A stretch of 64,000 bases of DNA from Qipengyuania gaetbuli (lineage in GTDB: Bacteria; Pseudomonadota; Alphaproteobacteria; Sphingomonadales; Sphingomonadaceae), in contig NZ_JAIUZO010000002.1 in the NCBI RefSeq assembly GCF_020171365.1, forward strand, positions 2,388,001-2,452,000, read 5' to 3'. The position numbers were made by a program, and so were the translations under genes. Within the stretch, counting starts at the first letter, position 1; every line of letters begins with the position of its first letter. This document shows positions 1 to 64,000 of this stretch, piece after piece. A model generated the notes under the pieces. It searched no databases, had not been told where the DNA came from, and saw only the letters and a program-made list of their open reading frames with translations.

Positions 1-740
1 ACTCGATTGCCACCTTGCGCGTGCTGGAAAAGGAATTCGGCGTCGTGCTGGCCGACAAGGCCGCCTGCGTCGCGGGCCATTCGCTCGGCGAATACAGCGC
101 GCTGTGCGCGGCGGGCGCTTTCTGCCTTGCCGAGTCCGCCAAGCTGCTGCGCCTGCGCGGTATCGCCATGCAGGACGCGGTTCCGATCGGCGTGGGCGCG
201 ATGGCCGCGCTGCTGGGGGCCGATATCGAAAAGGCAACCGCGCTCGCCGCTGCCGCTGCCGAAGGGCAGGTGTGCGAAGTCGCCAACGACAACGATCCCA
301 CGCAGGTCGTCATTTCCGGCCATGCCGAAGCGATCGACCGCGCCATCGAACTGGCCAAGGATCACGGGATCAAGCGCGGCATCAAGCTGCCCGTATCCGC
401 ACCCTTCCATTGTTCGCTGATGGAGCCGGCCGCCCGCCGGATGGAAGCCGCGCTGGCGGAAACCGCGCCCTCGGCCTTCACCGTCCCGATCTTCGCCAAT
501 GTGACCGCTTCGCGCGTCACCGATCCTGCCGAGGAACAGCACCTGCTGGTCGAGCAGGTCACCGGCCGCGTGCGCTGGCGCGAAAGCGTCATCGCCATGC
601 GCGAGGGAGGTATCGAACGCTTCGTCGAACTGGGCGGCAAGGTGCTCGGCCCGATGGTCGGGCGCATCGACAAGGAGGCGACCACCATCAGCCTCGTCAC
701 CATGGAAGACCTCGAGAATTTCGCCAAGGAGAACGCATGA
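1..740 (+). CDS. fabD: malonyl-CoA:ACP transacylase FabD (5' end outside window)
   Basis: Transfers malonyl groups from CoA to acyl carrier protein, the entry step of type II fatty acid synthesis in the cytoplasm. The reading frame is already open at base 3 and runs to a TGA at 738-740, so the N-terminus lies upstream of the window. The nucleophile elbow GHSLGEY is present early in the visible part, and the C-terminal region keeps the VSAPFHC segment that carries the catalytic histidine. About 245 of the usual 310 residues are visible. The stop overlaps the fabG start by four bases (ATGA), so the two genes are probably translationally coupled. Confidence 0.95.
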   Translation, partial: SIATLRVLEKEFGVVLADKAACVAGHSLGEYSALCAAGAFCLAESAKLLRLRGIAMQDAVPIGVGAMAALLGADIEKATALAAAAAEGQVCEVANDNDPTQVVISGHAEAIDRAIELAKDHGIKRGIKLPVSAPFHCSLMEPAARRMEAALAETAPSAFTVPIFANVTASRVTDPAEEQHLLVEQVTGRVRWRESVIAMREGGIERFVELGGKVLGPMVGRIDKEATTISLVTMEDLENFAKENA

Positions 741-1492
741 TGTTCAGCCTCGAAGGAAAGACCGCCCTCGTTACCGGCGCCAGCGGCGGCATCGGTTCCT
801 CGATCGCCCGCGCTCTTGCTCGCCAGGGCGCCCGCCTCGCGCTGTCGGGCTCCAACGCGGCCAAGTTGCGCGCCTTCCGCGAGGAGCTGAACGACGAATT
901 CGGGCACGACCATGTCGAGATCACCTGCAATTTGTCCGACACGAAGCAGGTCGAAGAACTGATCCCGGCGACCGTCGACACGCTCGGCCGGATGGACATC
1001 CTCGTCAATAATGCCGGCATTACGCGCGACAACCTCGCCATGCGCATGAAGGACGAGGAATGGGACGAGGTGATCCGCATCAACCTCGAGGCGAGCTTCC
1101 GCCTGATGCGCGCCAGCGCGCGTCCGATGATGAAGGCCAAGGGCGGTCGCATCATCTCGATCACCAGCGTGGTCGGCCACACCGGCAATCCGGGCCAGAT
1201 GAACTATACTGCGGCCAAGGGCGGCCTCACTGCCATGTCGAAGAGCCTCGCGCAGGAACTCGCCAGCCGCAACATCACGGTGAACTGCGTCGCACCGGGC
1301 TTCATTCGCACGGCGATGACCGATGCGCTGACCGACGACCAGAAGGGCGCGATCAATTCGCGCATTCCCATGGGCCGCATGGGCGAGGGTGACGAGATCG
1401 GCGCTGCCGTGGCCTATCTCGCCAGCGACGAGGCGGCCTATGTCACCGGCCAGACCATCCATGTGAACGGCGGCATGGCGATGATGGGATAA
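737..1492 (+). CDS. fabG: 3-oxoacyl-ACP reductase FabG
   Basis: NADPH-dependent reductase of the fatty acid elongation cycle, a 251-residue short-chain dehydrogenase. Visible motifs are the TGASGGIG cofactor loop near the N-terminus, NNAG, and a YTAAK catalytic Tyr/Lys with an upstream serine in the SITSVVG segment; the family C-terminal GGMAMMG tail is intact. The start overlaps the fabD stop. A second ATG follows immediately at 740, so the exact first methionine is ambiguous by one codon. acpP, the usual next gene in fab clusters, is not downstream; dnaN is. Confidence 0.96.
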   Translation: MMFSLEGKTALVTGASGGIGSSIARALARQGARLALSGSNAAKLRAFREELNDEFGHDHVEITCNLSDTKQVEELIPATVDTLGRMDILVNNAGITRDNLAMRMKDEEWDEVIRINLEASFRLMRASARPMMKAKGGRIISITSVVGHTGNPGQMNYTAAKGGLTAMSKSLAQELASRNITVNCVAPGFIRTAMTDALTDDQKGAINSRIPMGRMGEGDEIGAAVAYLASDEAAYVTGQTIHVNGGMAMMG

Positions 1493-1648
1493 ACCCCTTT
1501 TATCCCCAAGGAATCGGTCATGTAGCGGGCTGGCAGGGCGCTCAAGCCTTGCCCCCGCATACCGCCCCGCTAGGGTGGATATCCGTATTCCGGCGCTCAG
1601 GGGCGATTCCGGCCCTTCGCGCGCCCAACAGGGACGAAAGAAGGACCC

Positions 1649-2773
1649 ATGAAGGCCACTATCGAACGCGCAACGCTGCTGCGCTGTCTCTCCCACGTGC
1701 AGTCGGTCGTCGAACGCCGCAACACCATCCCGATCCTGTCGAACGTGCTCATCGAAGCCGAAGGCAACGGGCTGAAGGTCATGGCGACCGACCTCGATTT
1801 GCAGGTGGTGGAGCACATGGATGCCGCCAGCGTGGAATCGTCCGGCGCGATCACCGTTTCGGCCCACCTGCTGTTCGACATCGCGCGCAAGCTGCCCGAA
1901 GGTAGCCAGGTCAGCCTCGAAACCGCGGAAAATCGCATGGCGATCAAGGCCGGGCGCAGCCGCTTCTCGCTGCCGACGCTGCCGCGCGACGATTTCCCGG
2001 TGATCGTGGAAGGCGACTTGCCGACCAGCTTCGAACTGCCGGCCAAGACGCTTGCCGAAATGATCGACCGCACGCGGTTCGCCATCTCGACCGAGGAAAC
2101 GCGCTACTATCTCAACGGCATCTTCCTGCACGTGTCGGACGAAGACCAGCCGGTGCTCAAGGCTGCGGCGACCGACGGCCACCGCCTTGCCCGTTTCACC
2201 CTGCCGCGCCCGGCAGGCGCGGAAGGCATGCCCGACGTCATCGTGCCCCGCAAAGCCGTGGCCGAACTGCGCAAGCTGCTGGAAGAGAAGATGGACGGCA
2301 ACGTCCAGATCGACCTGTCGGCGAGCAAGATCCGCTTCACGCTTGGCGGTGAAGGCGGTGTAGTCCTGACCAGCAAGCTGATCGACGGCACTTTCCCGGA
2401 CTATTCGCGCGTCATTCCGACCGGCAACGACAAGCTGCTGAAGCTCGATCCGCGCACCTTCCACGAAGGCGTCGACCGCGTGGCGACCATCGCTACGGAA
2501 AAGACCCGCGCGGTGAAGATGGGTCTCGAAAAGGACAAGGTCGTGCTGACCGTGACCTCGCCCGACAACGGCACCGCGACCGAGGAACTGCCCGCCGAAT
2601 ATGGCGCGGACGGGTTCGAAATCGGCTTCAATGCCAGCTATCTCAAGGACATTCTCGGCCAGATCGACAGCGACTCGGTGGAAATCCACCTGGCCGACGC
2701 AGGCGCGCCGACGCTGATCCGCAAGGACGACAACAGCCCCGCGCTCTACGTCCTGATGCCGATGCGGGTTTAA
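1649..2773 (+). CDS. dnaN: DNA polymerase III sliding clamp (beta subunit)
   Basis: Ring-shaped processivity clamp that tethers DNA polymerase III to DNA. The product is 374 residues, the usual length, with three repeated clamp domains. It begins with the family-typical MKATIERATLL and RRNTIPILSNV segments and ends with LYVLMPMRV, the conserved C-terminal edge that forms part of the partner-binding pocket. A GAAGGA ribosome-binding site precedes the ATG. It is separated from fabG by about 155 bases, so it may have its own promoter. It is not next to dnaA or recF, which is common in alphaproteobacteria. Confidence 0.97.
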   Translation: MKATIERATLLRCLSHVQSVVERRNTIPILSNVLIEAEGNGLKVMATDLDLQVVEHMDAASVESSGAITVSAHLLFDIARKLPEGSQVSLETAENRMAIKAGRSRFSLPTLPRDDFPVIVEGDLPTSFELPAKTLAEMIDRTRFAISTEETRYYLNGIFLHVSDEDQPVLKAAATDGHRLARFTLPRPAGAEGMPDVIVPRKAVAELRKLLEEKMDGNVQIDLSASKIRFTLGGEGGVVLTSKLIDGTFPDYSRVIPTGNDKLLKLDPRTFHEGVDRVATIATEKTRAVKMGLEKDKVVLTVTSPDNGTATEELPAEYGADGFEIGFNASYLKDILGQIDSDSVEIHLADAGAPTLIRKDDNSPALYVLMPMRV

Positions 2774-2801
2774 TCCTCGCAAAGGCCAATTCCTGCCGCT
2801 A

Positions 2802-2830
2802 GCGTCTCTCCCCGCAAGAAGGAGAGACGC
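2802..2830 (+). promoter_or_regulatory. perfect hairpin covering a ribosome-binding site
   Basis: Bases 2802-2811 pair perfectly with 2821-2830 (10 bp, GC-rich) around a nine-base loop. The 3' arm contains the GGAG Shine-Dalgarno of the gene starting at 2832. There is no T-run after the stem, so it does not look like a standard terminator of dnaN; a role in controlling translation of the DUF2855 gene is inference. Confidence 0.5.
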
Positions 2831-2831
2831 C

Positions 2832-3911
2832 ATGCAGCAGGTTCACGTCGACAAGTCTAAACTGGCCAGTGCCGAACTGGTCGATATGGACGCGGGCGCG
2901 CTGGCCGATGGCGGCGTGCGTCTGGCGGTCGAGAGCTTTTCGGTCACGGCTAACAACGTGACCTATGCCGTGGTCGGCGACGGCTTCGGCTACTGGAATT
3001 TCTTCCCCGCACCCGAAGGCAAGGGCATCGTGCCCATGTGGGGCCATGCGCGCGTCGTCGAAAGCAACAGCCCAGATTTCGCGGTGGGTGAGCGGGTTTA
3101 CGGCTACCTTCCCATGGCGAGCCACCTCGACGTGATCCCGGGCAAGGTAAGCGCGTCGGGCTTCGTCGACATGGCGCCGCACCGCCAGCCGATGAGCCCG
3201 ATCTACAACCAGTATTCGCGCCTCGCTGCCGATCCCGAACACGATCCGGCGCGCGAAGGTGAGCGGATGATCTTCGGGCCGCTGTTCAAGACCGGTTTCC
3301 TGATCGAGTATTTCATGCGCTCGCAGGACTGGTTCGGGGCAGGGCAGGTCGTGCTGACCAGCGCTTCGTCCAAGACCGCCATGGGGCTGGCCAGCGTTGC
3401 CAAGCGCCGCTCGCCATCCGTCCGTCGTATCGGCCTGACTTCAGCCGGCAATGTCGATTTCGTGAAGGCCAGCGGTCTCTATGACGAGGTGCTGTCCTAT
3501 GACGAGGTTTCCAGCATCCTGCCGGAGCCCAGCGTTACCGTCGATTTCGCAGGCAATGCCGGACTGCTCGGCCAGCTGCATCACCATTTCGGCGACGCGC
3601 TGAAATACTCCTGCCTCGTCGGCGCGACCCATATCGAAGAGCGCGGCGGCGGCCTTGGCGGCGGTACGAGCCTTCCCGGACCGACGCCCACGCTGTTCTT
3701 TGCGCCTGACCATGCCGTCGCCCTGTTCAAGGAACACGGCCCCGAAAAAGCTGGCGCTATGGTCGCCGAAAGCTGGCACGGCTTCCTTGAGGACGCCGGC
3801 GGCTCGATCGAGATCGAGCGTCACCAGGGCCTCGGCGCGGCGCGCGACGTCTTCGTCGAGATGCTTGGCGGCAAGGTCGATCCCGCCAAGGGAATCGTGA
3901 TCGAACCCTAG
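2832..3911 (+). CDS. DUF2855 family protein
   Basis: A 359-residue protein of the DUF2855 family, which has no assigned reaction. The overall layout resembles a medium-chain reductase: an N-terminal barrel-like half containing a WGHARVVES segment and a C-terminal half with a nucleotide-fold-like stretch (VVLTSASSKTAMGLA). No zinc-binding residues typical of alcohol dehydrogenases are obvious. GGAG precedes the ATG but is buried in a hairpin. The gene ends on a CTAG shared with the stop of the convergent MDR gene. Function is unknown; an oxidoreductase role is inference. Confidence 0.85.
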   Translation: MQQVHVDKSKLASAELVDMDAGALADGGVRLAVESFSVTANNVTYAVVGDGFGYWNFFPAPEGKGIVPMWGHARVVESNSPDFAVGERVYGYLPMASHLDVIPGKVSASGFVDMAPHRQPMSPIYNQYSRLAADPEHDPAREGERMIFGPLFKTGFLIEYFMRSQDWFGAGQVVLTSASSKTAMGLASVAKRRSPSVRRIGLTSAGNVDFVKASGLYDEVLSYDEVSSILPEPSVTVDFAGNAGLLGQLHHHFGDALKYSCLVGATHIEERGGGLGGGTSLPGPTPTLFFAPDHAVALFKEHGPEKAGAMVAESWHGFLEDAGGSIEIERHQGLGAARDVFVEMLGGKVDPAKGIVIEP

Positions 3912-4918
3912 ATTTCGATGGCAATCTTGCCGAAGTGACCGCCGCTTTCCTGGTGGCGGAACGCATCGGCGAGCCGTTCCAGCGGGAATGTGTCGCTGAT
4001 GACCGGCCTGATGCCGTTCGCCTCGATGGCGGCGATCATGTCCTGCTGCATCTTGCGGCTGCCCACCGTCAGGCCCTGGACCTTGAGGTTCTTTGAGAAG
4101 AGCAGGGCGGTCTGCACCGGCCCGGCAAAGCCAGCGAGAACACCGATCAGCGCCACATGGCCGCCTACGCGGGTCGCCAGCATCGATTGGTCGAGCGTGC
4201 CGGCGCCGCCGATTTCCACTACACAGTCGACGCCGCGGCCACGGGTGATGGCCAGCGCCTGTGCGCCCCAGGCTTCGGTTTCGCGGTAATTGATGAGGTG
4301 GTCGGCACCCATCGCCTTCACACGCTCCAGCTTCTCGCCGGATGAGCTGGTGGCGATGACCGTTGCGCCTGCCGCCTTGGCGAACTGCAGGGCGAAGATC
4401 GACACGCCGCCGGTCCCCTGGACCAGCACGGTGTCGCCAGGCTTGAGCGAATAGTCCACGAACAGCGCGCGCCATGCGGTCAGCGCCGCGCAGGTCAGCG
4501 TCGCTGCCTCGGCATGGCTGTAGCCGGCGGGAGCGCGGGTGAACCAGTGGGTGGGCGCGGTCACCTTCTCGCAGGCATAGCCGTCGATCCCGTCGCCCGG
4601 CACGCGGGTGAAAGCGGTCTGCGGCGGATCCCCGTCTATCCAGTCGGGGAAGAAAGTGCTGACCACGTGGTCGCCGACTGCAAACTCGGTAACGCCTTCG
4701 CCGACCGCGCTGACCGTGCCTGCGCCGTCCGACATGGGAATGCGGCCCTGCTGCGTCGGGATCATGCCCTTTACGACGGCATAGTCGTGGTAGTTGAGCG
4801 AACTGGCCTTCAGGTCAACCGTGATCTCTCCGGGCCCCGGCGCGGCGGGGGCGTCGATATCGACGAATTCGAGGGCTTCGAGGGTGGAGGGCGATGCGCC
4901 GGTGCGGATCGCCTTCAT
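3908..4918 (-). CDS. zinc-independent MDR oxidoreductase (quinone oxidoreductase/ADH-like)
   Basis: A 336-residue medium-chain dehydrogenase/reductase. The cofactor region reads VLVQGTGGVSIFALQFAK, the usual MDR dinucleotide loop, followed by GADHLINY. The catalytic-zinc motif GHE is replaced by SDGAG, and the structural-zinc cysteine cluster is absent, so a zinc-free quinone oxidoreductase-like enzyme is expected. The start chosen is the ATG that overlaps the stop of the upstream amidohydrolase gene by four bases; a longer reading would run into that gene. It is last in a run with PHA and amidohydrolase genes. The substrate is unknown. Confidence 0.88.
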   Translation of the reverse strand: MKAIRTGASPSTLEALEFVDIDAPAAPGPGEITVDLKASSLNYHDYAVVKGMIPTQQGRIPMSDGAGTVSAVGEGVTEFAVGDHVVSTFFPDWIDGDPPQTAFTRVPGDGIDGYACEKVTAPTHWFTRAPAGYSHAEAATLTCAALTAWRALFVDYSLKPGDTVLVQGTGGVSIFALQFAKAAGATVIATSSSGEKLERVKAMGADHLINYRETEAWGAQALAITRGRGVDCVVEIGGAGTLDQSMLATRVGGHVALIGVLAGFAGPVQTALLFSKNLKVQGLTVGSRKMQQDMIAAIEANGIRPVISDTFPLERLADAFRHQESGGHFGKIAIEI

Positions 4919-6666
4919 TCTGCCGCCTCCGCCAGTTCGGCGCGTTGCGGACCGCGGATCAGCCCGCCCGGCGCTTCGCCGGTCCATTTGCCTTCACGAA
5001 AGGTCACGACGCCGTTCTTGATCGTGGCGACATAGCCTTCGGCTTTCTGGAGCAGGCGCTTGCCGCCCGCAGGCAGGTCGAAGGCAAGCCACGGCTTGCC
5101 CAGCTTCAGCCGGTCCATGTCGATGATGTTGATGTCGGCGAGATAGCCGGGGGCAAGGACGCCGCGATCCTCGAGGCCATAGAGCCTTGCGGTATCGGCG
5201 CACTGGCGCTTGATCGCGTTTTCCAGCCCGATCGTACCGCGCGAACGGTCGCGAACCCAGTGCTGCAGCATGAAGGTGGGCGAGGCGGCATCGCAGATCG
5301 TCCCGCAATGCGCGCCGCCGTCCGACAGCGAATTGACCGTGTCGTCGGCGTGCTGGAGATCGTGGAGGAAGTCGAGATTGCCGTCCGCGTAATTGAGGAT
5401 GGGCAGATAGATGAAGCCCTTGCAATCGTCGCGGCAGAGCAGGTCATAGGCGTATTCATCGCCCGAAACGCCTGCCTTGGCAGCGCGGGCCATGATGCTT
5501 TCCTCGGCAGTCGGCTCGTAATTGAAGTCCGGGTCCATCTCGAACTGCATGTTCCAGCCGCCGCACACGACCATGATCAGGCCGATGATGTCCTGGTTGA
5601 CCTCGGAAAAGTCGTGCTGCTCTGAAAGGAGCCTGGCCTTGAATTCCGGGTCGAGCAGCTTCGCCTTCTGCTCCTCCCACGGAAGCTCGGCGATTTCCTG
5701 CCAGCTTGGCTTGAGGCGGAAGGGGTGGACGGTGCCCTGCCACGCCATGACGATGCCGTTTCCGCGCAGCGCGATCTGGGCGACGATGTTCGCGCCATTG
5801 TCGTTCTCCGCGCGCATGGAAGCGATCTGCTCGTCGAGCGGCATTTCCTTGGCGATGGACTGGAGCGCGGCGAAAGTGACGGGAAGGCCGGTTTCGCGGC
5901 TCAGCTTGCCCATCCAGCCGAACTCGTCCCATTCGCGCATCATGTCGCTGGCCATTTCGAACACGCCGTGACCCGCGCGGCCCATGGCGCGGCCGATCTC
6001 GACCAGTTCTTCCGCAGTGGCCGTGGTGCCGGGCACGACCTCCCCGTCGACATCGCGGTGAAGCACGGTGCGCGAGGTCGAGAAACCGAGCGCGCCGGCG
6101 CGCACGCCTTCTTCGACGATGGCCGACATCTTCGCGATGTCATCCTCGGTCGGAATGGCGCCCGGACGCTCCCTGTCGCCCAGTACGTAGGCGCGGACCG
6201 AGCCGTGCGGGACATGGGTGCCCACGTCGACCGTGCGCGGCAGTTTTTCGAGCGCATCGAGGTATTCGGGGAAGGTCTCCCAGTCCCAGCTCATGCCTTC
6301 GGCCAGCGCGGTGCCGGGGATATCCTCGACCCCTTCCATCAGGCCAATCAGCCATTCGTGCTTGTCGGGCTTGGCCGGAGCGAAGCCGACGCCGCAATTG
6401 CCCATGACGACCGTGGTGACGCCATGCCAGCTGGACGGAGCCATCTCCTGGTCCCAGGTTGCCTGGCCGTCGTAATGCGTGTGGATGTCCACGAAGCCCG
6501 GCGTCACCAGCAGGCCTGCCGCATCGATCTCTTCCGCCGCGTCGCCGGAGACTGTGCCGACCTGGGCAATCAGGCCGTCCTTGATGGCAATGTCGCCGGT
6601 GAAACGCGCTGCGCCGGTCCCGTCGACGATGGTGCCGCCGCGGATGATCGTATCGAATGTGGGCAT
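4915..6666 (-). CDS. N-acyl-D-amino-acid deacylase family amidohydrolase
   Basis: A 583-residue metal-dependent hydrolase of the amidohydrolase superfamily, closest in layout to N-acyl-D-amino-acid deacylases. It opens with [12 protein letters not shown], has the metal-binding HTHYDGQ (HxH) motif near residue 65, GNCGVGFAP shortly after, and SDGGAHCG late in the protein, the usual place of the catalytic aspartate. The start is the ATG preceded by GAGAGGAT; an in-frame earlier codon would add 14 non-homologous residues. It is translationally coupled to the downstream oxidoreductase gene and follows an MFS transporter that might import its substrate. The substrate itself cannot be read from sequence. 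Confidence 0.88.
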
Positions 6667-6727
6667 GTGGTGATCCTCTCTCTCGGAAGAGAAGGTTCCA
6701 CATTGCAACCGATATGTCTAGCGCGCT

Positions 6728-8221
6728 TTAGGGAGTCCGCTCGGGCATCCGCACCGCGAGCAGAATGCCGAGCCCGACGACGAACAGCAGCGAGATGGCG
6801 GCCATGCCGATGCGCTGGTCGCCCGACCACAGGGTGAACTGTTCTACCAGCAGCGGACCCATCCAGACTGTGATGGTGCCGGCGATGGCATAGAGCCCGA
6901 AGAACTCGCCGCTGCGCCCGGCCGGAGCAAGGGTGACGAGCATGGTCCGGCTGGACGAGATGCTGGCAGTGGCGGTCACGGCAATGACGCTGATCGAGCA
7001 GAGATAAACGAGGTCGGAAAGCGTCGGGAAGACGACACCATCCCAGACCGTGAAGTTCGCGACCGTGCCGAACAGCAGGCTGTCCCGCGTGATGCTGAGC
7101 TGGAACAGGCCGACCACGATCATCGCGAAGATTTCGAGTGCGAGCGCGCGTTTGACGCCCACTTTCTCTTCCAGCCAGCCGCCGAAAATGCCGCCTGCGA
7201 AGGCCCAGGCGCTGGCGAAGATCGCGTAGCAGAGCATCTCGAGGAAGTTCCATTCGAGGAACAGCGCGACATAGACCGCACCCAGCGCCAGCAGGGCGGC
7301 CATGGCGTCGGCATAGAACATCCGCGCGACGAGGAATTTCAGCAGCTCGCGGTACGTCGCCGCCTCGCGCACCGTGCGCCATACGCTGCGCGCCCCGTCA
7401 CGGAACGCGGCTCGCCAGCTTGCGCCGGGTACGCCGGGATCCTTCGCATGGAGGAAGAAGTGGATCGAAAACAGCGCCAGCCACACGGCGCAGATCGGGC
7501 CTGCGAGCCGGGCGTGCTCGAACTTGGTAAGGTCGAGACCGAATTGCGGCTCGGCAAAGGGCCAGCCGACCATGGCGGGCAGGACGAACAGCAGGGCGAT
7601 GGCTGCAAAGATCAGCGTCGCCGCGCCATTGCCGAGGCCCAGGCCAAGGCCGGAAATCATCGCCAGCCTGCGCGGTTCGCCCGACACGCTCAGCATCGCG
7701 TTATGGGTGACTTCCGAATAGGTATAGCTGACATAGGCGATCACCAGCAGCGCCATGATCATGCCGACGGGCAGGCCTTCGCCGCCCGGCATGGCAAACC
7801 ACAGCATTGCCGAACACAGCGTAATCAGGCCGAGGAAAATGGCGAGGATCGGCTTCAACCGCCCGCCGCGATCCAGCGCTGCCCCCAGAAACGGGGCCGT
7901 CAACGCGGCAATCAGGCCTGCCCATTTCGTGACCGATGCGATCGTCGCCTGTCCCTGCGCATTGGCGGCGGCACGGGCCTCTTCAGGCGGAAGGCCATCC
8001 AGCGTACCGCTTGCCAGCAGGTCCGCCCCGATGATGTCGCGCGCGAAATAGGGTGCGAAAATGTAGATGACGATCAGGATGTAATAGGGATTGCGAGCCC
8101 ATTCGAAGCTGGCCCACGCAAGGCCAGTCCGGCCGAGCGCACCGCCTTCGCCGGTCGAGTGGCGGACCGGCTGGCTGGCCAGAGGATTGGCGGCAACTGC
8201 GGGATCGGTGGCTATCGTCAT
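6728..8221 (-). CDS. MFS transporter, UMF1/Atg22-like
   Basis: A 497-residue inner-membrane protein with about twelve hydrophobic segments. It opens with a soluble leader followed by ASFEWARNPYYILIVIYIFAPYFA, which resembles the start of the UMF1 (Atg22-like) family of major facilitator proteins. A loop rich in charged residues sits between the two six-helix halves (about residues 265-290). GGGAGGGG-like purines precede the ATG. It lies between a PHA depolymerase-like gene and a D-amino-acid deacylase-like gene in the same direction, with gaps of 25 and 61 bases, so they probably share a transcript. The transported solute is unknown. Confidence 0.87.
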   Translation of the reverse strand: MTIATDPAVAANPLASQPVRHSTGEGGALGRTGLAWASFEWARNPYYILIVIYIFAPYFARDIIGADLLASGTLDGLPPEEARAAANAQGQATIASVTKWAGLIAALTAPFLGAALDRGGRLKPILAIFLGLITLCSAMLWFAMPGGEGLPVGMIMALLVIAYVSYTYSEVTHNAMLSVSGEPRRLAMISGLGLGLGNGAATLIFAAIALLFVLPAMVGWPFAEPQFGLDLTKFEHARLAGPICAVWLALFSIHFFLHAKDPGVPGASWRAAFRDGARSVWRTVREAATYRELLKFLVARMFYADAMAALLALGAVYVALFLEWNFLEMLCYAIFASAWAFAGGIFGGWLEEKVGVKRALALEIFAMIVVGLFQLSITRDSLLFGTVANFTVWDGVVFPTLSDLVYLCSISVIAVTATASISSSRTMLVTLAPAGRSGEFFGLYAIAGTITVWMGPLLVEQFTLWSGDQRIGMAAISLLFVVGLGILLAVRMPERTP

Positions 8222-8246
8222 TCCCCTCCCGACCCCGTTGCCCCGT

Positions 8247-9128
8247 TCAGGCGGCGCGGCTTAGTTCTTCGGGTGTCTCTGGCGCGTCGAGGAAGTCACG
8301 CAGCGCCTCCACGCTTTCGTCGGCATGGGTCAGCAGGAACAGGTGACCGCCGCCTTTCAGCACCTTGAGCTGTGAATTGCGGATAGCCGAGGTCAGGATC
8401 CTGCCGTTGATCAGCGGGACGATCTGGTCGTCGTCACCCATCATGATGAGCACTTCCTTCGAAAGGAAGGGCAGGGCGGGAAGGCTGGTCCAGCCGAGCA
8501 TGGCGAGCAGCTGGTAGAGATAGCCACGCGGCGAAGGCGGCTTGAGGCGGCCGATATGGCTGTCCTTCTGGTGTGCCGCACCGTCACGGTCCACGCCGCC
8601 GTAAAGCGTGGCGAAGTGTTCGTTCATGAACTCGGGATCGATGTAGCGGCGCGGGTCCGCCATCTTGGACAGAGCCGCCGGATTGCCGGGCACCATCAGC
8701 ATGCCCGGGGTCGTTGCGGCCAGCACGAGCCTGCGGGTGCGCTTGGGATGCTGGAGCGCGAAATGCTGCGCCATCGCGCCGCCCCAGGACACGCCCATCA
8801 CGTCGCACAGCTCTACGCCGAGGTGGTCGAGGACCTGCGAGGCGGTCCAGCACATGGTGAAGGGGTTGTAGGGCATGACCGGGTCCGGGCTTTCGCCGGT
8901 GCCGGGCATGTCGAACATGACGAAGCCGCGCTCGGTCAGCATTTCGGCGAGCGGGGCGACCGCTTCGATATTGGCGCCGATGCCGTTGAAGAACAGGATT
9001 GGCGGGTGGTCCGATTTCTCGTCCAGTCGCCAGTGCGCAACGCGCAACGACCTGCCGCCTGCTTCGATCATCTCGACCGTCGCGGTCAGGCTTCCCTTGT
9101 TCGATGCGCTCACGTGTGTGTCCTGCAA
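8247..9128 (-). CDS. phaZ: alpha/beta hydrolase, probable intracellular PHA depolymerase
   Basis: A 293-residue alpha/beta-fold hydrolase. The oxyanion segment FFNGIGANIE, the nucleophile elbow GVSWGGA, an acidic residue in MMGDDDQIVP and the histidine in KGGGHLFLL form a complete catalytic set. The elbow and overall length match intracellular medium-chain-length polyhydroxyalkanoate depolymerases of the PhaZ type. The gene starts 16 bases after phaC in the same direction, the expected partnership. Without comparison to characterised enzymes another esterase activity cannot be excluded. Confidence 0.8.
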   Translation of the reverse strand: MQDTHVSASNKGSLTATVEMIEAGGRSLRVAHWRLDEKSDHPPILFFNGIGANIEAVAPLAEMLTERGFVMFDMPGTGESPDPVMPYNPFTMCWTASQVLDHLGVELCDVMGVSWGGAMAQHFALQHPKRTRRLVLAATTPGMLMVPGNPAALSKMADPRRYIDPEFMNEHFATLYGGVDRDGAAHQKDSHIGRLKPPSPRGYLYQLLAMLGWTSLPALPFLSKEVLIMMGDDDQIVPLINGRILTSAIRNSQLKVLKGGGHLFLLTHADESVEALRDFLDAPETPEELSRAA

Positions 9129-9144
9129 CCTGCCGACGGAAATG

Positions 9145-10833
9145 TCAGCACGCCTCCATAACGTAGAGACCGGGGGCGGGGTCCAGCGGTTCGTATTCCT
9201 TGTTCCCCAGTTTCGCGGGTGCTTTCTTCTGCTTGCCGGCGCGGGCCTGCACCCATTCCATCCAGTATGGCCACCAAGACCCTGAAACTTCTTCGGTTCC
9301 CTTCAACCACTCGTCCGCAGTGTCGGGCAGCTTCTTTTTCGGGTCCTTCTGCACATAGTAGCGCGCCTTGGGGTTTCCGGGCGGGTTGAGAATTGCCTGC
9401 ATGTGGCCCGAGTGCGAAAGAACATAGGTAATGTCCTTCGAGCCGAAGAGCTGCGTCGAACGGTAAGTGGCCTTCCACGGGGTGATGTGGTCGGTCACGC
9501 CGCCGAGGATGAACAGGTCGCTCGTCACCTTCGACAAATCGACCTTGTGGCCGACCATTTCCACCTCGCCCTTCTTAGTGAAGGCGAGCGTTTCGAAGGC
9601 GTGCAAGAAATCACCCATCAGTGCGGCCGAGAGATTTGTAGCATCGGCATTCCAGAACAGCACGTCGAAAGCGGGCGGGTCCTGGCCGAGCAGGTAGTTG
9701 TTGATCACATAGTTCCAGATCAGGTCGTTCGGGCGCAACCACGCGAAGCCGCGCGAGAGGTCGTCACCCTTGATGACGCCCTTCTTGGCAGCGCGGCGCT
9801 TTGCCAGCGCGAGGCCGTTTTCGCTGACGAGCGAACCTGCCTCGATATCGTTCTGCTTGGGGTGCAGCACGCAGACCATGAGCGTGAGCGCGCCGAGTAG
9901 ATCGTCCTTGTCCGAGGCCATCTTGCTGGCGAGCATCGATGCGGTCTGGCCGCCCGAGCAGCCCGCGGACACGTTCACCTTCTTCGAACCGGTGATCTTG
10001 CTGACCGCTTCCATCGCCTCGCGGCAGGAGCGGACGTAGTCGGTCATGTCCCAGTGGCCCTGTTCCTTGCTGGGGTTCTTCCAGCTGATCACGAAGGTCT
10101 GGATGCCGTTGTCGAGCTGGTACTTCACCACCGATTTTTCGGGCGACAGATCGTTGATATACATCTTGTTGATCTGCGGCGGGATGGTGAGCTGCGGGAT
10201 CTCGTAGACCTCGTCCGTGGTCGGGGCATATTGCACCAGTTCCATCATCTCGGTGCGCAGGACGACAGAACCCTTCGATGTCGCGATATTTTCGCCCAGC
10301 TTGAACGGCTTCTTGTCGACCTGGCTGACCATGCCCTTGTTGTGGACCATGTCATCGTAGGCGTTCTTGAGGCCCTTGATCAGGCTGAGACCGCCGCTGG
10401 TGATCGCCATTTTCTGCGCCGTGGGGTTGCCGACCAGCGTATTGGTCGGGGCAAGCCCGTCGATGATGATATTCGAGATGAAACGGGCGCGGTCCTTTTC
10501 GAGCTCGTCGAGCTCGAGGTCCTCGAGCCATTTGGACGCGCCCTTCTGGACAGCAAGGTAGTACTGCATGCCGGCGCGCATGAAGGGGTTGTACTGCCAG
10601 GCCGGGTCCTGGAACCGCTTGTCTTTCGGATCGGGGGCAAGATCGCTCTGGCCGGTCATGATCTTGACCATGTCCTGACCCATGTCCTGACCGTGCTTCA
10701 TCAGCCGCTGGGGGTCCGATGCCGTTTCACGCAGCATGACGGCGACCGCACCGAAGATATCCTCGCGCGTGAGGCCGATGAGCGGGCCAAGAGCGCTGGT
10801 GGACTGGGCGGCTTCGTCTTCGAGCTGTGCCAT
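9145..10833 (-). CDS. phaC: polyhydroxyalkanoate synthase, class II-like
   Basis: Polymerises 3-hydroxyacyl-CoA into storage polyester granules. The 562-residue length fits a class II synthase. The lipase-like box AGCSGG places the catalytic cysteine at residue 292; the catalytic aspartate is in GGVTDHITPW and the histidine in LSHSGHMQAILNPPG. It is the first gene of a minus-strand run with a depolymerase, MFS transporter, amidohydrolase and oxidoreductase. No phasin, phaR or phaE gene is next to it, consistent with a single-subunit enzyme. A 77-base gap separates it from fprA and may hold the promoter. Confidence 0.92.
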   Translation of the reverse strand: MAQLEDEAAQSTSALGPLIGLTREDIFGAVAVMLRETASDPQRLMKHGQDMGQDMVKIMTGQSDLAPDPKDKRFQDPAWQYNPFMRAGMQYYLAVQKGASKWLEDLELDELEKDRARFISNIIIDGLAPTNTLVGNPTAQKMAITSGGLSLIKGLKNAYDDMVHNKGMVSQVDKKPFKLGENIATSKGSVVLRTEMMELVQYAPTTDEVYEIPQLTIPPQINKMYINDLSPEKSVVKYQLDNGIQTFVISWKNPSKEQGHWDMTDYVRSCREAMEAVSKITGSKKVNVSAGCSGGQTASMLASKMASDKDDLLGALTLMVCVLHPKQNDIEAGSLVSENGLALAKRRAAKKGVIKGDDLSRGFAWLRPNDLIWNYVINNYLLGQDPPAFDVLFWNADATNLSAALMGDFLHAFETLAFTKKGEVEMVGHKVDLSKVTSDLFILGGVTDHITPWKATYRSTQLFGSKDITYVLSHSGHMQAILNPPGNPKARYYVQKDPKKKLPDTADEWLKGTEEVSGSWWPYWMEWVQARAGKQKKAPAKLGNKEYEPLDPAPGLYVMEAC

Positions 10834-10910
10834 GGGTATTCCGGGTCCCTTTCGTTCGTTCTTATGTCGGTATCACTAAGCCAACACGTGCCGCTGCGCC
10901 AGCGTTCCGA

Positions 10911-12218
10911 TTATCCGCGTGCTGCAATCATGTCGGCGATATCGACGAATTTCTCGCGCGGGGCGCCTTCGCGCGCTGCGGCGGCTTCGGCTTCCTCGAT
11001 CTTTTGCCAGTCGCGGAAAGTCACGACGTCGAGCCCGCGAGCCGCTGCCAGTTCATCGAACCCCTCGCGCCCGAGCTTACGACCGCCCTGTCCGATGTCC
11101 TCTGCCACGAGGTCGATGACGCCATAGCCGTCGGGCCGGTTGGTGCCGATGGTGCCGGTAGGTCCGCGCTTGGCCCAGCCGACGCAGTAAAGGCCGGGAA
11201 GGATGCGGCCGTCGTCATTGGCGAACTTGCCCTGCCGTTCATCGAACGGGACACCTTCGATCGAAGAACTGCGATAGCCGATGCAGCTGATGACCAGGTC
11301 GGCGGGCACACGGTATGTCTCGCCGGTGCCCAGGGCGCGGCCTTTTTCGATTACGGTCTTTTCGACCTCGACCGCGCTGACCTTGCCGTCCTTCCCGACG
11401 AAGCTGACGGGGTTGGCGAAGAAATCGAACTCGATCCCGATCGGCGTTTCGCCATGGATACTGGCCGGGATCGCCGCGAAATCGCGCAGCAACGTAACCG
11501 ATTTGCGCAGACCCGGCTCGAGGATGAGATCGTCGTCCACCGGCGGCAGGTCTTCGGGGTCGACCATCGGGCTGGCCCGTTCGAGATGCATCAGTTCGCC
11601 AAGTTCCTTGGGCGTCATCATGATCTGGTGGGGACCGCGCCGGCCGAGGATCGTCACCGTTTCAAGCTTCGACCCACGCAAGGCGGACAGCGCGTGTTCG
11701 ACGATATCCGATCCCGCCATCTCTCCTTCTGTCTTGGACAGGATCCGGGCGACGTCGAGCGCGACATTGCCCATGCCGATGACAACCGCGTGCTTGCCCG
11801 AGAAATCAGGGTCGAGCGCGGCGAAATCGGGATGCCCGTTGTACCATCCGACGAAGGCCGCGCTGCCGAAGATGTTGCCGAGATCTTCCCCCTCGAGCCC
11901 CAGCTGGCGGTCATGTGGCGCGCCGGTTGCAAAGACGACTGCATCGTAGAGGTCCTGCAGCTCCGGCACGGTCACGTCGGTGCCGACAGTCACATTCCCG
12001 ACGAAACGCACATTTTCCGTGAGTGCAGTCTTTTCGTAGCGCCGCGCAACCGCCTTGATCGACTGGTGGTCGGGAGCGACGCCGGTGCGGATCAGTCCGT
12101 AAGGTACCGGGAGCTTGTCGAAAACGTCGATACGGGCATCATCGCCCCACTTCTTGCCTGCCGCTTCTGCAGCGTAATAGCCTGACGGACCCGAGCCGAT
12201 AATAGCGATGTGACGCAT
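10911..12218 (-). CDS. fprA: ferredoxin--NADP reductase, FprA/adrenodoxin-reductase type
   Basis: A 435-residue FAD flavoprotein that moves electrons between NADPH and ferredoxins. The N-terminal FAD loop is IGSGPSGYYAAE, followed by the PVPYGLIRTGVAPDH segment characteristic of adrenodoxin-reductase-type enzymes. The NADP-binding loop is GMGNVALDVARIL and the C-terminal FAD contact region is CVGWAKRGPTGTIG. The start is the ATG after a GAGAGG ribosome-binding site; upstream in-frame codons precede the flavin-binding strand and are unlikely. It could serve ferredoxin-dependent enzymes such as KorAB elsewhere in the window. Confidence 0.92.
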   Translation of the reverse strand: MRHIAIIGSGPSGYYAAEAAGKKWGDDARIDVFDKLPVPYGLIRTGVAPDHQSIKAVARRYEKTALTENVRFVGNVTVGTDVTVPELQDLYDAVVFATGAPHDRQLGLEGEDLGNIFGSAAFVGWYNGHPDFAALDPDFSGKHAVVIGMGNVALDVARILSKTEGEMAGSDIVEHALSALRGSKLETVTILGRRGPHQIMMTPKELGELMHLERASPMVDPEDLPPVDDDLILEPGLRKSVTLLRDFAAIPASIHGETPIGIEFDFFANPVSFVGKDGKVSAVEVEKTVIEKGRALGTGETYRVPADLVISCIGYRSSSIEGVPFDERQGKFANDDGRILPGLYCVGWAKRGPTGTIGTNRPDGYGVIDLVAEDIGQGGRKLGREGFDELAAARGLDVVTFRDWQKIEEAEAAAAREGAPREKFVDIADMIAARG

Positions 12219-12400
12219 CTGCGGTCCTCTCCCCCGCTGAATGAGTAGCGACAATGCCTCCGTAAGCAGCACTGTGCAAGCATGCGCCAAGCCGCGCTCA
12301 CAGGTCGGTTCGATGGTTATGCATTGGGTAAGTATTTTCGATTAGGAAACGCGCAACGCCCGGCCTGGATCGGGAAACGGGATTGCAATCGGATATTGGA

Positions 12401-14629
12401 ATGAGCGGATTTTTCTCGAAACGGTCGAAAGCCAAGGCCGGGGCATCGGGCAAAGGCGGCAAGGTCGCCGCCGCCAATGATTCCGAAGCGCCCAAAATGC
12501 TCTCGCGTCTCGAACTGCTCGACAGTTTCGAGAATGCCGGGCTGGGCTGGTTCTGGGCCAGCGACAGCGACGGCCGCCTCATCTATCTCTCGCCTGCCGC
12601 ACTCAAGGAACTCGGTTTCTCCGAGGATGACGTAGTGGGTACACCGCTGGCCGAATTCTTCCTGCAGGACGAAGAATGCACGCGCGAAGGCCGTCCGTTC
12701 AAATTCGTCGTTTCTGCGCGCGGTTCCATCTCGCACCATCCGGTGCAAATTGTTGGTGGCGGCAAGGAAAGCGGGCAGTACTGGGAACTGTCGGGCGTCC
12801 CCCAATACGATAGCGATCGCAATTTTCTCGGCTATCGCGGCAGCGCCAAGGACATTACCTCGACCCGTGCATCGCGCCTCGATGCAGAGCGTCTTGCCCA
12901 GTTCGATTCCCTTACCGGTTTGGCGAACCGCCATCGCATGAACAAGCGGCTGGAATCGACGCTCAAGGCGTTCCAGGCCTCGCAACGCAGCTGTGCGCTG
13001 CTGATGCTCGACCTCGACCGCTTCAAGCAGGTCAACGATACGCATGGCCATCCGGCAGGCGACGAACTGCTCAAGCAGGTCGCGAACCGTATCGAGCGGA
13101 TCATCGGCAACAAGGGCGAAATTGCACGTCTTGGCGGTGACGAATTCCAGGTCATGCTGCAGGATATCGACGACCGTGCGGAACTGGGCGAACTCGCCGA
13201 CCGCCTGATCAAGATGATTTCGCAGCCTTACCAGATCAAGAACACCCGCGTGTCGATCGGTACGTCGGTCGGCGTGGCAGTGTCACCGTTCGATGGCGTC
13301 GAGCCGGAAGAACTGGTCAAGGCAGCCGACCTTGCGCTTTACGGCGCCAAGGCCAAGGGCAAGGGCTGCTATCGCTTCTACAATGTCGACATGCGTGACG
13401 GCGCGCAGACACGCAACCGGATCGAGATGGATTTGCGGCAGGCGATCGAGGACGGCGACCTGCGCATGTACTACCAGCCGATTGTCAAGGCGAAGGATCA
13501 CACGCTCCATTGCCTCGAGGCGTTGATGCGTTGGGAACATCCGGAGCGGGGCTTTATCCCGCCCTCGCAATTCATTCCGGTGGCCGAGGAAATCGGCATG
13601 ATCACGGAACTGGGCGATTGGGCCTTGCAAGAGGTCTGCCGCGATGCAGCCAAGTGGCCGTGCGAACTGCGCGTTGCAGTCAACGTGTCGGCAATCCAGT
13701 TCGCCAATGACGACTTTCCCAAGAAGCTGAAGGAAGTGCTGCGCGAGACCGGAATGCCGGCACGCCGTCTCGAGCTCGAGATTACCGAGAGCGTTTTCGT
13801 TGGCGATGCTGACCGCACGCAGACCATGTTCGAGGAATTGAAGCGTATCGGCGTTCGCCTTGCGCTCGACGATTTCGGCACCGGCTATTCATCGCTCAGC
13901 TACCTGCAAAAAGCGCCGTTCGACAAGATCAAGATCGACCAGGCGTTCGTTCGCGGCGCGACCGAGAAGGGCAACAACAATCCGGCGATCATGTCTGCGA
14001 TCGTGAACCTTGCCGAATCTCTCGGAATGGAGACCGTTGCCGAGGGCGTGGAAACGAAGGACGAACTGGACCTCGTGGAAGCGCGCGGCGCTAGCCATAT
14101 CCAGGGTTTCATCTTCGCCCATGCCATCAGCAACTTCGAATTGCTGGAACGGCTGGAGAGCCAGCAATTGCAGTATGAGCCGCGCGGACCCGAACGCTTC
14201 CGCGCCGAGCGCAGGACCGTCTATCGCCGCGTCGGACTGATCCACGAAGACCACCGCTACCACGTGATGATGCGCGACCTTTCCAAGACCGGTGCGCGCG
14301 TCGAGGGGCTGCTCAACGTCCCCGTAGGTACTCATGTGGTGCTGGATCTCGGCGGTGGCCAGCTGGCGGTCGCGACGGTTCGCCGTTCGGACGAATTCAC
14401 GCAGGGGCTCGAATTCGAGACGCCGCTCATCAGCGACGGCTCGGACGGGCTGTGTACGCGCCACCGCGTCTCGCCTTACGAGATTGCGGCAGCAGCAAAC
14501 CAGCCTTTGGCGAGCCTGCCGGAAGATCCCTATGCCGTCCTCATGGCCGAAAACATCGCCAACGGGACGCGCAGGCAGTTCCTGGAAGTCGATACCAGCA
14601 ACAAGCCGCGCAAGAAAAAAGCCGGTTGA
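12401..14629 (+). CDS. PAS-GGDEF-EAL-PilZ cyclic-di-GMP protein (both active sites intact)
   Basis: A 742-residue predicted bifunctional cyclic-di-GMP enzyme. An N-terminal PAS-like sensor domain (about residues 35-155) precedes a diguanylate cyclase domain with an intact GGDEF at residue 245. The phosphodiesterase domain has EAL near residue 373, the DDFGTGYSS loop, KIDQAF and AEGVE, all metal-binding and catalytic residues present. A PilZ-like domain follows (about 600-710). No membrane segment is evident, so it is probably cytosolic. The ATG at 12401 was preferred to an in-frame TTG 18 bases upstream. A paralog follows directly. The signal sensed is unknown. Confidence 0.9.
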   Translation: MSGFFSKRSKAKAGASGKGGKVAAANDSEAPKMLSRLELLDSFENAGLGWFWASDSDGRLIYLSPAALKELGFSEDDVVGTPLAEFFLQDEECTREGRPFKFVVSARGSISHHPVQIVGGGKESGQYWELSGVPQYDSDRNFLGYRGSAKDITSTRASRLDAERLAQFDSLTGLANRHRMNKRLESTLKAFQASQRSCALLMLDLDRFKQVNDTHGHPAGDELLKQVANRIERIIGNKGEIARLGGDEFQVMLQDIDDRAELGELADRLIKMISQPYQIKNTRVSIGTSVGVAVSPFDGVEPEELVKAADLALYGAKAKGKGCYRFYNVDMRDGAQTRNRIEMDLRQAIEDGDLRMYYQPIVKAKDHTLHCLEALMRWEHPERGFIPPSQFIPVAEEIGMITELGDWALQEVCRDAAKWPCELRVAVNVSAIQFANDDFPKKLKEVLRETGMPARRLELEITESVFVGDADRTQTMFEELKRIGVRLALDDFGTGYSSLSYLQKAPFDKIKIDQAFVRGATEKGNNNPAIMSAIVNLAESLGMETVAEGVETKDELDLVEARGASHIQGFIFAHAISNFELLERLESQQLQYEPRGPERFRAERRTVYRRVGLIHEDHRYHVMMRDLSKTGARVEGLLNVPVGTHVVLDLGGGQLAVATVRRSDEFTQGLEFETPLISDGSDGLCTRHRVSPYEIAAAANQPLASLPEDPYAVLMAENIANGTRRQFLEVDTSNKPRKKKAG

Positions 14630-14721
14630 TCGGGGACATTTACGCTTGGTGTTAGGCTAAAAATAACCATTCCAGCCTAGACCTCGTAAAGAGAGTTCAA
14701 CGTTTTCGAGGTCGACCCGCC

Positions 14722-16908
14722 ATGGGGGCCATGCCCTTTTCCAACCTGTTTTCCTCGCGCAAGGACGCGGGCGATGTGGTGGGCCAGTGCACATTTGCGG
14801 TCTCCGACAAGGCGCGGATCGTCGACGAAATCGAAGCAAGCGGCGTGCTGGGCTTCTGGGCTACCGACCGTCAGGGCAACATCGCTTACATCTCCCCTGC
14901 CATCGCTGCACGCCTCGGTTCGACGCAGGATGAACTCATCGGCACCCAGCTGCAGCAAGTCCTCATCCCCATCGAGGGAGAAACGGATGGCCGTTCGCTT
15001 GGCCTGAAGCTCAATACCCGCAAATCCTTCGCGAATTTGTCGACACAGGCCCAGGCGCCGGGCAATGATGCGGTGCTTAGCCTTTCCGGCCGTCCGCTTT
15101 ATGACGAGCAGACGGATTTTGCCGGTTTCCGCGGAAGCGTGGTCGACGTCACCGAGGAATTCCGCGCCGAGGAAGAGGCAAATCGCCTCGCCAAGTTCGA
15201 TTCGCTGACCGGTCTCGCCAACCGGCACCGGATGGAGCAGCGCATAGATTCCACGTTGCATGCCTTCTGCGCTGCCAAGCGGACGGCTGCGCTGATGATG
15301 CTCGACCTCGACCGCTTCAAGCAGGTCAACGATACGCTCGGCCATGCCGCCGGTGACCAGCTCCTGCAGCAGGTGGCCGATCGCCTCCGCAGCGCTGTCG
15401 GTAGCCGCGGCGAGATCGGGCGTCTGGGCGGCGATGAATTCCAGGTCCTGATCCCCGACATGGACGATCGCGGTGAACTGGGCGAGATCGCCAAGAAGAT
15501 CATCCAGATGCTCTCGCAGCCTTATTCTGTCGAAGAAGGCCGCTGCACTATCGGTTGCTCCGTCGGGGTGGCGATTGCCCCCTATGACGGCGTCAAGCGC
15601 GAGGAACTGACCCGTGCGGCAGACCTTGCGCTCTATGCCTCGAAGAACGGCGGACGCGGCCAGTTCCGCTTCTATGCGGCAGACCTCGAGCACGAGGCCA
15701 ATCTGCGCAAGCGCATGGAAGAGGACCTCGCCAGCGCGATCGAGAACGGCCATTTCACCATCGAATACCAGCCGATCGTGGAACTGGGTTCGAACCGGGT
15801 GGTGGGCCTTGAGGCCAAGTATTCGTGGGAAGACGAGGATCGCGGCCGTGTCTCGCCAGACACTTTCCTCCCGATTGCAGAGGGCAGCCGCCTGATCGTG
15901 CCGATCGGCGAATGGGCCCTGCGCCGTGCTTGCGGGGACGCGGTGAAATGGCCGGGCGACCTGCGCCTTTCGCTCAATATTTCTCCCGTCCAGTTCGAAG
16001 CCAACGGCTTTGCCGACCTTGTCGGGCAGATCCTGGAAGAGACCGGCCTCGACCCTTCGCGGCTCGAACTTGAACTGAACGAATCTGTCCTGCTCGGCGA
16101 TGCATCCAAGGTCGATGCAGTCCTCAGCCAGCTGTTTAAGCTGGGCGTTCGTCTGACTCTCGACCAGTTCGGCACGGGCATGTCCTCGCTCGCTTATCTG
16201 CGCCGGGCTCCGTTCAATACTCTCAAGATCGGAGCGAAGTTCTTCGAGCCGGTGCTCGGCAACGACCTCGGGGACATGGACCTCGTGCGCGCGGTAGTGG
16301 CTCTGGCGAATGCGATGGGAATGGAAACGGCCGCTTCGGGCGTGCACGCCCTGCCGTTGATGGAAGAGCTGCACCATCTCGGCGTGAACCAGGTGCAGGG
16401 GTTCGTCTTCTCCGACGCCATCGGCCACGAAGCCGTCATGCAGGAAATCACGAGCGGCGAGTGGGTGCTCAAGCCCACCGACCAGGGAAGCCAACGCGCC
16501 AATCGCCGCACTGTTTTCCGTCGCATCGGCCTTATCCACGAAGACCACTATTACGACGTGACGCTGCGCAATCTGTCGCGCACCGGCGCCATGATCGAAG
16601 GGCTTGAAGACGTGCCGGTGGGCACGATGTTCGTGCTCGATTTCGGTGGCGGCCAGCTGGCTGTCTGCACCGTGCGCCGGACGATGGGGGATACGCAAGG
16701 TCTGGAATTCGAGCAGGAACTGGTCGACGACGGGGCAGGCGGCTTGTGCACCCGGCACCGTGTCAGCCCGTACGAACTTGCTGTTGCCGGTGCTCCCTTG
16801 CAGGCCCTTCCGGCCGGCAAACACGCCATGGCGGACCAGGCGCCGGCCAATGCCGGTTTCGCCAAGTTCAAGCTCTCGCCCAACGCGCCAAGCCAGAACC
16901 AGAACTGA
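14722..16908 (+). CDS. PAS-GGDEF-degenerate EAL-PilZ protein
   Basis: A 728-residue paralog of the preceding gene with the same domain order. GGDEF is intact (residue 236), but the EAL domain is degraded: EAL reads EAK (364), DDFGTGYSS reads DQFGTGMSS (481), KIDQAF reads KIGAKF and AEGVE reads ASGVH. Several metal ligands are therefore lost, and phosphodiesterase activity is unlikely; the domain may act as a binding or regulatory module. The PilZ-like C-terminus shares RRIGLIHEDH and GGGQLAV with the neighbour. GAGGT lies eight bases before the ATG. The pair looks like a tandem duplication followed by divergence of one EAL site. Confidence 0.9.
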   Translation: MGAMPFSNLFSSRKDAGDVVGQCTFAVSDKARIVDEIEASGVLGFWATDRQGNIAYISPAIAARLGSTQDELIGTQLQQVLIPIEGETDGRSLGLKLNTRKSFANLSTQAQAPGNDAVLSLSGRPLYDEQTDFAGFRGSVVDVTEEFRAEEEANRLAKFDSLTGLANRHRMEQRIDSTLHAFCAAKRTAALMMLDLDRFKQVNDTLGHAAGDQLLQQVADRLRSAVGSRGEIGRLGGDEFQVLIPDMDDRGELGEIAKKIIQMLSQPYSVEEGRCTIGCSVGVAIAPYDGVKREELTRAADLALYASKNGGRGQFRFYAADLEHEANLRKRMEEDLASAIENGHFTIEYQPIVELGSNRVVGLEAKYSWEDEDRGRVSPDTFLPIAEGSRLIVPIGEWALRRACGDAVKWPGDLRLSLNISPVQFEANGFADLVGQILEETGLDPSRLELELNESVLLGDASKVDAVLSQLFKLGVRLTLDQFGTGMSSLAYLRRAPFNTLKIGAKFFEPVLGNDLGDMDLVRAVVALANAMGMETAASGVHALPLMEELHHLGVNQVQGFVFSDAIGHEAVMQEITSGEWVLKPTDQGSQRANRRTVFRRIGLIHEDHYYDVTLRNLSRTGAMIEGLEDVPVGTMFVLDFGGGQLAVCTVRRTMGDTQGLEFEQELVDDGAGGLCTRHRVSPYELAVAGAPLQALPAGKHAMADQAPANAGFAKFKLSPNAPSQNQN

Positions 16909-16972
16909 GCGCGTTGCAGCGCTCTAATTCCGGCTGACAGCGCAGTTTTGCGCCGCTAAAGGCGCTGGCGTA

Positions 16973-18790
16973 ATGACTGACCTTTCCAAGATCCGCAATT
17001 TCTCGATCATCGCCCATATCGATCACGGAAAGTCGACGCTCGCCGACCGGCTGATCCAGTTCACCGGCGGCCTGACCGACCGCGAGATGTCCGAGCAAGT
17101 CCTTGATAACATGGACATCGAGAAGGAACGCGGCATCACCATCAAGGCGCAGACCGTGCGCCTCAACTACACCGCCAAGGATGGCGAGACCTATGAGCTC
17201 AACCTCATGGACACGCCCGGCCACGTCGACTTCGCCTACGAGGTCTCGCGCTCCCTGGCCGCGTGCGAGGGCGCTCTGCTGGTTGTCGACGCCGCGCAGG
17301 GCGTGGAAGCCCAGACGCTCGCCAACGTCTACCAGTCGATCGAGCACGACCACGAAATCGTCCCCGTCATCAACAAGATCGACCTGCCCGCCGCCGAACC
17401 AGACAAGGTCCGCGCCGAGATCGAGGACATCATCGGCCTCGACGCATCGGACGCCGTCCTCACCTCGGCCAAGTCCGGCATCGGCATCGAGGACACGCTG
17501 GAGGCGCTCGTCGCCCGCATCCCGCCGCCGCAGGGCGACCGCGACGCGCCGCTGAAGGCCATGCTGGTCGACTCATGGTACGACCCCTACCTCGGCGTGG
17601 TCATCCTCGTGCGCGTGATGGACGGGGTCATCAAAAAGGGCCTCAACATCAAGTTCATGCAGGGCGGCACGCAGCACCTGATCGACCGCGTCGGCTGCTT
17701 CACCCCCAAGCGCACCGACCTGCCCGAACTGGGGCCGGGCGAGATCGGCTTCATCACCGCGCAGATCAAGGAAGTCGAACAGGCCCGCGTCGGCGACACC
17801 ATCACCACGGTGAAGGGCGGGGCGGACAAGGCGCTGCCCGGCTACAAGGAAGTGCAGCCGGTGGTCTTCTGCGGCCTCTTCCCGGTCGACGCGGCCGAGT
17901 TCGAGAAGCTGCGCGAAAGCATCGGCAAGCTGCGCCTCAACGACGCCAGCTTCAGCTACGAGATGGAAAGCAGCGCCGCGCTGGGCTTCGGCTTCCGCGC
18001 CGGCTTCCTCGGCCTGCTGCACCTGGAGATCATCCAGGAACGCCTCAGCCGCGAATACGACCTCGACCTCATCACCACGGCCCCGTCCGTGGTCTACCGC
18101 GTGCACCTCGCCCATACCAAGACCGAAGATGCCAAGGTCATCGACATCCACAACCCCGCCGACTGGCCGGACGTGAACCGGATCGACATGGTGGAGGAAC
18201 CGTGGATCAAGGCGACGATCTACACGCCCGACGACTATCTTGGGCCGATCCTGAAGCTGTGCCAGGACCGCCGCGGCATCCAGACCGACCTCACCTATGT
18301 CGGTGGCCGCGCGCAGGTGACCTACGAGCTGCCGCTGAACGAGGTGGTGTTCGATTTCTACGACCGCCTGAAGTCGATCAGCCGCGGCTATGCCAGCTTC
18401 GACTATGAACAGATCGGCCTGCGCGAAGGCGACCTCGTGAAGATGAACATCCTCGTCAACAACGAGCCGGTCGACGCGCTATCGCTGATCGTCCACCGCG
18501 CCGTGGCGGAAGAACGCGGTCGCGGCATGTGCGAACGGCTGAAGGACCTCATCCCGCGCCATTTGTTCAAGATCCCGATCCAGGCCGCGATCGGCGGCAA
18601 GATTATCGCCCGCGAAACTATCGCCGCCCTGCGCAAGGACGTCACCGCCAAGTGCTACGGCGGCGACATCACGCGCAAGAAGAAGCTGCTGGAGAAGCAG
18701 AAGAAGGGCAAGGCCCGGATGCGCGAGTACGGAAACGTGAGCATCCCGCAGGAGGCGTTTATCGCCGCGCTGCGGATGGGGGAGGAGTGA
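16973..18790 (+). CDS. lepA: elongation factor 4 (LepA), ribosome-associated GTPase
   Basis: A 605-residue translational GTPase. G1 is AHIDHGKST, the switch region has [12 protein letters not shown]3 is DTPGH and G4 is NKIDL, in the expected order in the first 130 residues. The C-terminal LepA-specific region is rich in lysine ([18 protein letters not shown]), which is family-typical. The length is normal, 16973 is the only plausible ATG, and no strong ribosome-binding site precedes it. It marks the left edge of the AT-rich insert that holds the next gene. Confidence 0.97.
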
Positions 18791-18825
18791 AGAAGGCGTG
18801 TACTTCTAGAGCTTGTAAGGATCTA

Positions 18826-20397
18826 TTAGTCCAGATCTGCTCCGAATAGCCTTTCCACGATGCGATCTGTCACGGCTTTATACGTTATTATGTCTTCATC
18901 GAGAATGTTAACTGTTGCGCGTTCATGAATTAATTTATTGCGCAAGTTCGCGTAATGACGGGCGAGGTCGAGGTCGCGCTTCGGTACTTTCGTGAGGGCT
19001 TCAATTTCCTTCAGTACTTTGTCTCTACTTTTAAAGAGATCGGCGATCTGGCTGTCAGAAAAATACTTCTTCTTCTGATGGACGAGGTACTCTTTCAAAG
19101 ATATTTCAAGTGTACTGTCTAAGACAATAAGGGCCACGCGATTCTTTGTCTGATACCTCCGCCTAAATATGATTTCTGCAAGGCCGACGGCCTCAATAAG
19201 GCCTCTGACCCAAGGCTTTTTCCGGAAGAGTGCTTCGTTCTGATCTAAGATTCTCTCCGGGTAGTTTTTTTGCCTTCCCCGTGGAACAGGTAGGGCTACA
19301 ATTTCTTTGCCGGTCAAACCTGGCTTGAGTTTTTTGGTTGAGAGGTTTCCGCTCTTATACGCGTAAACCTCACCTTCGCGATCACCCTTAAGCCTTCGAG
19401 ATATCGTCGAATAGCGTGTAGCGAGAGCAAATATCTCTTCTCGAATTTCTAAGTAGGCCGGGTGGCTCCAATTAATGCCGCTTTTGCTTGAATTCCATGG
19501 CATCTGCGTTGGCATCCCTGTCAGCTCAACGATGACACGACAAAGGGATGCATCTGGGTGCGGGACGCCAGCGAATTTCTGCATGAAACCCACATGGTGA
19601 CTCTTCTCATGCGAGAGGACCAAGCGCTCGTTGCAGTAGAAGTATACGCCATAGTTTCGATCGGAGGGGTCGCGGTCAAAAGTTAAACCACCTGTGATTT
19701 TCACTTTCACCTTTTTGGCATCGACGCCGAAAGGTCCGATCTCGCCAGTGTGCTGAACTGGTGAATAATCAGGTGGAAATGCCCATTGGTCGAACGCAAC
19801 GGCCTCTACATGTTCGCCATTGAATTCCAGGCGGCACTTGTCAGAAATGAACTTCCCGTATGTTTCAGCAAGATGCTTGCGAAGACTTTTTACGCCATCG
19901 GCATCAAATCCTTGCCTCATCTTAGAAATACGAACAGTTGTAGTATTGGCTGCAATGTTTTCTGATTCATAAACATCAACATTCCAGTCATTTTGACTAA
20001 GCCATTTATCGGACAGTTCGAATTCGAAAGTCTTGCCCTGTTTATGCCTCGTTTTAATCTCTACGAGTTCGCCAAGCGCAATTCCGGCACGCTTCCCACC
20101 GACCCCGAAATTTCCAATGAGGCCTTCTTGGATCTTCTCTCGACTTGCCCCGGGGGCGACAAGGAGCTGCAAATCGTCCTTGCTTACACCCCCTGCATTG
20201 TCGCTGATAACAATCGTTTGTCGGTCTAAATTGACGCGGACGCCTATTTTGAGAATGTTCCTACGTCCGCCATCGATCCAATGGTCGATCGCGTTGTCTA
20301 CCAATTCGCAGATAGCTGTCTTGATGTCATAGTCAGCAATGATGGATAGAAAAAGGCGCTTCTGCGGTGTTGCGTCGACATGGATAAGCTCTGACAT
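18826..20397 (-). CDS. GHKL-type ATPase with HEPN-like C-terminus, candidate defence protein
   Basis: A 523-residue protein in DNA clearly more AT-rich than all neighbours, with A/T-ending codons, suggesting horizontal acquisition. The N-terminus is a GHKL (Hsp90/MutL/MORC-like) ATPase: ELVDNAIDH (E31, N35), ISDNAGG (D66) and GNFGVGGKRAG (about 95-105). A middle region contains PTQMPWNSSKSGINW. The helical last 130 residues carry RNKLIH (R486, H491), an R-x4-H arrangement typical of HEPN ribonuclease-like domains. The ATG after GGGGAC was chosen; 21 extra upstream residues are possible but unlikely. ATPase-plus-HEPN designs occur in phage defence and toxin systems; that role here is inference. 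Confidence 0.78.
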   Translation of the reverse strand: MSELIHVDATPQKRLFLSIIADYDIKTAICELVDNAIDHWIDGGRRNILKIGVRVNLDRQTIVISDNAGGVSKDDLQLLVAPGASREKIQEGLIGNFGVGGKRAGIALGELVEIKTRHKQGKTFEFELSDKWLSQNDWNVDVYESENIAANTTTVRISKMRQGFDADGVKSLRKHLAETYGKFISDKCRLEFNGEHVEAVAFDQWAFPPDYSPVQHTGEIGPFGVDAKKVKVKITGGLTFDRDPSDRNYGVYFYCNERLVLSHEKSHHVGFMQKFAGVPHPDASLCRVIVELTGMPTQMPWNSSKSGINWSHPAYLEIREEIFALATRYSTISRRLKGDREGEVYAYKSGNLSTKKLKPGLTGKEIVALPVPRGRQKNYPERILDQNEALFRKKPWVRGLIEAVGLAEIIFRRRYQTKNRVALIVLDSTLEISLKEYLVHQKKKYFSDSQIADLFKSRDKVLKEIEALTKVPKRDLDLARHYANLRNKLIHERATVNILDEDIITYKAVTDRIVERLFGADLD

Positions 20398-20641
20398 TTT
20401 GTCCCCAATTAAAAATCCACTTGTACAATATGATGCAAATAAAGAGATGAAAAGGATCACTCAGTCAATTCAACCGCATCCTAACCAGCTTCTCGCTCAA
20501 TTAAATTAAATGCCGCCTCTTGAGCCCGCATCTCCATCACCATTAGCATCCGCGCCCCTTGGCTTCCTCGCATAAGCTCGGGCGGCCGGTCGGCCTTGCG
20601 GTCCGTTGGTCGCGGACCGGACCCGCGCGAACCGTGAAGGC

Positions 20642-21466
20642 CTAATCCCACTCCTCATCCTTAAGCGACCGCAGGCGCAGGCGGTTTTCCGCTTCCTCGG
20701 CTTCCATTTCCGCGACCTCGTCGTCCCACCACTCGGGTAGCTGGACCTCGCCGTCCTCGCGCGTCCGGCGGGCGAGGTTGGGGTTGTACATTTCGTGCTC
20801 GGGATCGCGCCGGGGGTTGTAGCCTTCGGCGCGGTCGGCGGCGATTGCGGCTTCCAGTGCCTCGCGCGCGGCGCGCACGCGGGGGCTTTCGATGGCTTCC
20901 TCCCGCGCGCGGATCGCGTCGATCTTGGCGTTGATCGATTCCATGGTCACCGCCTCCTGCTTCAACTGCTCGGCGGCGCGTTCGGCCTCCCATTCCTTGC
21001 GCCACTGTTTGCGCAGGCGGGTAAGTTCCATCCTGTCGATCGCGTTCCCGCCGCCCTGTCGCAGGGCGCTGCGGCCATCGGCAAAGCGATCGGGTGAGCG
21101 GTTCCTCAGCATGAACATGAGCAGGCGGTCGTTATGCGAAATGCGCGTGCCGACGAGCTTGCCGTAGGAGTACACGGGCACCTCCACCCCGTTCAAGGCG
21201 CGGTCCATGGCGACGTCCTCGATCCGGCGCATGCCGAAATCGAGCGCGGCTTCCCAGGCGGCGGCGAATTCCTCCGCCCCCGGCTGGCGGCGCAGATGGT
21301 AGGCGCCATGCGTGCTGCGCCCCACCGCGCGGCAGGCCGAGGTGACGGAGCCGGTATCGGCCAGCGCCTCGATGAAGGCGCGCTGGACTTCGGGTTTCCA
21401 TCCGTTGCTGCGGTCCTTCAGGCGCGGGACGGGGGCGAAGGCGGGGAGGAGTTTGGGTGTGCTCAT
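20642..21466 (-). CDS. orphan protein with terminase-small-subunit-like HTH N-terminus
   Basis: A 274-residue protein without a firm assignment. The first half contains an HTH-like segment (RAFIEALADTGSVTSACRAVG) followed by AAWEAALDFGMRRIEDVAMDRAL, an arrangement reminiscent of phage terminase small subunits or related DNA-binding adapters. The second half is strongly charged and probably coiled-coil (repeated Arg/Glu/Ala), ending in an acidic tail. No phage genes flank it. Codon use is GC-rich like the host genome, unlike the neighbouring ATPase gene, so the two probably have separate histories. A domesticated phage gene is possible; the cellular role is unknown. Confidence 0.65.
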   Translation of the reverse strand: MSTPKLLPAFAPVPRLKDRSNGWKPEVQRAFIEALADTGSVTSACRAVGRSTHGAYHLRRQPGAEEFAAAWEAALDFGMRRIEDVAMDRALNGVEVPVYSYGKLVGTRISHNDRLLMFMLRNRSPDRFADGRSALRQGGGNAIDRMELTRLRKQWRKEWEAERAAEQLKQEAVTMESINAKIDAIRAREEAIESPRVRAAREALEAAIAADRAEGYNPRRDPEHEMYNPNLARRTREDGEVQLPEWWDDEVAEMEAEEAENRLRLRSLKDEEWD

Positions 21467-21502
21467 CCGCGAGGATGGAGCAGAAAAGCGCAGAGTAGGA
21501 AA

Positions 21503-24043
21503 CTAGCCGAGGATGCGGGCGAGCACGCCTTCGAGGGCGCGCTTGTCATAGGGCTTGGTCAGGACGGGGGCGTCGGCGAATTGTTCCAGCAGGCCCGATG
21601 CCTCGCCATAGCCGGTCGCAAAGGCGAAGGGGATGCCGCGCGCGGCGAGTTCCTGCGCCACTTCGATGCTGGTTTCCGTGCCCAGATTGACGTCGAGCAC
21701 CGCGTAATCGGGCGCTCCTTCCGCCACGAATTCCAGCGCCTGCCGGACGGTGGAGGCGGTGAGCACCTTCTGCGCGCCCAGTTCCATGAGGAAATGTTCA
21801 CTATCCATCGCGATGATGAGGTTGTCTTCCACCAGCAGCGCCGTCCCGCCGAAGCTGGCGGAGGGCCTTGCGGCCGTGCTCGAGGGGGCAGGGGCGGGCT
21901 TGGCCGCGCGGCTTTCGAAGCCTTTCACATGGCGGTCGGGGATGTAGAATTCCGCCTCCACGCCCTTCAGCGGGAAGGAGATGTCGGCCTTGCCGCCCAG
22001 CTCGAAGGGGATCGAGCGTTCGATCACGGTCGAGCCGAAGCCGCGGCGCATGGGCGGCCTCACCACCGGCCCGCCGCGTTCCTTCCAGGTGATCACGGCG
22101 CCGCCGTCCGGCTGCTTCTCCAGCCCGATCTCGATCGAGCCGCTGGAATCGCTGAGCGCGCCGTATTTGGCGGAATTGGTGGTCAGTTCGTGGAACACCA
22201 GCGCGAGCGTCGAAAGCGCGTCGGGATGGATGATCGCATCGGTATCGGGCAGGTGGACGCGGTGCTGCTTGTCGCCGAGATAGGCGGCGACCTCTGTCTC
22301 GATCATGCCGGCGAGCGAGGCCGCTTCCCATGTCGCGCTGGTGATGAGGTCGTGCGCGCGGGCGAGGGCGTGGATGCGGTCGCCGACGACCTGGGTGAAT
22401 TCCGATACGGTCGAGGAGTCCGACTTGCCCTGGTCGACCAGCCCGCGGATGAGGTTGAGGATATTGCGCACGCGGTGATTCAGTTCCGCGACGAGCAGTT
22501 CCTGCTTCTCCTGCGCCCGCTTGCGGTCCGCATTGGCGGCGTCCGACAGGCGCAGCACGACTTCGAGCAAGGTGATGCGGATTGCCTCCGCCACCTGCCG
22601 TTCGGCGGCGGTCCATTCGGCGCTGTGGCCCGAGACGGTGTCGGTCCACGCCTCGAAACTCTTGCGCGGGGTCAGGCGCACGCCGTTGGGGCCGACCTCG
22701 ACCGGCTTTTCGGGATTGCCCGCCCAGGTGACCGTGCGGGCGACTTCCCGGCGGAACAGGATAACGTAGTCGCGGGGGCTGCGCGAGACAGGCAGGGCCA
22801 TCAGCCCGGCTGCCCGCTCGACGAAATCGGCGGCGGGGGGATAGGCGCGCTGGAGGCAGTCGGTCGCGTAAACGCTGCTGGTCTGCGTCGTGTTGAGGAA
22901 GCGCACCAGCGCCATGGTTTCCTCGCGCGTGGGCGTTACGCCGAACTGGCAGAATTCCCCGTCGACCCAGCCGATCGCGCCATCGAATTCGATCAGCCGG
23001 CGGAGTTCCTCCACGATGACGTCGAAGTCGTCGACGATAGACCCGCCCTCGGCCAGTTTGCGCATCAGCGCATTGTGCGAATCCCGCGCTCTTTCCGATT
23101 CCTCGAACGCGCTGCGGGAGGTCACCTGCGTCAGCAGGAAACCGAACATCTGGCCGAAGAGGTCGCAGGCCGAACGCGCCGCATAGTCGAGCTTGCGCGG
23201 GGTGTTGTGATGGCAGGCGAACAGGCCCCACAGCCGGTCACCGTCCATGATGCTGACCGACATCGATGCTGCCACACCCATGTTGCGCAAATATTCGAGG
23301 TGGATGGGCGATACGGCTCGCAACGTGCTCAGCGACAGGTCCACCGGCTCACCGGAGGTGCCCGTTTCGGGCAGGATCGGGGAGACCCTGTCGTCGACAT
23401 CGCTGATGATGCGAATGGGTGAACGCTTGTACAGGGCGCGGGCCTGCTTCGGAATGTCGGAGGCGGGATAGCGAAGGCCGAGAAACGGCTCCATGCCTTG
23501 GGCGAGCGCCTCGGCGATCACCTCGCCGGAATCGTCGGGGGCGAAGCGATAGACCATTACCCGGTCGAAGCCGCATAGCGCCTTCATGAAGCGCGCGGCA
23601 TTCTTGCAGAGTTCGGTGACGTCGCGGCTGGTCTTCAGTCGTTCCACCATGCCGCGAACCTGCGGCAATGCGTCCTTGCGCCGGCCCGGTTCCAGCACCG
23701 GTTCCAACTCGACGATGATCGATTGATCCGACCGGTGCACGGCGACATGGAAATGCCGCTCGTCCCCGTCGCGGACCTGCAAATCGTAACACCTGCCGAC
23801 CGCATCGGGCGAAGAGAGCGTCTGAATCTCGGTCCTGATTTCGTGGAGCGCCGCGTCGCCGAAATAACTGCGCAGCGGATTGCCAATCATGTCCTGTCCG
23901 GCGATGCCCAGATGCTCTTCCGTATTGGCCGAAGCATGCAGGACTAGCCAGTCGGGCGACAGGGCGATGAGGCAGCCGAAGCTCTGCACATGGCCGAGCT
24001 GGTGGATCGGCTCACGCTCGCAATTTGTAAGGTCGACCTCCAT
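21503..24043 (-). CDS. bphP: bacteriophytochrome HWE histidine kinase with fused receiver domain
   Basis: An 846-residue red/far-red photoreceptor kinase. The N-terminal TNCEREPIH places the biliverdin-attachment cysteine at residue 8. PAS and GAF follow with PASDIP and IHLEYLRNMG, and the PHY tongue has PRKSF. The kinase is of the HWE type: phospho-acceptor histidine 523 in ELNHRVRN, FHELTTNSAKYG as N-box and WKERGGP. A receiver domain closes the protein with aspartate 784 in LDVNLG. The ATG at 24043 overlaps the bphO stop by one base; a GTG one codon earlier is the alternative. HWE kinases often feed PhyR-type general stress pathways, an attractive but unproven target. Confidence 0.93.
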   Translation of the reverse strand: MEVDLTNCEREPIHQLGHVQSFGCLIALSPDWLVLHASANTEEHLGIAGQDMIGNPLRSYFGDAALHEIRTEIQTLSSPDAVGRCYDLQVRDGDERHFHVAVHRSDQSIIVELEPVLEPGRRKDALPQVRGMVERLKTSRDVTELCKNAARFMKALCGFDRVMVYRFAPDDSGEVIAEALAQGMEPFLGLRYPASDIPKQARALYKRSPIRIISDVDDRVSPILPETGTSGEPVDLSLSTLRAVSPIHLEYLRNMGVAASMSVSIMDGDRLWGLFACHHNTPRKLDYAARSACDLFGQMFGFLLTQVTSRSAFEESERARDSHNALMRKLAEGGSIVDDFDVIVEELRRLIEFDGAIGWVDGEFCQFGVTPTREETMALVRFLNTTQTSSVYATDCLQRAYPPAADFVERAAGLMALPVSRSPRDYVILFRREVARTVTWAGNPEKPVEVGPNGVRLTPRKSFEAWTDTVSGHSAEWTAAERQVAEAIRITLLEVVLRLSDAANADRKRAQEKQELLVAELNHRVRNILNLIRGLVDQGKSDSSTVSEFTQVVGDRIHALARAHDLITSATWEAASLAGMIETEVAAYLGDKQHRVHLPDTDAIIHPDALSTLALVFHELTTNSAKYGALSDSSGSIEIGLEKQPDGGAVITWKERGGPVVRPPMRRGFGSTVIERSIPFELGGKADISFPLKGVEAEFYIPDRHVKGFESRAAKPAPAPSSTAARPSASFGGTALLVEDNLIIAMDSEHFLMELGAQKVLTASTVRQALEFVAEGAPDYAVLDVNLGTETSIEVAQELAARGIPFAFATGYGEASGLLEQFADAPVLTKPYDKRALEGVLARILG

Positions 24044-24597
24044 CACGCGTTCGCTAGTGAGCGGGCAGGTGCCCGTGCGCGCGCTTCTTCGCCGAACAGT
24101 GCGAACACCCGCTGTGCATCATTTGCGATGACTTCGATTTCGTCGTCGGGCGTCAGCGCTTCAAGTTCGCTGCAAAGGAGGGCCCAGGCAGGTCCCGAAC
24201 TCTCGTCGGTAAAGTAGCCGCGAACAGCGGGATCCCATTGTTTTTCTTGTCGGTCCAGGCGCCGGGACAGCACACGTGCACCCAGACGTGAACCGAGCAC
24301 GACATAAGCGATGGCAAGTGGGTGAAGTTGCCTGTGAGGTCTGACCGCCTCCGTAGCTTGGGGCAGATCGAGCGCTTGACGGGAGGCCATGGCAAGAGCC
24401 CTCAGGCGTTCGATTTCGTTCTTGTAGACCGGTGTGGAGGAAAGGCCCGGCAGAAGACGCCCGATTGCTGCGATATGTGACGACAGGATGGCATGCATAC
24501 CATCTGTGCTTTCCATATCGAAAACGTCGAATGCCTCTTCCACCACGGAATGGCCGTGGCGGGTCCGCCGGTTCAGAATTTCGCGTCCCGTCTTCAC
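24043..24597 (-). CDS. bphO: biliverdin-producing heme oxygenase BphO
   Basis: A 184-residue heme oxygenase that opens heme to biliverdin, the chromophore of the phytochrome encoded next. The N-terminal RRTRHGHSVVEEAF holds the candidate proximal histidine (H14/H16), and the distal helix has GSRLGARVLSRRL, as in bacterial heme oxygenases. Initiation appears to be at GTG; no ATG gives a complete first helix. The stop and the bphP start overlap, so the receptor and its chromophore enzyme are made together. An EcfG-type promoter lies about 120 bases upstream. Confidence 0.88.
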   Translation of the reverse strand: MKTGREILNRRTRHGHSVVEEAFDVFDMESTDGMHAILSSHIAAIGRLLPGLSSTPVYKNEIERLRALAMASRQALDLPQATEAVRPHRQLHPLAIAYVVLGSRLGARVLSRRLDRQEKQWDPAVRGYFTDESSGPAWALLCSELEALTPDDEIEVIANDAQRVFALFGEEARARAPARSLANA

Positions 24598-24715
24598 CTC
24601 ATGCGGATTAACCGCGCCCCCGGATAATGCGTTTACCGGCCTTTCATCCGGACGTTAGCGCCTAGCCGATTACCGGCGCCGACTTCTTGCGAGCCAGTCG
24701 AAGCATTGGGCATCT

Positions 24716-24740
24716 AACGGGTTTGTTCCGAGCCGGTTCC
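24716..24740 (-). promoter_or_regulatory. EcfG-type (general stress response) promoter
   Basis: Read on the minus strand, GGAAC (24740-24736), 16 bases, then CGTT (24719-24716): an exact match to the alphaproteobacterial EcfG consensus GGAAC-N16/17-CGTT. It points at bphO-bphP with a leader of roughly 110 bases. A second GGAAC lies 11 bases inside the spacer. Confidence 0.7.
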
Positions 24741-24804
24741 AACCGATTGGAAATTAATATAATGTCTTTTGTTACTACTTTGCCGGATCACATTTGCGAG
24801 CGGA

Positions 24805-26070
24805 TCAGGGCCGCGTCTGGCCAGTACCGTGTACCAGGTATTTGAAGCTGCACAGCTGTTCCAGGCCGACCGGTCCGCGCGCGTGCATCTTGCCGGTAGC
24901 GATGCCGATTTCCGCGCCCATGCCGAACTCGCCGCCGTCGGAGAACTGGGTGGAGGCATTGTGCATGACGACGGCGCTGTCCACGCCGAGCAGGAAGCGG
25001 CGAGCGGCCTCGTCGTCTTCGGTCAGGATCGCGTCGGTATGATGGCTCGAATGGTCTTCGACCCAGGCGATTGCTTCATCGAGCCCGTCCACGATTTTCA
25101 CCGAGGCGATGGGGCCGAGGTATTCGGTGTCCCAGTCCTGCTCGTCGGCGGCCGCGATGCGCGCGTCGATGGCGACGGCTTCCGCATCGCCGCGCAATTC
25201 GCAATCGGCTGCCATCGCGTCGGCGACGGCAGGGACCGCCTTGCCCGCAATGCTGCGGTCGATCACGATGCTTTCGGTCGCCCCGCAAACGCCTGTGCGG
25301 CGCAGCTTTGCGTTGCGGATGACGTCCACTGCCTTCGCGACGTCGGCGGCTTCATGGATGTAGCTGTGGCAATTGCCGTCGAGGTGGAGAAGCGTGGGCA
25401 CGCTCGCCTGGTCGCGCACCAGTTCGACGAGGCCGCGTCCGCCGCGCGGGATGACGAGGTCGACGAACTTGTCGGCCTTCAATAGCGCGGCCACTGCGGC
25501 ACGGTCGGTCGTCTGCACTGTCTGTACCGCATCGCGCGGTAATCCGGCAGCCTCGAGACCGGCCTGCATGCAGTCGACGATCACGCGCGTGGATTGGCGG
25601 CTTTCGCTACCGCCGCGCAGGATCACGGCATTGCCGCTCTTGAGGCACAGAGCCGATGCATCCGCGCCGACATTCGGGCGGCTCTCGTAAATCATGCCGA
25701 TGACCCCGATGGGGACGGCTACGCGTTCGATTTTCAGGCCATTGGGCCTCTCGAAGGTGGCGAGCGAGCGGCCGACGGGATCGGGCAGTTCGGCAATCTC
25801 CTCCAGCGCCTTTGCCATGCCCTCGATCCGCTCTTCGTCGAGGCGCAGGCGGTCGATGAAGCTGTCGGGTTTCTTGCCGGCGACACTGGCGACGTCGCGG
25901 TCGTTCGCTTCGATCAGTTCGGCACTCGCGTTGCGGAGGGCCTTGGCGGCCTGGCGCAGGGCCGCGTTCTTGGCATCGGTGCTGGCGGATACGAGACCGC
26001 GTGCAGCCTTGCGGGCGCGCTGGCCTAGCTCATGAATATGGATCTGGGGGTCGAGTGCCTGGTCGGTCAT
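24805..26070 (-). CDS. proA: gamma-glutamyl phosphate reductase
   Basis: Second enzyme of proline synthesis: reduces glutamyl-5-phosphate to the semialdehyde with NADPH. The 421-residue product has the aldehyde-dehydrogenase fold, with [12 protein letters not shown] containing the catalytic cysteine, and [24 protein letters not shown] as the cofactor region. The ATG at 26070 gives the normal N-terminus; a longer frame would add 31 residues without family support. It follows proC by about 46 bases in the same direction, so the two probably form an operon. Confidence 0.96.
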
Positions 26071-26116
26071 GTGAATTCTCTTGTCTGTTCGTGTGCGGGG
26101 CGGGTGCTGCCGCTGG

Positions 26117-26884
26117 TCAGCGCAGCTCGACCGCCCTGTCGTAAGCCGCCTGCAATGTAGCACGCAGGCGATCGGTTAGGCCATCGTCGCCGTTGAGTGC
26201 GGCGAGGCCGGCGGCGGTAGTGCCGCCCTTGCTGGTGACGGAGTTGCGCAACTCCTCCAACGACAGCGCGCCCGGCTCGCTCGCCATGGCGATTGCACCG
26301 CCGATGGTGCCCAGCACCATTTCGCGCGCCTGCTGTTCGGTGAAGCCCTGTTCCATCGCGGCCAGCGCATAGGCGCGGGCGATTTCGAAGACGTAGCCGG
26401 GGCCCGAACCTGCAACTGCCGTCACGCGGTCGAGCTCGTCCTCGCTGGCGACGGTTACGGTCGTTCCGGCACGGGCCATGAAGTCCTGCACGTGCGCAAT
26501 CTGAGCCTCGGTAGCGCCTTCGGCGGGGTAAATGCCGCTGACGCCTCGCCCGATGGCTGCGGGAAGGTTCGGCATGACACGCACGACCGGCGCGCCGTTC
26601 ATGGCCTGCGAGAGGCGGCCGGCGGAATAGCCTGCCGCGATGGACAGGACATAGCCGCCCGGCGCGAGGTTTGCGGCATAGGTAGGCATGATATCGTCGA
26701 TCATCTGCGGCTTCACCGCGACGACGATGCAATCGAAGCCTTCGCCTTCGATTTGCGCACGGTCGGACAGGAGCCGCGCGCCGCCGGGCACGCTTTCCTG
26801 GCCGGGATCGACCACGGTGATCGATTCCCGACCCTTGGCCCATTGACCCAATAGAGCGGATCCCATCTTTCCGCATCCGACCAT
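26117..26884 (-). CDS. proC: pyrroline-5-carboxylate reductase
   Basis: Last step of proline synthesis, an NAD(P)H-dependent reductase of 255 residues from the first ATG. The dinucleotide loop VGCGKMGSA sits right at that ATG, which would cut most of the first beta-strand of the Rossmann fold. Six upstream codons read IINTVL and restore the strand; they begin at an ATT (26902-26900) preceded by AGGAAA at good spacing, so a non-AUG start is plausible. The C-terminal GSGPGYVFE and [13 protein letters not shown] segments are family-typical. It is followed by proA and is divergent from proB. Confidence 0.94.
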
Positions 26885-27017
26885 GAGTACCGTATTGATA
26901 ATGGTTGTTTCCTGTTCCCGCGTCAGATCGCGATTTCACAAAATGAATATTACTTCAAAATACTTCGAGCACTTGGAATTCAGATGAATTTATTTCTTTA
27001 GATAAACATCTTTACGC

Positions 27018-27036
27018 GATGCATTCGAAATTCATC
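27018..27036. promoter_or_regulatory. imperfect palindrome in the AT-rich proC/proB divergent region
   Basis: The gap between proC and proB is unusually AT-rich for this chromosome and should hold both promoters. Within it, GATG-N-ATT-N3-AAT-N-CATC has 14 of 19 positions symmetric and could be an operator. No known regulator site is recognised. Confidence 0.3.
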
Positions 27037-27113
27037 GGATTTGCCATTGTGCGCTGCACCATGAGTATCTATATCACTTTCCAATTATTTCAAGGTTGAA
27101 TCATTTTTCTATT

Positions 27114-28262
27114 ATGGCTTCACGCAAGACACTCGTCGTTAAAATCGGATCCGCGCTGCTGGCAAATCAGGATTTGCTTACCCCCCGTTACGGTTTCCTT
27201 CAGCGCCTGATGGAAGACATCGCCGCCTTGAGGGCGGACGGCTGGAACGTGCTGGTCTGCTCGTCCGGTTCGGTCGCCTTGGGGCTGCGCATTATCGGTG
27301 AAACGCCGCAAAGCGCGGGCGTGTCGGACAAGCAGGCGGCTGCGGCATGCGGAATGCCGCTGTTGCTCAACGCCTACAAGCAGGTCGGGCACGAATTCGG
27401 TTTCGACATCGCGCAGGTGCTGCTGACGCTGGGCGATTTCGAGGATCACCGGCGCTTCCTCAACACCCGCAACACCGTTCACCGCCTGCTCGAAGCGGGC
27501 GTCATGCCGATCGTGAACGAGAACGACACTATCACGACCGAGGAAATCCGCGTCGGCGACAACGACCGCCTTGCCGCCAAGGTTGCCCAGATGGTCGGGG
27601 CGAGCGACTTCATCATCTTGACCGGCGTCGATGGGCTGTATGATCGCAACCCTGACGATCCGGACGCGCGCTTCGTGGAAGAGGTCGAGGATGTGTCGCA
27701 GTACATGGACGCGACCAGGGGCAAGAGCACCCTTGGCACGGGCGGGATGGCCACCAAGCTGCAGGCGGCGAACATGGCGCAGGAAGCGGGCGTCACGACG
27801 TGGATCGCGCAGGGCGAGGTCGACCGGCCGCTGTCACGCGTGCTGTCGGGCGAGGGCAGGGCGACCAGGGTCGTGCCCAATCCCGAACCCCTGTCGGGCT
27901 GGGACAGCTGGATTGCCAACCGCCTGCAGATGGCAGGCAGTATCGTGGTTTCCGAACGAGTAGCCGATGAAGTGGCGCAGGGCGGCCGCCCGATCCGCCG
28001 GGCGGACGTGGTATCCGCCGACGGCGATTTTACTCGCGGCGACGTGCTGCATGTCTACGACAGCAAGGGCATAGAGCGCGCGCGCGGCCTGTCCGATTTC
28101 ACCTCGGAAGAACTACGCGTGATGATCAACAACCCCGATACCGATGCCGAACAGCTGCTCGGCTATCGCACCAAGGGCGAGATCATTCGCGACAACAACC
28201 TCGTCGCGCTCGACACGCGCCACCTCCTGTGGGACGCGCCCGCAGCGCTGAGCGAAGGCTAG
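27114..28262 (+). CDS. proB: glutamate 5-kinase
   Basis: First enzyme of proline synthesis, phosphorylating glutamate with ATP. The 382-residue product has the amino-acid-kinase fold with VVKIGSALL at the N-terminus and NENDTITTEEIRVGDND for substrate binding. GTGGMATKLQAA binds phosphate. A C-terminal PUA domain follows from about residue 290 (RPIRRADVVSADGDFTRGDVL). The ATG at 27114 is preferred to an in-frame TTG at 27096. In many bacteria proB is joined to proA; here it is divergent from proC-proA across an AT-rich promoter region. The 3' end faces a pilin gene three bases away. Confidence 0.96.
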   Translation: MASRKTLVVKIGSALLANQDLLTPRYGFLQRLMEDIAALRADGWNVLVCSSGSVALGLRIIGETPQSAGVSDKQAAAACGMPLLLNAYKQVGHEFGFDIAQVLLTLGDFEDHRRFLNTRNTVHRLLEAGVMPIVNENDTITTEEIRVGDNDRLAAKVAQMVGASDFIILTGVDGLYDRNPDDPDARFVEEVEDVSQYMDATRGKSTLGTGGMATKLQAANMAQEAGVTTWIAQGEVDRPLSRVLSGEGRATRVVPNPEPLSGWDSWIANRLQMAGSIVVSERVADEVAQGGRPIRRADVVSADGDFTRGDVLHVYDSKGIERARGLSDFTSEELRVMINNPDTDAEQLLGYRTKGEIIRDNNLVALDTRHLLWDAPAALSEG

Positions 28263-28265
28263 GCC

Positions 28266-28445
28266 TCAGACGGCTGCGTTCGCGCTCGCCATGGCGCTGT
28301 CTGCGGTGTTGAAGGTCGTCGAGACCTCGCCGCCCAGCGACTGGAGAGCGGTGATCGACGCGACCGCGATAAGCGCGGCGATCAGGCCGTATTCGATGGC
28401 CGTCGCACCGCTGCGATCCTGGCCCAGGCGTTTGAAGAACTGCAT
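28266..28445 (-). CDS. Flp/Fap-type pilin (type IVb prepilin)
   Basis: A 59-residue prepilin. A short charged leader (MQFFKRLGQDRSG) is followed by ATAIEYGLIAALIAVASITAL, the usual Flp cleavage and membrane segment: cleavage is expected after the glycine, leaving a glutamate at mature position 4 (ATAIEYG...). GGGAG precedes the ATG at 28445, and a longer in-frame reading is unlikely. No tad/cpa assembly genes are nearby, so the pilin would depend on a system elsewhere in the genome. The stop lies three bases from the proB stop. Confidence 0.9.
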   Translation of the reverse strand: MQFFKRLGQDRSGATAIEYGLIAALIAVASITALQSLGGEVSTTFNTADSAMASANAAV

Positions 28446-28760
28446 AGCAAGCGACTCCCTGAAAGGCCGGCCCACTCACTGCCGATATGCGCCAAGGGTG
28501 CTTAATCGAGCCTTCCCGAGTGCGCTTGATGCAGGTTAACGATAAGCGCGGCGCGGCCCTGCACGTGGCCTGCTGGTCATGAAATCTCGCTTGCGGGGTA
28601 ATCCTTTTGCTCCTCGCCGCGATCCGGCCTGATATCGGTGTAGAGGGATATCCCCATGGCGCTGCCAATCCCGAAACAAGCGGGGAAGCACACCTATATG
28701 GTGGAAGCCGTGACAACTTCACTTGGCGTTCAGCGGGGGGCTGGTTATAGGCTCGCCACC
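28446..28760. other. 315-base divergent intergenic region, flp/bamD
   Basis: No gene is seen. It should hold the promoters of the pilin gene (left) and bamD (right). Close to bamD, TTGGCG (28723) and TATAGG (28746) are 17 bases apart and resemble a sigma-70 promoter, although this would give an almost leaderless mRNA. A perfect GGGATATCCC lies at 28645-28654. Nothing else is recognised. Confidence 0.4.
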
Positions 28761-29564
28761 ATGACGACCCATTCGCGTATCGCTCGCAAGCTCGCCCTCG
28801 GTGCCCTGATCGGTGCCACGCTCGTAACTGCCGGCTGCGCCAGCCGCGGCGGGGATGGGCCGAAGGATACCGCATACGTCGCTCGCGATGTCGAAACGCT
28901 CTATGCCGAAGCCAAGGGCCGGCTCGACCGCAACCAGCCGCAGCTTGCCGCCGCGCTGTTCGACGAGGTGGAGCGTCAGCACCCCTATTCGCCCTGGGCC
29001 CGCCGCGCACAGCTGATGAGCGCATTCAGCTATTACGTCGCGCGCGATTACAACAAGTCGGTCGCCTCGGCGCAGCGTTTCCTGTCGATCCACCCGGGTA
29101 ACAAGGACGCGCCTTACGCCTATTACCTGATCGCGCTCAGCTATTACGAGCAGATCAGCGACATCCAGCGCGACCAGAAGGTTACCGAGCAGGCGCTCAC
29201 GGCGCTGCGCGAACTGGACCGCCGTTTCCCGCAGACCGAGTATGCTGCCGATGCGCGTCTCAAGATCGACCTCGTGCGCGATCACCTGGCAGGCAAGGAA
29301 ATGGAAATCGGCCGCTATTACGAACGTTCGGGCAAGTGGATCGCCGCGCAGATCCGCTTCCAGAACGTGGTCGAGAATTACCAGACCACCAGCCACGCGC
29401 CCGAAGCGCTTTACCGTCTCACGGAAACCAGCCTCGCGCTCGGAATCCCGCAGGAAGCGGTGAAGTATGCCGCCGTCCTCGGTGCCAACTACCCGGGCAG
29501 CGAATGGTACGACAAGGCATACGAGCTGGTGCAGGACCACGCGGCCGGCGTCACCGCCAGCTAA
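28761..29564 (+). CDS. bamD: outer membrane protein assembly factor BamD
   Basis: Lipoprotein of the BAM complex that inserts beta-barrel proteins into the outer membrane. The 267-residue product has a signal peptide ending in a VTAGC lipobox. TPR-like repeats follow from about residue 45: ETLYAEAKGRLDRNQPQ, HPYSPWARRAQLM and a FLSIHPGNKDAPYAYYLIALSYY segment, diagnostic for BamD/ComL. The ATG at 28761 directly precedes the charged start of the signal peptide; earlier in-frame codons give no signal sequence. Confidence 0.95.
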   Translation: MTTHSRIARKLALGALIGATLVTAGCASRGGDGPKDTAYVARDVETLYAEAKGRLDRNQPQLAAALFDEVERQHPYSPWARRAQLMSAFSYYVARDYNKSVASAQRFLSIHPGNKDAPYAYYLIALSYYEQISDIQRDQKVTEQALTALRELDRRFPQTEYAADARLKIDLVRDHLAGKEMEIGRYYERSGKWIAAQIRFQNVVENYQTTSHAPEALYRLTETSLALGIPQEAVKYAAVLGANYPGSEWYDKAYELVQDHAAGVTAS

Positions 29565-29569
29565 AGCGC

Positions 29570-29589
29570 AATTTCGCGAAAATTTTTTT
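29570..29589 (+). terminator. weak AT-rich terminator after bamD
   Basis: AATTT and AAATT form a five-base stem around CGCGA, followed directly by a T-run, a few bases after the bamD stop. The stem is weak, so confidence is low. Confidence 0.35.
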
Positions 29590-29673
29590 CCGGACCTTGA
29601 AACCGGATCGCTTTGGTCGCATTTAGACAATGCGGACCGGGCCCCTCTGGCGTGCGCCTCTTGTGCGAACGTG

Positions 29674-29764
29674 ATGTCGGACCGCATCGGACAACCGATG
29701 CGTGCTGGCAGGCCCTTTCCCCTCCCCTCCCAGCCTACCGGCCCATCGGCTGTCCGATCGACAT
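29674..29764. repeat. duplicated dyad / long inverted repeat upstream of the DUF465-like gene
   Basis: Two similar dyads lie 59 bases apart centre to centre: an 8-bp stem with ACAA loop at 29683-29702 (CATCGG-N4-CCGATG core) and ATCGG-CTGT-CCGAT at 29745-29758. The two segments are also inverted repeats of each other: 29674-29679, 29686-29693 and 29695-29700 pair with 29759-29764, 29751-29758 and 29744-29749. It may be a double operator, or an RNA element with two exclusive folds. Confidence 0.6.
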
Positions 29765-29787
29765 AAGCCTCGATTTCGGAGACTATG

Positions 29788-29961
29788 ATGACGGCCCGTA
29801 CTTTCAGACTGACCCAGATCCACCAGCGGATTGACGAGCGCCTGCGCAGCGAAATGCGCAAGCGCGTGCCCGACTGGCTGGAGGTCTCCCGCCTCAAGAA
29901 AATGAAGTTGCGCGCCAAAGACGCGCTCTACCGCTTGGCCAAGCGCGCCAAGCCTGCCTGA
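29788..29961 (+). CDS. very small basic protein, DUF465/YdcH-like
   Basis: A 57-residue, strongly basic protein (58 if the ATG directly before is used). It contains LTQIHQRIDERLRSE and SRLKKMKLRAKDALYRL, matching the two-helix layout of small DUF465 (YdcH-like) proteins; the LKK-K-L-KD core is the recognisable part. GGAG lies six bases before the ATG at 29788. The family function is unknown. The gene is preceded by a striking duplicated dyad and followed by nhaA. The assignment to DUF465 rests on the motif only. Confidence 0.7.
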   Translation: MTARTFRLTQIHQRIDERLRSEMRKRVPDWLEVSRLKKMKLRAKDALYRLAKRAKPA

Positions 29962-30058
29962 CGGCAGCGAACGGGGGCCGTCGCGCGCTTCTCCCCCCAT
30001 AAGCGGTGCGCGGCGGCTGCCCATTTTCCACTTCACCCAGAGATCGTCGGAGACGACC

Positions 30059-31249
30059 ATGGTCCAGGCCATTGCACCCTTGCTGCGCGACTTCCTGCAA
30101 AAGGAATCGGCTGGCGGCATCGTATTGATTTTCGCAGCGCTACTGGCGCTTGTGGTCGCCAACTCGCCCCTGTTGAGTGGCTACCAGAACCTGCTCGAAA
30201 CGGGCGTGGTGGTCGGCATCGGCAGCTTCCTCATCGACAAGCCCCTGCTGCTGTGGATCAACGACGGCCTGATGGCCGTGTTCTTCTTCCTCGTCGGTCT
30301 CGAGGTGAAGCGCGAGATATTCGAAGGCCAGCTGTCCAGCTGGGACAAGGCATCGCTGCCGCTGGTCGCCGCGATCGGCGGCATGGCCGTGCCGGCCCTG
30401 ATTTTCCTTTCGCTCAATGCCGGGTCGCCCGAGACGATCAATGGCTGGGCGATCCCCGCTGCGACCGACATCGCCTTTGCGCTGGGTATCCTCTCGCTGC
30501 TCGGACCGCGTGTTCCCGTTGCACTGAAAGCGCTGCTGCTGGCGATTGCGGTGATCGACGACATCGGCGCCATCGCGATCATCGCCCTGTTCTATTCGGG
30601 TGAGCTCGACACCGGCATGCTCGGCGCAGCGGCCATCGTATTCGTGGTCATGCTGGCGGTCGGAAGGGCGCGGGTACAGTCCACCATCCCCTATATCCTG
30701 CTGGCGATCCTGATGTGGGCTTTCGTCCTCAAATCGGGCGTCCATGCGACGCTGGCGGGTGTTGCGGCCGCAATGACGGTGCCGCTCGATCCCAAGAGCG
30801 ATCACGGCCCGCTGGAAACAATGGAGCACGCGCTCCATCCGTGGGTCGCCTTCCTCGTGATCCCGATCTTCGGCTTTGCCAATGCCGGCGTGACGCTGTT
30901 CGGCCTGTCGCCATCGGCGCTGCTCGAACCGCTGCCGCTGGGCATCGCGCTGGGCCTGCTGCTGGGCAAGCAGCTCGGCATCTTCGGCTTCGCCTATGCT
31001 GCAGTGAAACTGCGCATCGCGAGCCTGCCCGAAGACGTCAGCTGGCGGCAGGTCCACGGCATGAGCCTCCTGGCCGCCATCGGTTTCACCATGAGCCTGT
31101 TCATCGGCAATCTCGCCTTTGCGGATCCGCTCCTGATCGACGCCGTCAAGATCGGCGTCCTGTCCGGATCGACCACTGCCGCGATTGCCGGTTACCTCCT
31201 CCTCAGCCGCGCGCTCACGTATGACGCGCATTCCGAAAGCCTTGAATGA
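30059..31249 (+). CDS. nhaA: Na+/H+ antiporter NhaA
   Basis: A 396-residue inner-membrane antiporter exporting sodium in exchange for protons, important for pH and salt homeostasis in marine or saline habitats. It has about twelve hydrophobic segments. The paired aspartates of the ion-binding site are in VIDDIGAIAII, and the unwound-helix segments PAATDIAFALG and FANAGV are present. GGAG precedes the ATG. The stop overlaps the start of the terC-type gene by four bases, so the two membrane proteins are coupled. Confidence 0.96.
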   Translation: MVQAIAPLLRDFLQKESAGGIVLIFAALLALVVANSPLLSGYQNLLETGVVVGIGSFLIDKPLLLWINDGLMAVFFFLVGLEVKREIFEGQLSSWDKASLPLVAAIGGMAVPALIFLSLNAGSPETINGWAIPAATDIAFALGILSLLGPRVPVALKALLLAIAVIDDIGAIAIIALFYSGELDTGMLGAAAIVFVVMLAVGRARVQSTIPYILLAILMWAFVLKSGVHATLAGVAAAMTVPLDPKSDHGPLETMEHALHPWVAFLVIPIFGFANAGVTLFGLSPSALLEPLPLGIALGLLLGKQLGIFGFAYAAVKLRIASLPEDVSWRQVHGMSLLAAIGFTMSLFIGNLAFADPLLIDAVKIGVLSGSTTAAIAGYLLLSRALTYDAHSESLE

Positions 31250-32292
31250 TGGAATTCCTGTTTACCGACTGGCTCGGAACCCCGGTGTGGTTCTGGGCCG
31301 CCTTCATCACCATCGTCATCGTCCTGACCGCCTTCGACCTCGGCTTCCTGCACAAGGAGGACAAGGAACTGGGCATCGGTGAAAGCCTGAAACTGTCCGC
31401 TTTCTACATCGGCGTGGCGCTGCTGTTCGGCGCCTGGGTCTGGGTGGAACGCGGCGCGTCGGCGGGCATGGAATATTACACCGGCTTCTTCATCGAAAAG
31501 GCGCTATCGATCGACAATGTCTTCGTAATCAGCCTGATCTTCACCTACTTCGCGATCCCGGCGAAATACCAGTATCGCGCGCTGCTGTGGGGCATCATGG
31601 CAGTCATCGTGCTGCGCGGCCTGATGATCGCGGGTGGGGCGGCCCTGCTGGCGGAAGCCTATTGGGTGCTCTACCTGTTCGCAGCCTTCCTGATCGTGAC
31701 CGGTATCAAGATGTTCTTCGCCGGTGACGAGCCGATGGATGTCGGCAAGAACCCGGTGATCCGCTGGATCAGCACGCATATGCGCGTGACCAAGGAACTG
31801 CACGACCAGCACTTCTTCGTGAAAGTGCCCGACAGCAAGACCGGCAAGCTGGTGACGGCGGCGACGCCGCTGTTCCTAGCGCTGGTGGTGATCAACCTTG
31901 CCGACCTCGTCTTCGCGCTCGACAGCGTGCCGGCGATCTTCGCGATCACGACCGACACCTTCATCGTCTACACCTCGAACATCTTCGCCATCCTCGGGCT
32001 GCGCGCGCTCTATTTCGCGCTCGCCGCGATGGTTCACCGCTTCCACTACCTCAAGTATGCCCTGGCAGCGGTGCTGGTGTTCATCGGCAGCAAGATCTTC
32101 GTGACCGACTTCCTGCTCGGCGGCGGCAAGATGCCTGCGTGGATCAGCCTAGGTGTGACCTTCGGCCTGATCGCGGCGGGCATCCTCTATTCGCTGTGGA
32201 AGACCCGCGGCGCGGAGGAGCCGAACTGGCCTGCAGGCCCCGAAAGCAGCACGCCTGCGGAAGCTGTTGCTAACGGAACAAAGGGTGGATGA
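31246..32292 (+). CDS. TerC/Alx family integral membrane protein
   Basis: A 348-residue inner-membrane protein with about nine hydrophobic segments. The two family signatures, EKALSIDNVFVI and DLVFALDSVPA, place acidic residues inside the membrane. Alx/TerC-type proteins are linked to manganese homeostasis, alkaline stress and tellurite resistance in other bacteria; the specific role here is not readable. It is coupled to nhaA, consistent with a joint response to ion or pH stress. The C-terminal 25 residues are hydrophilic. No manganese riboswitch is possible directly upstream because the gene overlaps nhaA. Confidence 0.92.
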   Translation: MMEFLFTDWLGTPVWFWAAFITIVIVLTAFDLGFLHKEDKELGIGESLKLSAFYIGVALLFGAWVWVERGASAGMEYYTGFFIEKALSIDNVFVISLIFTYFAIPAKYQYRALLWGIMAVIVLRGLMIAGGAALLAEAYWVLYLFAAFLIVTGIKMFFAGDEPMDVGKNPVIRWISTHMRVTKELHDQHFFVKVPDSKTGKLVTAATPLFLALVVINLADLVFALDSVPAIFAITTDTFIVYTSNIFAILGLRALYFALAAMVHRFHYLKYALAAVLVFIGSKIFVTDFLLGGGKMPAWISLGVTFGLIAAGILYSLWKTRGAEEPNWPAGPESSTPAEAVANGTKGG

Positions 32293-32326
32293 CGCAGGCC
32301 GCCGGGTGGGCTAGGAACGGCTTCCG

Positions 32327-33991
32327 ATGCTCACCCGGCTGGCCATCCGCAATATCGTCCTGATCGACGCGCTCGACCTCAAGTTCGGGCGTGGTCTCGG
32401 CGTGCTGACGGGCGAGACGGGGGCGGGCAAGTCGATCCTGCTGGATTCGCTCGGCCTCGTGCTCGGCAATCGCGCCGATAGCGGGCTGGTGCGGGCCGGA
32501 GAGGAAAAGGCCAGCGTCACCGCCAGTTTCGATTTCGCGGTCCTGCCGCAGGGCATCGCCGAATTGCTGGACGATGCCGATATCGAGATCGAGGAGGGTG
32601 AACCGCTCATCCTGCGCCGACAGCTTAAGGCGGACGGGAAGAGCAAGGCCTTCGTAAACGACCAGTCGGTGAGCGTTGGCCTGCTGCGCGAACTCGCCGG
32701 GTTCCTCGTCGAACTGCATGGCCAGCACGATGATCGCGGGCTGGTAAATCCGCGCGGCCACCGCGCGCTGCTCGACCGTTTTGCAGGGGCGGAAACCGCG
32801 CGGGTCGAACAAGCCTGGGCCAAGTGGCGCGGGGCCGAAGACCAGCTGGCTCGCGCGCGGGCCGCGCTCGAACAGGCCAAGCTGGACCAGGACCTCCTGC
32901 TTGCCCATCTTGCCGAACTTACCTCGCTCGAACCGCAGGCCGGGGAAGAGGCGCGCCTCGCCGAAACCCGCGCCTCGATGCAGAAGGGCGAGAAGCTGTC
33001 GGGCGATCTGGAGGAATTGCGCCACATCTGGGAAGGCTCGGATTCGCCGCTCGCCGCCCTGCGCGTGGCGGCGCGCCGGCTCGACCGGATCGCGCCGGAG
33101 CATCCCTTGCTCGCCGATGCGCTTGCCGCGCTGGACCGTGCAGTGATCGAGGCGGGAGAGGCGGAGGACAAGCTGCAGGCCGCCGCCGATGCGCTGGAAC
33201 ACGATCCGCAGGCGCTGGAGGCCGCGGAAACCCGCCTGTTCGAACTGCGCGCGCTCGCTCGCAAGCATCGCTGCGAGGTGGACGAACTGCCCGAGAAGAT
33301 GCGCGAGATGCGCAGCCAGCTCGATTCCATCGAAGGCGGTGAGGCCGAACTCGACGCGCTCGAAGCGGCGGCGAAGGATGCGGGCAATCGCTACCGCGCC
33401 GAGGCAGAGGCCTTGCACGCGAACCGCGTGGCGGCCGCGATGCGGCTGGACGAGGCGGTGGCCCGCGAGCTCGCCCCGCTCAAGCTCGACGCGGCGCGCT
33501 TTCACACGGCGGTTGCCGAATTGCCCGAGGAACGCTGGGGCGCGCACGGCATGGACAGCGTCGAATTCCTGATCGCGACCAATCCGGGTGCCGATTTCGC
33601 CCCGCTCAACAAGATCGCCAGCGGCGGGGAACTGTCGCGCTTCATTCTCGCGCTGAAAGTCGCTCTGGCGGAGCAGGGCGGGGCGGCGACCGTGATTTTC
33701 GACGAGATCGATCGCGGCGTCGGCGGCGCGGTGGCGAGCGCGATCGGCGAACGGCTGGCGCGCCTTGCCGATGGCGGGCAATTGCTAGCCGTGACCCACT
33801 CACCGCAGGTCGCGGCACGCGGGGTGACGCACTACATGATCGCCAAGTCGTCCGAAGGCACCGTCACCAAGACCAGCGTATCGCTGCTCGACGATGCCGG
33901 GCGCCAGGAGGAAATCGCCCGGATGCTGTCGGGCGCCGAAGTCACGCCCGAGGCAAGGGCGCAGGCGGACCGCTTGCTGGAAAAAGCCTGA
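32327..33991 (+). CDS. recN: DNA repair protein RecN
   Basis: A 554-residue SMC-like ATPase of double-strand break repair. Walker A (GETGAGKS, lysine near residue 35) is close to the N-terminus, a long central coiled-coil region rich in Ala/Glu/Arg spans about residues 150-370, and the C-terminal half has the signature KIASGGELSRF and Walker B VIFDEIDRGVGG. GGAAC-like purines precede the ATG at 32327. It lies 35 bases after the TerC-type gene and may be read through from nhaA. Confidence 0.96.
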   Translation: MLTRLAIRNIVLIDALDLKFGRGLGVLTGETGAGKSILLDSLGLVLGNRADSGLVRAGEEKASVTASFDFAVLPQGIAELLDDADIEIEEGEPLILRRQLKADGKSKAFVNDQSVSVGLLRELAGFLVELHGQHDDRGLVNPRGHRALLDRFAGAETARVEQAWAKWRGAEDQLARARAALEQAKLDQDLLLAHLAELTSLEPQAGEEARLAETRASMQKGEKLSGDLEELRHIWEGSDSPLAALRVAARRLDRIAPEHPLLADALAALDRAVIEAGEAEDKLQAAADALEHDPQALEAAETRLFELRALARKHRCEVDELPEKMREMRSQLDSIEGGEAELDALEAAAKDAGNRYRAEAEALHANRVAAAMRLDEAVARELAPLKLDAARFHTAVAELPEERWGAHGMDSVEFLIATNPGADFAPLNKIASGGELSRFILALKVALAEQGGAATVIFDEIDRGVGGAVASAIGERLARLADGGQLLAVTHSPQVAARGVTHYMIAKSSEGTVTKTSVSLLDDAGRQEEIARMLSGAEVTPEARAQADRLLEKA

Positions 33992-34030
33992 TTGCAGGCA
34001 CTTGGCGGGGAGTTACGCGTTTCCTGCCGC

Positions 34031-34633
34031 ATGACCCACCTTCGCAGCCTGGTCGCACTGGTTATGCTCACCGCCTTGTCGGCCTGCTCGGCCTATCTCC
34101 CGCGCTATGCGCCGGCGCAAGGGGCTTTCGAGACCGGCTATTACGAAAACATCCAGACCCCGCGCCTTGCGTTGCTGGAATACCGGCTGGGCAAATATCT
34201 CGCGCAAAGGGACCGCCCCTATGCGGTAGTCTGTGCGGCAGCCGAGAAGATGGTCCCGCACATCGCCACCTCGCGCCCGCATCCGCTCGATTCCGAAGTC
34301 GAGTCGAAGCTGATCGAGCGATTTCCCGGCCTCTCTCCGCTATCGCGCTGCGAGCGGGAAGGGCTTGACATCGTGGCCTCGGACACGCGTCAGACGGCAG
34401 CGATCTTCGACGTGCACGATTTCGTGTGCGACCGCCCAACCGAATGCCTCGGCTACGCCGGCTATTACGCCAACGGCCGGCACGGCTGGAGCTATTACCG
34501 CATGACCTTCGTGGACGGGCAGTGGCGGATCGAGCCGGAGGAACTGGATATCATCCTTACCGCCGGCACACAGGAAAGCGTGCCCCCGAAGCAGTATGGC
34601 GCGCCCCTGCTGGACACGCCTGCGCCGTATTGA
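34031..34633 (+). CDS. hypothetical lipoprotein
   Basis: A 200-residue protein not assigned to a family. The ATG at 34031 starts a typical lipoprotein signal peptide ending LSACS. The mature part is enriched in aromatic residues (FETGYYENIQTPRLALLEYRLG and GYYANGRHGWSYYRMTF) and contains several cysteines that could form disulfides. It follows recN by about 40 bases but a functional link is unlikely. No catalytic motif was seen. Confidence 0.7.
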   Translation: MTHLRSLVALVMLTALSACSAYLPRYAPAQGAFETGYYENIQTPRLALLEYRLGKYLAQRDRPYAVVCAAAEKMVPHIATSRPHPLDSEVESKLIERFPGLSPLSRCEREGLDIVASDTRQTAAIFDVHDFVCDRPTECLGYAGYYANGRHGWSYYRMTFVDGQWRIEPEELDIILTAGTQESVPPKQYGAPLLDTPAPY

Positions 34634-34675
34634 AGGCCAATGGATCGCCGAGCGCACCGGCAACGGCGTGATTTC

Positions 34676-35173
34676 CTAGACGGCGACTTCGCTCTCGCGC
34701 TGGCCGAGGTAGATCAGCACGAGCAGCCCCCAGACGCTGAACTTGAAGGCGTCACCCAGCGACCCGGCACCGATTTCGTTCTGCCACATCTGGTAGCCCG
34801 CGCCGCCGAAGGTGCCGAACAGGCCGAACCATGTGACGACCGACAGGCCGGCCCCGAGTTTCGCCATGCCCTTGGCCGCCTCGAAGCCCGAAGCATCGGA
34901 TCCTCTTGCAGACCACAACTGCCATGCGCCCCACAGGCAGATGTGCCCTGTCGCAATCTCGAAGGCGAAGATGATCCACGCGAATACAAAGACCGCCGAT
35001 CCGGTAATGGCCGGCAGCAAATTGTTGTCGAAAAGCTCGTTGCCTTCCATCCCGAGCACGTATCCGACCGCGCCATAGGCCTGGTCGATGTTCATGATGT
35101 TATGGATCACATAGAGCAGCGCCATGAGCCCGAGTGAGGCAACAAAGGCTGTTTTCAGATAGCGGTCGATCAT
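34676..35173 (-). CDS. DUF2165 family small membrane protein
   Basis: A 165-residue integral membrane protein with about four hydrophobic segments, beginning MIDRYLKTAFVASLGLMALLYV. The NIDQAY segment and the middle GNELFDNNLLPAITG loop, plus a late WQNEIGAGSLGDAFKFS, match the layout of DUF2165 proteins. The function is unknown. It is divergent from ligA, with 74 bases between start codons that should contain both promoters. Confidence 0.75.
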   Translation of the reverse strand: MIDRYLKTAFVASLGLMALLYVIHNIMNIDQAYGAVGYVLGMEGNELFDNNLLPAITGSAVFVFAWIIFAFEIATGHICLWGAWQLWSARGSDASGFEAAKGMAKLGAGLSVVTWFGLFGTFGGAGYQMWQNEIGAGSLGDAFKFSVWGLLVLIYLGQRESEVAV

Positions 35174-35232
35174 CCCAACTCCCCCAAACTGGTGATGCGA
35201 CCTCGCGGCACTTTTCCCCGTGCCGTGGGTGA

Positions 35233-37326
<2,094 letters not shown>

Positions 37327-37328
37327 CG

Positions 37329-38135
37329 ATGCGCGCGGCCCTGCTCCTGCTGGCGCTCCTTGCTGCAGGCTGCGACGGGCCGGGTGTCGTCAAACGCGCG
37401 GATGAGCCGCACTTCCAGCGCCTGTCCGCCGACATGGTCGAACATGGGCAGCGCGTTGCCGATATCGTCGGCTGCACCGGCTGCCATAACCGGAACCTGC
37501 AGGGCCGCGACTGGAGCGACGAGCTCGGCACGTTGTGGACCGCCAACCTCACGCGCAGCGTCGAGAAACATTCCGACGAGGAATTGCTGGCGATGGTCCT
37601 CACCGGACAGCGCGCGGACCGCGAGCTTCATGGCATGCCCTCGCATGTCTTCACCATGATGCACGCAGAAGATCTCGCAGCGATCCTTGCCTTCCTGCGC
37701 AGCAAGCCGCCTGCGGGCGCTGTGCATCCCGAACCGACCTTCGGGCCGGAACTTCTGGCGATGCTAGAGGAAGGCACGCTCAAGTCTTCGGCCGCGGAAG
37801 TTGCCGAAATGGGGGGCGAGCATTCACCCGACCTCGGCGAAGAACACGCGCTGGGACGCTATATCGTGCGCGCCACTTGTGCGGAGTGTCATGGCATCGA
37901 CCTTAGCGGAGCGACCTCGCCCTTTCCCGGTGATGTACCGCGACCGGATTTGCGGATCGCGGCGTCCTATGACCGCGCCGATTTCGAGACGCTGATGCGG
38001 ACCGGCAAGGCGGCGGGAGACCGCGAGATCGGCTTGATGAGCACGGTCGCGCGTGGCCGTTTCTCTCAATTCACCGACGAGGAGTTGGCAGCCGTCCATG
38101 ACTATCTTGTCGTGCTGTCGAAAACGGGCGAGTAG
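37329..38135 (+). CDS. diheme cytochrome c lipoprotein
   Basis: A 268-residue exported protein with two c-type heme motifs: CTGCH about 50 residues from the start and CAECH around residue 185. The signal peptide ends LLAAGC, a lipobox, so it is probably membrane-anchored on the periplasmic side. Each half looks like a cytochrome c fold with a distal methionine (HGMPSHVF in the first, GLMST in the second). The partner donor or acceptor is unknown. The ATG starts two bases after ligA, but the functional relation is probably accidental. Confidence 0.85.
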   Translation: MRAALLLLALLAAGCDGPGVVKRADEPHFQRLSADMVEHGQRVADIVGCTGCHNRNLQGRDWSDELGTLWTANLTRSVEKHSDEELLAMVLTGQRADRELHGMPSHVFTMMHAEDLAAILAFLRSKPPAGAVHPEPTFGPELLAMLEEGTLKSSAAEVAEMGGEHSPDLGEEHALGRYIVRATCAECHGIDLSGATSPFPGDVPRPDLRIAASYDRADFETLMRTGKAAGDREIGLMSTVARGRFSQFTDEELAAVHDYLVVLSKTGE

Positions 38136-38182
38136 GCCGCCAACTCGCCTGAAATTCCACCCGATTCCCGCCTGAAAGCCCT

Positions 38183-39274
38183 GTGACCCGTACCCTCGTT
38201 ACAATTACGCTGCTGCTGGTCAGCACCTTCGCCTTGCTGGGAACCTGCGTTTACCAGCCGGGCGAAAGCGCCTCGCAATTCGGCGACCGTATCAGGCTGC
38301 CGCAGGCGAACCGCTTCAAGGCCCCGCCGCCGCTGGATGACCGGCAAAAGGCGCTGCAGGATCGGCTGGCCGCCATCGGCAAGGCTTTCCCGGGGGAGGT
38401 CGGGATTGCCGTGGTCGAAGTAAGCAGCGGCGCGCGGATGCACTTCGAAGGGCGCAAGCCGTTTCCGCAGCAGAGCGTCAGCAAGCTGTGGGTCGCCATG
38501 ACCGCGCTCGACCTGGTCGACCAGGGGGCGCTCGACCTTGCCGAGCCGGTCAGCATCGAGCGCCGTGATCTCACGCTCTTCCACCAGCCCATCCGCGAAA
38601 TCGTGCGCACGCGCGGACGCTACGACACCGACTATTTCGATCTGTTCGAACGGGCGCTTACCCAAAGCGACAACACTGCGAACGACCGTCTGCTGCGCCG
38701 GGTAGGCGGCCCGACAGCGGTTGACGGTTTCCTGCGGCGCGAGGGGATTACCGGCGTCCAGTTCGGGCCGGACGAACGGACCAAGCAGAGCGCGATCGCG
38801 GGTCTCGAATGGAACCCCTCGTTTTCGATGGGACGCGGCTTCTACGATGCGCGCGACAGCCTGTCGCCCGAGCGGCGCAGGCAGGCCTTCGAGAGATATC
38901 TGGCAGACCCGGTCGACGGCGCCAGCGCCATCGGCATCGCGCAGGCGCTCGCGCGGCTAGCGAAGGGTGACATCCTGTCGCCTGCTTCGACCAGCTTCAT
39001 CCTCGGGACGCTGGAAAGGACGAAGAGCGGCCCCAACCGGCTGAAAGGTGGCACGCCTGCGGGCTGGGTCATGGCGCACAAGACGGGTACGGGGCAGGTC
39101 TTCGACGGCGAGCAGTCGGGCTATAACGATGTGGGTGTGCTCAGGGCGCCGGACGGCTCGCAATATGCGATTGCCGTGATGATCGGGCGCACACGGAGTT
39201 CGTTCTCGAGCCGTTTCGAGATGATGCAGGCCGTGACCCGCGCCGTGGCGGACCATCACCTGTCGCGCAACTAG
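38183..39274 (+). CDS. class A beta-lactamase-like serine hydrolase
   Basis: A 363-residue exported serine hydrolase; a hydrophobic N-terminal segment (about residues 5-22) acts as signal or anchor. The active-site motifs are SVSK (S98, K101), SDN at about 162, and KTG near 305. The ExxLN motif of the omega loop, which supplies the general base in true class A enzymes, was not found in the expected place, so beta-lactam hydrolysis is uncertain and a peptidase or penicillin-binding role is possible. Initiation is at GTG. The stop shares a CTAG with the convergent gene. Confidence 0.8.
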   Translation: MTRTLVTITLLLVSTFALLGTCVYQPGESASQFGDRIRLPQANRFKAPPPLDDRQKALQDRLAAIGKAFPGEVGIAVVEVSSGARMHFEGRKPFPQQSVSKLWVAMTALDLVDQGALDLAEPVSIERRDLTLFHQPIREIVRTRGRYDTDYFDLFERALTQSDNTANDRLLRRVGGPTAVDGFLRREGITGVQFGPDERTKQSAIAGLEWNPSFSMGRGFYDARDSLSPERRRQAFERYLADPVDGASAIGIAQALARLAKGDILSPASTSFILGTLERTKSGPNRLKGGTPAGWVMAHKTGTGQVFDGEQSGYNDVGVLRAPDGSQYAIAVMIGRTRSSFSSRFEMMQAVTRAVADHHLSRN

Positions 39275-39966
39275 CGCCCTGCGGGGACCGGTACCCATTT
39301 CATCACGCCGCCAGCGAGCGGTGTCCAGTGGCCGATCTTCACTCCGGCCTTGGCCAGCGTATCGCCGACCCACTGGTTACAGGTATTGGCCAGCGTATAG
39401 CGTCCGCGCGCGTCGTAATTGCGCGCGCCCTGCTCGAAGCTGTCGTAGCTGAAGCGCTCTTCGCCATGCGGCAGGGCGGGCAGGGCCTTCTCGACCTCGG
39501 CGACGAGCCGCCGGTATTCATCCGGGCGAAGCACCAGCGGACGGTGGTATTCGGACGGCTGCGGCCAGGCGTAATGGCCGACGCGCATCAGCCCGTCGCC
39601 GCCCGAAAAGGCGATGCGCAGCGCCGTGCTGGCCTTGAGGTCGCCCCAGGTGGGCGTGTTGAGGAAGACTTCCTTCTCGCCCCAGCCGATGGCGATATGC
39701 GTGGGTATGCGTCCGTCGTCGCGCGGCTGTCCGGCGGACGGGAAGGTCTCGCGCCAGTCCTTCACCTCGCTCACCACTGGCATGACGATGCCGGTGTGGA
39801 TGCCGTTCGTCTCGATCATCACGACGACGCCTTCATCGGCTTCTGTCCAGTCGGGGTTGCGCGGGATGGAACTGCCTATCCACGCGGCGAGCATGAACAG
39901 GAGGATGATCGCGACCGGCAAGGCCAGTAGGGCTCCGCCGAGCTTCAGGACCCGGCGCGTGGTCAC
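39271..39966 (-). CDS. TIGR02117 (DUF2459) family protein
   Basis: A 231-residue protein of the TIGR02117 family, function unknown. It has an N-terminal membrane anchor (GALLALPVAIILLFMLAAWIG) followed by VVVMIETNGIHTGIVMPV and the ANTCNQWVGDTLAKAGV segment, both family-typical; the conserved cysteine and histidine suggest a hydrolase-like fold. The GTG at 39966 overlaps the prmA stop by four bases and has GGAG at eight bases, so it was preferred to a GTG 24 bases earlier. It is the last gene of the SDR-MBL-prmA run. Confidence 0.85.
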   Translation of the reverse strand: MTTRRVLKLGGALLALPVAIILLFMLAAWIGSSIPRNPDWTEADEGVVVMIETNGIHTGIVMPVVSEVKDWRETFPSAGQPRDDGRIPTHIAIGWGEKEVFLNTPTWGDLKASTALRIAFSGGDGLMRVGHYAWPQPSEYHRPLVLRPDEYRRLVAEVEKALPALPHGEERFSYDSFEQGARNYDARGRYTLANTCNQWVGDTLAKAGVKIGHWTPLAGGVMKWVPVPAGR

Positions 39967-40865
39967 CGGATACGGCTCCGGCGCAGCCACAGGATCGACC
40001 AGTCGCCATTAGTCACGCGCCGCGCGAGGCGGAAGCCCTGCGCACGGTAGGCGCGGCGCACCTCGCGTTCCTGCGTCTGCAGCAGCCCTGCAAGCAGCAG
40101 GCTGCCGCCCGGCGCAACCGCCGGCGCGAAATCGGGTGCGAGTTCGACCAGCGGCCCGGCAAGGATATTGGCGATCAGCAAGTCGTAGGGCGCGCGCGCC
40201 TGCAGCAAGGCATCGTCCATGCCAGGCGCGATGATCATGGTCAGGGCACCCGGGCCGTCGCCCATGGTCACGCCGTTCATGCGCGCATTATCCTCGACCA
40301 CGCACGCGCAGACGGCATCGATGTCGGACGCGGTCGCCTTGGCGTGCGGCCACAGGTGCATGGCGGCAAAGGTCAAGAGGCCGGTGCCCGTGCCGATGTC
40401 GGCATGGTTGCGTACCGTAAGCCCCTCGCGCTTCATCAGGTCGAGCATGGCGAGGCAGGCGGCGGTGGTTTCGTGCTGGCCGGTGCCGAACGCCTGGCTG
40501 GCGGGAATGGCGAAATCGACCATTTCGGGGTCGGCCGGGAAATCAGGCGTGCGTACGTGGAAGCGTCCGGCACGGATCGGCTCCACCCCCTGCTGGCTGA
40601 GCGTCACCCAGTCCTGTTCTGGCAGCTTTTCCGCATCGAGTTCGGGGGCAGCGCCTTCGAACAGCGCGGCAACCGCCTTCCGGTCGGCGGCGTTCGGCTT
40701 GCGTTCGAGCCAGACTTCCAGGATCCAGTCGTCGGGCTTGTCTTCGGCGATCTCGCGGCCCGATACAACGAGTTCGGGCGGGAAATCCCAGGCCTCGTCA
40801 TGCGCGAGGAGGGCAGCCTGCACCACGCGCTTGGGCGCTTCTGCGTACATTCTCCAGGCGGTCAT
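39963..40865 (-). CDS. prmA: ribosomal protein L11 methyltransferase
   Basis: A 300-residue SAM-dependent methyltransferase that modifies L11. The SAM-binding loop is DIGTGTGLLTFA, preceded by the FGTGQHETT segment characteristic of PrmA, and the catalytic-region motif is LLIANILAGPL. The ATG overlaps the stop of the metallo-beta-lactamase gene by four bases, so the two are coupled. The C-terminal end overlaps the next gene the same way. Confidence 0.93.
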   Translation of the reverse strand: MTAWRMYAEAPKRVVQAALLAHDEAWDFPPELVVSGREIAEDKPDDWILEVWLERKPNAADRKAVAALFEGAAPELDAEKLPEQDWVTLSQQGVEPIRAGRFHVRTPDFPADPEMVDFAIPASQAFGTGQHETTAACLAMLDLMKREGLTVRNHADIGTGTGLLTFAAMHLWPHAKATASDIDAVCACVVEDNARMNGVTMGDGPGALTMIIAPGMDDALLQARAPYDLLIANILAGPLVELAPDFAPAVAPGGSLLLAGLLQTQEREVRRAYRAQGFRLARRVTNGDWSILWLRRSRIR

Positions 40866-41776
40866 TTTGCCGCTTCTTCCGCCAGCCGCTTGTCGAGGCG
40901 TTCGCCGATCCGCTCCGGATACCACGCGCAGCCGTCGGCGAGCAGGAGGCCGCTCTCGCCCTTCATCCGCGCCAGCATGTCGCTTGCGCTGGGGTGAGGC
41001 GTCATCAGGATATCGCATTGCGCCTTCGCCAAGCGGTCGAGCCCGGCGCGGAAACTGGCGACGTATTCGGGATGGTCCGAGAAACGGTAACCGTCCGCGC
41101 TGATCGGCGAGAGGCTGTCGGCATAGACCAGCCAGCGGCAGTCGCTGCCTTCGCATTCGCGCCACTGCCAGCTGAGCGCGCCGGGTGTATGGCCCTGGGT
41201 GACGATCGGCTTCAGCTTCTTCGGTCCGACCGGATCGCTCTTGCCGTCTTCGAGGAGGAAGACGAGCGTGCTGAGAGGACGGAACGCGGGGTGGTCCGAT
41301 GCCGCCTGCGGGTCGCCCGCAGAGGGAAGCCCCGAGTGCAGCGTCTTTGTGGCCGCCGGAGAGGAATAGACCGTGGCGCCGGTGGCATACTGGACGCTGG
41401 CAATCCCGCCGACATGGTCGAAATGCTCGTGGCTCAGCGTGATCGTGTCCACGTCCTTCGGGTCGAAGCCCAGCTTCGTTATGTTCGCGAGGACGATTTT
41501 TCCACCTTCCTCGGTCCCGGTGTCGATCAGCGAGTGACCGTCCTTATGCGTGACGAGGATCGCGGAAATCCCGCAGGTGCCGACGTAATAGGTCCCGCCG
41601 TATATGCGAAAGGGCGGGGCGGGCTTGTCCCACTCGTCCCAGTCTTCGCAGGCGTCGAGAAAGGCCTGCTGGTCGGCGGGGATGGCGCGCGGGGAAGGCG
41701 CGTCCGCAATGGTGGGAGCCGCCGCGCAGGCGGCGATGGCCATCAGCGCCGGTGCGAGCAGGAACCTAGCGGACAT
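40862..41776 (-). CDS. subclass B3 metallo-beta-lactamase
   Basis: A 304-residue exported zinc hydrolase. HEHFDH gives H116, H118, D120 and H121; GHTPG gives H196, ADS gives S221, and TPHP gives H261, so both zinc sites of a B3 enzyme are complete. A signal peptide ends IAAC, which may be a lipobox. Chromosomal B3 enzymes have been described from erythrobacters, so carbapenem hydrolysis is plausible but unproven. It overlaps an SDR gene by 11 bases at its start and prmA by four at its end, so it is embedded in an operon with housekeeping genes. Confidence 0.88.
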   Translation of the reverse strand: MSARFLLAPALMAIAACAAAPTIADAPSPRAIPADQQAFLDACEDWDEWDKPAPPFRIYGGTYYVGTCGISAILVTHKDGHSLIDTGTEEGGKIVLANITKLGFDPKDVDTITLSHEHFDHVGGIASVQYATGATVYSSPAATKTLHSGLPSAGDPQAASDHPAFRPLSTLVFLLEDGKSDPVGPKKLKPIVTQGHTPGALSWQWRECEGSDCRWLVYADSLSPISADGYRFSDHPEYVASFRAGLDRLAKAQCDILMTPHPSASDMLARMKGESGLLLADGCAWYPERIGERLDKRLAEEAAK

Positions 41777-42476
41777 AGCTTGCTCCGTTTGCGTCGAGCG
41801 TCGCGCCCGTCATGCTGGGCGGCGCGTCGAGCGCGCAGAATTCGACGATGCGGGCAATTTCTTGGGGTTCGGCTACGCGGCCCAGCGGGATGTCGGCGAG
41901 CAGGCCTGCGCCGCCCCTGCTGGCAAGATAGTCGCCCGCCATCGCCGTGTCGGTGAAGCCGGGCGTAATGGCGAAGCTGAGAATGCCGTTTGCCGCATAT
42001 TGGCGCGCAATGGTCTTGTGCATCGCCAGCATCCCGCCTTTGCTCGCCGCATAGTGCCAGTGGGCAGGCGAATCGCCGCGATGGCCCGCGCGGCTCGCGA
42101 CATGGACGATGCGCCCCGAACACCCGCGTTCGAGCCAGTGCTTCACCGCGAACCGGCTGAGCTGGGCGGAAGCGGTGAGGTTGATCCGCATGGTGTCCTC
42201 CCACCCGTCGAGCCATTCGATGTCCGAGGCTTCGATCGGGTTGGGGGCGAAGAGGCCGGCGTTGTTGACCAGCACGTCGATCTCGCCGCCTGCCTGGTCG
42301 AGCGCGGCCTGCCACAATTCCTGCGGCGCGCCGGGGTCGCGGAAGTCCGCAGCCAGGGTTCCGAAACCGCCTGCCGAAGTGGCCTGGCCGATCACCTTGG
42401 CCCCGCGCGCTTCGAGTGCTTCTCGCGAGGCGGCGCCGATCCCGCGGGACGCGCCGGTAAGGAGGATGCATGTCAT
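41766..42476 (-). CDS. SDR family oxidoreductase
   Basis: A 236-residue short-chain dehydrogenase/reductase. It has TGASRGIG at the cofactor site, NNAG and a YAASK catalytic pair, with a preceding SRAG serine. The substrate cannot be deduced. It is the first gene of the minus-strand run with the metallo-beta-lactamase, and its 3' end overlaps that gene's start by 11 bases. It is divergent from sdhC across about 110 bases that should contain promoters for both. Confidence 0.9.
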   Translation of the reverse strand: MTCILLTGASRGIGAASREALEARGAKVIGQATSAGGFGTLAADFRDPGAPQELWQAALDQAGGEIDVLVNNAGLFAPNPIEASDIEWLDGWEDTMRINLTASAQLSRFAVKHWLERGCSGRIVHVASRAGHRGDSPAHWHYAASKGGMLAMHKTIARQYAANGILSFAITPGFTDTAMAGDYLASRGGAGLLADIPLGRVAEPQEIARIVEFCALDAPPSMTGATLDANGASYVR

Positions 42477-42587
42477 GCATCACGCTATTCGAAAATTTGC
42501 GCCTTTTGTCGAGGCCGGATGCCTTGCACTGCCTCAGCAGTTCGCTAAGGAGACGGCACAAATCCACCGCTACGGAATTTATCAGGC

Positions 42588-42968
42588 ATGGCAAACCGCC
42601 CGCTCTCACCGCACCTGCAGATCTGGAAATGGGGCCCGCACATGGCGGTATCCATCCTGCACCGCGTCACCGGCGACGGCATGGCGCTGGTCGGTCTTGC
42701 CGTTCTCCTGTGGTGGCTGGGCGCGATGGCCGGGGGCGAGGAAAGCTATGCGACCTTCGCTGAAGTCATGGGTTCGCCTCTGGGCATGGTGGTGCTGGTC
42801 GGCCTGTCCTGGGCCTTCTTCACCCACATGATGAGCGGGCTGAGGCATTTCGTGCTCGATATCGGTGCGGGTTACGAACTCGACACCAACAAGTTCTGGT
42901 CGGTGGCAGCGCCGATCATCGCCATTCTCCTCACCGCCCTTTTCTGGGCCGTGATCCTTCTCAAGTGA
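42588..42968 (+). CDS. sdhC: succinate dehydrogenase cytochrome b556 subunit
   Basis: A 126-residue membrane anchor of complex II. It opens with RPLSPHLQIWKW and has SILHRVTG in the first helix, the quinone-site and heme-binding region; HMMSGLRHFVLDIG in the second helix contains the heme-ligand histidine. Three membrane segments are visible. It precedes sdhD by nine bases. Confidence 0.94.
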   Translation: MANRPLSPHLQIWKWGPHMAVSILHRVTGDGMALVGLAVLLWWLGAMAGGEESYATFAEVMGSPLGMVVLVGLSWAFFTHMMSGLRHFVLDIGAGYELDTNKFWSVAAPIIAILLTALFWAVILLK

Positions 42969-42977
42969 GCTTTATCC

Positions 42978-43364
42978 ATGGGTAACGGAACCTCCATCGG
43001 ACGCGTCCGCGGGCTCGGCTCGGCGCATGAAGGCGCGCATCACTGGCTGGTGCAGCGCTTCACCGCGATCGGCAATCTCGTGCTGATGCTCTTCCTCGTC
43101 GGCAGCCTCGCGATGCTGCCCGCCTACGATTACGCCACCATGACCGGCTGGGCGTCGCAGACGCTGCCCGCGACGGCGCTGGCGCTGCTGATCGTCAGCG
43201 TGTTCTGGCATGCGCGCCTCGGCCTGCAGGTGCTGATCGAGGATTACGTCCATGACGCCGGCACCAAGTTCGGCGTTCTCACCCTTCTCAACCTTGCAAC
43301 CATCGGCGGCGCGGCCTTCGGCATCGTTTCGATCGCCCGCCTTGCCCTTGGAGGAGCCGCCTGA
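42978..43364 (+). CDS. sdhD: succinate dehydrogenase membrane anchor subunit
   Basis: A 128-residue anchor protein with three hydrophobic segments. [15 protein letters not shown] opens the first helix and [18 protein letters not shown] contains the histidine and aspartate/tyrosine of the heme/quinone region. The stop overlaps the sdhA start by one base (TGATG). Confidence 0.93.
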
Positions 43365-45205
43365 TGGCCCGCACCCAGACTTTCGAAATCGGCGGTCGCA
43401 GCTACCCCATCGTCGACCACACCTATGACACCGTCGTCGTCGGCGCCGGCGGCTCGGGCCTGCGCGCGACCATGGGCAGCGCCGAAGCCGGCCTGCGCAC
43501 GGCCTGCATCACCAAGGTATTCCCGACCCGTTCGCACACCGTCGCCGCGCAGGGCGGTATCGCCGCCTCGCTCGGCAACAACACGCCCGACCACTGGTCG
43601 TGGCACATGTACGATACGGTCAAGGGTTCCGACTGGCTCGGCGACCAGGACGCGATCGAATACATGGTCCGCGAAGCCCCGCAGGCGGTCTACGAGCTGG
43701 AGCACGCAGGCGTGCCCTTCAGCCGCAATGCCGACGGCACGATCTACCAGCGCCCCTTCGGCGGTCACATGCAGAACATGGGCGAAGGCCCGCCGGTGCA
43801 GCGCACCTGCGCAGCGGCCGACCGTACCGGCCACGCCATGCTGCACGCGCTCTACCAGCAGAGCCTGAAGTACGACGCGGACTTCTTCATCGAATATTTC
43901 GCGCTCGACCTGATCATGGAAGACGGCCCGCACGGCAAGGTTTGCCGCGGCGTCATCGCCATGTGCCTCGACGACGGTACGATCCACCGCTTCCGCAGCC
44001 ATGCCGTCGTGCTGGCGACGGGCGGCTATGGCCGCTGCTATTACACCGCAACCTCGGCCCATACCTGCACCGGCGACGGTGGCGGCATGGTGCTGCGCGC
44101 GGGCCTGCCGCTGCAGGACATGGAGTTCGTGCAGTTCCACCCGACCGGCATTTACGGTGCGGGCGTGCTCATCACCGAGGGTGCGCGCGGCGAAGGCGGC
44201 TACCTCACCAATTCCGAGGGCGAGCGGTTCATGGAACGCTATGCCCCTAGCGCCAAGGACCTCGCATCACGCGACGTCGTGTCGCGTTCGATGGCGCTGG
44301 AAATGCGCGAGGGGCGCGGCGTCGGGCCGGATGGCGACCACATCTACCTGCACCTCGACCACATCGATCCCAAGGTGCTGGGCGAGCGCCTGCCGGGCAT
44401 CACCGAAAGCGGCAAGATCTTTGCCGGTGTCGACCTGACCAAGCAGCCGCTGCCGGTCACGCCGACGGTCCATTACAACATGGGCGGCATCCCCTGTAAC
44501 TATCACGGCGAAGTGATGGCGGGCGATCCGAACGATCCGGAAAAGATCGTCCCCGGCCTGTTCGCCGTGGGCGAAGCGGCCTGCGTGTCGGTCCATGGCG
44601 CAAACCGCCTCGGCTCGAACTCGCTGATCGACCTCGTGGTCTTCGGCCGCGCGACCGGCCATCGCCTCAAGGAAATCGTCAAGCCCGGCCAGAGCCATGA
44701 CGAGCTTCCGGCCGATAGTGCCGACCTGTCGCTGACCCGTCTCGACCACTTCCGCTATGCCGATGGCGGCACGCCGACGGCGGCCCTGCGCGCCGAAATG
44801 CAGAAGGGCATGCAGAAGCACGCCGCGGTGTTCCGCGACAGCAAGCTGCTGTCCGAAGGCGTCGAACTGCTCAAGGATGTGAACAAGCGCATGGCGGACG
44901 TGAAGGTCCACGACCGTTCGCTGATCTGGAACAGCGACCTCATCGAGACGCTGGAACTCGACAACCTCATGGCGCAGGCCAACGTCACCATCGCTTCGGC
45001 CGAAAACCGCAAGGAAAGCCGCGGCGCCCACGCACACGAGGACTTCCCCGAGCGTGACGATGCCAACTGGATGAAGCACACGATCGCGTGGTTCGACGGT
45101 TGGGGCGGAAACGGCGGCGGCGTGAAGATCGGCTACCGCCCGGTGCACGAATACACGCTCACCGACGATGTCGAGTACATCAAGCCGAAGAAGCGCGTTT
45201 ACTGA
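43364..45205 (+). CDS. sdhA: succinate dehydrogenase flavoprotein subunit
   Basis: The 613-residue FAD subunit that oxidises succinate in the TCA cycle. GAGGSGLRA binds [14 protein letters not shown] has the histidine that carries covalent FAD, and [21 protein letters not shown] is the substrate region. The C-terminus ([11 protein letters not shown]) is intact. In most proteobacteria sdhB follows directly, but here a hairpin and an unrelated gene follow, and no iron-sulfur subunit is encoded in the window. Confidence 0.97.
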
Positions 45206-45211
45206 CTTGCT

Positions 45212-45258
45212 ACTCCGCCGCTCCTACTGTCTGTTCCGACAGGCAGTAGCGGCGGAGT
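45212..45258 (+). promoter_or_regulatory. long hairpin between sdhA and the next gene
   Basis: Bases 45212-45221 pair with 45249-45258 (10 bp), then after a three-base bulge 45225-45233 pair with 45240-45248 (9 bp, one G-T), leaving a six-base loop. The 3' arm contains the GGAG of the gene starting at 45264. No T-run follows. It may end the sdh transcript or limit translation of the next gene. Confidence 0.55.
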
Positions 45259-45263
45259 GCTCC

Positions 45264-45791
45264 ATGACAATCGAACGCAGGCCGGACGGAGCTTTGGTCT
45301 TCTTCATGCACGTCCCGCTGTGGACGAGCCTCGTGGTCCTTGCGATGTGCCTGGGGTTCGGCTGCGTCTTTGCCTACGGCCTCTTCTTCGAGGACACGAC
45401 TTCGGTGCGGTATCGAGGCATCGACGCGGGCTTTTCGCTCGATCCGTGGGTCTGGAAAGCTCTTTTCCTCGTGGGAACGCTCGGCATGCTGGCCCCGGCG
45501 GTCGTTATCACGCTTGGCCTGCTGCGCGGAGGCAAGCCGCATGTCCGTATGGACGAGCGAAGGCTGACGCTCGGCGGCCGCCCGATCGCCAGTGATGCCT
45601 CGGTCCGTTGGGACGATATCGCGAGCACCGAACGCTACCGCATACAGCATGCTGCGGCGATCAAGGTAAGGGCCAGGCAAGGGAAGAACATCCATCTGAG
45701 CGCACATACCTTTCCGGTGAAAGGCGAATTCGAGACGCTCTGCCACGAAATCGAGACGAGAGTCGGGCGCCTCGGCCGGGTGCAGGATTGA
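45264..45791 (+). CDS. hypothetical protein with two membrane segments
   Basis: A 175-residue protein. Two hydrophobic helices (LWTSLVVLAMCLGFGCVFAYGLFF and ALFLVGTLGMLAPAVVITLGLL) are separated by a short periplasmic loop; the last 80 residues are a soluble, probably cytoplasmic, beta-rich domain (VRMDERRLTLGGRPI...VRWDDIASTERY), resembling PH-like domains of small membrane proteins. No family is assigned. Its GGAG lies inside a hairpin that follows sdhA. Confidence 0.6.
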   Translation: MTIERRPDGALVFFMHVPLWTSLVVLAMCLGFGCVFAYGLFFEDTTSVRYRGIDAGFSLDPWVWKALFLVGTLGMLAPAVVITLGLLRGGKPHVRMDERRLTLGGRPIASDASVRWDDIASTERYRIQHAAAIKVRARQGKNIHLSAHTFPVKGEFETLCHEIETRVGRLGRVQD

Positions 45792-45796
45792 GGACA

Positions 45797-46678
45797 GTGA
45801 TCTCAAGATTTCCGGGAGGAAGGTCGGCTTCCTTCCTCGCCATGCTCCTCGTGGCAGGTTGCGCGGCTGCGCCAGTGCCTCCGCCGGAGACGGTCGGCGC
45901 GGAGCCGTTCTATGCGAAATATGTCGATGCGCGGGGTATCCCGATCCTGTCTTCCGGGCGCGTTTCCGATGCGGCATTGGTCGCCGCCCGAGACATGGCG
46001 CGGGACATGCTTTCGCACCGGCCCGAGCTGGCCGAATGGCTGGCCGCGAACGACTACCGCGTTGCGATCATCGCGCAGGACGAGGCGCTGCTCGACCTGC
46101 CCGACAAGGCGCACTGGACCAAGCCGGCGCGCGACGATCCGCGGCTGACCCGCTGCGAACTCAAGCATTATGACACGCGCATCGGGGCAAAGAGCGATCG
46201 GCAGTATTGGAACGAACGTGCGCGCGGCATCGGCGGTGAACGTACGGTGGGTTCGGAAGAGGACGTGCTCGGCCTGCCGAGCTCGCGCTATTACGGCGAG
46301 ACGATCTTCGTCCACGAAATGGCGCACAACGTCCTGTTCGCGATCGAGGCGGTCGATCCGGCGCTCTACCGCGAGATCGAGGCAGCCTACGCCAATGCGC
46401 TCGCAAGCGACCTCTGGCTGAATGAATACGCCACCACCACCATCCAGGAATACTGGGCGGAGGGGACGCAGGTCTGGTTCAATTCGAACCGGCTGGTGGT
46501 GGTCGACGGACGCCGTATCCTGAACCACCCCGATCTCGAGGTCTACGACCCGCGGCTCTACGCCGCTCTCGCGCGCGCCTATGGCTCAAGCCATCGCCTC
46601 AAGTCCGATCCCTTCGCGATGAGCGCGGCCCGCGTTCCGCCCGGGCCGATCCCGGAGAATACCGCCGAGGTCTGCTAG
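45797..46678 (+). CDS. HExxH lipoprotein, probable zinc metallopeptidase
   Basis: A 293-residue exported protein, start at GTG assumed; the signal peptide ends LVAGC. The zinc motif is HEMAH in IFVHEMAHNVLFAIE, and a second acidic cluster, QEYWAEGTQVW, about 40 residues later could supply the third ligand. The family is not recognised. Being a lipoprotein, it should act in the periplasm or outer membrane. It lies directly after the two-helix membrane protein and shares a CTAG at its 3' end with the convergent cyclophilin gene. Confidence 0.65.
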   Translation: MISRFPGGRSASFLAMLLVAGCAAAPVPPPETVGAEPFYAKYVDARGIPILSSGRVSDAALVAARDMARDMLSHRPELAEWLAANDYRVAIIAQDEALLDLPDKAHWTKPARDDPRLTRCELKHYDTRIGAKSDRQYWNERARGIGGERTVGSEEDVLGLPSSRYYGETIFVHEMAHNVLFAIEAVDPALYREIEAAYANALASDLWLNEYATTTIQEYWAEGTQVWFNSNRLVVVDGRRILNHPDLEVYDPRLYAALARAYGSSHRLKSDPFAMSAARVPPGPIPENTAEVC

Positions 46679-47316
46679 TCGCTGGCGGCGGGATCCAGCC
46701 GGCGCGCCTCGACGATTTTCACTGGCTGCGCCAGCATCTGGCCCTTCATCCAGCCTTCGCCCTTGTCGGGATCGGTCGGCATGGCATGGATGGCCTGCAC
46801 TACCTCCATGCCATCCGTGACGTAGCCGAAAACGGCATAGCCGTTGCGCCAGACCGGGTCTTCCGACTTGGGATCGGCGTCCATTCCGGTCGAATCCTGC
46901 AGGAAGATCGAGAAATCGCCATTGGCCGTGCCGGGCTCGCCCATCGCCATCGACAGCGCGCCCTTGGTGTGGCTGAGGCCGGTCAACGTGGTCGGCTCGT
47001 GCGGAATACCGGGCAGGACACGGTCCGGATCCCACTGCGTGCCGCCCTGGATCAACCCGTTGGGCTGGTCGCCCCAGTCGAGTTTCATCGCGCGGTAGAA
47101 CACCGTGCCGTCGAACCTGTCCTCGTCGACATAGCGAAGGAAATTGCCGGCAGTGATGGGCGCGCGTTCGGTCTCGAGTGCCACCGTGATGTCGCCTGCA
47201 GTGGTTTCGAGGACCACCATGGTGCGTGCCGGCTCAGCAGGCGGGGGCGCTGCTTCCTCCTGCGCCGAAAGCGGCGTGGCAAGGAGGGCGAGGGCGGCGG
47301 CGAGGATTCTGCTCAT
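46675..47316 (-). CDS. periplasmic peptidyl-prolyl cis-trans isomerase (cyclophilin)
   Basis: A 213-residue cyclophilin with a signal peptide (MSRILAAALALLATPLSAQ), so it folds proteins in the periplasm. Core motifs are FDGTVFYRAM, LIQGGT, GALSMAM and GDFSIFLQD, with NGYAVFGYVTDGMEVV near the end. The FHR motif reads FYR, which may lower catalytic efficiency. It is divergent from blaI with about 215 bases between. Confidence 0.9.
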   Translation of the reverse strand: MSRILAAALALLATPLSAQEEAAPPPAEPARTMVVLETTAGDITVALETERAPITAGNFLRYVDEDRFDGTVFYRAMKLDWGDQPNGLIQGGTQWDPDRVLPGIPHEPTTLTGLSHTKGALSMAMGEPGTANGDFSIFLQDSTGMDADPKSEDPVWRNGYAVFGYVTDGMEVVQAIHAMPTDPDKGEGWMKGQMLAQPVKIVEARRLDPAASD

Positions 47317-47463
47317 GACGGGGAGACTATCCCAAGATCACGCGGTTTCAACCTTCCTCGCCCGCCCTGTCGTTGGTCGAGAATACGTGTCCTCACGGCG
47401 AATTCGGATTGCTCGCCGGACTCCCATCGTCTGCCCTGCGATCGGGTAGGGTTCGCATTTTCT

Positions 47464-47500
47464 GTTTACAAGCGTAGTCTTGAGAACTACACACGTAAAC
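47464..47500. promoter_or_regulatory. operator palindrome for the BlaI-type repressor
   Basis: A 37-bp dyad with outer arms GTTTAC / GTAAAC and inner arms GTAGT / ACTAC. It contains two boxes, TACA-AG-CGTA (47467-47476) and TACA-CA-CGTA (47488-47497), both close to the TACA-NN-TGTA half-site recognised by BlaI/CopY-type repressors. It lies 34 bases before blaI and may overlap its promoter. Confidence 0.65.
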
Positions 47501-47533
47501 GAATTCGGCGAAACCGAAGGGGAGATAGAGGCG

Positions 47534-47923
47534 ATGGCCAAGCGTAAACAGGCACCGGGCGAGCGGATCAGCGAAGCTGAGCACGCAGTCATGGAGGCTC
47601 TGTGGACCGAAAGCCCGCTGTCGGCTGCCGATGTCTGCGACCGCGTCTGCGCGGCGAACGACTGGTCGATCCCGACGGTAAAAACACTGCTCGGCCGCCT
47701 GGTGTCGAAGGGGGCCGTGGGCACCGAACCCGAAGGCCGCCGCTTCCTCTACCATCCACTGATCGAACGCTCCGACTATGTCGGCGGCGAATCGCGCCGT
47801 CTCGTCGATCGCCTGTTCGGCGGCCGCGCCGCGCCGCTCTTCGCCCACCTCGCAGAAAACGAAGCGCTCACCGACGCCGATCTGGAAGAGATCGAGGCCC
47901 TCCTCAAGGAGATGCGCAAATGA
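47534..47923 (+). CDS. blaI: BlaI/MecI/CopY family transcriptional repressor
   Basis: A 129-residue winged-helix repressor. ISEAEHAVMEALW and SAADVCDRV...WSIPTVKTLLGRLVSKG match the BlaI fold, with the DNA-recognition helix in IPTVKTLLGRL. The C-terminal dimerisation part is normal length. GGAGATAGAGG precedes the ATG at 47534. It is followed by a blaR1-like protease gene overlapping by four bases, the usual pair, and preceded by a matching palindrome. Confidence 0.92.
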   Translation: MAKRKQAPGERISEAEHAVMEALWTESPLSAADVCDRVCAANDWSIPTVKTLLGRLVSKGAVGTEPEGRRFLYHPLIERSDYVGGESRRLVDRLFGGRAAPLFAHLAENEALTDADLEEIEALLKEMRK

Positions 47924-49602
47924 CCGAGCTCCTGCGCGAATACTGGGACTGGTTCCTGTTCGACACGCTGGTCTGGACCGGCGCGCTGATCGCACTGGTC
48001 ATGCTGCTGCGCCGCCCCGTGGCGCGCTATTTCGGATCGGGCGCGGCCTATGCGCTGTGGTTCGTCCCGCTCGCACGGCTGGTCCTGCCGCCGTTCACCC
48101 TGCCGGCTTGGATGGGACCGACGCGCGAGAGCGTGCCCGTCAGCTTCGAAACTGCCCCGATGGTCCTGCCAGAACGGGCGGGCTCAGCCTCCACCTATTT
48201 CGCCGACATGGCCGCAACGCCGCCTGCGCCGTCGACCTTTCCCGATCCCACCGACCTCGTCATGCCGCTCGTCGCGATCTGGTTGCTGGGTGCGGGAATG
48301 ATGCTGGTGCGCCGCTTCTGGCTCTATTTCGAGCTGCGCCGCGACCTGCTGGAGTATGCACGGCCCGTGGGAGAGGCAGGCAACATCCGCCTCATCGAAA
48401 CGCCTGCGATTTCCGGCCCGATGGCGTTCGGCGTGATCGACCGCGTCATCGCGCTGCCCGAAGGTTTCATGGCCAGCCGCGACCGCATGTCGCGCGACCT
48501 CGCCATCGCGCACGAACTCGCCCACCACCGCGGCGGCGACCTGATCGTCAACATGGCGGTCCAGCCGCTGTTCGCGATCCACTGGTTCAACCCGCTCGGC
48601 TGGCTGGGCTGGAACGCGCTGCGCCGCGACCAGGAAGCCGCCTGCGATGCCCGCGTCGTGGCCGCCCGCCCGCGCGAGGAACGCGCCACTTACGCCGGCA
48701 TCATCGCCGATTTCGCTCGCCATCCGCAGGGAACGCCGCGTCCGGCGCTCGCCGCGCCGATGGCCTGTCCGGTTCTGGGGGACAAGTCGATCATCCATCG
48801 CTTGAGGAGTTTGAACATGTCCGACATTTCGCCGCGCCGCCGCCTTGCGGGACGCGCCACCCTTGCCAGCGCGTTTCTCGCGGTGCCGCTGACCGCGTCG
48901 GTCTGCTTTGCCGAAGCCGCTGCCGCGCCGACGCCGCCGGCTGCACCTGAAGCGCCGTTGACCTGGGTCATGCCGGTGCCTGCTGCTCCTCTCGCGCCGC
49001 CGGCCCCCGACGCACCGCCCGCTCCCGAAGTGGACGAGGACGTCGATGTCGACATCGATATCCAGCAGGACGGCGAAGTTCGCGTGGAGCGCCGCGTCAT
49101 CGTCGACAAGGACGGGGAGCGCCGCGTGGTCCGTCGTTTTCGCCGCGACATGAGCGAGGAAGAACGCGCCGAGCTGGAAGCGGACCTTGCGGAAATGGAA
49201 GCGGACCTCGCCGAAATGCGCGCCGATACCGCGATGAGCCATGCGAACATGCGCCGCGAAATCACGCTCGCCGTGGCAGAGGCCCATGCCGAAGCTTCCG
49301 AGGCTCGGGCAGAGGCAATGGCGGCGGCCGGCGAAGCCATCGCCATGTCCGACATCGCCCGTGCAAGTGCACCGCGTGTCGTGATGAAGTGCAAGGACAA
49401 GACCAATATCGTCGCGACCGAAGTGGACGGGAAGGGGCGCACCACCATGTTCGTCTGCGAGGCCAATGCCGACAAGATCGCGCTGACCGCAGTGAAGTCC
49501 GCTCGCAAGGCGATCGCCGCCGACCGCAATCTCAGCGACAGCGAACGTGCCGAGGCCCTGCGCGCCATCGACAAGGAAATTGCCGAGCTTAAGCGCAAAT
49601 AG
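47920..49602 (+). CDS. BlaR1-like M56 membrane metallopeptidase without penicillin sensor
   Basis: A 560-residue protein. The N-terminal half has several membrane helices and the M56 zinc motif HELAHH (H198, E199, H202), as in BlaR1/MecR1, which cleave BlaI-type repressors. The C-terminal half is not the usual serine penicillin-binding domain: after a membrane segment or signal-like stretch (about residues 300-325) there is a Pro/Ala-rich linker, then an acidic coiled-coil (repeated ELEADLAEM) and a lysine-rich tail. The sensed signal may therefore not be a beta-lactam. Start overlaps blaI. Confidence 0.85.
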   Translation: MTELLREYWDWFLFDTLVWTGALIALVMLLRRPVARYFGSGAAYALWFVPLARLVLPPFTLPAWMGPTRESVPVSFETAPMVLPERAGSASTYFADMAATPPAPSTFPDPTDLVMPLVAIWLLGAGMMLVRRFWLYFELRRDLLEYARPVGEAGNIRLIETPAISGPMAFGVIDRVIALPEGFMASRDRMSRDLAIAHELAHHRGGDLIVNMAVQPLFAIHWFNPLGWLGWNALRRDQEAACDARVVAARPREERATYAGIIADFARHPQGTPRPALAAPMACPVLGDKSIIHRLRSLNMSDISPRRRLAGRATLASAFLAVPLTASVCFAEAAAAPTPPAAPEAPLTWVMPVPAAPLAPPAPDAPPAPEVDEDVDVDIDIQQDGEVRVERRVIVDKDGERRVVRRFRRDMSEEERAELEADLAEMEADLAEMRADTAMSHANMRREITLAVAEAHAEASEARAEAMAAAGEAIAMSDIARASAPRVVMKCKDKTNIVATEVDGKGRTTMFVCEANADKIALTAVKSARKAIAADRNLSDSERAEALRAIDKEIAELKRK

Positions 49603-49629
49603 CGTTCGCCATCACCGACAACCGAGAAG

Positions 49630-49656
49630 GCCCGGCGTGAAAGCGCCGGGCTTTTT
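49630..49656 (+). terminator. Rho-independent terminator after blaR1
   Basis: GCCCGGCG and CGCCGGGC form an eight-base stem around a six-base loop, followed by five T residues. Confidence 0.85.
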
Positions 49657-49672
49657 CGTATGGCGGGCCGGG

Positions 49673-49688
49673 TTCACAAGTTATTCAG
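49673..49688 (+). promoter_or_regulatory. cre-tag-like repeat upstream of creD
   Basis: TTCAC, six bases, TTCAG: one mismatch from the CreB-binding tag TTCAC-N6-TTCAC known from gammaproteobacteria. It is 50 bases before creD. No creBC genes are in the window. Confidence 0.45.
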
Positions 49689-49737
49689 TTCGTCGCTCAC
49701 AAAGCACGTTTCGTCGCAGACGTAAGGAGACGAGACG

Positions 49738-51123
49738 ATGCGAGACAGATCGCCCACGGCAAAACTATTCATCGCGGGGCTGGTCGGCCTCGCGCTCCTG
49801 ATACCCATGATCATGGTCTACGGCCTCGTGTCCGACCGGCAGGAACAGGCGCGGGTCGCGCAGGACGCCATTACTGCCGGTGCCGGCGGGGCGCAGACCA
49901 TTTCCGGTCCCGTGCTGGCGATCCCATTTCGCAGCGAACAGGAGGTCCAGACCGTGGTGGACGGCCAGACCGTCACCCGCCCGCGCACCGTCCGTTCGGA
50001 GATTTTCCTCTTCCCGCATACCAATGACCTAACCACGACGCTCGAACCCGAGCTGAAGCGCAAGGCCATCTACGAGACGGTCACCTATCTTGCGAAGATA
50101 GAAGGCAAGGCGCGCTTCGAACTGCCCGATGACCTCGCCCGCTACGGCGTGAAGCGCGAGCAGCTACTGATCGAAGAGGCTGAAATCCGCTTCTCGACCT
50201 TCGATCCGCGCGGCCTTCGCTCTGCGGCAGATGTCCGTGCGGGCGGCAAGCGCGTCGACCTGACACCGGGCAAGGGCGGCGCACAGGGCGGCGGCGGCTT
50301 CCACGGGCCGGTCGAATGGAGCGGTACTTCGGCGCTCTCTGTCGACTATGCCTACGTCCTTCGCGGTAGCCGCGCCCTCGCGCTGACGCCCCAGGGCGGC
50401 GAGACGCGCTGGACGGTGCGCTCCCCTTGGCAGCACCCGGGCTTTGGCGGCGGTTTCCTGCCCGACGAAAGCGAGATCGGACCCGACGGTTTCAGCGCCC
50501 GCTGGACGATCGGCAATCTCGCGCTGGGGCAGGGAATGATGAGCATGACCGACAATCCTTCGGCCCAGCCCCTGGTCCCGCAGGCCGAATATCGCGGAGC
50601 CGAAATGGCCGAAGCGGAGGTCGGCCTTGCCACGATCAACCTTGTCGAGCCGGCCGATATCTACGCGCAGGTCGACCGCAGCGTGAAATACGGCTTCCTC
50701 TTCATCGGCTTCACATTCCTCGCCTTCCTCCTGTTCGACGTGGTCGGCGGCGCGCGGGTAGCTGCAGCGGAATATCTGCTGACGGGCGCGGGGCTGGTGC
50801 TGTTCTTCGTCCTGCTGCTGGCTTTTGCCGAGATTACCGGCTTCGCGCTGGCCTATGTCATTGCCAGCGCGGCGATCATCGGGCTGCTCACCGCCTACAG
50901 CGCGGCCGTGCTGGGCGGATGGAAGCGGGCAGGCTTCATCGGCGGGCTGCTGACGCTGCTCTACGGCGGCCTCTACGTCCTCCTCAGCCTCGAGGAAGCG
51001 TCGCTGATCGTCGGCGCGCTGGCGATGTTCTTCGCGCTCGCATCGGTCATGTATGCGACCCGCAATCTTGACTGGTCGACGGCGGTGCGCCGCGAGGAGA
51101 GCGAGGGCACTTTCGCCCCCTGA
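49738..51123 (+). CDS. creD: CreD-like inner membrane protein
   Basis: A 461-residue inner-membrane protein of the CreD family. A first helix (KLFIAGLVGLALLIPMIMVYGLV) leads to a large periplasmic domain, then five or six C-terminal helices from about residue 315, opened by the family-typical VKYGFLFIGFTFLAFLLFDV. In other bacteria CreD is linked to envelope integrity and beta-lactam resistance under CreBC control. AAGGAGACGAG precedes the ATG. It sits between strong terminators on both sides, so it forms a single-gene unit. Confidence 0.92.
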   Translation: MRDRSPTAKLFIAGLVGLALLIPMIMVYGLVSDRQEQARVAQDAITAGAGGAQTISGPVLAIPFRSEQEVQTVVDGQTVTRPRTVRSEIFLFPHTNDLTTTLEPELKRKAIYETVTYLAKIEGKARFELPDDLARYGVKREQLLIEEAEIRFSTFDPRGLRSAADVRAGGKRVDLTPGKGGAQGGGGFHGPVEWSGTSALSVDYAYVLRGSRALALTPQGGETRWTVRSPWQHPGFGGGFLPDESEIGPDGFSARWTIGNLALGQGMMSMTDNPSAQPLVPQAEYRGAEMAEAEVGLATINLVEPADIYAQVDRSVKYGFLFIGFTFLAFLLFDVVGGARVAAAEYLLTGAGLVLFFVLLLAFAEITGFALAYVIASAAIIGLLTAYSAAVLGGWKRAGFIGGLLTLLYGGLYVLLSLEEASLIVGALAMFFALASVMYATRNLDWSTAVRREESEGTFAP

Positions 51124-51140
51124 TTTCTCGCAAAGAAGAA

Positions 51141-51172
51141 GGGCGCGGGTCTTATCGAGCCGCGCCCTTTTT
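51141..51172 (+). terminator. Rho-independent terminator after creD
   Basis: GGGCGCGG and CCGCGCCC (eight-base stem, 11-base loop) followed by five T residues. It lies just before the 3' end of the convergent ypfJ gene and may serve both directions. Confidence 0.85.
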
Positions 51173-51177
51173 CATGC

Positions 51178-52029
51178 CTAGCCGATATTGGTGATGGCGT
51201 CGCATTGCCTGTCGTCGCCCTGCAGGCCGAGGCGGAGCGCCTGGCTACGCTGGGCGCTGGTGCCGTGGGTGAAGTTCTCCGAACTCACACGGCCCTTGGT
51301 CAGCGTGTCGTCACCGATGGCGGCGGCGGCCTGCATCCCTTCCTCGATATCGCCCGGATCGATAAGGTTGCGGTTCTTGCCTGCCCATACGCCGGCATAG
51401 CAGTCGGCCTGCAGTTCCATGAGGACCGATAGCTGGTTCGCCTGGCGCGGATTGGCCTGCTGGTACGACCGGATCTGCTGCGAGATGCCCGTAATGGTCT
51501 GGATATGGTGCCCGTATTCATGGGCGATCACGTAATAGCGCGCGAAATCTCCGCGATTGCCCGACATCTGCGCCAGCTGGTCGTAGAAATTCACGTCGAT
51601 GTAGATGCGCTGGTCGGCCGGGCAATAGAACGGACCCATGCCGACCGAGCCCCTGCCGCAGCCGGTGCTGAAGCTCTCGCTCGTGGCAAACCGCAGCCCC
51701 GGCTGCTGGAACTGGTCGCCATAACCCTGTTGCTCGAAGGTCTGTTGCCAGGTTTCGTTGAGCGACAGCAGCGCATTGCACGTCTCGGTCGCGTACTGGT
51801 TGGAGGAGCAGATCGCGTCCTCGTCCTCGTTCGTCGGTGCCTGCGCGACCTGGCCCTGCTGCATGCCTTCTACCGTCGCGGCGGTCTGCATTGGGTCGAG
51901 GCCGAACACGAAATAGCCCAGCGCGGCGATGATGATCGTCCCGCACCCGATACCGCCCGCTTTGCCGACGCCTCCGCCACCCGTGGTTCCGACGTCGATC
52001 CTGCTGGTATCGAATGGATTGAGCCGCAT
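51178..52029 (-). CDS. ypfJ: neutral zinc metallopeptidase, YpfJ/KPN_02809 family
   Basis: A 283-residue membrane-anchored protein with one helix (about residues 27-45, GIGCGTIIIAALGYFVFGL) after a short basic start MRLNPFDTSRID, both typical of the family. The zinc motif is HEYGHH in YYVIAHEYGHHIQ, and ELQADCYAGVWA supplies the third ligand. Two cysteine pairs may be disulfide-linked outside the membrane. The substrate is unknown. It is divergent from bdhA. Confidence 0.9.
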   Translation of the reverse strand: MRLNPFDTSRIDVGTTGGGGVGKAGGIGCGTIIIAALGYFVFGLDPMQTAATVEGMQQGQVAQAPTNEDEDAICSSNQYATETCNALLSLNETWQQTFEQQGYGDQFQQPGLRFATSESFSTGCGRGSVGMGPFYCPADQRIYIDVNFYDQLAQMSGNRGDFARYYVIAHEYGHHIQTITGISQQIRSYQQANPRQANQLSVLMELQADCYAGVWAGKNRNLIDPGDIEEGMQAAAAIGDDTLTKGRVSSENFTHGTSAQRSQALRLGLQGDDRQCDAITNIG

Positions 52030-52106
52030 TCATGCCTCCCCGAGATTGACCGTGCCGCGCTCCTGCGCGATGGCACCTTTGCCTATCACAACACTTGAGG
52101 CCAGAA

Positions 52107-52862
52107 ATGTTTCTCGAAGGAAAGCGCGCACTTGTAACCGGATCGACCAGCGGCATCGGCCTCGCCATCGCGCGGGCGCTTGCGGCAGAGGGGGCCGAGG
52201 TGGTCCTCAACGGGTTCGGCGACGCAGGCGAAATCGCGAAACTGTGCGCGGAACTGGGTGCGACCCACTCCGGCGCGGACCTCACTGACGTTGCCCAGAT
52301 CGAGGCGATGATGGCCGATAGCGGCGGCATCGACATCCTCGTCAACAATGCCGGGCTCCAGCATGTCGCCCCGGTCGAGGACTTCCCGGTGGCGAAGTGG
52401 GACACGATCGTCGCGCTGAACCTGACCGCTGCATTCCACACCACGCGCCTTGCCGTACCGCACATGAAGGCCAAGGGCTGGGGTCGGATCATCAACACCG
52501 CCAGCGCCCATTCCAAGGTCGCGAGCCCTTTCAAGAGCGCCTACAACGCGGCCAAGCACGGGCTCGACGGCTTCACCAAGACGATCGCGCTCGAACTGGC
52601 GGCAGACGGCATCACCGCGAACTGCATCAGCCCGGGCTATGTCTGGACCCCGCTGGTCGAAAACCAGATCCCCGACACGATGAAGGCTCGCGGCCTCACC
52701 CGCGACCAGGTCATCAACGACGTGCTGCTGGTCAAGCAGGCGACCAAGAAGTTCGTCCAGCCCGAGGAAATCGGCGCGCTGGCCGTCTTCCTGTGCCGCA
52801 CCGAGGCGCAGAACGTCACGGGCGCGAACTGGAGCGTCGATGGCGGCTGGACGGCGGAATAA
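52107..52862 (+). CDS. bdhA: D-3-hydroxybutyrate dehydrogenase
   Basis: A 251-residue short-chain dehydrogenase oxidising 3-hydroxybutyrate to acetoacetate with NAD. TGSTSGIG binds the cofactor, NNAG follows, and SAYNAAKHG has the Tyr/Lys pair with NTASAHSK as catalytic serine segment. The VVLNGFGD segment after the second strand is characteristic of BdhA rather than other SDRs. GAGG is six bases from the ATG at 52107. Together with phaC and phaZ it suggests use of stored polyester. It overlaps the next gene by one base. Confidence 0.88.
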   Translation: MFLEGKRALVTGSTSGIGLAIARALAAEGAEVVLNGFGDAGEIAKLCAELGATHSGADLTDVAQIEAMMADSGGIDILVNNAGLQHVAPVEDFPVAKWDTIVALNLTAAFHTTRLAVPHMKAKGWGRIINTASAHSKVASPFKSAYNAAKHGLDGFTKTIALELAADGITANCISPGYVWTPLVENQIPDTMKARGLTRDQVINDVLLVKQATKKFVQPEEIGALAVFLCRTEAQNVTGANWSVDGGWTAE

Positions 52863-53260
52863 TGACGCGATTGTTCTGGCACGTATTCCGTATTGCCTAC
52901 GGCGGATTTTTCGCAGTGATCGGTGCGTGGGGCTCTGTCGCCTTGTTCAGGGGGCAAGGTAATCCGTTCCTTTCGGGTGAAGGGCCAGGTCCGGACTTTC
53001 AGGCAGCTATGGAGGCGACGGGGTTCCTGGTGCCGACGATGCTCGGCTTGTTCGTGGTAGGCGGACTTGCGTTGTCGATCGAGCGAACTGCGCCCTTGGG
53101 TGTTATCCTCCTCGCACCGTTCGTCACCGTTATCTTCTTCTATCACTTACTCCTCGGCGGCAGCGCCATCTGGGGCTTCGGATGGGCCATCGGCCTGGTC
53201 ATCCTGGCGTGGCGGTATCGCAGCGGTTTCGGTGGACTCGTGAACTACGGTCGAGCTTAG
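52862..53260 (+). CDS. small membrane protein, function unknown
   Basis: A 132-residue protein with about four hydrophobic segments, starting MTRLFWHVFRIAYGGFFAVIG. The layout is like small DoxX-type membrane proteins, but no diagnostic residue allows a firm assignment. TAATG overlap with bdhA suggests coupling. Confidence 0.6.
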   Translation: MTRLFWHVFRIAYGGFFAVIGAWGSVALFRGQGNPFLSGEGPGPDFQAAMEATGFLVPTMLGLFVVGGLALSIERTAPLGVILLAPFVTVIFFYHLLLGGSAIWGFGWAIGLVILAWRYRSGFGGLVNYGRA

Positions 53261-54802
<1,542 letters not shown>

Positions 54803-54805
54803 GTC

Positions 54806-55987
54806 ATGACTCCCGCAGCGCGGGTCCAGACCGCCATCGAGCTGCTCGATGCGATCATCGCCTCGGCGCGCGCCAAGGGTGCGCCGGCTGACCGCATCCT
54901 GGCGGAGTGGTTCCGCAACAACCGCTTTGCCGGCTCGAAGGACCGCAGAGCCATTCGCGAACTTGTCTTCGCGGCAATCCGCGCCTGCGGTCCGGTTCCG
55001 GATACGGGCAGGGCGGCCATGCTGCGGCTTGCGCAGCAGGATCAGAGCCTATCGGCGCTGTTCGACGGGTCGCAGTACGGTCCTGCCTTACTGGGCGAGG
55101 GCGAGCCGGTTGCAGAAGGCGGCGTGGCGCCGCGTTGGCTGACCGACCGCCTCGGCCAGTCGGGCATCGACGGCGAAGAGGCCGCAGCACTGCTTGGCCG
55201 CGCACCGCTCGACATCAGGGTGAACACGCTGAAGGCGGAGCGCGCGACCCTTTCGCTCCCCGCACCGGCCGAGCCGACTGCCGCGCCTCAGGCCCTGCGT
55301 CTCGAACCGGGCACGCAGGTCGAGCAATGGGCCGAATGGCGCGACGGTAAAATCGAGATCCAGGACACGGGATCGCAGATGGCCTGCCTCGCTCTCGGCG
55401 CCGAGCCGGGCGAGACGGTTATCGACCTGTGCGCAGGCGGCGGGGGCAAGACGCTGGCTCTGACAGCCGCGATGGACAATCTCGGGCGGCTGGTGGCGAG
55501 CGATACGGACCGCAACCGCCTGTCGGCGCTGGCACCGCGGGCCGAGCGCGCTGGCGCGACCAATATCGAGACGAGGCTCCTCAACCCGGGACAAGAAATG
55601 GAAGCGCTGGCGGACCTCGCCGGCCAGGCCGACGCCGTGCTGATCGATGCGCCGTGTTCCGGCACGGGGACGTGGCGGCGCAATCCCGAGGCGCGCTGGC
55701 GGCTCGACGACAAAGAACTGGGGCGGCTGACCGCGATCCAGTCGCGCTTGCTCGATATCGCAGCCGGTTTGCTCAAGCCGGGAGGCCGGCTGGTCTACGT
55801 CACCTGCTCGCTGCTGGACGAGGAAGGGGCAGGACAGTTCGACGCCTTTCTCGCGCGCACCGGAGACTTCCGAGCGGTCATACCGGAACTACCGGCGGGC
55901 CGGCACCGCGGGCACGGAATCCGGCTCACGCCGTCCCATGCCGGGACCGATGGATTTTTCATCGCCCGTGCAGAAAAGTCGTGTTAG
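54806..55987 (+). CDS. RsmB/NOP-family RNA cytosine methyltransferase
   Basis: A 393-residue SAM-dependent m5C methyltransferase. An N-terminal NusB-like helical part precedes the catalytic domain, with IDLCAGGGGKTLAL as SAM loop, DAPCSGTGTWRRNPE as motif IV and VTCSLLDEEG as motif VI; both catalytic cysteines are present. It starts three bases after guaB. Whether the target is 16S rRNA C967, as for RsmB, or another site cannot be decided. Confidence 0.9.
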   Translation: MTPAARVQTAIELLDAIIASARAKGAPADRILAEWFRNNRFAGSKDRRAIRELVFAAIRACGPVPDTGRAAMLRLAQQDQSLSALFDGSQYGPALLGEGEPVAEGGVAPRWLTDRLGQSGIDGEEAAALLGRAPLDIRVNTLKAERATLSLPAPAEPTAAPQALRLEPGTQVEQWAEWRDGKIEIQDTGSQMACLALGAEPGETVIDLCAGGGGKTLALTAAMDNLGRLVASDTDRNRLSALAPRAERAGATNIETRLLNPGQEMEALADLAGQADAVLIDAPCSGTGTWRRNPEARWRLDDKELGRLTAIQSRLLDIAAGLLKPGGRLVYVTCSLLDEEGAGQFDAFLARTGDFRAVIPELPAGRHRGHGIRLTPSHAGTDGFFIARAEKSC

Positions 55988-56044
55988 CCTTTGGAAATGG
56001 CCGATCTGCGTCCATCAGTGAACCGGTCCCTTACGGAGACAATC

Positions 56045-56551
56045 ATGCGTTTTGCCCCCGCCGCTACTGCTCTGTCGCTTGCCTTCGCCCTCACGGCCAG
56101 CGTCAGCTGGGGTAACGAACGCAATCCCGAACCGCGGGCAGGCGTGCTGATCGCGCAGGGCCAGGCAGCACTCGAAGCGGGCGACACGCAGGGCGCGATC
56201 GACGCGTTCGAAGCGGCGCTGGCGGTGGACCCGGGTCACACGCCGATCTTCATCCGCCTTGCCGAAGCGGCCCGTGCCGAGAACCTGCAGGGCAAGGCGA
56301 TCCGCTATTACCGCGAAGCACTGGACCGTGATCCCAAGAACCTTGCCGCGCTTGCCGGTGAAGGCGCTGCGCTGGCCGAAAAGGGCGCGGTCGAAAAGGC
56401 ACGCGCAAAACTCGCCGAAGTTCGCTCGCTGTGCGGCGACAGCTGCGCCGAAACGCAGCGCCTGACCGCCGCGATCGCCGCCGGTCCGCGCACGCCTGTC
56501 CTGACTGCCGAAGCCAAGTTGCCCGACGCGCAGCCGGTCCAGTCGAACTAG
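56045..56551 (+). CDS. periplasmic TPR protein
   Basis: A 168-residue protein with a signal peptide (MRFAPAATALSLAFALTASVSW) and two clear TPR units: GQAALEAGDTQGAIDAFEAALAVDPGH and GKAIRYYREALDRDPKN. It probably mediates protein contacts in the periplasm; the partner is unknown. GGAG precedes the ATG at 56045. It faces rppH. Confidence 0.82.
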   Translation: MRFAPAATALSLAFALTASVSWGNERNPEPRAGVLIAQGQAALEAGDTQGAIDAFEAALAVDPGHTPIFIRLAEAARAENLQGKAIRYYREALDRDPKNLAALAGEGAALAEKGAVEKARAKLAEVRSLCGDSCAETQRLTAAIAAGPRTPVLTAEAKLPDAQPVQSN

Positions 56552-56555
56552 GCGC

Positions 56556-57029
56556 TCAGACCAGTTCGCGGAAGGCTTCGACCACCGCGCGATAGACCCG
56601 CTTCTTGAACGGTACGATCAGCTCCGGCAGCTGGTCGGGCTCGGCCCATTTCCAGTCGCAGAATTCGGGCGGATCGTGCGCTTCCAGGTCAATGTCGGCA
56701 TCCTCGCCGGAAAACCGGGCGAGGAACCAGACCTGTTCCTGTCCGCGATACCTGCCGCCCCACAGCTTGCCGATGAGTTCTTCCGGCAGGTCGTAGCGCA
56801 CGGGCTCCTTCATCCGGTCGATGATCGCCACGTGTTCGGCGCGCGCGCCGGTTTCCTCGGCCAGTTCGCGCAGCGCCGCTTCGTGAAGGTCCTCGCCCTC
56901 GTCGACGCCGCCCTGCGGCATCTGCCACCAGTCCCCTTCCTTGTTGTCGATCCGCCGGCCCACGAAAACGCGTCCGTGTCCATTGACCAGCATCACGCCC
57001 ACACAGGGCCGGTAGCCGAGTTCGCTCAC
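56556..57029 (-). CDS. rppH: RNA pyrophosphohydrolase RppH
   Basis: A 157-residue Nudix hydrolase that removes pyrophosphate from mRNA 5' ends and triggers decay. It begins YRPCVGVMLVN and has WQMPQGGVDEGEDLHEAALRELAEETG, in which the complete Nudix box lies. The GTG start overlaps the stop of the upstream esterase gene by four bases (GTGA) and has GGAG at eight bases; no ATG gives the proper first strand. Length is normal for RppH. Confidence 0.92.
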   Translation of the reverse strand: MSELGYRPCVGVMLVNGHGRVFVGRRIDNKEGDWWQMPQGGVDEGEDLHEAALRELAEETGARAEHVAIIDRMKEPVRYDLPEELIGKLWGGRYRGQEQVWFLARFSGEDADIDLEAHDPPEFCDWKWAEPDQLPELIVPFKKRVYRAVVEAFRELV

Positions 57030-57976
57030 CTGTATCGCTCCACCATCAGTCTGATTGCATCGAGGAAGGCATCGAGATCCTTCTGCCCGCTCGGTATAGC
57101 CTTTCTCAGCGTCGTAAAGCCGTGAATGATACCGGGGAACTCGAGATAGACGACCTCGGTCCCCTGCTGGATCAGGTGGGCGGCATATTCGCGGCCCGAA
57201 TCGCGCAGCGGGTCGAGGCCGGCGGTGCAGACCACCGTCGGCGGCGTGTTGCTGCAATCGCCGACCATCGGGGTGTGCCGCGGGTCGCCGGCATCGCCGC
57301 CATACTGGTCGGTGAACCACGCCATGGCCGCGCGGGTTAGCAGGAACCCTTCGGCAAAGTCGCGCAGCGAGTTGTGGTGCGTCGTGTCGCTCGCCACCGG
57401 GTAGATCGGCGCCTGGACGATCACGGGCACCTTGGCCGGTTCGTTGACCAGCTGGTTGGTGGTGACGATCGTCAGATTGCCGCCTGCGCTGTCGCCCGTG
57501 ATGACGAGGCCGGTGATTTCGCGTCCCAGTTCGGCAGGCGAGGTCGCGACCCAGCGCGCCGCCGCTTCGCAATCGTCGGGTGCGGCGGGGAAGGGGTGTT
57601 CGGGCGCCAGGCGGTAATCGACCGACACGACCGGCAGGTCCAGCTGGTGGGCGATTTCGGTGCAGAGCGAATCGTAGACCTCGAGATCGCCGATCACGAA
57701 GCCGCCGCCATGGATGAAGATCACACAGGGGCCGGCCTCGCGGCTGTCGAGCGGATCGTAGAAGCGCAGCGGGATGTCGCCCGCCGGTCCCGGGCACGTG
57801 AGGTCCTTGCGAACGGCCATCGGGCGGGCAGGCGCTTCGGCGATCTGGCCCATGGCGCGCATCTGGTTGCGACCTTCCACCGCGCCGACTTCCTCGACCC
57901 CCTTGCCGCCGATCTGCTCGAGCATGTCGAGAAATCCACGCACGTCATCGCGCACGAAGTGTTCGGTATCGGCCAT
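57026..57976 (-). CDS. alpha/beta hydrolase, HSL/family IV esterase
   Basis: A 316-residue esterase of the hormone-sensitive-lipase group: oxyanion motif HGGGFVIGD, nucleophile elbow GDSAGGN, acid in AGLDPLRDSG and histidine in PGIIHGFTTL. No signal peptide is seen, so it is intracellular. The natural ester is unknown. Its stop overlaps the rppH start. Confidence 0.9.
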   Translation of the reverse strand: MADTEHFVRDDVRGFLDMLEQIGGKGVEEVGAVEGRNQMRAMGQIAEAPARPMAVRKDLTCPGPAGDIPLRFYDPLDSREAGPCVIFIHGGGFVIGDLEVYDSLCTEIAHQLDLPVVSVDYRLAPEHPFPAAPDDCEAAARWVATSPAELGREITGLVITGDSAGGNLTIVTTNQLVNEPAKVPVIVQAPIYPVASDTTHHNSLRDFAEGFLLTRAAMAWFTDQYGGDAGDPRHTPMVGDCSNTPPTVVCTAGLDPLRDSGREYAAHLIQQGTEVVYLEFPGIIHGFTTLRKAIPSGQKDLDAFLDAIRLMVERYR

Positions 57977-58112
57977 CGCTATTCTCTCCCATTCGTTTCG
58001 AATTGAGACTTAGCGCGTCGGCAGCGCTTTTCCACCGGGCTTTTTGGCGCTAGCAGAGAAACTTCATTGCGAGAGGAAGGGGTGGCTCCTAGGTGCCGCT
58101 CCGAACGGAAAA

Positions 58113-58131
58113 GCGCCGCCGGGTGCGGCGC
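58113..58131 (+). promoter_or_regulatory. GC-rich hairpin in the korA leader
   Basis: GCGCCGC pairs with GCGGCGC (7 bp, five-base loop) about 20 bases before the korA ATG. There is no T-run; an effect on translation or mRNA stability is only possible. Confidence 0.3.
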
Positions 58132-58150
58132 GCGACAAGGATAAGATTGG

Positions 58151-60100
58151 ATGGCAACAGCCGCTCCCGATAGCGTCGGCTCGCCGCAGGACGGCATCCC
58201 CGCAAGCCCCGAAGCCATCGTGGTCCGGTTCGCCGGCGACTCCGGCGACGGCATGCAGCTCACCGGGGGACAGTTCACGCTGTCGACCGCGCTGGCCGGC
58301 AACGACCTCGCCACGTTCCCCGACTTCCCGGCCGAAATCCGCGCGCCGCAGGGTACGCTGTTCGGCGTTTCCGCCTTCCAGATCAATTTCGGCAGCCGCG
58401 AGATCAATACGGCGGGTGACGCGCCCGACGTGCTGGTGGCGATGAACCCGGCCGCGCTCAAGGTGAACCTCGCCGCGCTGAAGCCGGGCGGGCTGATCAT
58501 CGCCGACACCGGCGCCTTCACCAAGCGCAACCTCGACAAGGCGCATTATGATGCGAACCCGCTCGAGGACGGGAGCCTTGCCAAGTACGATGTGCTGGCC
58601 TTCGACATCAGCGAAAAGACCATCGAGGCGGTGAAACCCTACGGTCTCGGCAACAAGGATGCGCTGCGGTCCAAGAACATGTGGACGCTCGGCCTTGCGC
58701 TGTGGATGTTCGACCGTGACCGCGCGCCGATCCACGACTGGCTGCGCGCCAAGTTCAAGTCGAAGCCTGACATCGCCGATGCGAACATCGCTGCGCTCGA
58801 CGCGGGCCATGCCTATGGCGAAACCGCCGAACTGGCAGGTCCGCTGAAGCAGGTCCATGTCGATCCGGTACCCAGCGCGCCGGGCCTTTATCGTACCGTA
58901 ACCGGCGCAGAAGCGGTCAGCCTGGGCCTTGTTGCGGGCGCACAATTGGCTGAACTGCCGATGTTCTTCGGCGGCTATCCGATCACGCCCGCATCGGCGA
59001 TTCTGCACCACCTTGCCCGGCTCAAGGAATTCGGCGTTACGACCTTCCAGGCGGAAGACGAGATCGCCGCGATCTGCGCCGCCATCGGTGCGAGCTATGC
59101 CGGCCAGCTGGGCGTCACTTCTTCGTCGGGTCCCGGCATCGCGCTGAAGGGCGAGGCGATGGGCCTTGCCATCATGACCGAGCTGCCGCTGGTGATCGTC
59201 AATTCGCAGCGTGGCGGTCCGTCGACCGGCCTGCCGACCAAGACCGAGCAGAGCGATCTCTACCAGGCCGTTTATGGCCGCAACGGCGATGCGCCAATGC
59301 CGGTCATTGCCGCGCGCAGTCCGTCCGATGCGTTCGAAGTCGCGATCGAGGCCTGCCGCATCGCGGTCGAGTACATGACGCCCGTCATGCTGCTGACCGA
59401 CGGCTACATCGCCAATGCCGCCGAGCCGTGGAAGGTGCCCGATCCGGCCGACTACACGCCGTTCCCCGCCAAGTTCCTCGAAGAGAAGAACGATGGCGAC
59501 CGCCTGCTTCCCTACAAGCGCGACGAGAAGGGCGCACGCCCCTGGATCAAGCCCGGCACACCTGGTCTGATGCACCGCATCGGCGGGATCGAGAAGCACG
59601 AGCTGACCGGCAATATCGACTATTCGCCCGACAACCACCAGCGCATGACCGACCTGCGCAAGGGCAAGGTCGACGGCGTTGCGGTGCCCGACCAGGACGT
59701 CTGCCTCGGCAAGTCGAAGGGCAAGCTCGCCGTGGTGGGCTGGGGTTCGACTTTCGGCCCGATCCACCGCGCGGTCGACAATTCGATCCGCCGGGGCCTC
59801 GACGTCAGCCACATCCACGTGCGCCACATCTGGCCGCTGCCGAAGAACCTCGGCGATTTGCTGCGCGGTTTCGACCACGTGCTGGTGCCCGAAATGAACA
59901 CCGGCCAGTTCAAGACCGTGCTGCGCGACCAGTACCTGATCGACGCCCAGCCGCTGACCAAGACCAGCGGCCAGCCGTTCCAGATCGCCGAACTCGAAGC
60001 CGAGATTGCCAAGTTCTTCGACGGCGTCCCCGGCAACGAAGGCGGGCAGGTTCCCGCGAACGACCAGCAGCTTCCCAGCACCGAAGGAGGTGCAGAATGA
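58151..60100 (+). CDS. korA: 2-oxoacid:ferredoxin oxidoreductase alpha subunit (gamma-alpha fusion)
   Basis: A 649-residue subunit in which an N-terminal gamma domain (RFAGDSGDGMQLTGG, about residues 20-200) is fused to the alpha domain (GYPITPASAILHHLARL and TSSSGPGIALKGEA). With the beta subunit it oxidises 2-oxoglutarate or a related 2-oxoacid to acyl-CoA, reducing ferredoxin, an alternative or addition to the dehydrogenase complex of the TCA cycle. Stop overlaps korB start by four bases. Confidence 0.93.
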   Translation: MATAAPDSVGSPQDGIPASPEAIVVRFAGDSGDGMQLTGGQFTLSTALAGNDLATFPDFPAEIRAPQGTLFGVSAFQINFGSREINTAGDAPDVLVAMNPAALKVNLAALKPGGLIIADTGAFTKRNLDKAHYDANPLEDGSLAKYDVLAFDISEKTIEAVKPYGLGNKDALRSKNMWTLGLALWMFDRDRAPIHDWLRAKFKSKPDIADANIAALDAGHAYGETAELAGPLKQVHVDPVPSAPGLYRTVTGAEAVSLGLVAGAQLAELPMFFGGYPITPASAILHHLARLKEFGVTTFQAEDEIAAICAAIGASYAGQLGVTSSSGPGIALKGEAMGLAIMTELPLVIVNSQRGGPSTGLPTKTEQSDLYQAVYGRNGDAPMPVIAARSPSDAFEVAIEACRIAVEYMTPVMLLTDGYIANAAEPWKVPDPADYTPFPAKFLEEKNDGDRLLPYKRDEKGARPWIKPGTPGLMHRIGGIEKHELTGNIDYSPDNHQRMTDLRKGKVDGVAVPDQDVCLGKSKGKLAVVGWGSTFGPIHRAVDNSIRRGLDVSHIHVRHIWPLPKNLGDLLRGFDHVLVPEMNTGQFKTVLRDQYLIDAQPLTKTSGQPFQIAELEAEIAKFFDGVPGNEGGQVPANDQQLPSTEGGAE

Positions 60101-61131
60101 ACGCCCCTGCCAAATTCGAGACCACGCTCAAGGACTGGGAAACCGACCAGGAGGTCCGCTGGTGCCCCGGTTGCGGCGACTATGCCATCCTGAAGGCCGT
60201 GCAGCGCACGTTGCCGCAGCTTGGTGCGAACCCGGCCAACACCTGCTTCATCAGCGGTATCGGCTGTTCGAGCCGGTTCCCCTATTACATGGAAACCTAC
60301 GGCTTCCACACGATCCACGGCCGCGCGCCGGCTTTCGCGACGGGGGCGAAGCTCGCCAATCCCGATCTCGACATCTGGCTGGTGACCGGTGACGGCGACG
60401 GCCTGTCCATCGGCGGCAACCACCTGATGCACGTGCTGCGCCGTAACGTGAACATGCAGATCATGCTGTTCAACAACGAGATCTACGGCCTCACCAAAGG
60501 CCAGTACTCGCCCACCAGCCGCGAAGGAACCAAGTCGCCTTCGACCCCGCTGGGCAGCGTCGACCATCCCGCCCGTCCGGCTGCTTTCGCGCTGGGTGCG
60601 GGGGCGCGCTTCGTTGGCCGCGGCTTCGACGTTTCGAAGAACCTGCCCGACGTGCTGATGGCAGCCCATGCCCACCAAGGCGCGGCCTTCATCGAGATTT
60701 TCCAGAACTGCATCGTCTACAACAAGGACGTGTTCGATGATTTCGCCGCGCCCAAGGGTGCCGAAGACCGCCAGCTCTGGCTCGAAAACGGCAAGCCCAT
60801 GCTGTTCGCAGGCGACACCAAGGGCATCACGCTCGACCGGGAGAAGCTGACGCTGGGCGTGGTCGACGTGGTCGATGGCGACTGGGAAGCGGCAGGCGTG
60901 ATCGTCCACGACGTTACCAACCGCTCGATCGCGCACATGCTCGTCGAAATGCCCTTCGGCCCGTTCCCGATGGCTCTCGGCGTGCTTTACGACGATCCGC
61001 GCCCGACTTTCGAAAGAGCGGTGATCGCAGAGCGTGAGCAGGCGAGTGCGGGCAAGGAAGCCAATCTCGCCAAGCTGCTGGGCAAGGGCCAGACCTGGAC
61101 GGTCAGCGGCACGGCGCAGGATCCGGTCTGA
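60097..61131 (+). CDS. korB: 2-oxoacid:ferredoxin oxidoreductase beta subunit
   Basis: A 344-residue thiamine-diphosphate subunit. RWCPGCGDYAILKA and GIGCSSRFPYY contain cysteines for the iron-sulfur cluster, and GDGDGLSIGGNH with LFNNEIYGLTKGQYSPTS forms the thiamine/magnesium site. The ribosome-binding site AAGGAGGTG is the strongest seen in the window. The stop lies in TGATCA, whose other half is the stop of the convergent PAP2 gene. Confidence 0.94.
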   Translation: MNAPAKFETTLKDWETDQEVRWCPGCGDYAILKAVQRTLPQLGANPANTCFISGIGCSSRFPYYMETYGFHTIHGRAPAFATGAKLANPDLDIWLVTGDGDGLSIGGNHLMHVLRRNVNMQIMLFNNEIYGLTKGQYSPTSREGTKSPSTPLGSVDHPARPAAFALGAGARFVGRGFDVSKNLPDVLMAAHAHQGAAFIEIFQNCIVYNKDVFDDFAAPKGAEDRQLWLENGKPMLFAGDTKGITLDREKLTLGVVDVVDGDWEAAGVIVHDVTNRSIAHMLVEMPFGPFPMALGVLYDDPRPTFERAVIAEREQASAGKEANLAKLLGKGQTWTVSGTAQDPV

Positions 61132-61845
61132 TCAGGCCGGGTCCTTGCCCGGCTGTTCCATCTTTCGCCTGTCCTGAAGCCTGGTCGCCACCAGGCCCAT
61201 GGCGAGCGCCCATGCCGCACCAACGGTCCACCCGCCGAGCACGTCGGTCGGATAATGCACGCCGAGATAGAGGCGGGTGAAGCCGATGGTCAGCACCAGT
61301 AGCGCCGCAACGCCGATCACGAAAAGCCGTGTTCGTCGCTCCTCGAAACTTCGCGAAATCATCACGGCCAGCGTGAGATAGATGATCGCGCTGTTCATCG
61401 AATGGCCGCTCGGAAAACTGAGCGAAGTGACTTCGACGAGATGCGGCACCGCTTCGGGCCGCGCGCGGGCAAAAAGTTCCTTCAGTAGCGTGCCGAATAG
61501 CGCGCCGCCGCCAGTGGCAAGCGCGGTGTAGAACGCCTGCCTCACGCGCCCCCGTGTCAGCAGGAATGCGACCGCAAGGGCGGACACCAGCGTCAGCACG
61601 GTCACACCGCCCAATGCGGTGAGGTCGCGCATGGCAGGCAGCAGCCAGTCCGGACCGATCGGCGTCGACAGGTCGTCGGGCGTGCGAAGCGCCCGCAGGA
61701 AGCCCGTGTCGAAGGCCTTCGTCTCGCCTTCCGCCATCTCGTCCGCAAGGCTGATGAAGCCTGCCGTCAGCGCCGCGCCCAGCGCAAGGCCGATAAGCAG
61801 CTTCTGTTCGCGGTGGATGTATGTCTTCAGGCTGGAAAGCGGCAC
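61132..61845 (-). CDS. PAP2-family membrane phosphatase
   Basis: A 237-residue membrane protein with about six hydrophobic segments. The acid phosphatase signature is complete: KELFARARP (K-x6-RP), PSGHS, and RLYLGVHYPTDVLGG. It probably dephosphorylates a lipid such as undecaprenyl or phosphatidyl phosphates at the outer face of the inner membrane. The GTG at 61845 with AGAGGA before it was preferred to longer readings that run into the divergent gene. Confidence 0.85.
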   Translation of the reverse strand: MPLSSLKTYIHREQKLLIGLALGAALTAGFISLADEMAEGETKAFDTGFLRALRTPDDLSTPIGPDWLLPAMRDLTALGGVTVLTLVSALAVAFLLTRGRVRQAFYTALATGGGALFGTLLKELFARARPEAVPHLVEVTSLSFPSGHSMNSAIIYLTLAVMISRSFEERRTRLFVIGVAALLVLTIGFTRLYLGVHYPTDVLGGWTVGAAWALAMGLVATRLQDRRKMEQPGKDPA

Positions 61846-61914
61846 GGAAATTCCTCTAGGACGACCTGACCGCAACGTGCGAAGCTGCGGATATTTCCAC
61901 GAAGGAGAGGTCGC

Positions 61915-62850
61915 CTGGACAATCTTACCCATTCGCTGGTCGGCGCGCTGATCGGCCAGGCAGGGCTGAAGAAGAAAACCGGGCTGGCGATGCCTGCGCT
62001 GATCATCGGGGCGAACCTGCCCGATGTGGATGCGGCCTGCCTGTTCTGGCTGGAAGGGGTCGAACACCTCGGCTTCCGTCGCGGCATTACCCACGGGCCG
62101 CCTGCGCTGGTGCTGCTACCCCTGCTGCTGGCCGGCCTGCTCTACGGATACGACCGCTGGCAGGAGAAGCGCGGCACGCGGCCCCAAGGGCGGCTGCCGG
62201 TCGATTTCAAATGGCTCTACCTCGTCAGCCTGATCGGGTGCCTGACCCATCCGGCGCTCGACTGGATGAACGTCTATGGCATCCGCCTGCTGGAGCCGTT
62301 TTCCTCGCGCTGGTTCTATGGCGACACGCTGTTCATCATCGACTTGTGGCTGTGGGCGCTGCTGGGCTTTGCGACGTGGTTTTCCCTCCGGCGCGAGAAG
62401 CGCGGCGGTGCGTGGCAAGGCCCGGCCAGGGCCGCGCTTGCCGCCATGCTCGCCTATATCGGCGTGAACCATGCGATCACGCGGCAGGCGGAGGCCGAGC
62501 TGCGCGAAAGCCCCACCGGAACCGACATCGTCATCGCTAGCCCGGTGCCTTTCTGGTTCTGGCAACGCGAGATGATCGCAGGCGGCAACGGGCTCTACAC
62601 GCTAGGCGAGGATACGAGCTTGCCCGGCGTGCCGCTCGACCGGTGCGACCTGATGACGCCCTATACCTTCAATTCGCAGGTCCGGGCCTTCCTGTTCTGG
62701 TCGCGCACGCCCTATATCGTGCCGCGCGAAGACGGCACGCTGTGGCTGCAGGATGCCCGCTTTTCCGACCCTCGCGCCAGCGGACGCTTCGAAGTGCAAT
62801 TGCCCTCCGATGCCTGCCCGGGAATTCGCACGGAACCGAGGGCGCAGTGA
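61915..62850 (+). CDS. YdjM-like (DUF457) membrane protein, CTG start proposed
   Basis: A 311-residue membrane protein of the LexA-regulated YdjM/DUF457 type, sometimes called metal-dependent hydrolase. The conserved opening DNLTHSLVGALIGQAG is in frame directly after a CTG at 61915-61917, preceded at ideal spacing by AAGGAGAGG. The first ATG is at 61990, 25 codons later, and would remove that opening. PDVDAACLFW, RRGITHGP and LTHPALDWMNVYG keep the family histidines and aspartates. About five membrane segments are followed by a soluble C-terminal part. Confidence 0.78.
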   Translation: MDNLTHSLVGALIGQAGLKKKTGLAMPALIIGANLPDVDAACLFWLEGVEHLGFRRGITHGPPALVLLPLLLAGLLYGYDRWQEKRGTRPQGRLPVDFKWLYLVSLIGCLTHPALDWMNVYGIRLLEPFSSRWFYGDTLFIIDLWLWALLGFATWFSLRREKRGGAWQGPARAALAAMLAYIGVNHAITRQAEAELRESPTGTDIVIASPVPFWFWQREMIAGGNGLYTLGEDTSLPGVPLDRCDLMTPYTFNSQVRAFLFWSRTPYIVPREDGTLWLQDARFSDPRASGRFEVQLPSDACPGIRTEPRAQ

Positions 62851-62878
62851 CCCCGTTCCCCTCGCAAAAGGGGTTTTC

Positions 62879-64000
62879 ATGAGTTTACCACAGATCGTCT
62901 GGTTGCGGCGCGACTTGCGCATGGCCGACCAGCCTGCGCTCCATGCCGCGGCCAAGGCCGGGCCGGTCATTCCGGTCTATGTCCTCGACGACGAACGGGC
63001 GGGCGACCACGCCTATGGCGGTGCGTCGCGCTGGTGGCTGCACCATTCGCTGGAATCGCTCGGCCGTTCGCTGGGCGCTCGCAAGTCGCGGATCGTGCTG
63101 CGCAAGGGCGACGCGCCGCAGGTGCTTGCTGCTCTCGCCGACGAGACGGGTGCGAGCTGCATCCACGCCATCCGCCATTACGAGCCCTGGTGGAAGGAGG
63201 CGGAGGACGAGCTGCGCGATGCGCTGGGCGAGGGGCGCAAGCTGTGCCTCTACGACGGGAATTACCTGATGCCGCCGGGCAGCGTGACGACCGGCTCGGG
63301 CGACCCTTACAAGATCTACACGCCGTTTTCGAAGGCGCTGCTCGAACACATGCCCCCGCGCGATGTGCTGGGCGAGCCGGATACGATCCATTCGCCCGAG
63401 GCATGGCCCGATAGCGACACTCTGGAAGACTGGGACCTGCTGCCGACCAGGCCCGACTGGGCGGGCGGTTTCCGCGCGTTCTGGGAAGTGGGCGAGGCGG
63501 CGGCGCATGGCCGGCTCGACTGGTGGGTGGACCGCGTGGGCGACTATGACGAGGGGCGCAACCTGCCGTCCAAGGACATCACCTCGCGCCTGTCGCCGCA
63601 TCTGCACTGGGGCGAGATCAGTCCTGCGCAGGTGTGGCACAAGCTCAAGGACAAACGGTCCGACGGGTGGAGGACCTTTGTGAAGGAGATCATCTGGCGC
63701 GATTATGCGCAGAACGTGATCGACCAGTTCCCCGACTATCCGCGGACAAGCTACCGCGACTATGACGAGCGCAAGCTGTGGCGCAATCCCGATGCCGGGC
63801 ACCTGATCCGCGAGGACCTGAAATGCTGGCAGCGCGGCATGACCGGCTATCCGGTGGTAGATGCGGGAATGCGCCAGCTGTGGCGGACCGGCTGGATGCA
63901 CAACCGCGTGCGGATGATCGCGGCGAGCTTCCTCGTGAAGCACCTGCTGATCGACTGGCGTTTCGGCGAACAATGGTTCTGGGACTGCCTCGTCGATGCC
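62879..64000 (+). CDS. phrB: deoxyribodipyrimidine photolyase, partial (3' end outside window)
   Basis: Light-driven repair of pyrimidine dimers with FAD. The frame is open from the ATG at 62879 to the window edge, 374 residues of the usual 450-470. The N-terminal alpha/beta domain starts IVWLRRDLRMADQPAL; the FAD domain shows TSRLSPHLHWGEISP, WRDYAQN and GYPVVDAGMRQLWRTGWMHNRVRM, all typical of class I photolyases. The last visible part WFWDCLVDA leads into the cofactor pocket. A cryptochrome-like role is less likely given the intact motifs. Confidence 0.95.
   Translation, partial: MSLPQIVWLRRDLRMADQPALHAAAKAGPVIPVYVLDDERAGDHAYGGASRWWLHHSLESLGRSLGARKSRIVLRKGDAPQVLAALADETGASCIHAIRHYEPWWKEAEDELRDALGEGRKLCLYDGNYLMPPGSVTTGSGDPYKIYTPFSKALLEHMPPRDVLGEPDTIHSPEAWPDSDTLEDWDLLPTRPDWAGGFRAFWEVGEAAAHGRLDWWVDRVGDYDEGRNLPSKDITSRLSPHLHWGEISPAQVWHKLKDKRSDGWRTFVKEIIWRDYAQNVIDQFPDYPRTSYRDYDERKLWRNPDAGHLIREDLKCWQRGMTGYPVVDAGMRQLWRTGWMHNRVRMIAASFLVKHLLIDWRFGEQWFWDCLVDA

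Follow-up and report, generated by a model that had tools for sequence, protein, structure and literature searches.

Genes and features of the locus

The window (the whole stretch of 64,000 nucleotides that was analysed) contains, between lepA and a gene resembling those of terminase small subunits (tsl), a minus-strand gene for a protein of 523 amino acids (P0001) in which a GHKL ATPase is followed by a predicted HEPN-like domain. The features of the locus are as follows.

16973..18790, plus strand: lepA (elongation factor 4), conserved flank (Pfam; synteny in 40 of 40 fetched genus genomes)
18791..20641, no strand: variable interval of 1851 bp holding hotspot cargo (junctions and 40 relatives)
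18826..20397, minus strand: GHKL-HEPN gene, 523 aa (P0001), the hotspot cargo of this genome (ORF and translation)
18829..19272, minus strand: predicted C-terminal HEPN domain, residues 376-523
18925..18942, minus strand: R486-N-K-L-I-H491, the R-x4-H motif
19348..19917, minus strand: middle (S5-like transducer) domain, about residues 161-350, boundary approximate
19918..20370, minus strand: GHKL ATPase domain, about residues 10-160, with E31, N35, D66 and F97-GVGGKRA-G105 (Pfam HATPase_c_3 and motif conservation)
20520..20604, plus strand: partial copy of a covarying multi-hairpin repeat (R1 match, 54.8 bits; alignment)
20642..21466, minus strand: tsl, terminase-small-subunit-like gene of a paralogous family, conserved flank (PHROG 4044)

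The plus strand across 18826-20397 contains 14 stops. An alternative GTG start at 20460, 63 bases upstream, would give a protein of 544 aa; the ATG at 20397 was preferred because the closest homologues, P0002-P0005 (four proteins, 84-88% identity), have a length of 523 aa. GC content was approximately 0.47 across the gene as opposed to 0.57-0.69 in 1-kb windows that did not overlap it. Its GC3 of 0.51 (0.50 as the 544-aa form) was the lowest among 44 window ORFs of at least 150 aa (median 0.79), a set chosen greedily with little overlap in which some ORFs may be in the wrong frame (e.g., the next lowest, 26067-26939). An earlier reading of the sequence alone (the sequence-only reading) was thus correct in calling the gene AT-richer than its neighbours, and its placement of the gene between lepA (convergent, 36 bp off) and a phage-like gene (the terminase-small-like gene of PHROG 4044) was as found here. 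Elsewhere in the window, a terC RNA (RF03067, 60.1 bits) was noted at 29629-29689.

Domains of P0001

Members of the GHKL superfamily share a motif layout of E/N, D-x-G-G and G-x-G-G-K. Pfam HATPase_c_3 (PF13589) matched residues 23-149 of P0001 at 3.2e-11 (43.9 bits, cut-off 25), and the motif residues were nearly invariant among 120 listed homologues, the query included (E31, N35, G98 and G100 in 120, D66 and K102 in 119, G101 in 113). The GHKL boxes described as complete from the sequence alone (E31/N35, D66, G98/G100 and K102) are therefore kept in 119-120 of the 120, and by these sequence features P0001 is a member of the GHKL ATPase superfamily. A full-length search with the predicted fold indicated a GHKL domain with an S5-type second domain and MORC as the closest fold; on this model the ATPase part is MORC-like and belongs with the MORC/paraMORC group. 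Sequence search of the PDB with P0001 as single query gave no match, and a profile search matched 32 sequences.

The C-terminal domain was folded alone because MORC and Hsp90 chains filled the list from the full-length fold search. For the isolated domain a helical bundle was predicted with confidence (pLDDT 95.8), HEPN proteins being its best PDB matches; none of these Foldseek matches was below E 0.001 (best 0.055), and helical bundles inflate Z in such comparisons. BFVD gave no match to the domain at E 0.001. R486 and H491 were each present in 116 of the 117 listed homologues that reach that column. Among 163 listed proteins, 161 were at least 480 aa long, and R-x4-H was found in 159 and RN-x-[L/F/M]-x-H in 158 of these 161, the two without R-x4-H being one truncated and one degenerate sequence. 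The helical end with R-x4-H at 486-491 was thus as first described, and with its predicted helical bundle and a motif of the R-x4-6-H type the C-terminus is, by model, a member of the HEPN superfamily.

Profile evidence for the C-terminus was weak. Pfam returned no HEPN match for P0001 at E 1 and none for its C-terminal fragment at E 0.1, and weak HEPN matches were noted in 12 of 75 and 10 of 82 family sequences, the latter to HEPN_RiboL-PSP (E 0.1). Ymh HEPN (PF09509) was not among the 15 families matched by the 82 sequences at E 0.1, a search in which profiles may miss remote members, and the scan of P0001 at E 1 gave no DUF4263.

Some HEPN domains are inactive and are not RNases, according to the accessible passages of Anantharaman et al. 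(2013, PMC3710099). This, together with the missing Pfam match of the query domain, would suit a non-catalytic bundle that binds RNA or a partner and leaves the ATPase itself as the effector. Such a role is very improbable, as the R and H kept in nearly all listed long homologues are almost always accompanied by N and L/F/M, as would be expected of an active site. The C-terminal HEPN domain is taken below as a predicted RNase.

Distribution of the family

Public data contain many members of the GHKL-HEPN family (1599 homologues at E 0.001 out of 7995 scored), yet within any one clade the family is rare. A full-length protein was found in 1 of 60 genus genomes, the window's own; 13 others matched partially, with 24-35% identity over the GHKL region, in some cases in other GHKL proteins. 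One genome of another family of the order contained a full-length relative (37% identity). Any match to P0001 was noted in 15 of 99 genomes, and 2 of 289 genomes of a class-wide sample matched at E 1e-60. Vertical inheritance was rejected on the single full-length occurrence within the genus, and the proposal that the gene was transferred was upheld by this patchiness together with its lowest GC3.

The settings of homologues elsewhere were varied. On a Rhizobium plasmid, the homologue is split in two ORFs and neighbours a pair formed by an AAA ATPase and an endonuclease; DUF4365, SEC-C and, approximately 2 kb off, a methyltransferase are also in the vicinity. The homologue of Sulfitobacter litoralis adjoins an OLD-like ATPase and a UvrD-like helicase (assigned by eye), and the relative in genome G065 (locus L179) lies near genes of nucleotide metabolism (thymidylate synthase and kinase-like), which are not known defence genes. 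Lone low-GC copies were noted at L003, where the gene is split in two ORFs, and at L180, where it is a 530-aa ORF (a scan of genome G241 reports one stop inside the match). Because the L003 and Rhizobium copies are split, the gene evidently can decay.

A genome-contig scan with the single P0001 sequence returned three loci, of which two are one and the same MAG stretch. No relative came from a viral-contig scan with the family alignment, and the two matches in phage records were both to the ATPase part only. One relative of the ATPase part is carried by an inovirus, the Pseudomonas filamentous phage PfAC20 (280-1605), in which a cytosine methyltransferase gene lies two genes away. PADLOC-DB 2.0.0 contained no family that matched P0001 at E 1.

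The lepA-tsl interval as an exchange site

Relatives were drawn from the 42 best of 60 genus genomes by tsl score rather than lepA synteny (down to G018), so that 18 genomes fall outside the sample; less the window's own genome (G000) and one that meets a contig end (G054), 40 loci were fetched. In all 40, lepA and tsl converge, at 2439-6123 bp as opposed to 1851 bp in the window; as the tsl match sets the far end, these lengths are up to approximately 0.45 kb too long where that match is partial. Identity between the window and its two nearest relatives (LepA 99.7% identical) stops within a few bases of the lepA stop codon (junctions compared in three genomes), and these relatives hold quite different genes in the interval. 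An empty site was found in none of the 41 genomes.

The 41 intervals, window included, contained 130 ORFs of at least 80 aa in 89 clusters, 74 of them singletons; these ORFs were chosen greedily by length, some are spurious, and the last cluster of L086-L089 resembles the C-terminus of tsl, an effect of ending each interval where the tblastn match ended. The cargo of relatives is mostly low in GC. The 40 cargo ORFs to which Pfam was applied represent 37 of the 40 genomes, and L059, L083 and L084 were assigned via clusters only. The families recognised were as follows.

L055: EcoRI-type methylase with GmrSD/HNH
L056, L074, L075: Eco57I-type
L068: MmeI
L085: type ISP
L060, L064 and, by cluster, L054, L071: D12 methylases
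L061, L070 and, by cluster, L066, L079, L083: C5 methylases
L058, L063: reverse transcriptases
L062 and, by cluster, L082: SIR2-like
L053 and, by cluster, L059, L084: HD/dGTPase-like
L051, L057, L081: UvrD or ResIII helicases
L076: AIPR
L072, L073: MazG_C
L052: IrrE
L078: nucleotidyltransferase
L088: TPR-S/TRAF-binding
L089: HerA-like DUF87
L090: DUF3644

Families of this kind occur in defence or abortive-infection systems. A restriction-modification (R-M) methyltransferase or enzyme was present in 15 of 40 intervals (Pfam and clusters). An HNH_2 protein of approximately 298 aa recurs beside tsl (a 16-member cluster with some fragments, found in L052, L059, L062, L063, L065, L067, L069, L076, L078, L080, L084, L087, L090 and others; Pfam HNH_2 in L065 and L067) and is the sole recognised cargo of L065, L067, L069, L080 and L087. 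With L077 (transposase) and L086 (aspartyl protease), whose intervals contain nothing defence-like, these make up the 7 of 40 intervals that have no recognised defence-type family apart from HNH_2, which is present in 5 of the 7. Six of the 40 scanned ORFs had no Pfam family (one each in L054, L080, L082 and L087 and two in L069). No integrase family was found among the 40; an IS1595-type transposase was noted in L077 and, by cluster, in L072. A PADLOC tally over 94 cargo proteins and P0001, which shows families and not which protein matched, gave 305 families at 1e-5 and none for P0001, type II methyltransferases and mads_2 being the commonest.

In the 40 fetched genomes lepA is never followed directly by tsl, and other genes fill the interval; the exchange site supports the proposal that the gene is cargo. 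The ideas that tsl (the gene at 20642) came in together with the cargo, or is a sign of a recent prophage, were rejected, as it faces lepA in 40 of 40 genomes and has a match in 59 of 60.

An accessory role in R-M, as proposed for paraMORCs, would have the ATPase loop or slide on DNA together with a methyltransferase whose gene lies elsewhere; the HEPN domain would act as a back-up toxin when restriction fails. Genes for paraMORC and paraMORC-HEPN proteins are found in R-M operons (accessible passages of PMC2292703 and PMC3710099), a methyltransferase lies near the Rhizobium homologue, and hotspot GHKL genes accompany C5 methyltransferase genes in L066 and L079, the latter being a paraMORC setting with a shorter GHKL protein, a Vsr-like gene and a Methyltransf_35 gene. 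However, the GHKL-HEPN gene is alone in the window's interval, as are the copies at L003 and L180, and the RN-x-L-x-HER tail is missing from the end of both the L066 and the L079 GHKL protein, so that this role is considered unlikely. The L066 protein (5446-7116, 557 aa) was seen to have R-D-A-V-G-H, an R-x4-H sequence, in its terminal region.

A toxin of stress or dormancy, or a sacsin-type chaperone-like regulator, would owe nothing to phages. Human sacsin is a giant multidomain eukaryotic protein with HEPN (accessible passages of PMC3710099), unlike the 523-aa P0001, and was absent from the 32 PDB sequences matched by profile. Either role is quite improbable, given that the 1.85-kb interval contains no antitoxin-like partner and that many cargo genes of other strains are of R-M and other defence types. 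The exchange site, motifs and predicted folds instead point to an ATPase-gated RNase as a candidate single-gene defence system, as the sequence-only reading had suggested.

The tsl family and its other loci

Residues 27-160 of the tsl product matched PHROG 4044, terminase small subunit, at 4.6e-20. The family match noted above in 59 of 60 genus genomes counts paralogues, and the window's genome alone has five tsl matches at E 0.001. A second copy (tsl2) lies near an rpsL-rpsG-fusA cluster (named by eye) and was fetched from 16 genomes (L091-L106). In most of these the tsl2-rpsL stretch contains low-GC ORFs unshared between genomes, among them ATPases and a D12 methylase-like protein and, in the window's own genome (L091), a TIR-like protein of 366 aa (all by eye). 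In sister genera, lepA and tsl were again neighbours in four loci with a partly low-GC interval, and rpsL lay within approximately 4 kb of tsl in five.

The lowest 1.5-kb GC in 17 arbitrary 16-kb control stretches of the genus was 0.559. By the same measure, which takes the lowest 1.5-kb window of the whole locus and not of the interval, lower values were found in 39 of 40 lepA-tsl loci, 15 of 16 tsl2 loci and 11 of 20 loci of a third group (tsl3, L111-L130), which is thus a less frequent neighbour of low-GC cargo. At three more tsl loci of this genome the values were 0.506, 0.513 and 0.615, two below the lowest control and one not.

A covarying hairpin repeat beside tsl

The repeat beside tsl is approximately 85 bp long and has three hairpins. 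The window's copy has lost its left arm, and the cargo junction falls approximately at the loop of hairpin 1 (a single case). In 19 aligned copies, not including the window's, 96.5% of pair cells were standard versus 76.8 in shuffles, and 45 pair cells had changed on both sides, where shuffles gave 12.5 (sd 2.6) and slid structures no more than 6. Of five measures of covariation, two were not decisive: pairs changed on both sides numbered 8 versus 6.5, a count equalled or exceeded in 74 of 500 shuffles, and further pair types numbered 15 versus 12.6, equalled or exceeded in 34 of 500. In six sources searched, the repeat had no Rfam match at the gathering threshold.

The repeat model gave 55 matches at E 0.05 (approximately 10 of them weak, below 22 bits) in 35 of 57 tsl loci, the other 22 being without match, and none in the 17 control stretches (272 kb). 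Fifty-three of the 55 lay within approximately 600 bp of tsl as opposed to about 7 expected by even spread (tsl with 600 bp on either side is approximately 13% of the scanned locus sequence), an association that is partly by construction in that 19 of the 55 are training copies from tsl loci. Copies 5' of tsl ran along it in 25 of 39 cases and copies 3' ran against it in 12 of 14.

Dispersed copies were also noted elsewhere in the genomes. Across the 60 genus genomes, 50 of the best 150 copies listed were at most 1 kb from one of 150 listed tsl matches, 19 of the 50 being training copies, versus 0.27 expected from uniform placement. Among 20 copies away from listed tsl genes, 5 had an unlisted tsl-like ORF, which was found in none of the control stretches, and 15 had no such ORF within approximately 3 kb. 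At L153, L157, L158 and L168, an unlisted tsl-like gene, a repeat and a low-GC stretch are adjacent, and these loci are probably a further site of the same kind. Among 20 loci of sister genera and other families the repeat was present in one (L216), and a low-GC pattern was not clear in copies (L224-L228) that come from other families of the order.

Comparison with known systems

The GHKL-HEPN architecture is not wholly new, paraMORC-HEPN proteins (2013) and VcSduA (2025) being close; the comparisons that follow draw on the accessible passages of the papers cited. paraMORC-Ymh proteins (Anantharaman et al., 2013, PMC3710099) join a GHKL ATPase to a C-terminal HEPN domain, as does P0001, occur in mobile defence settings and were proposed to be functionally like PrrC and RloC. 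Their HEPN domain is of the Ymh family (PF09509) and lies in R-M loci, whereas P0001 has a predicted HEPN domain, with weak RiboL-PSP matches in its family, and its gene is alone in its interval. The MORC/paraMORC ATPases of R-M operons (Iyer et al., 2008, PMC2292703) share its GHKL and S5 module and MORC-like fold, but the window's interval contains no helicase, methyltransferase or Vsr gene and P0001 has a HEPN tail.

VcSduA (Shedu type I-D), to which similar proteins were formerly called paraMORC3, is likewise the product of one gene with a GHKL ATPase ahead of a nuclease and is proven to be anti-phage, defence being abolished by E27A and K557A (PMC12137116). Its effector is a PD-(D/E)xK nuclease (DUF4263) that is reported to restrict phage with survival of the host, in contrast with the predicted HEPN RNase of P0001. 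DS-11 (CBS-HEPN, DefensePredictor, PMC13092281) also combines a nucleotide-binding regulator with HEPN in one protein, but with a CBS domain, which is thought to control HEPN, in place of the GHKL ATPase.

The site itself resembles the defence hotspots of E. coli (PMC10121019), where defence cargo is exchanged at fixed chromosomal slots. The idea nearest to the link with tsl is lateral transduction of defence islands, in which terS/pac elements can drive cargo transfer (PMC12829572). Unlike both, the standing flank here is an orphan tsl with hairpin repeats. Our literature search found no test of a GHKL-HEPN fusion for phage defence (titles, abstracts and passages, with few subscription papers and preprints covered) and no description of a lepA-tsl hotspot or of a terminase-small link (titles and abstracts).

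Proposed function and significance

From its motifs and their conservation, its predicted folds, its patchy distribution and its hotspot, the GHKL-HEPN gene is judged likely to be a horizontally acquired, probably single-gene anti-phage system in an exchange site, in which an ATPase gates a HEPN RNase. The MORC-like GHKL-S5 ATPase would dimerise on ATP and act as sensor and clamp, and an infection cue (phage DNA, a protein or a nucleotide signal) would alter its ATP state. Two C-terminal HEPN domains might then be brought into an active dimer that cuts RNA via R486/H491, and this cutting would stop infection, most likely by cell arrest. Against this reading stand the missing PADLOC match, the weak or absent HEPN profile matches, the best Foldseek E of 0.055, the split copies, the setting of the L179 relative and the 7 of 40 intervals with no recognised defence type beyond HNH_2.

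A more tentative proposal, possible but somewhat doubtful, concerns the site. The slot would be one of several formed by a minimal exchange platform of a new type, without recognised integrase. The platform, consisting of the tsl product as a DNA-binding protein bracketed by covarying and often inverted repeats, would keep defence cargo turning over beside lepA, rpsL and other core genes in this bacterial family, the GHKL-HEPN gene being one cassette. The less frequent low-GC cargo of tsl3 loci, the repeat copies far from any tsl-like ORF, the tsl loci without repeat and the near absence of the repeat from sister genera and other families speak against it. On such a platform the hairpin repeats may be sites of tsl recognition or of recombination, REPtron- or pac-like.

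If the reading of the gene is right, a one-gene design in which a MORC-like ATPase gates a HEPN RNase joins the anti-phage repertoire next to GHKL-Shedu and provides a simple system for how MORC-type ATPases read invading DNA. The hotspot may matter more than this gene, and the slot may be the bigger discovery. That it is never empty in 41 genus genomes makes the discovery of defence genes by location easy in this group, and the tie of an orphan tsl with structured repeats and defence cargo makes the exchange of hotspot cargo directly testable.
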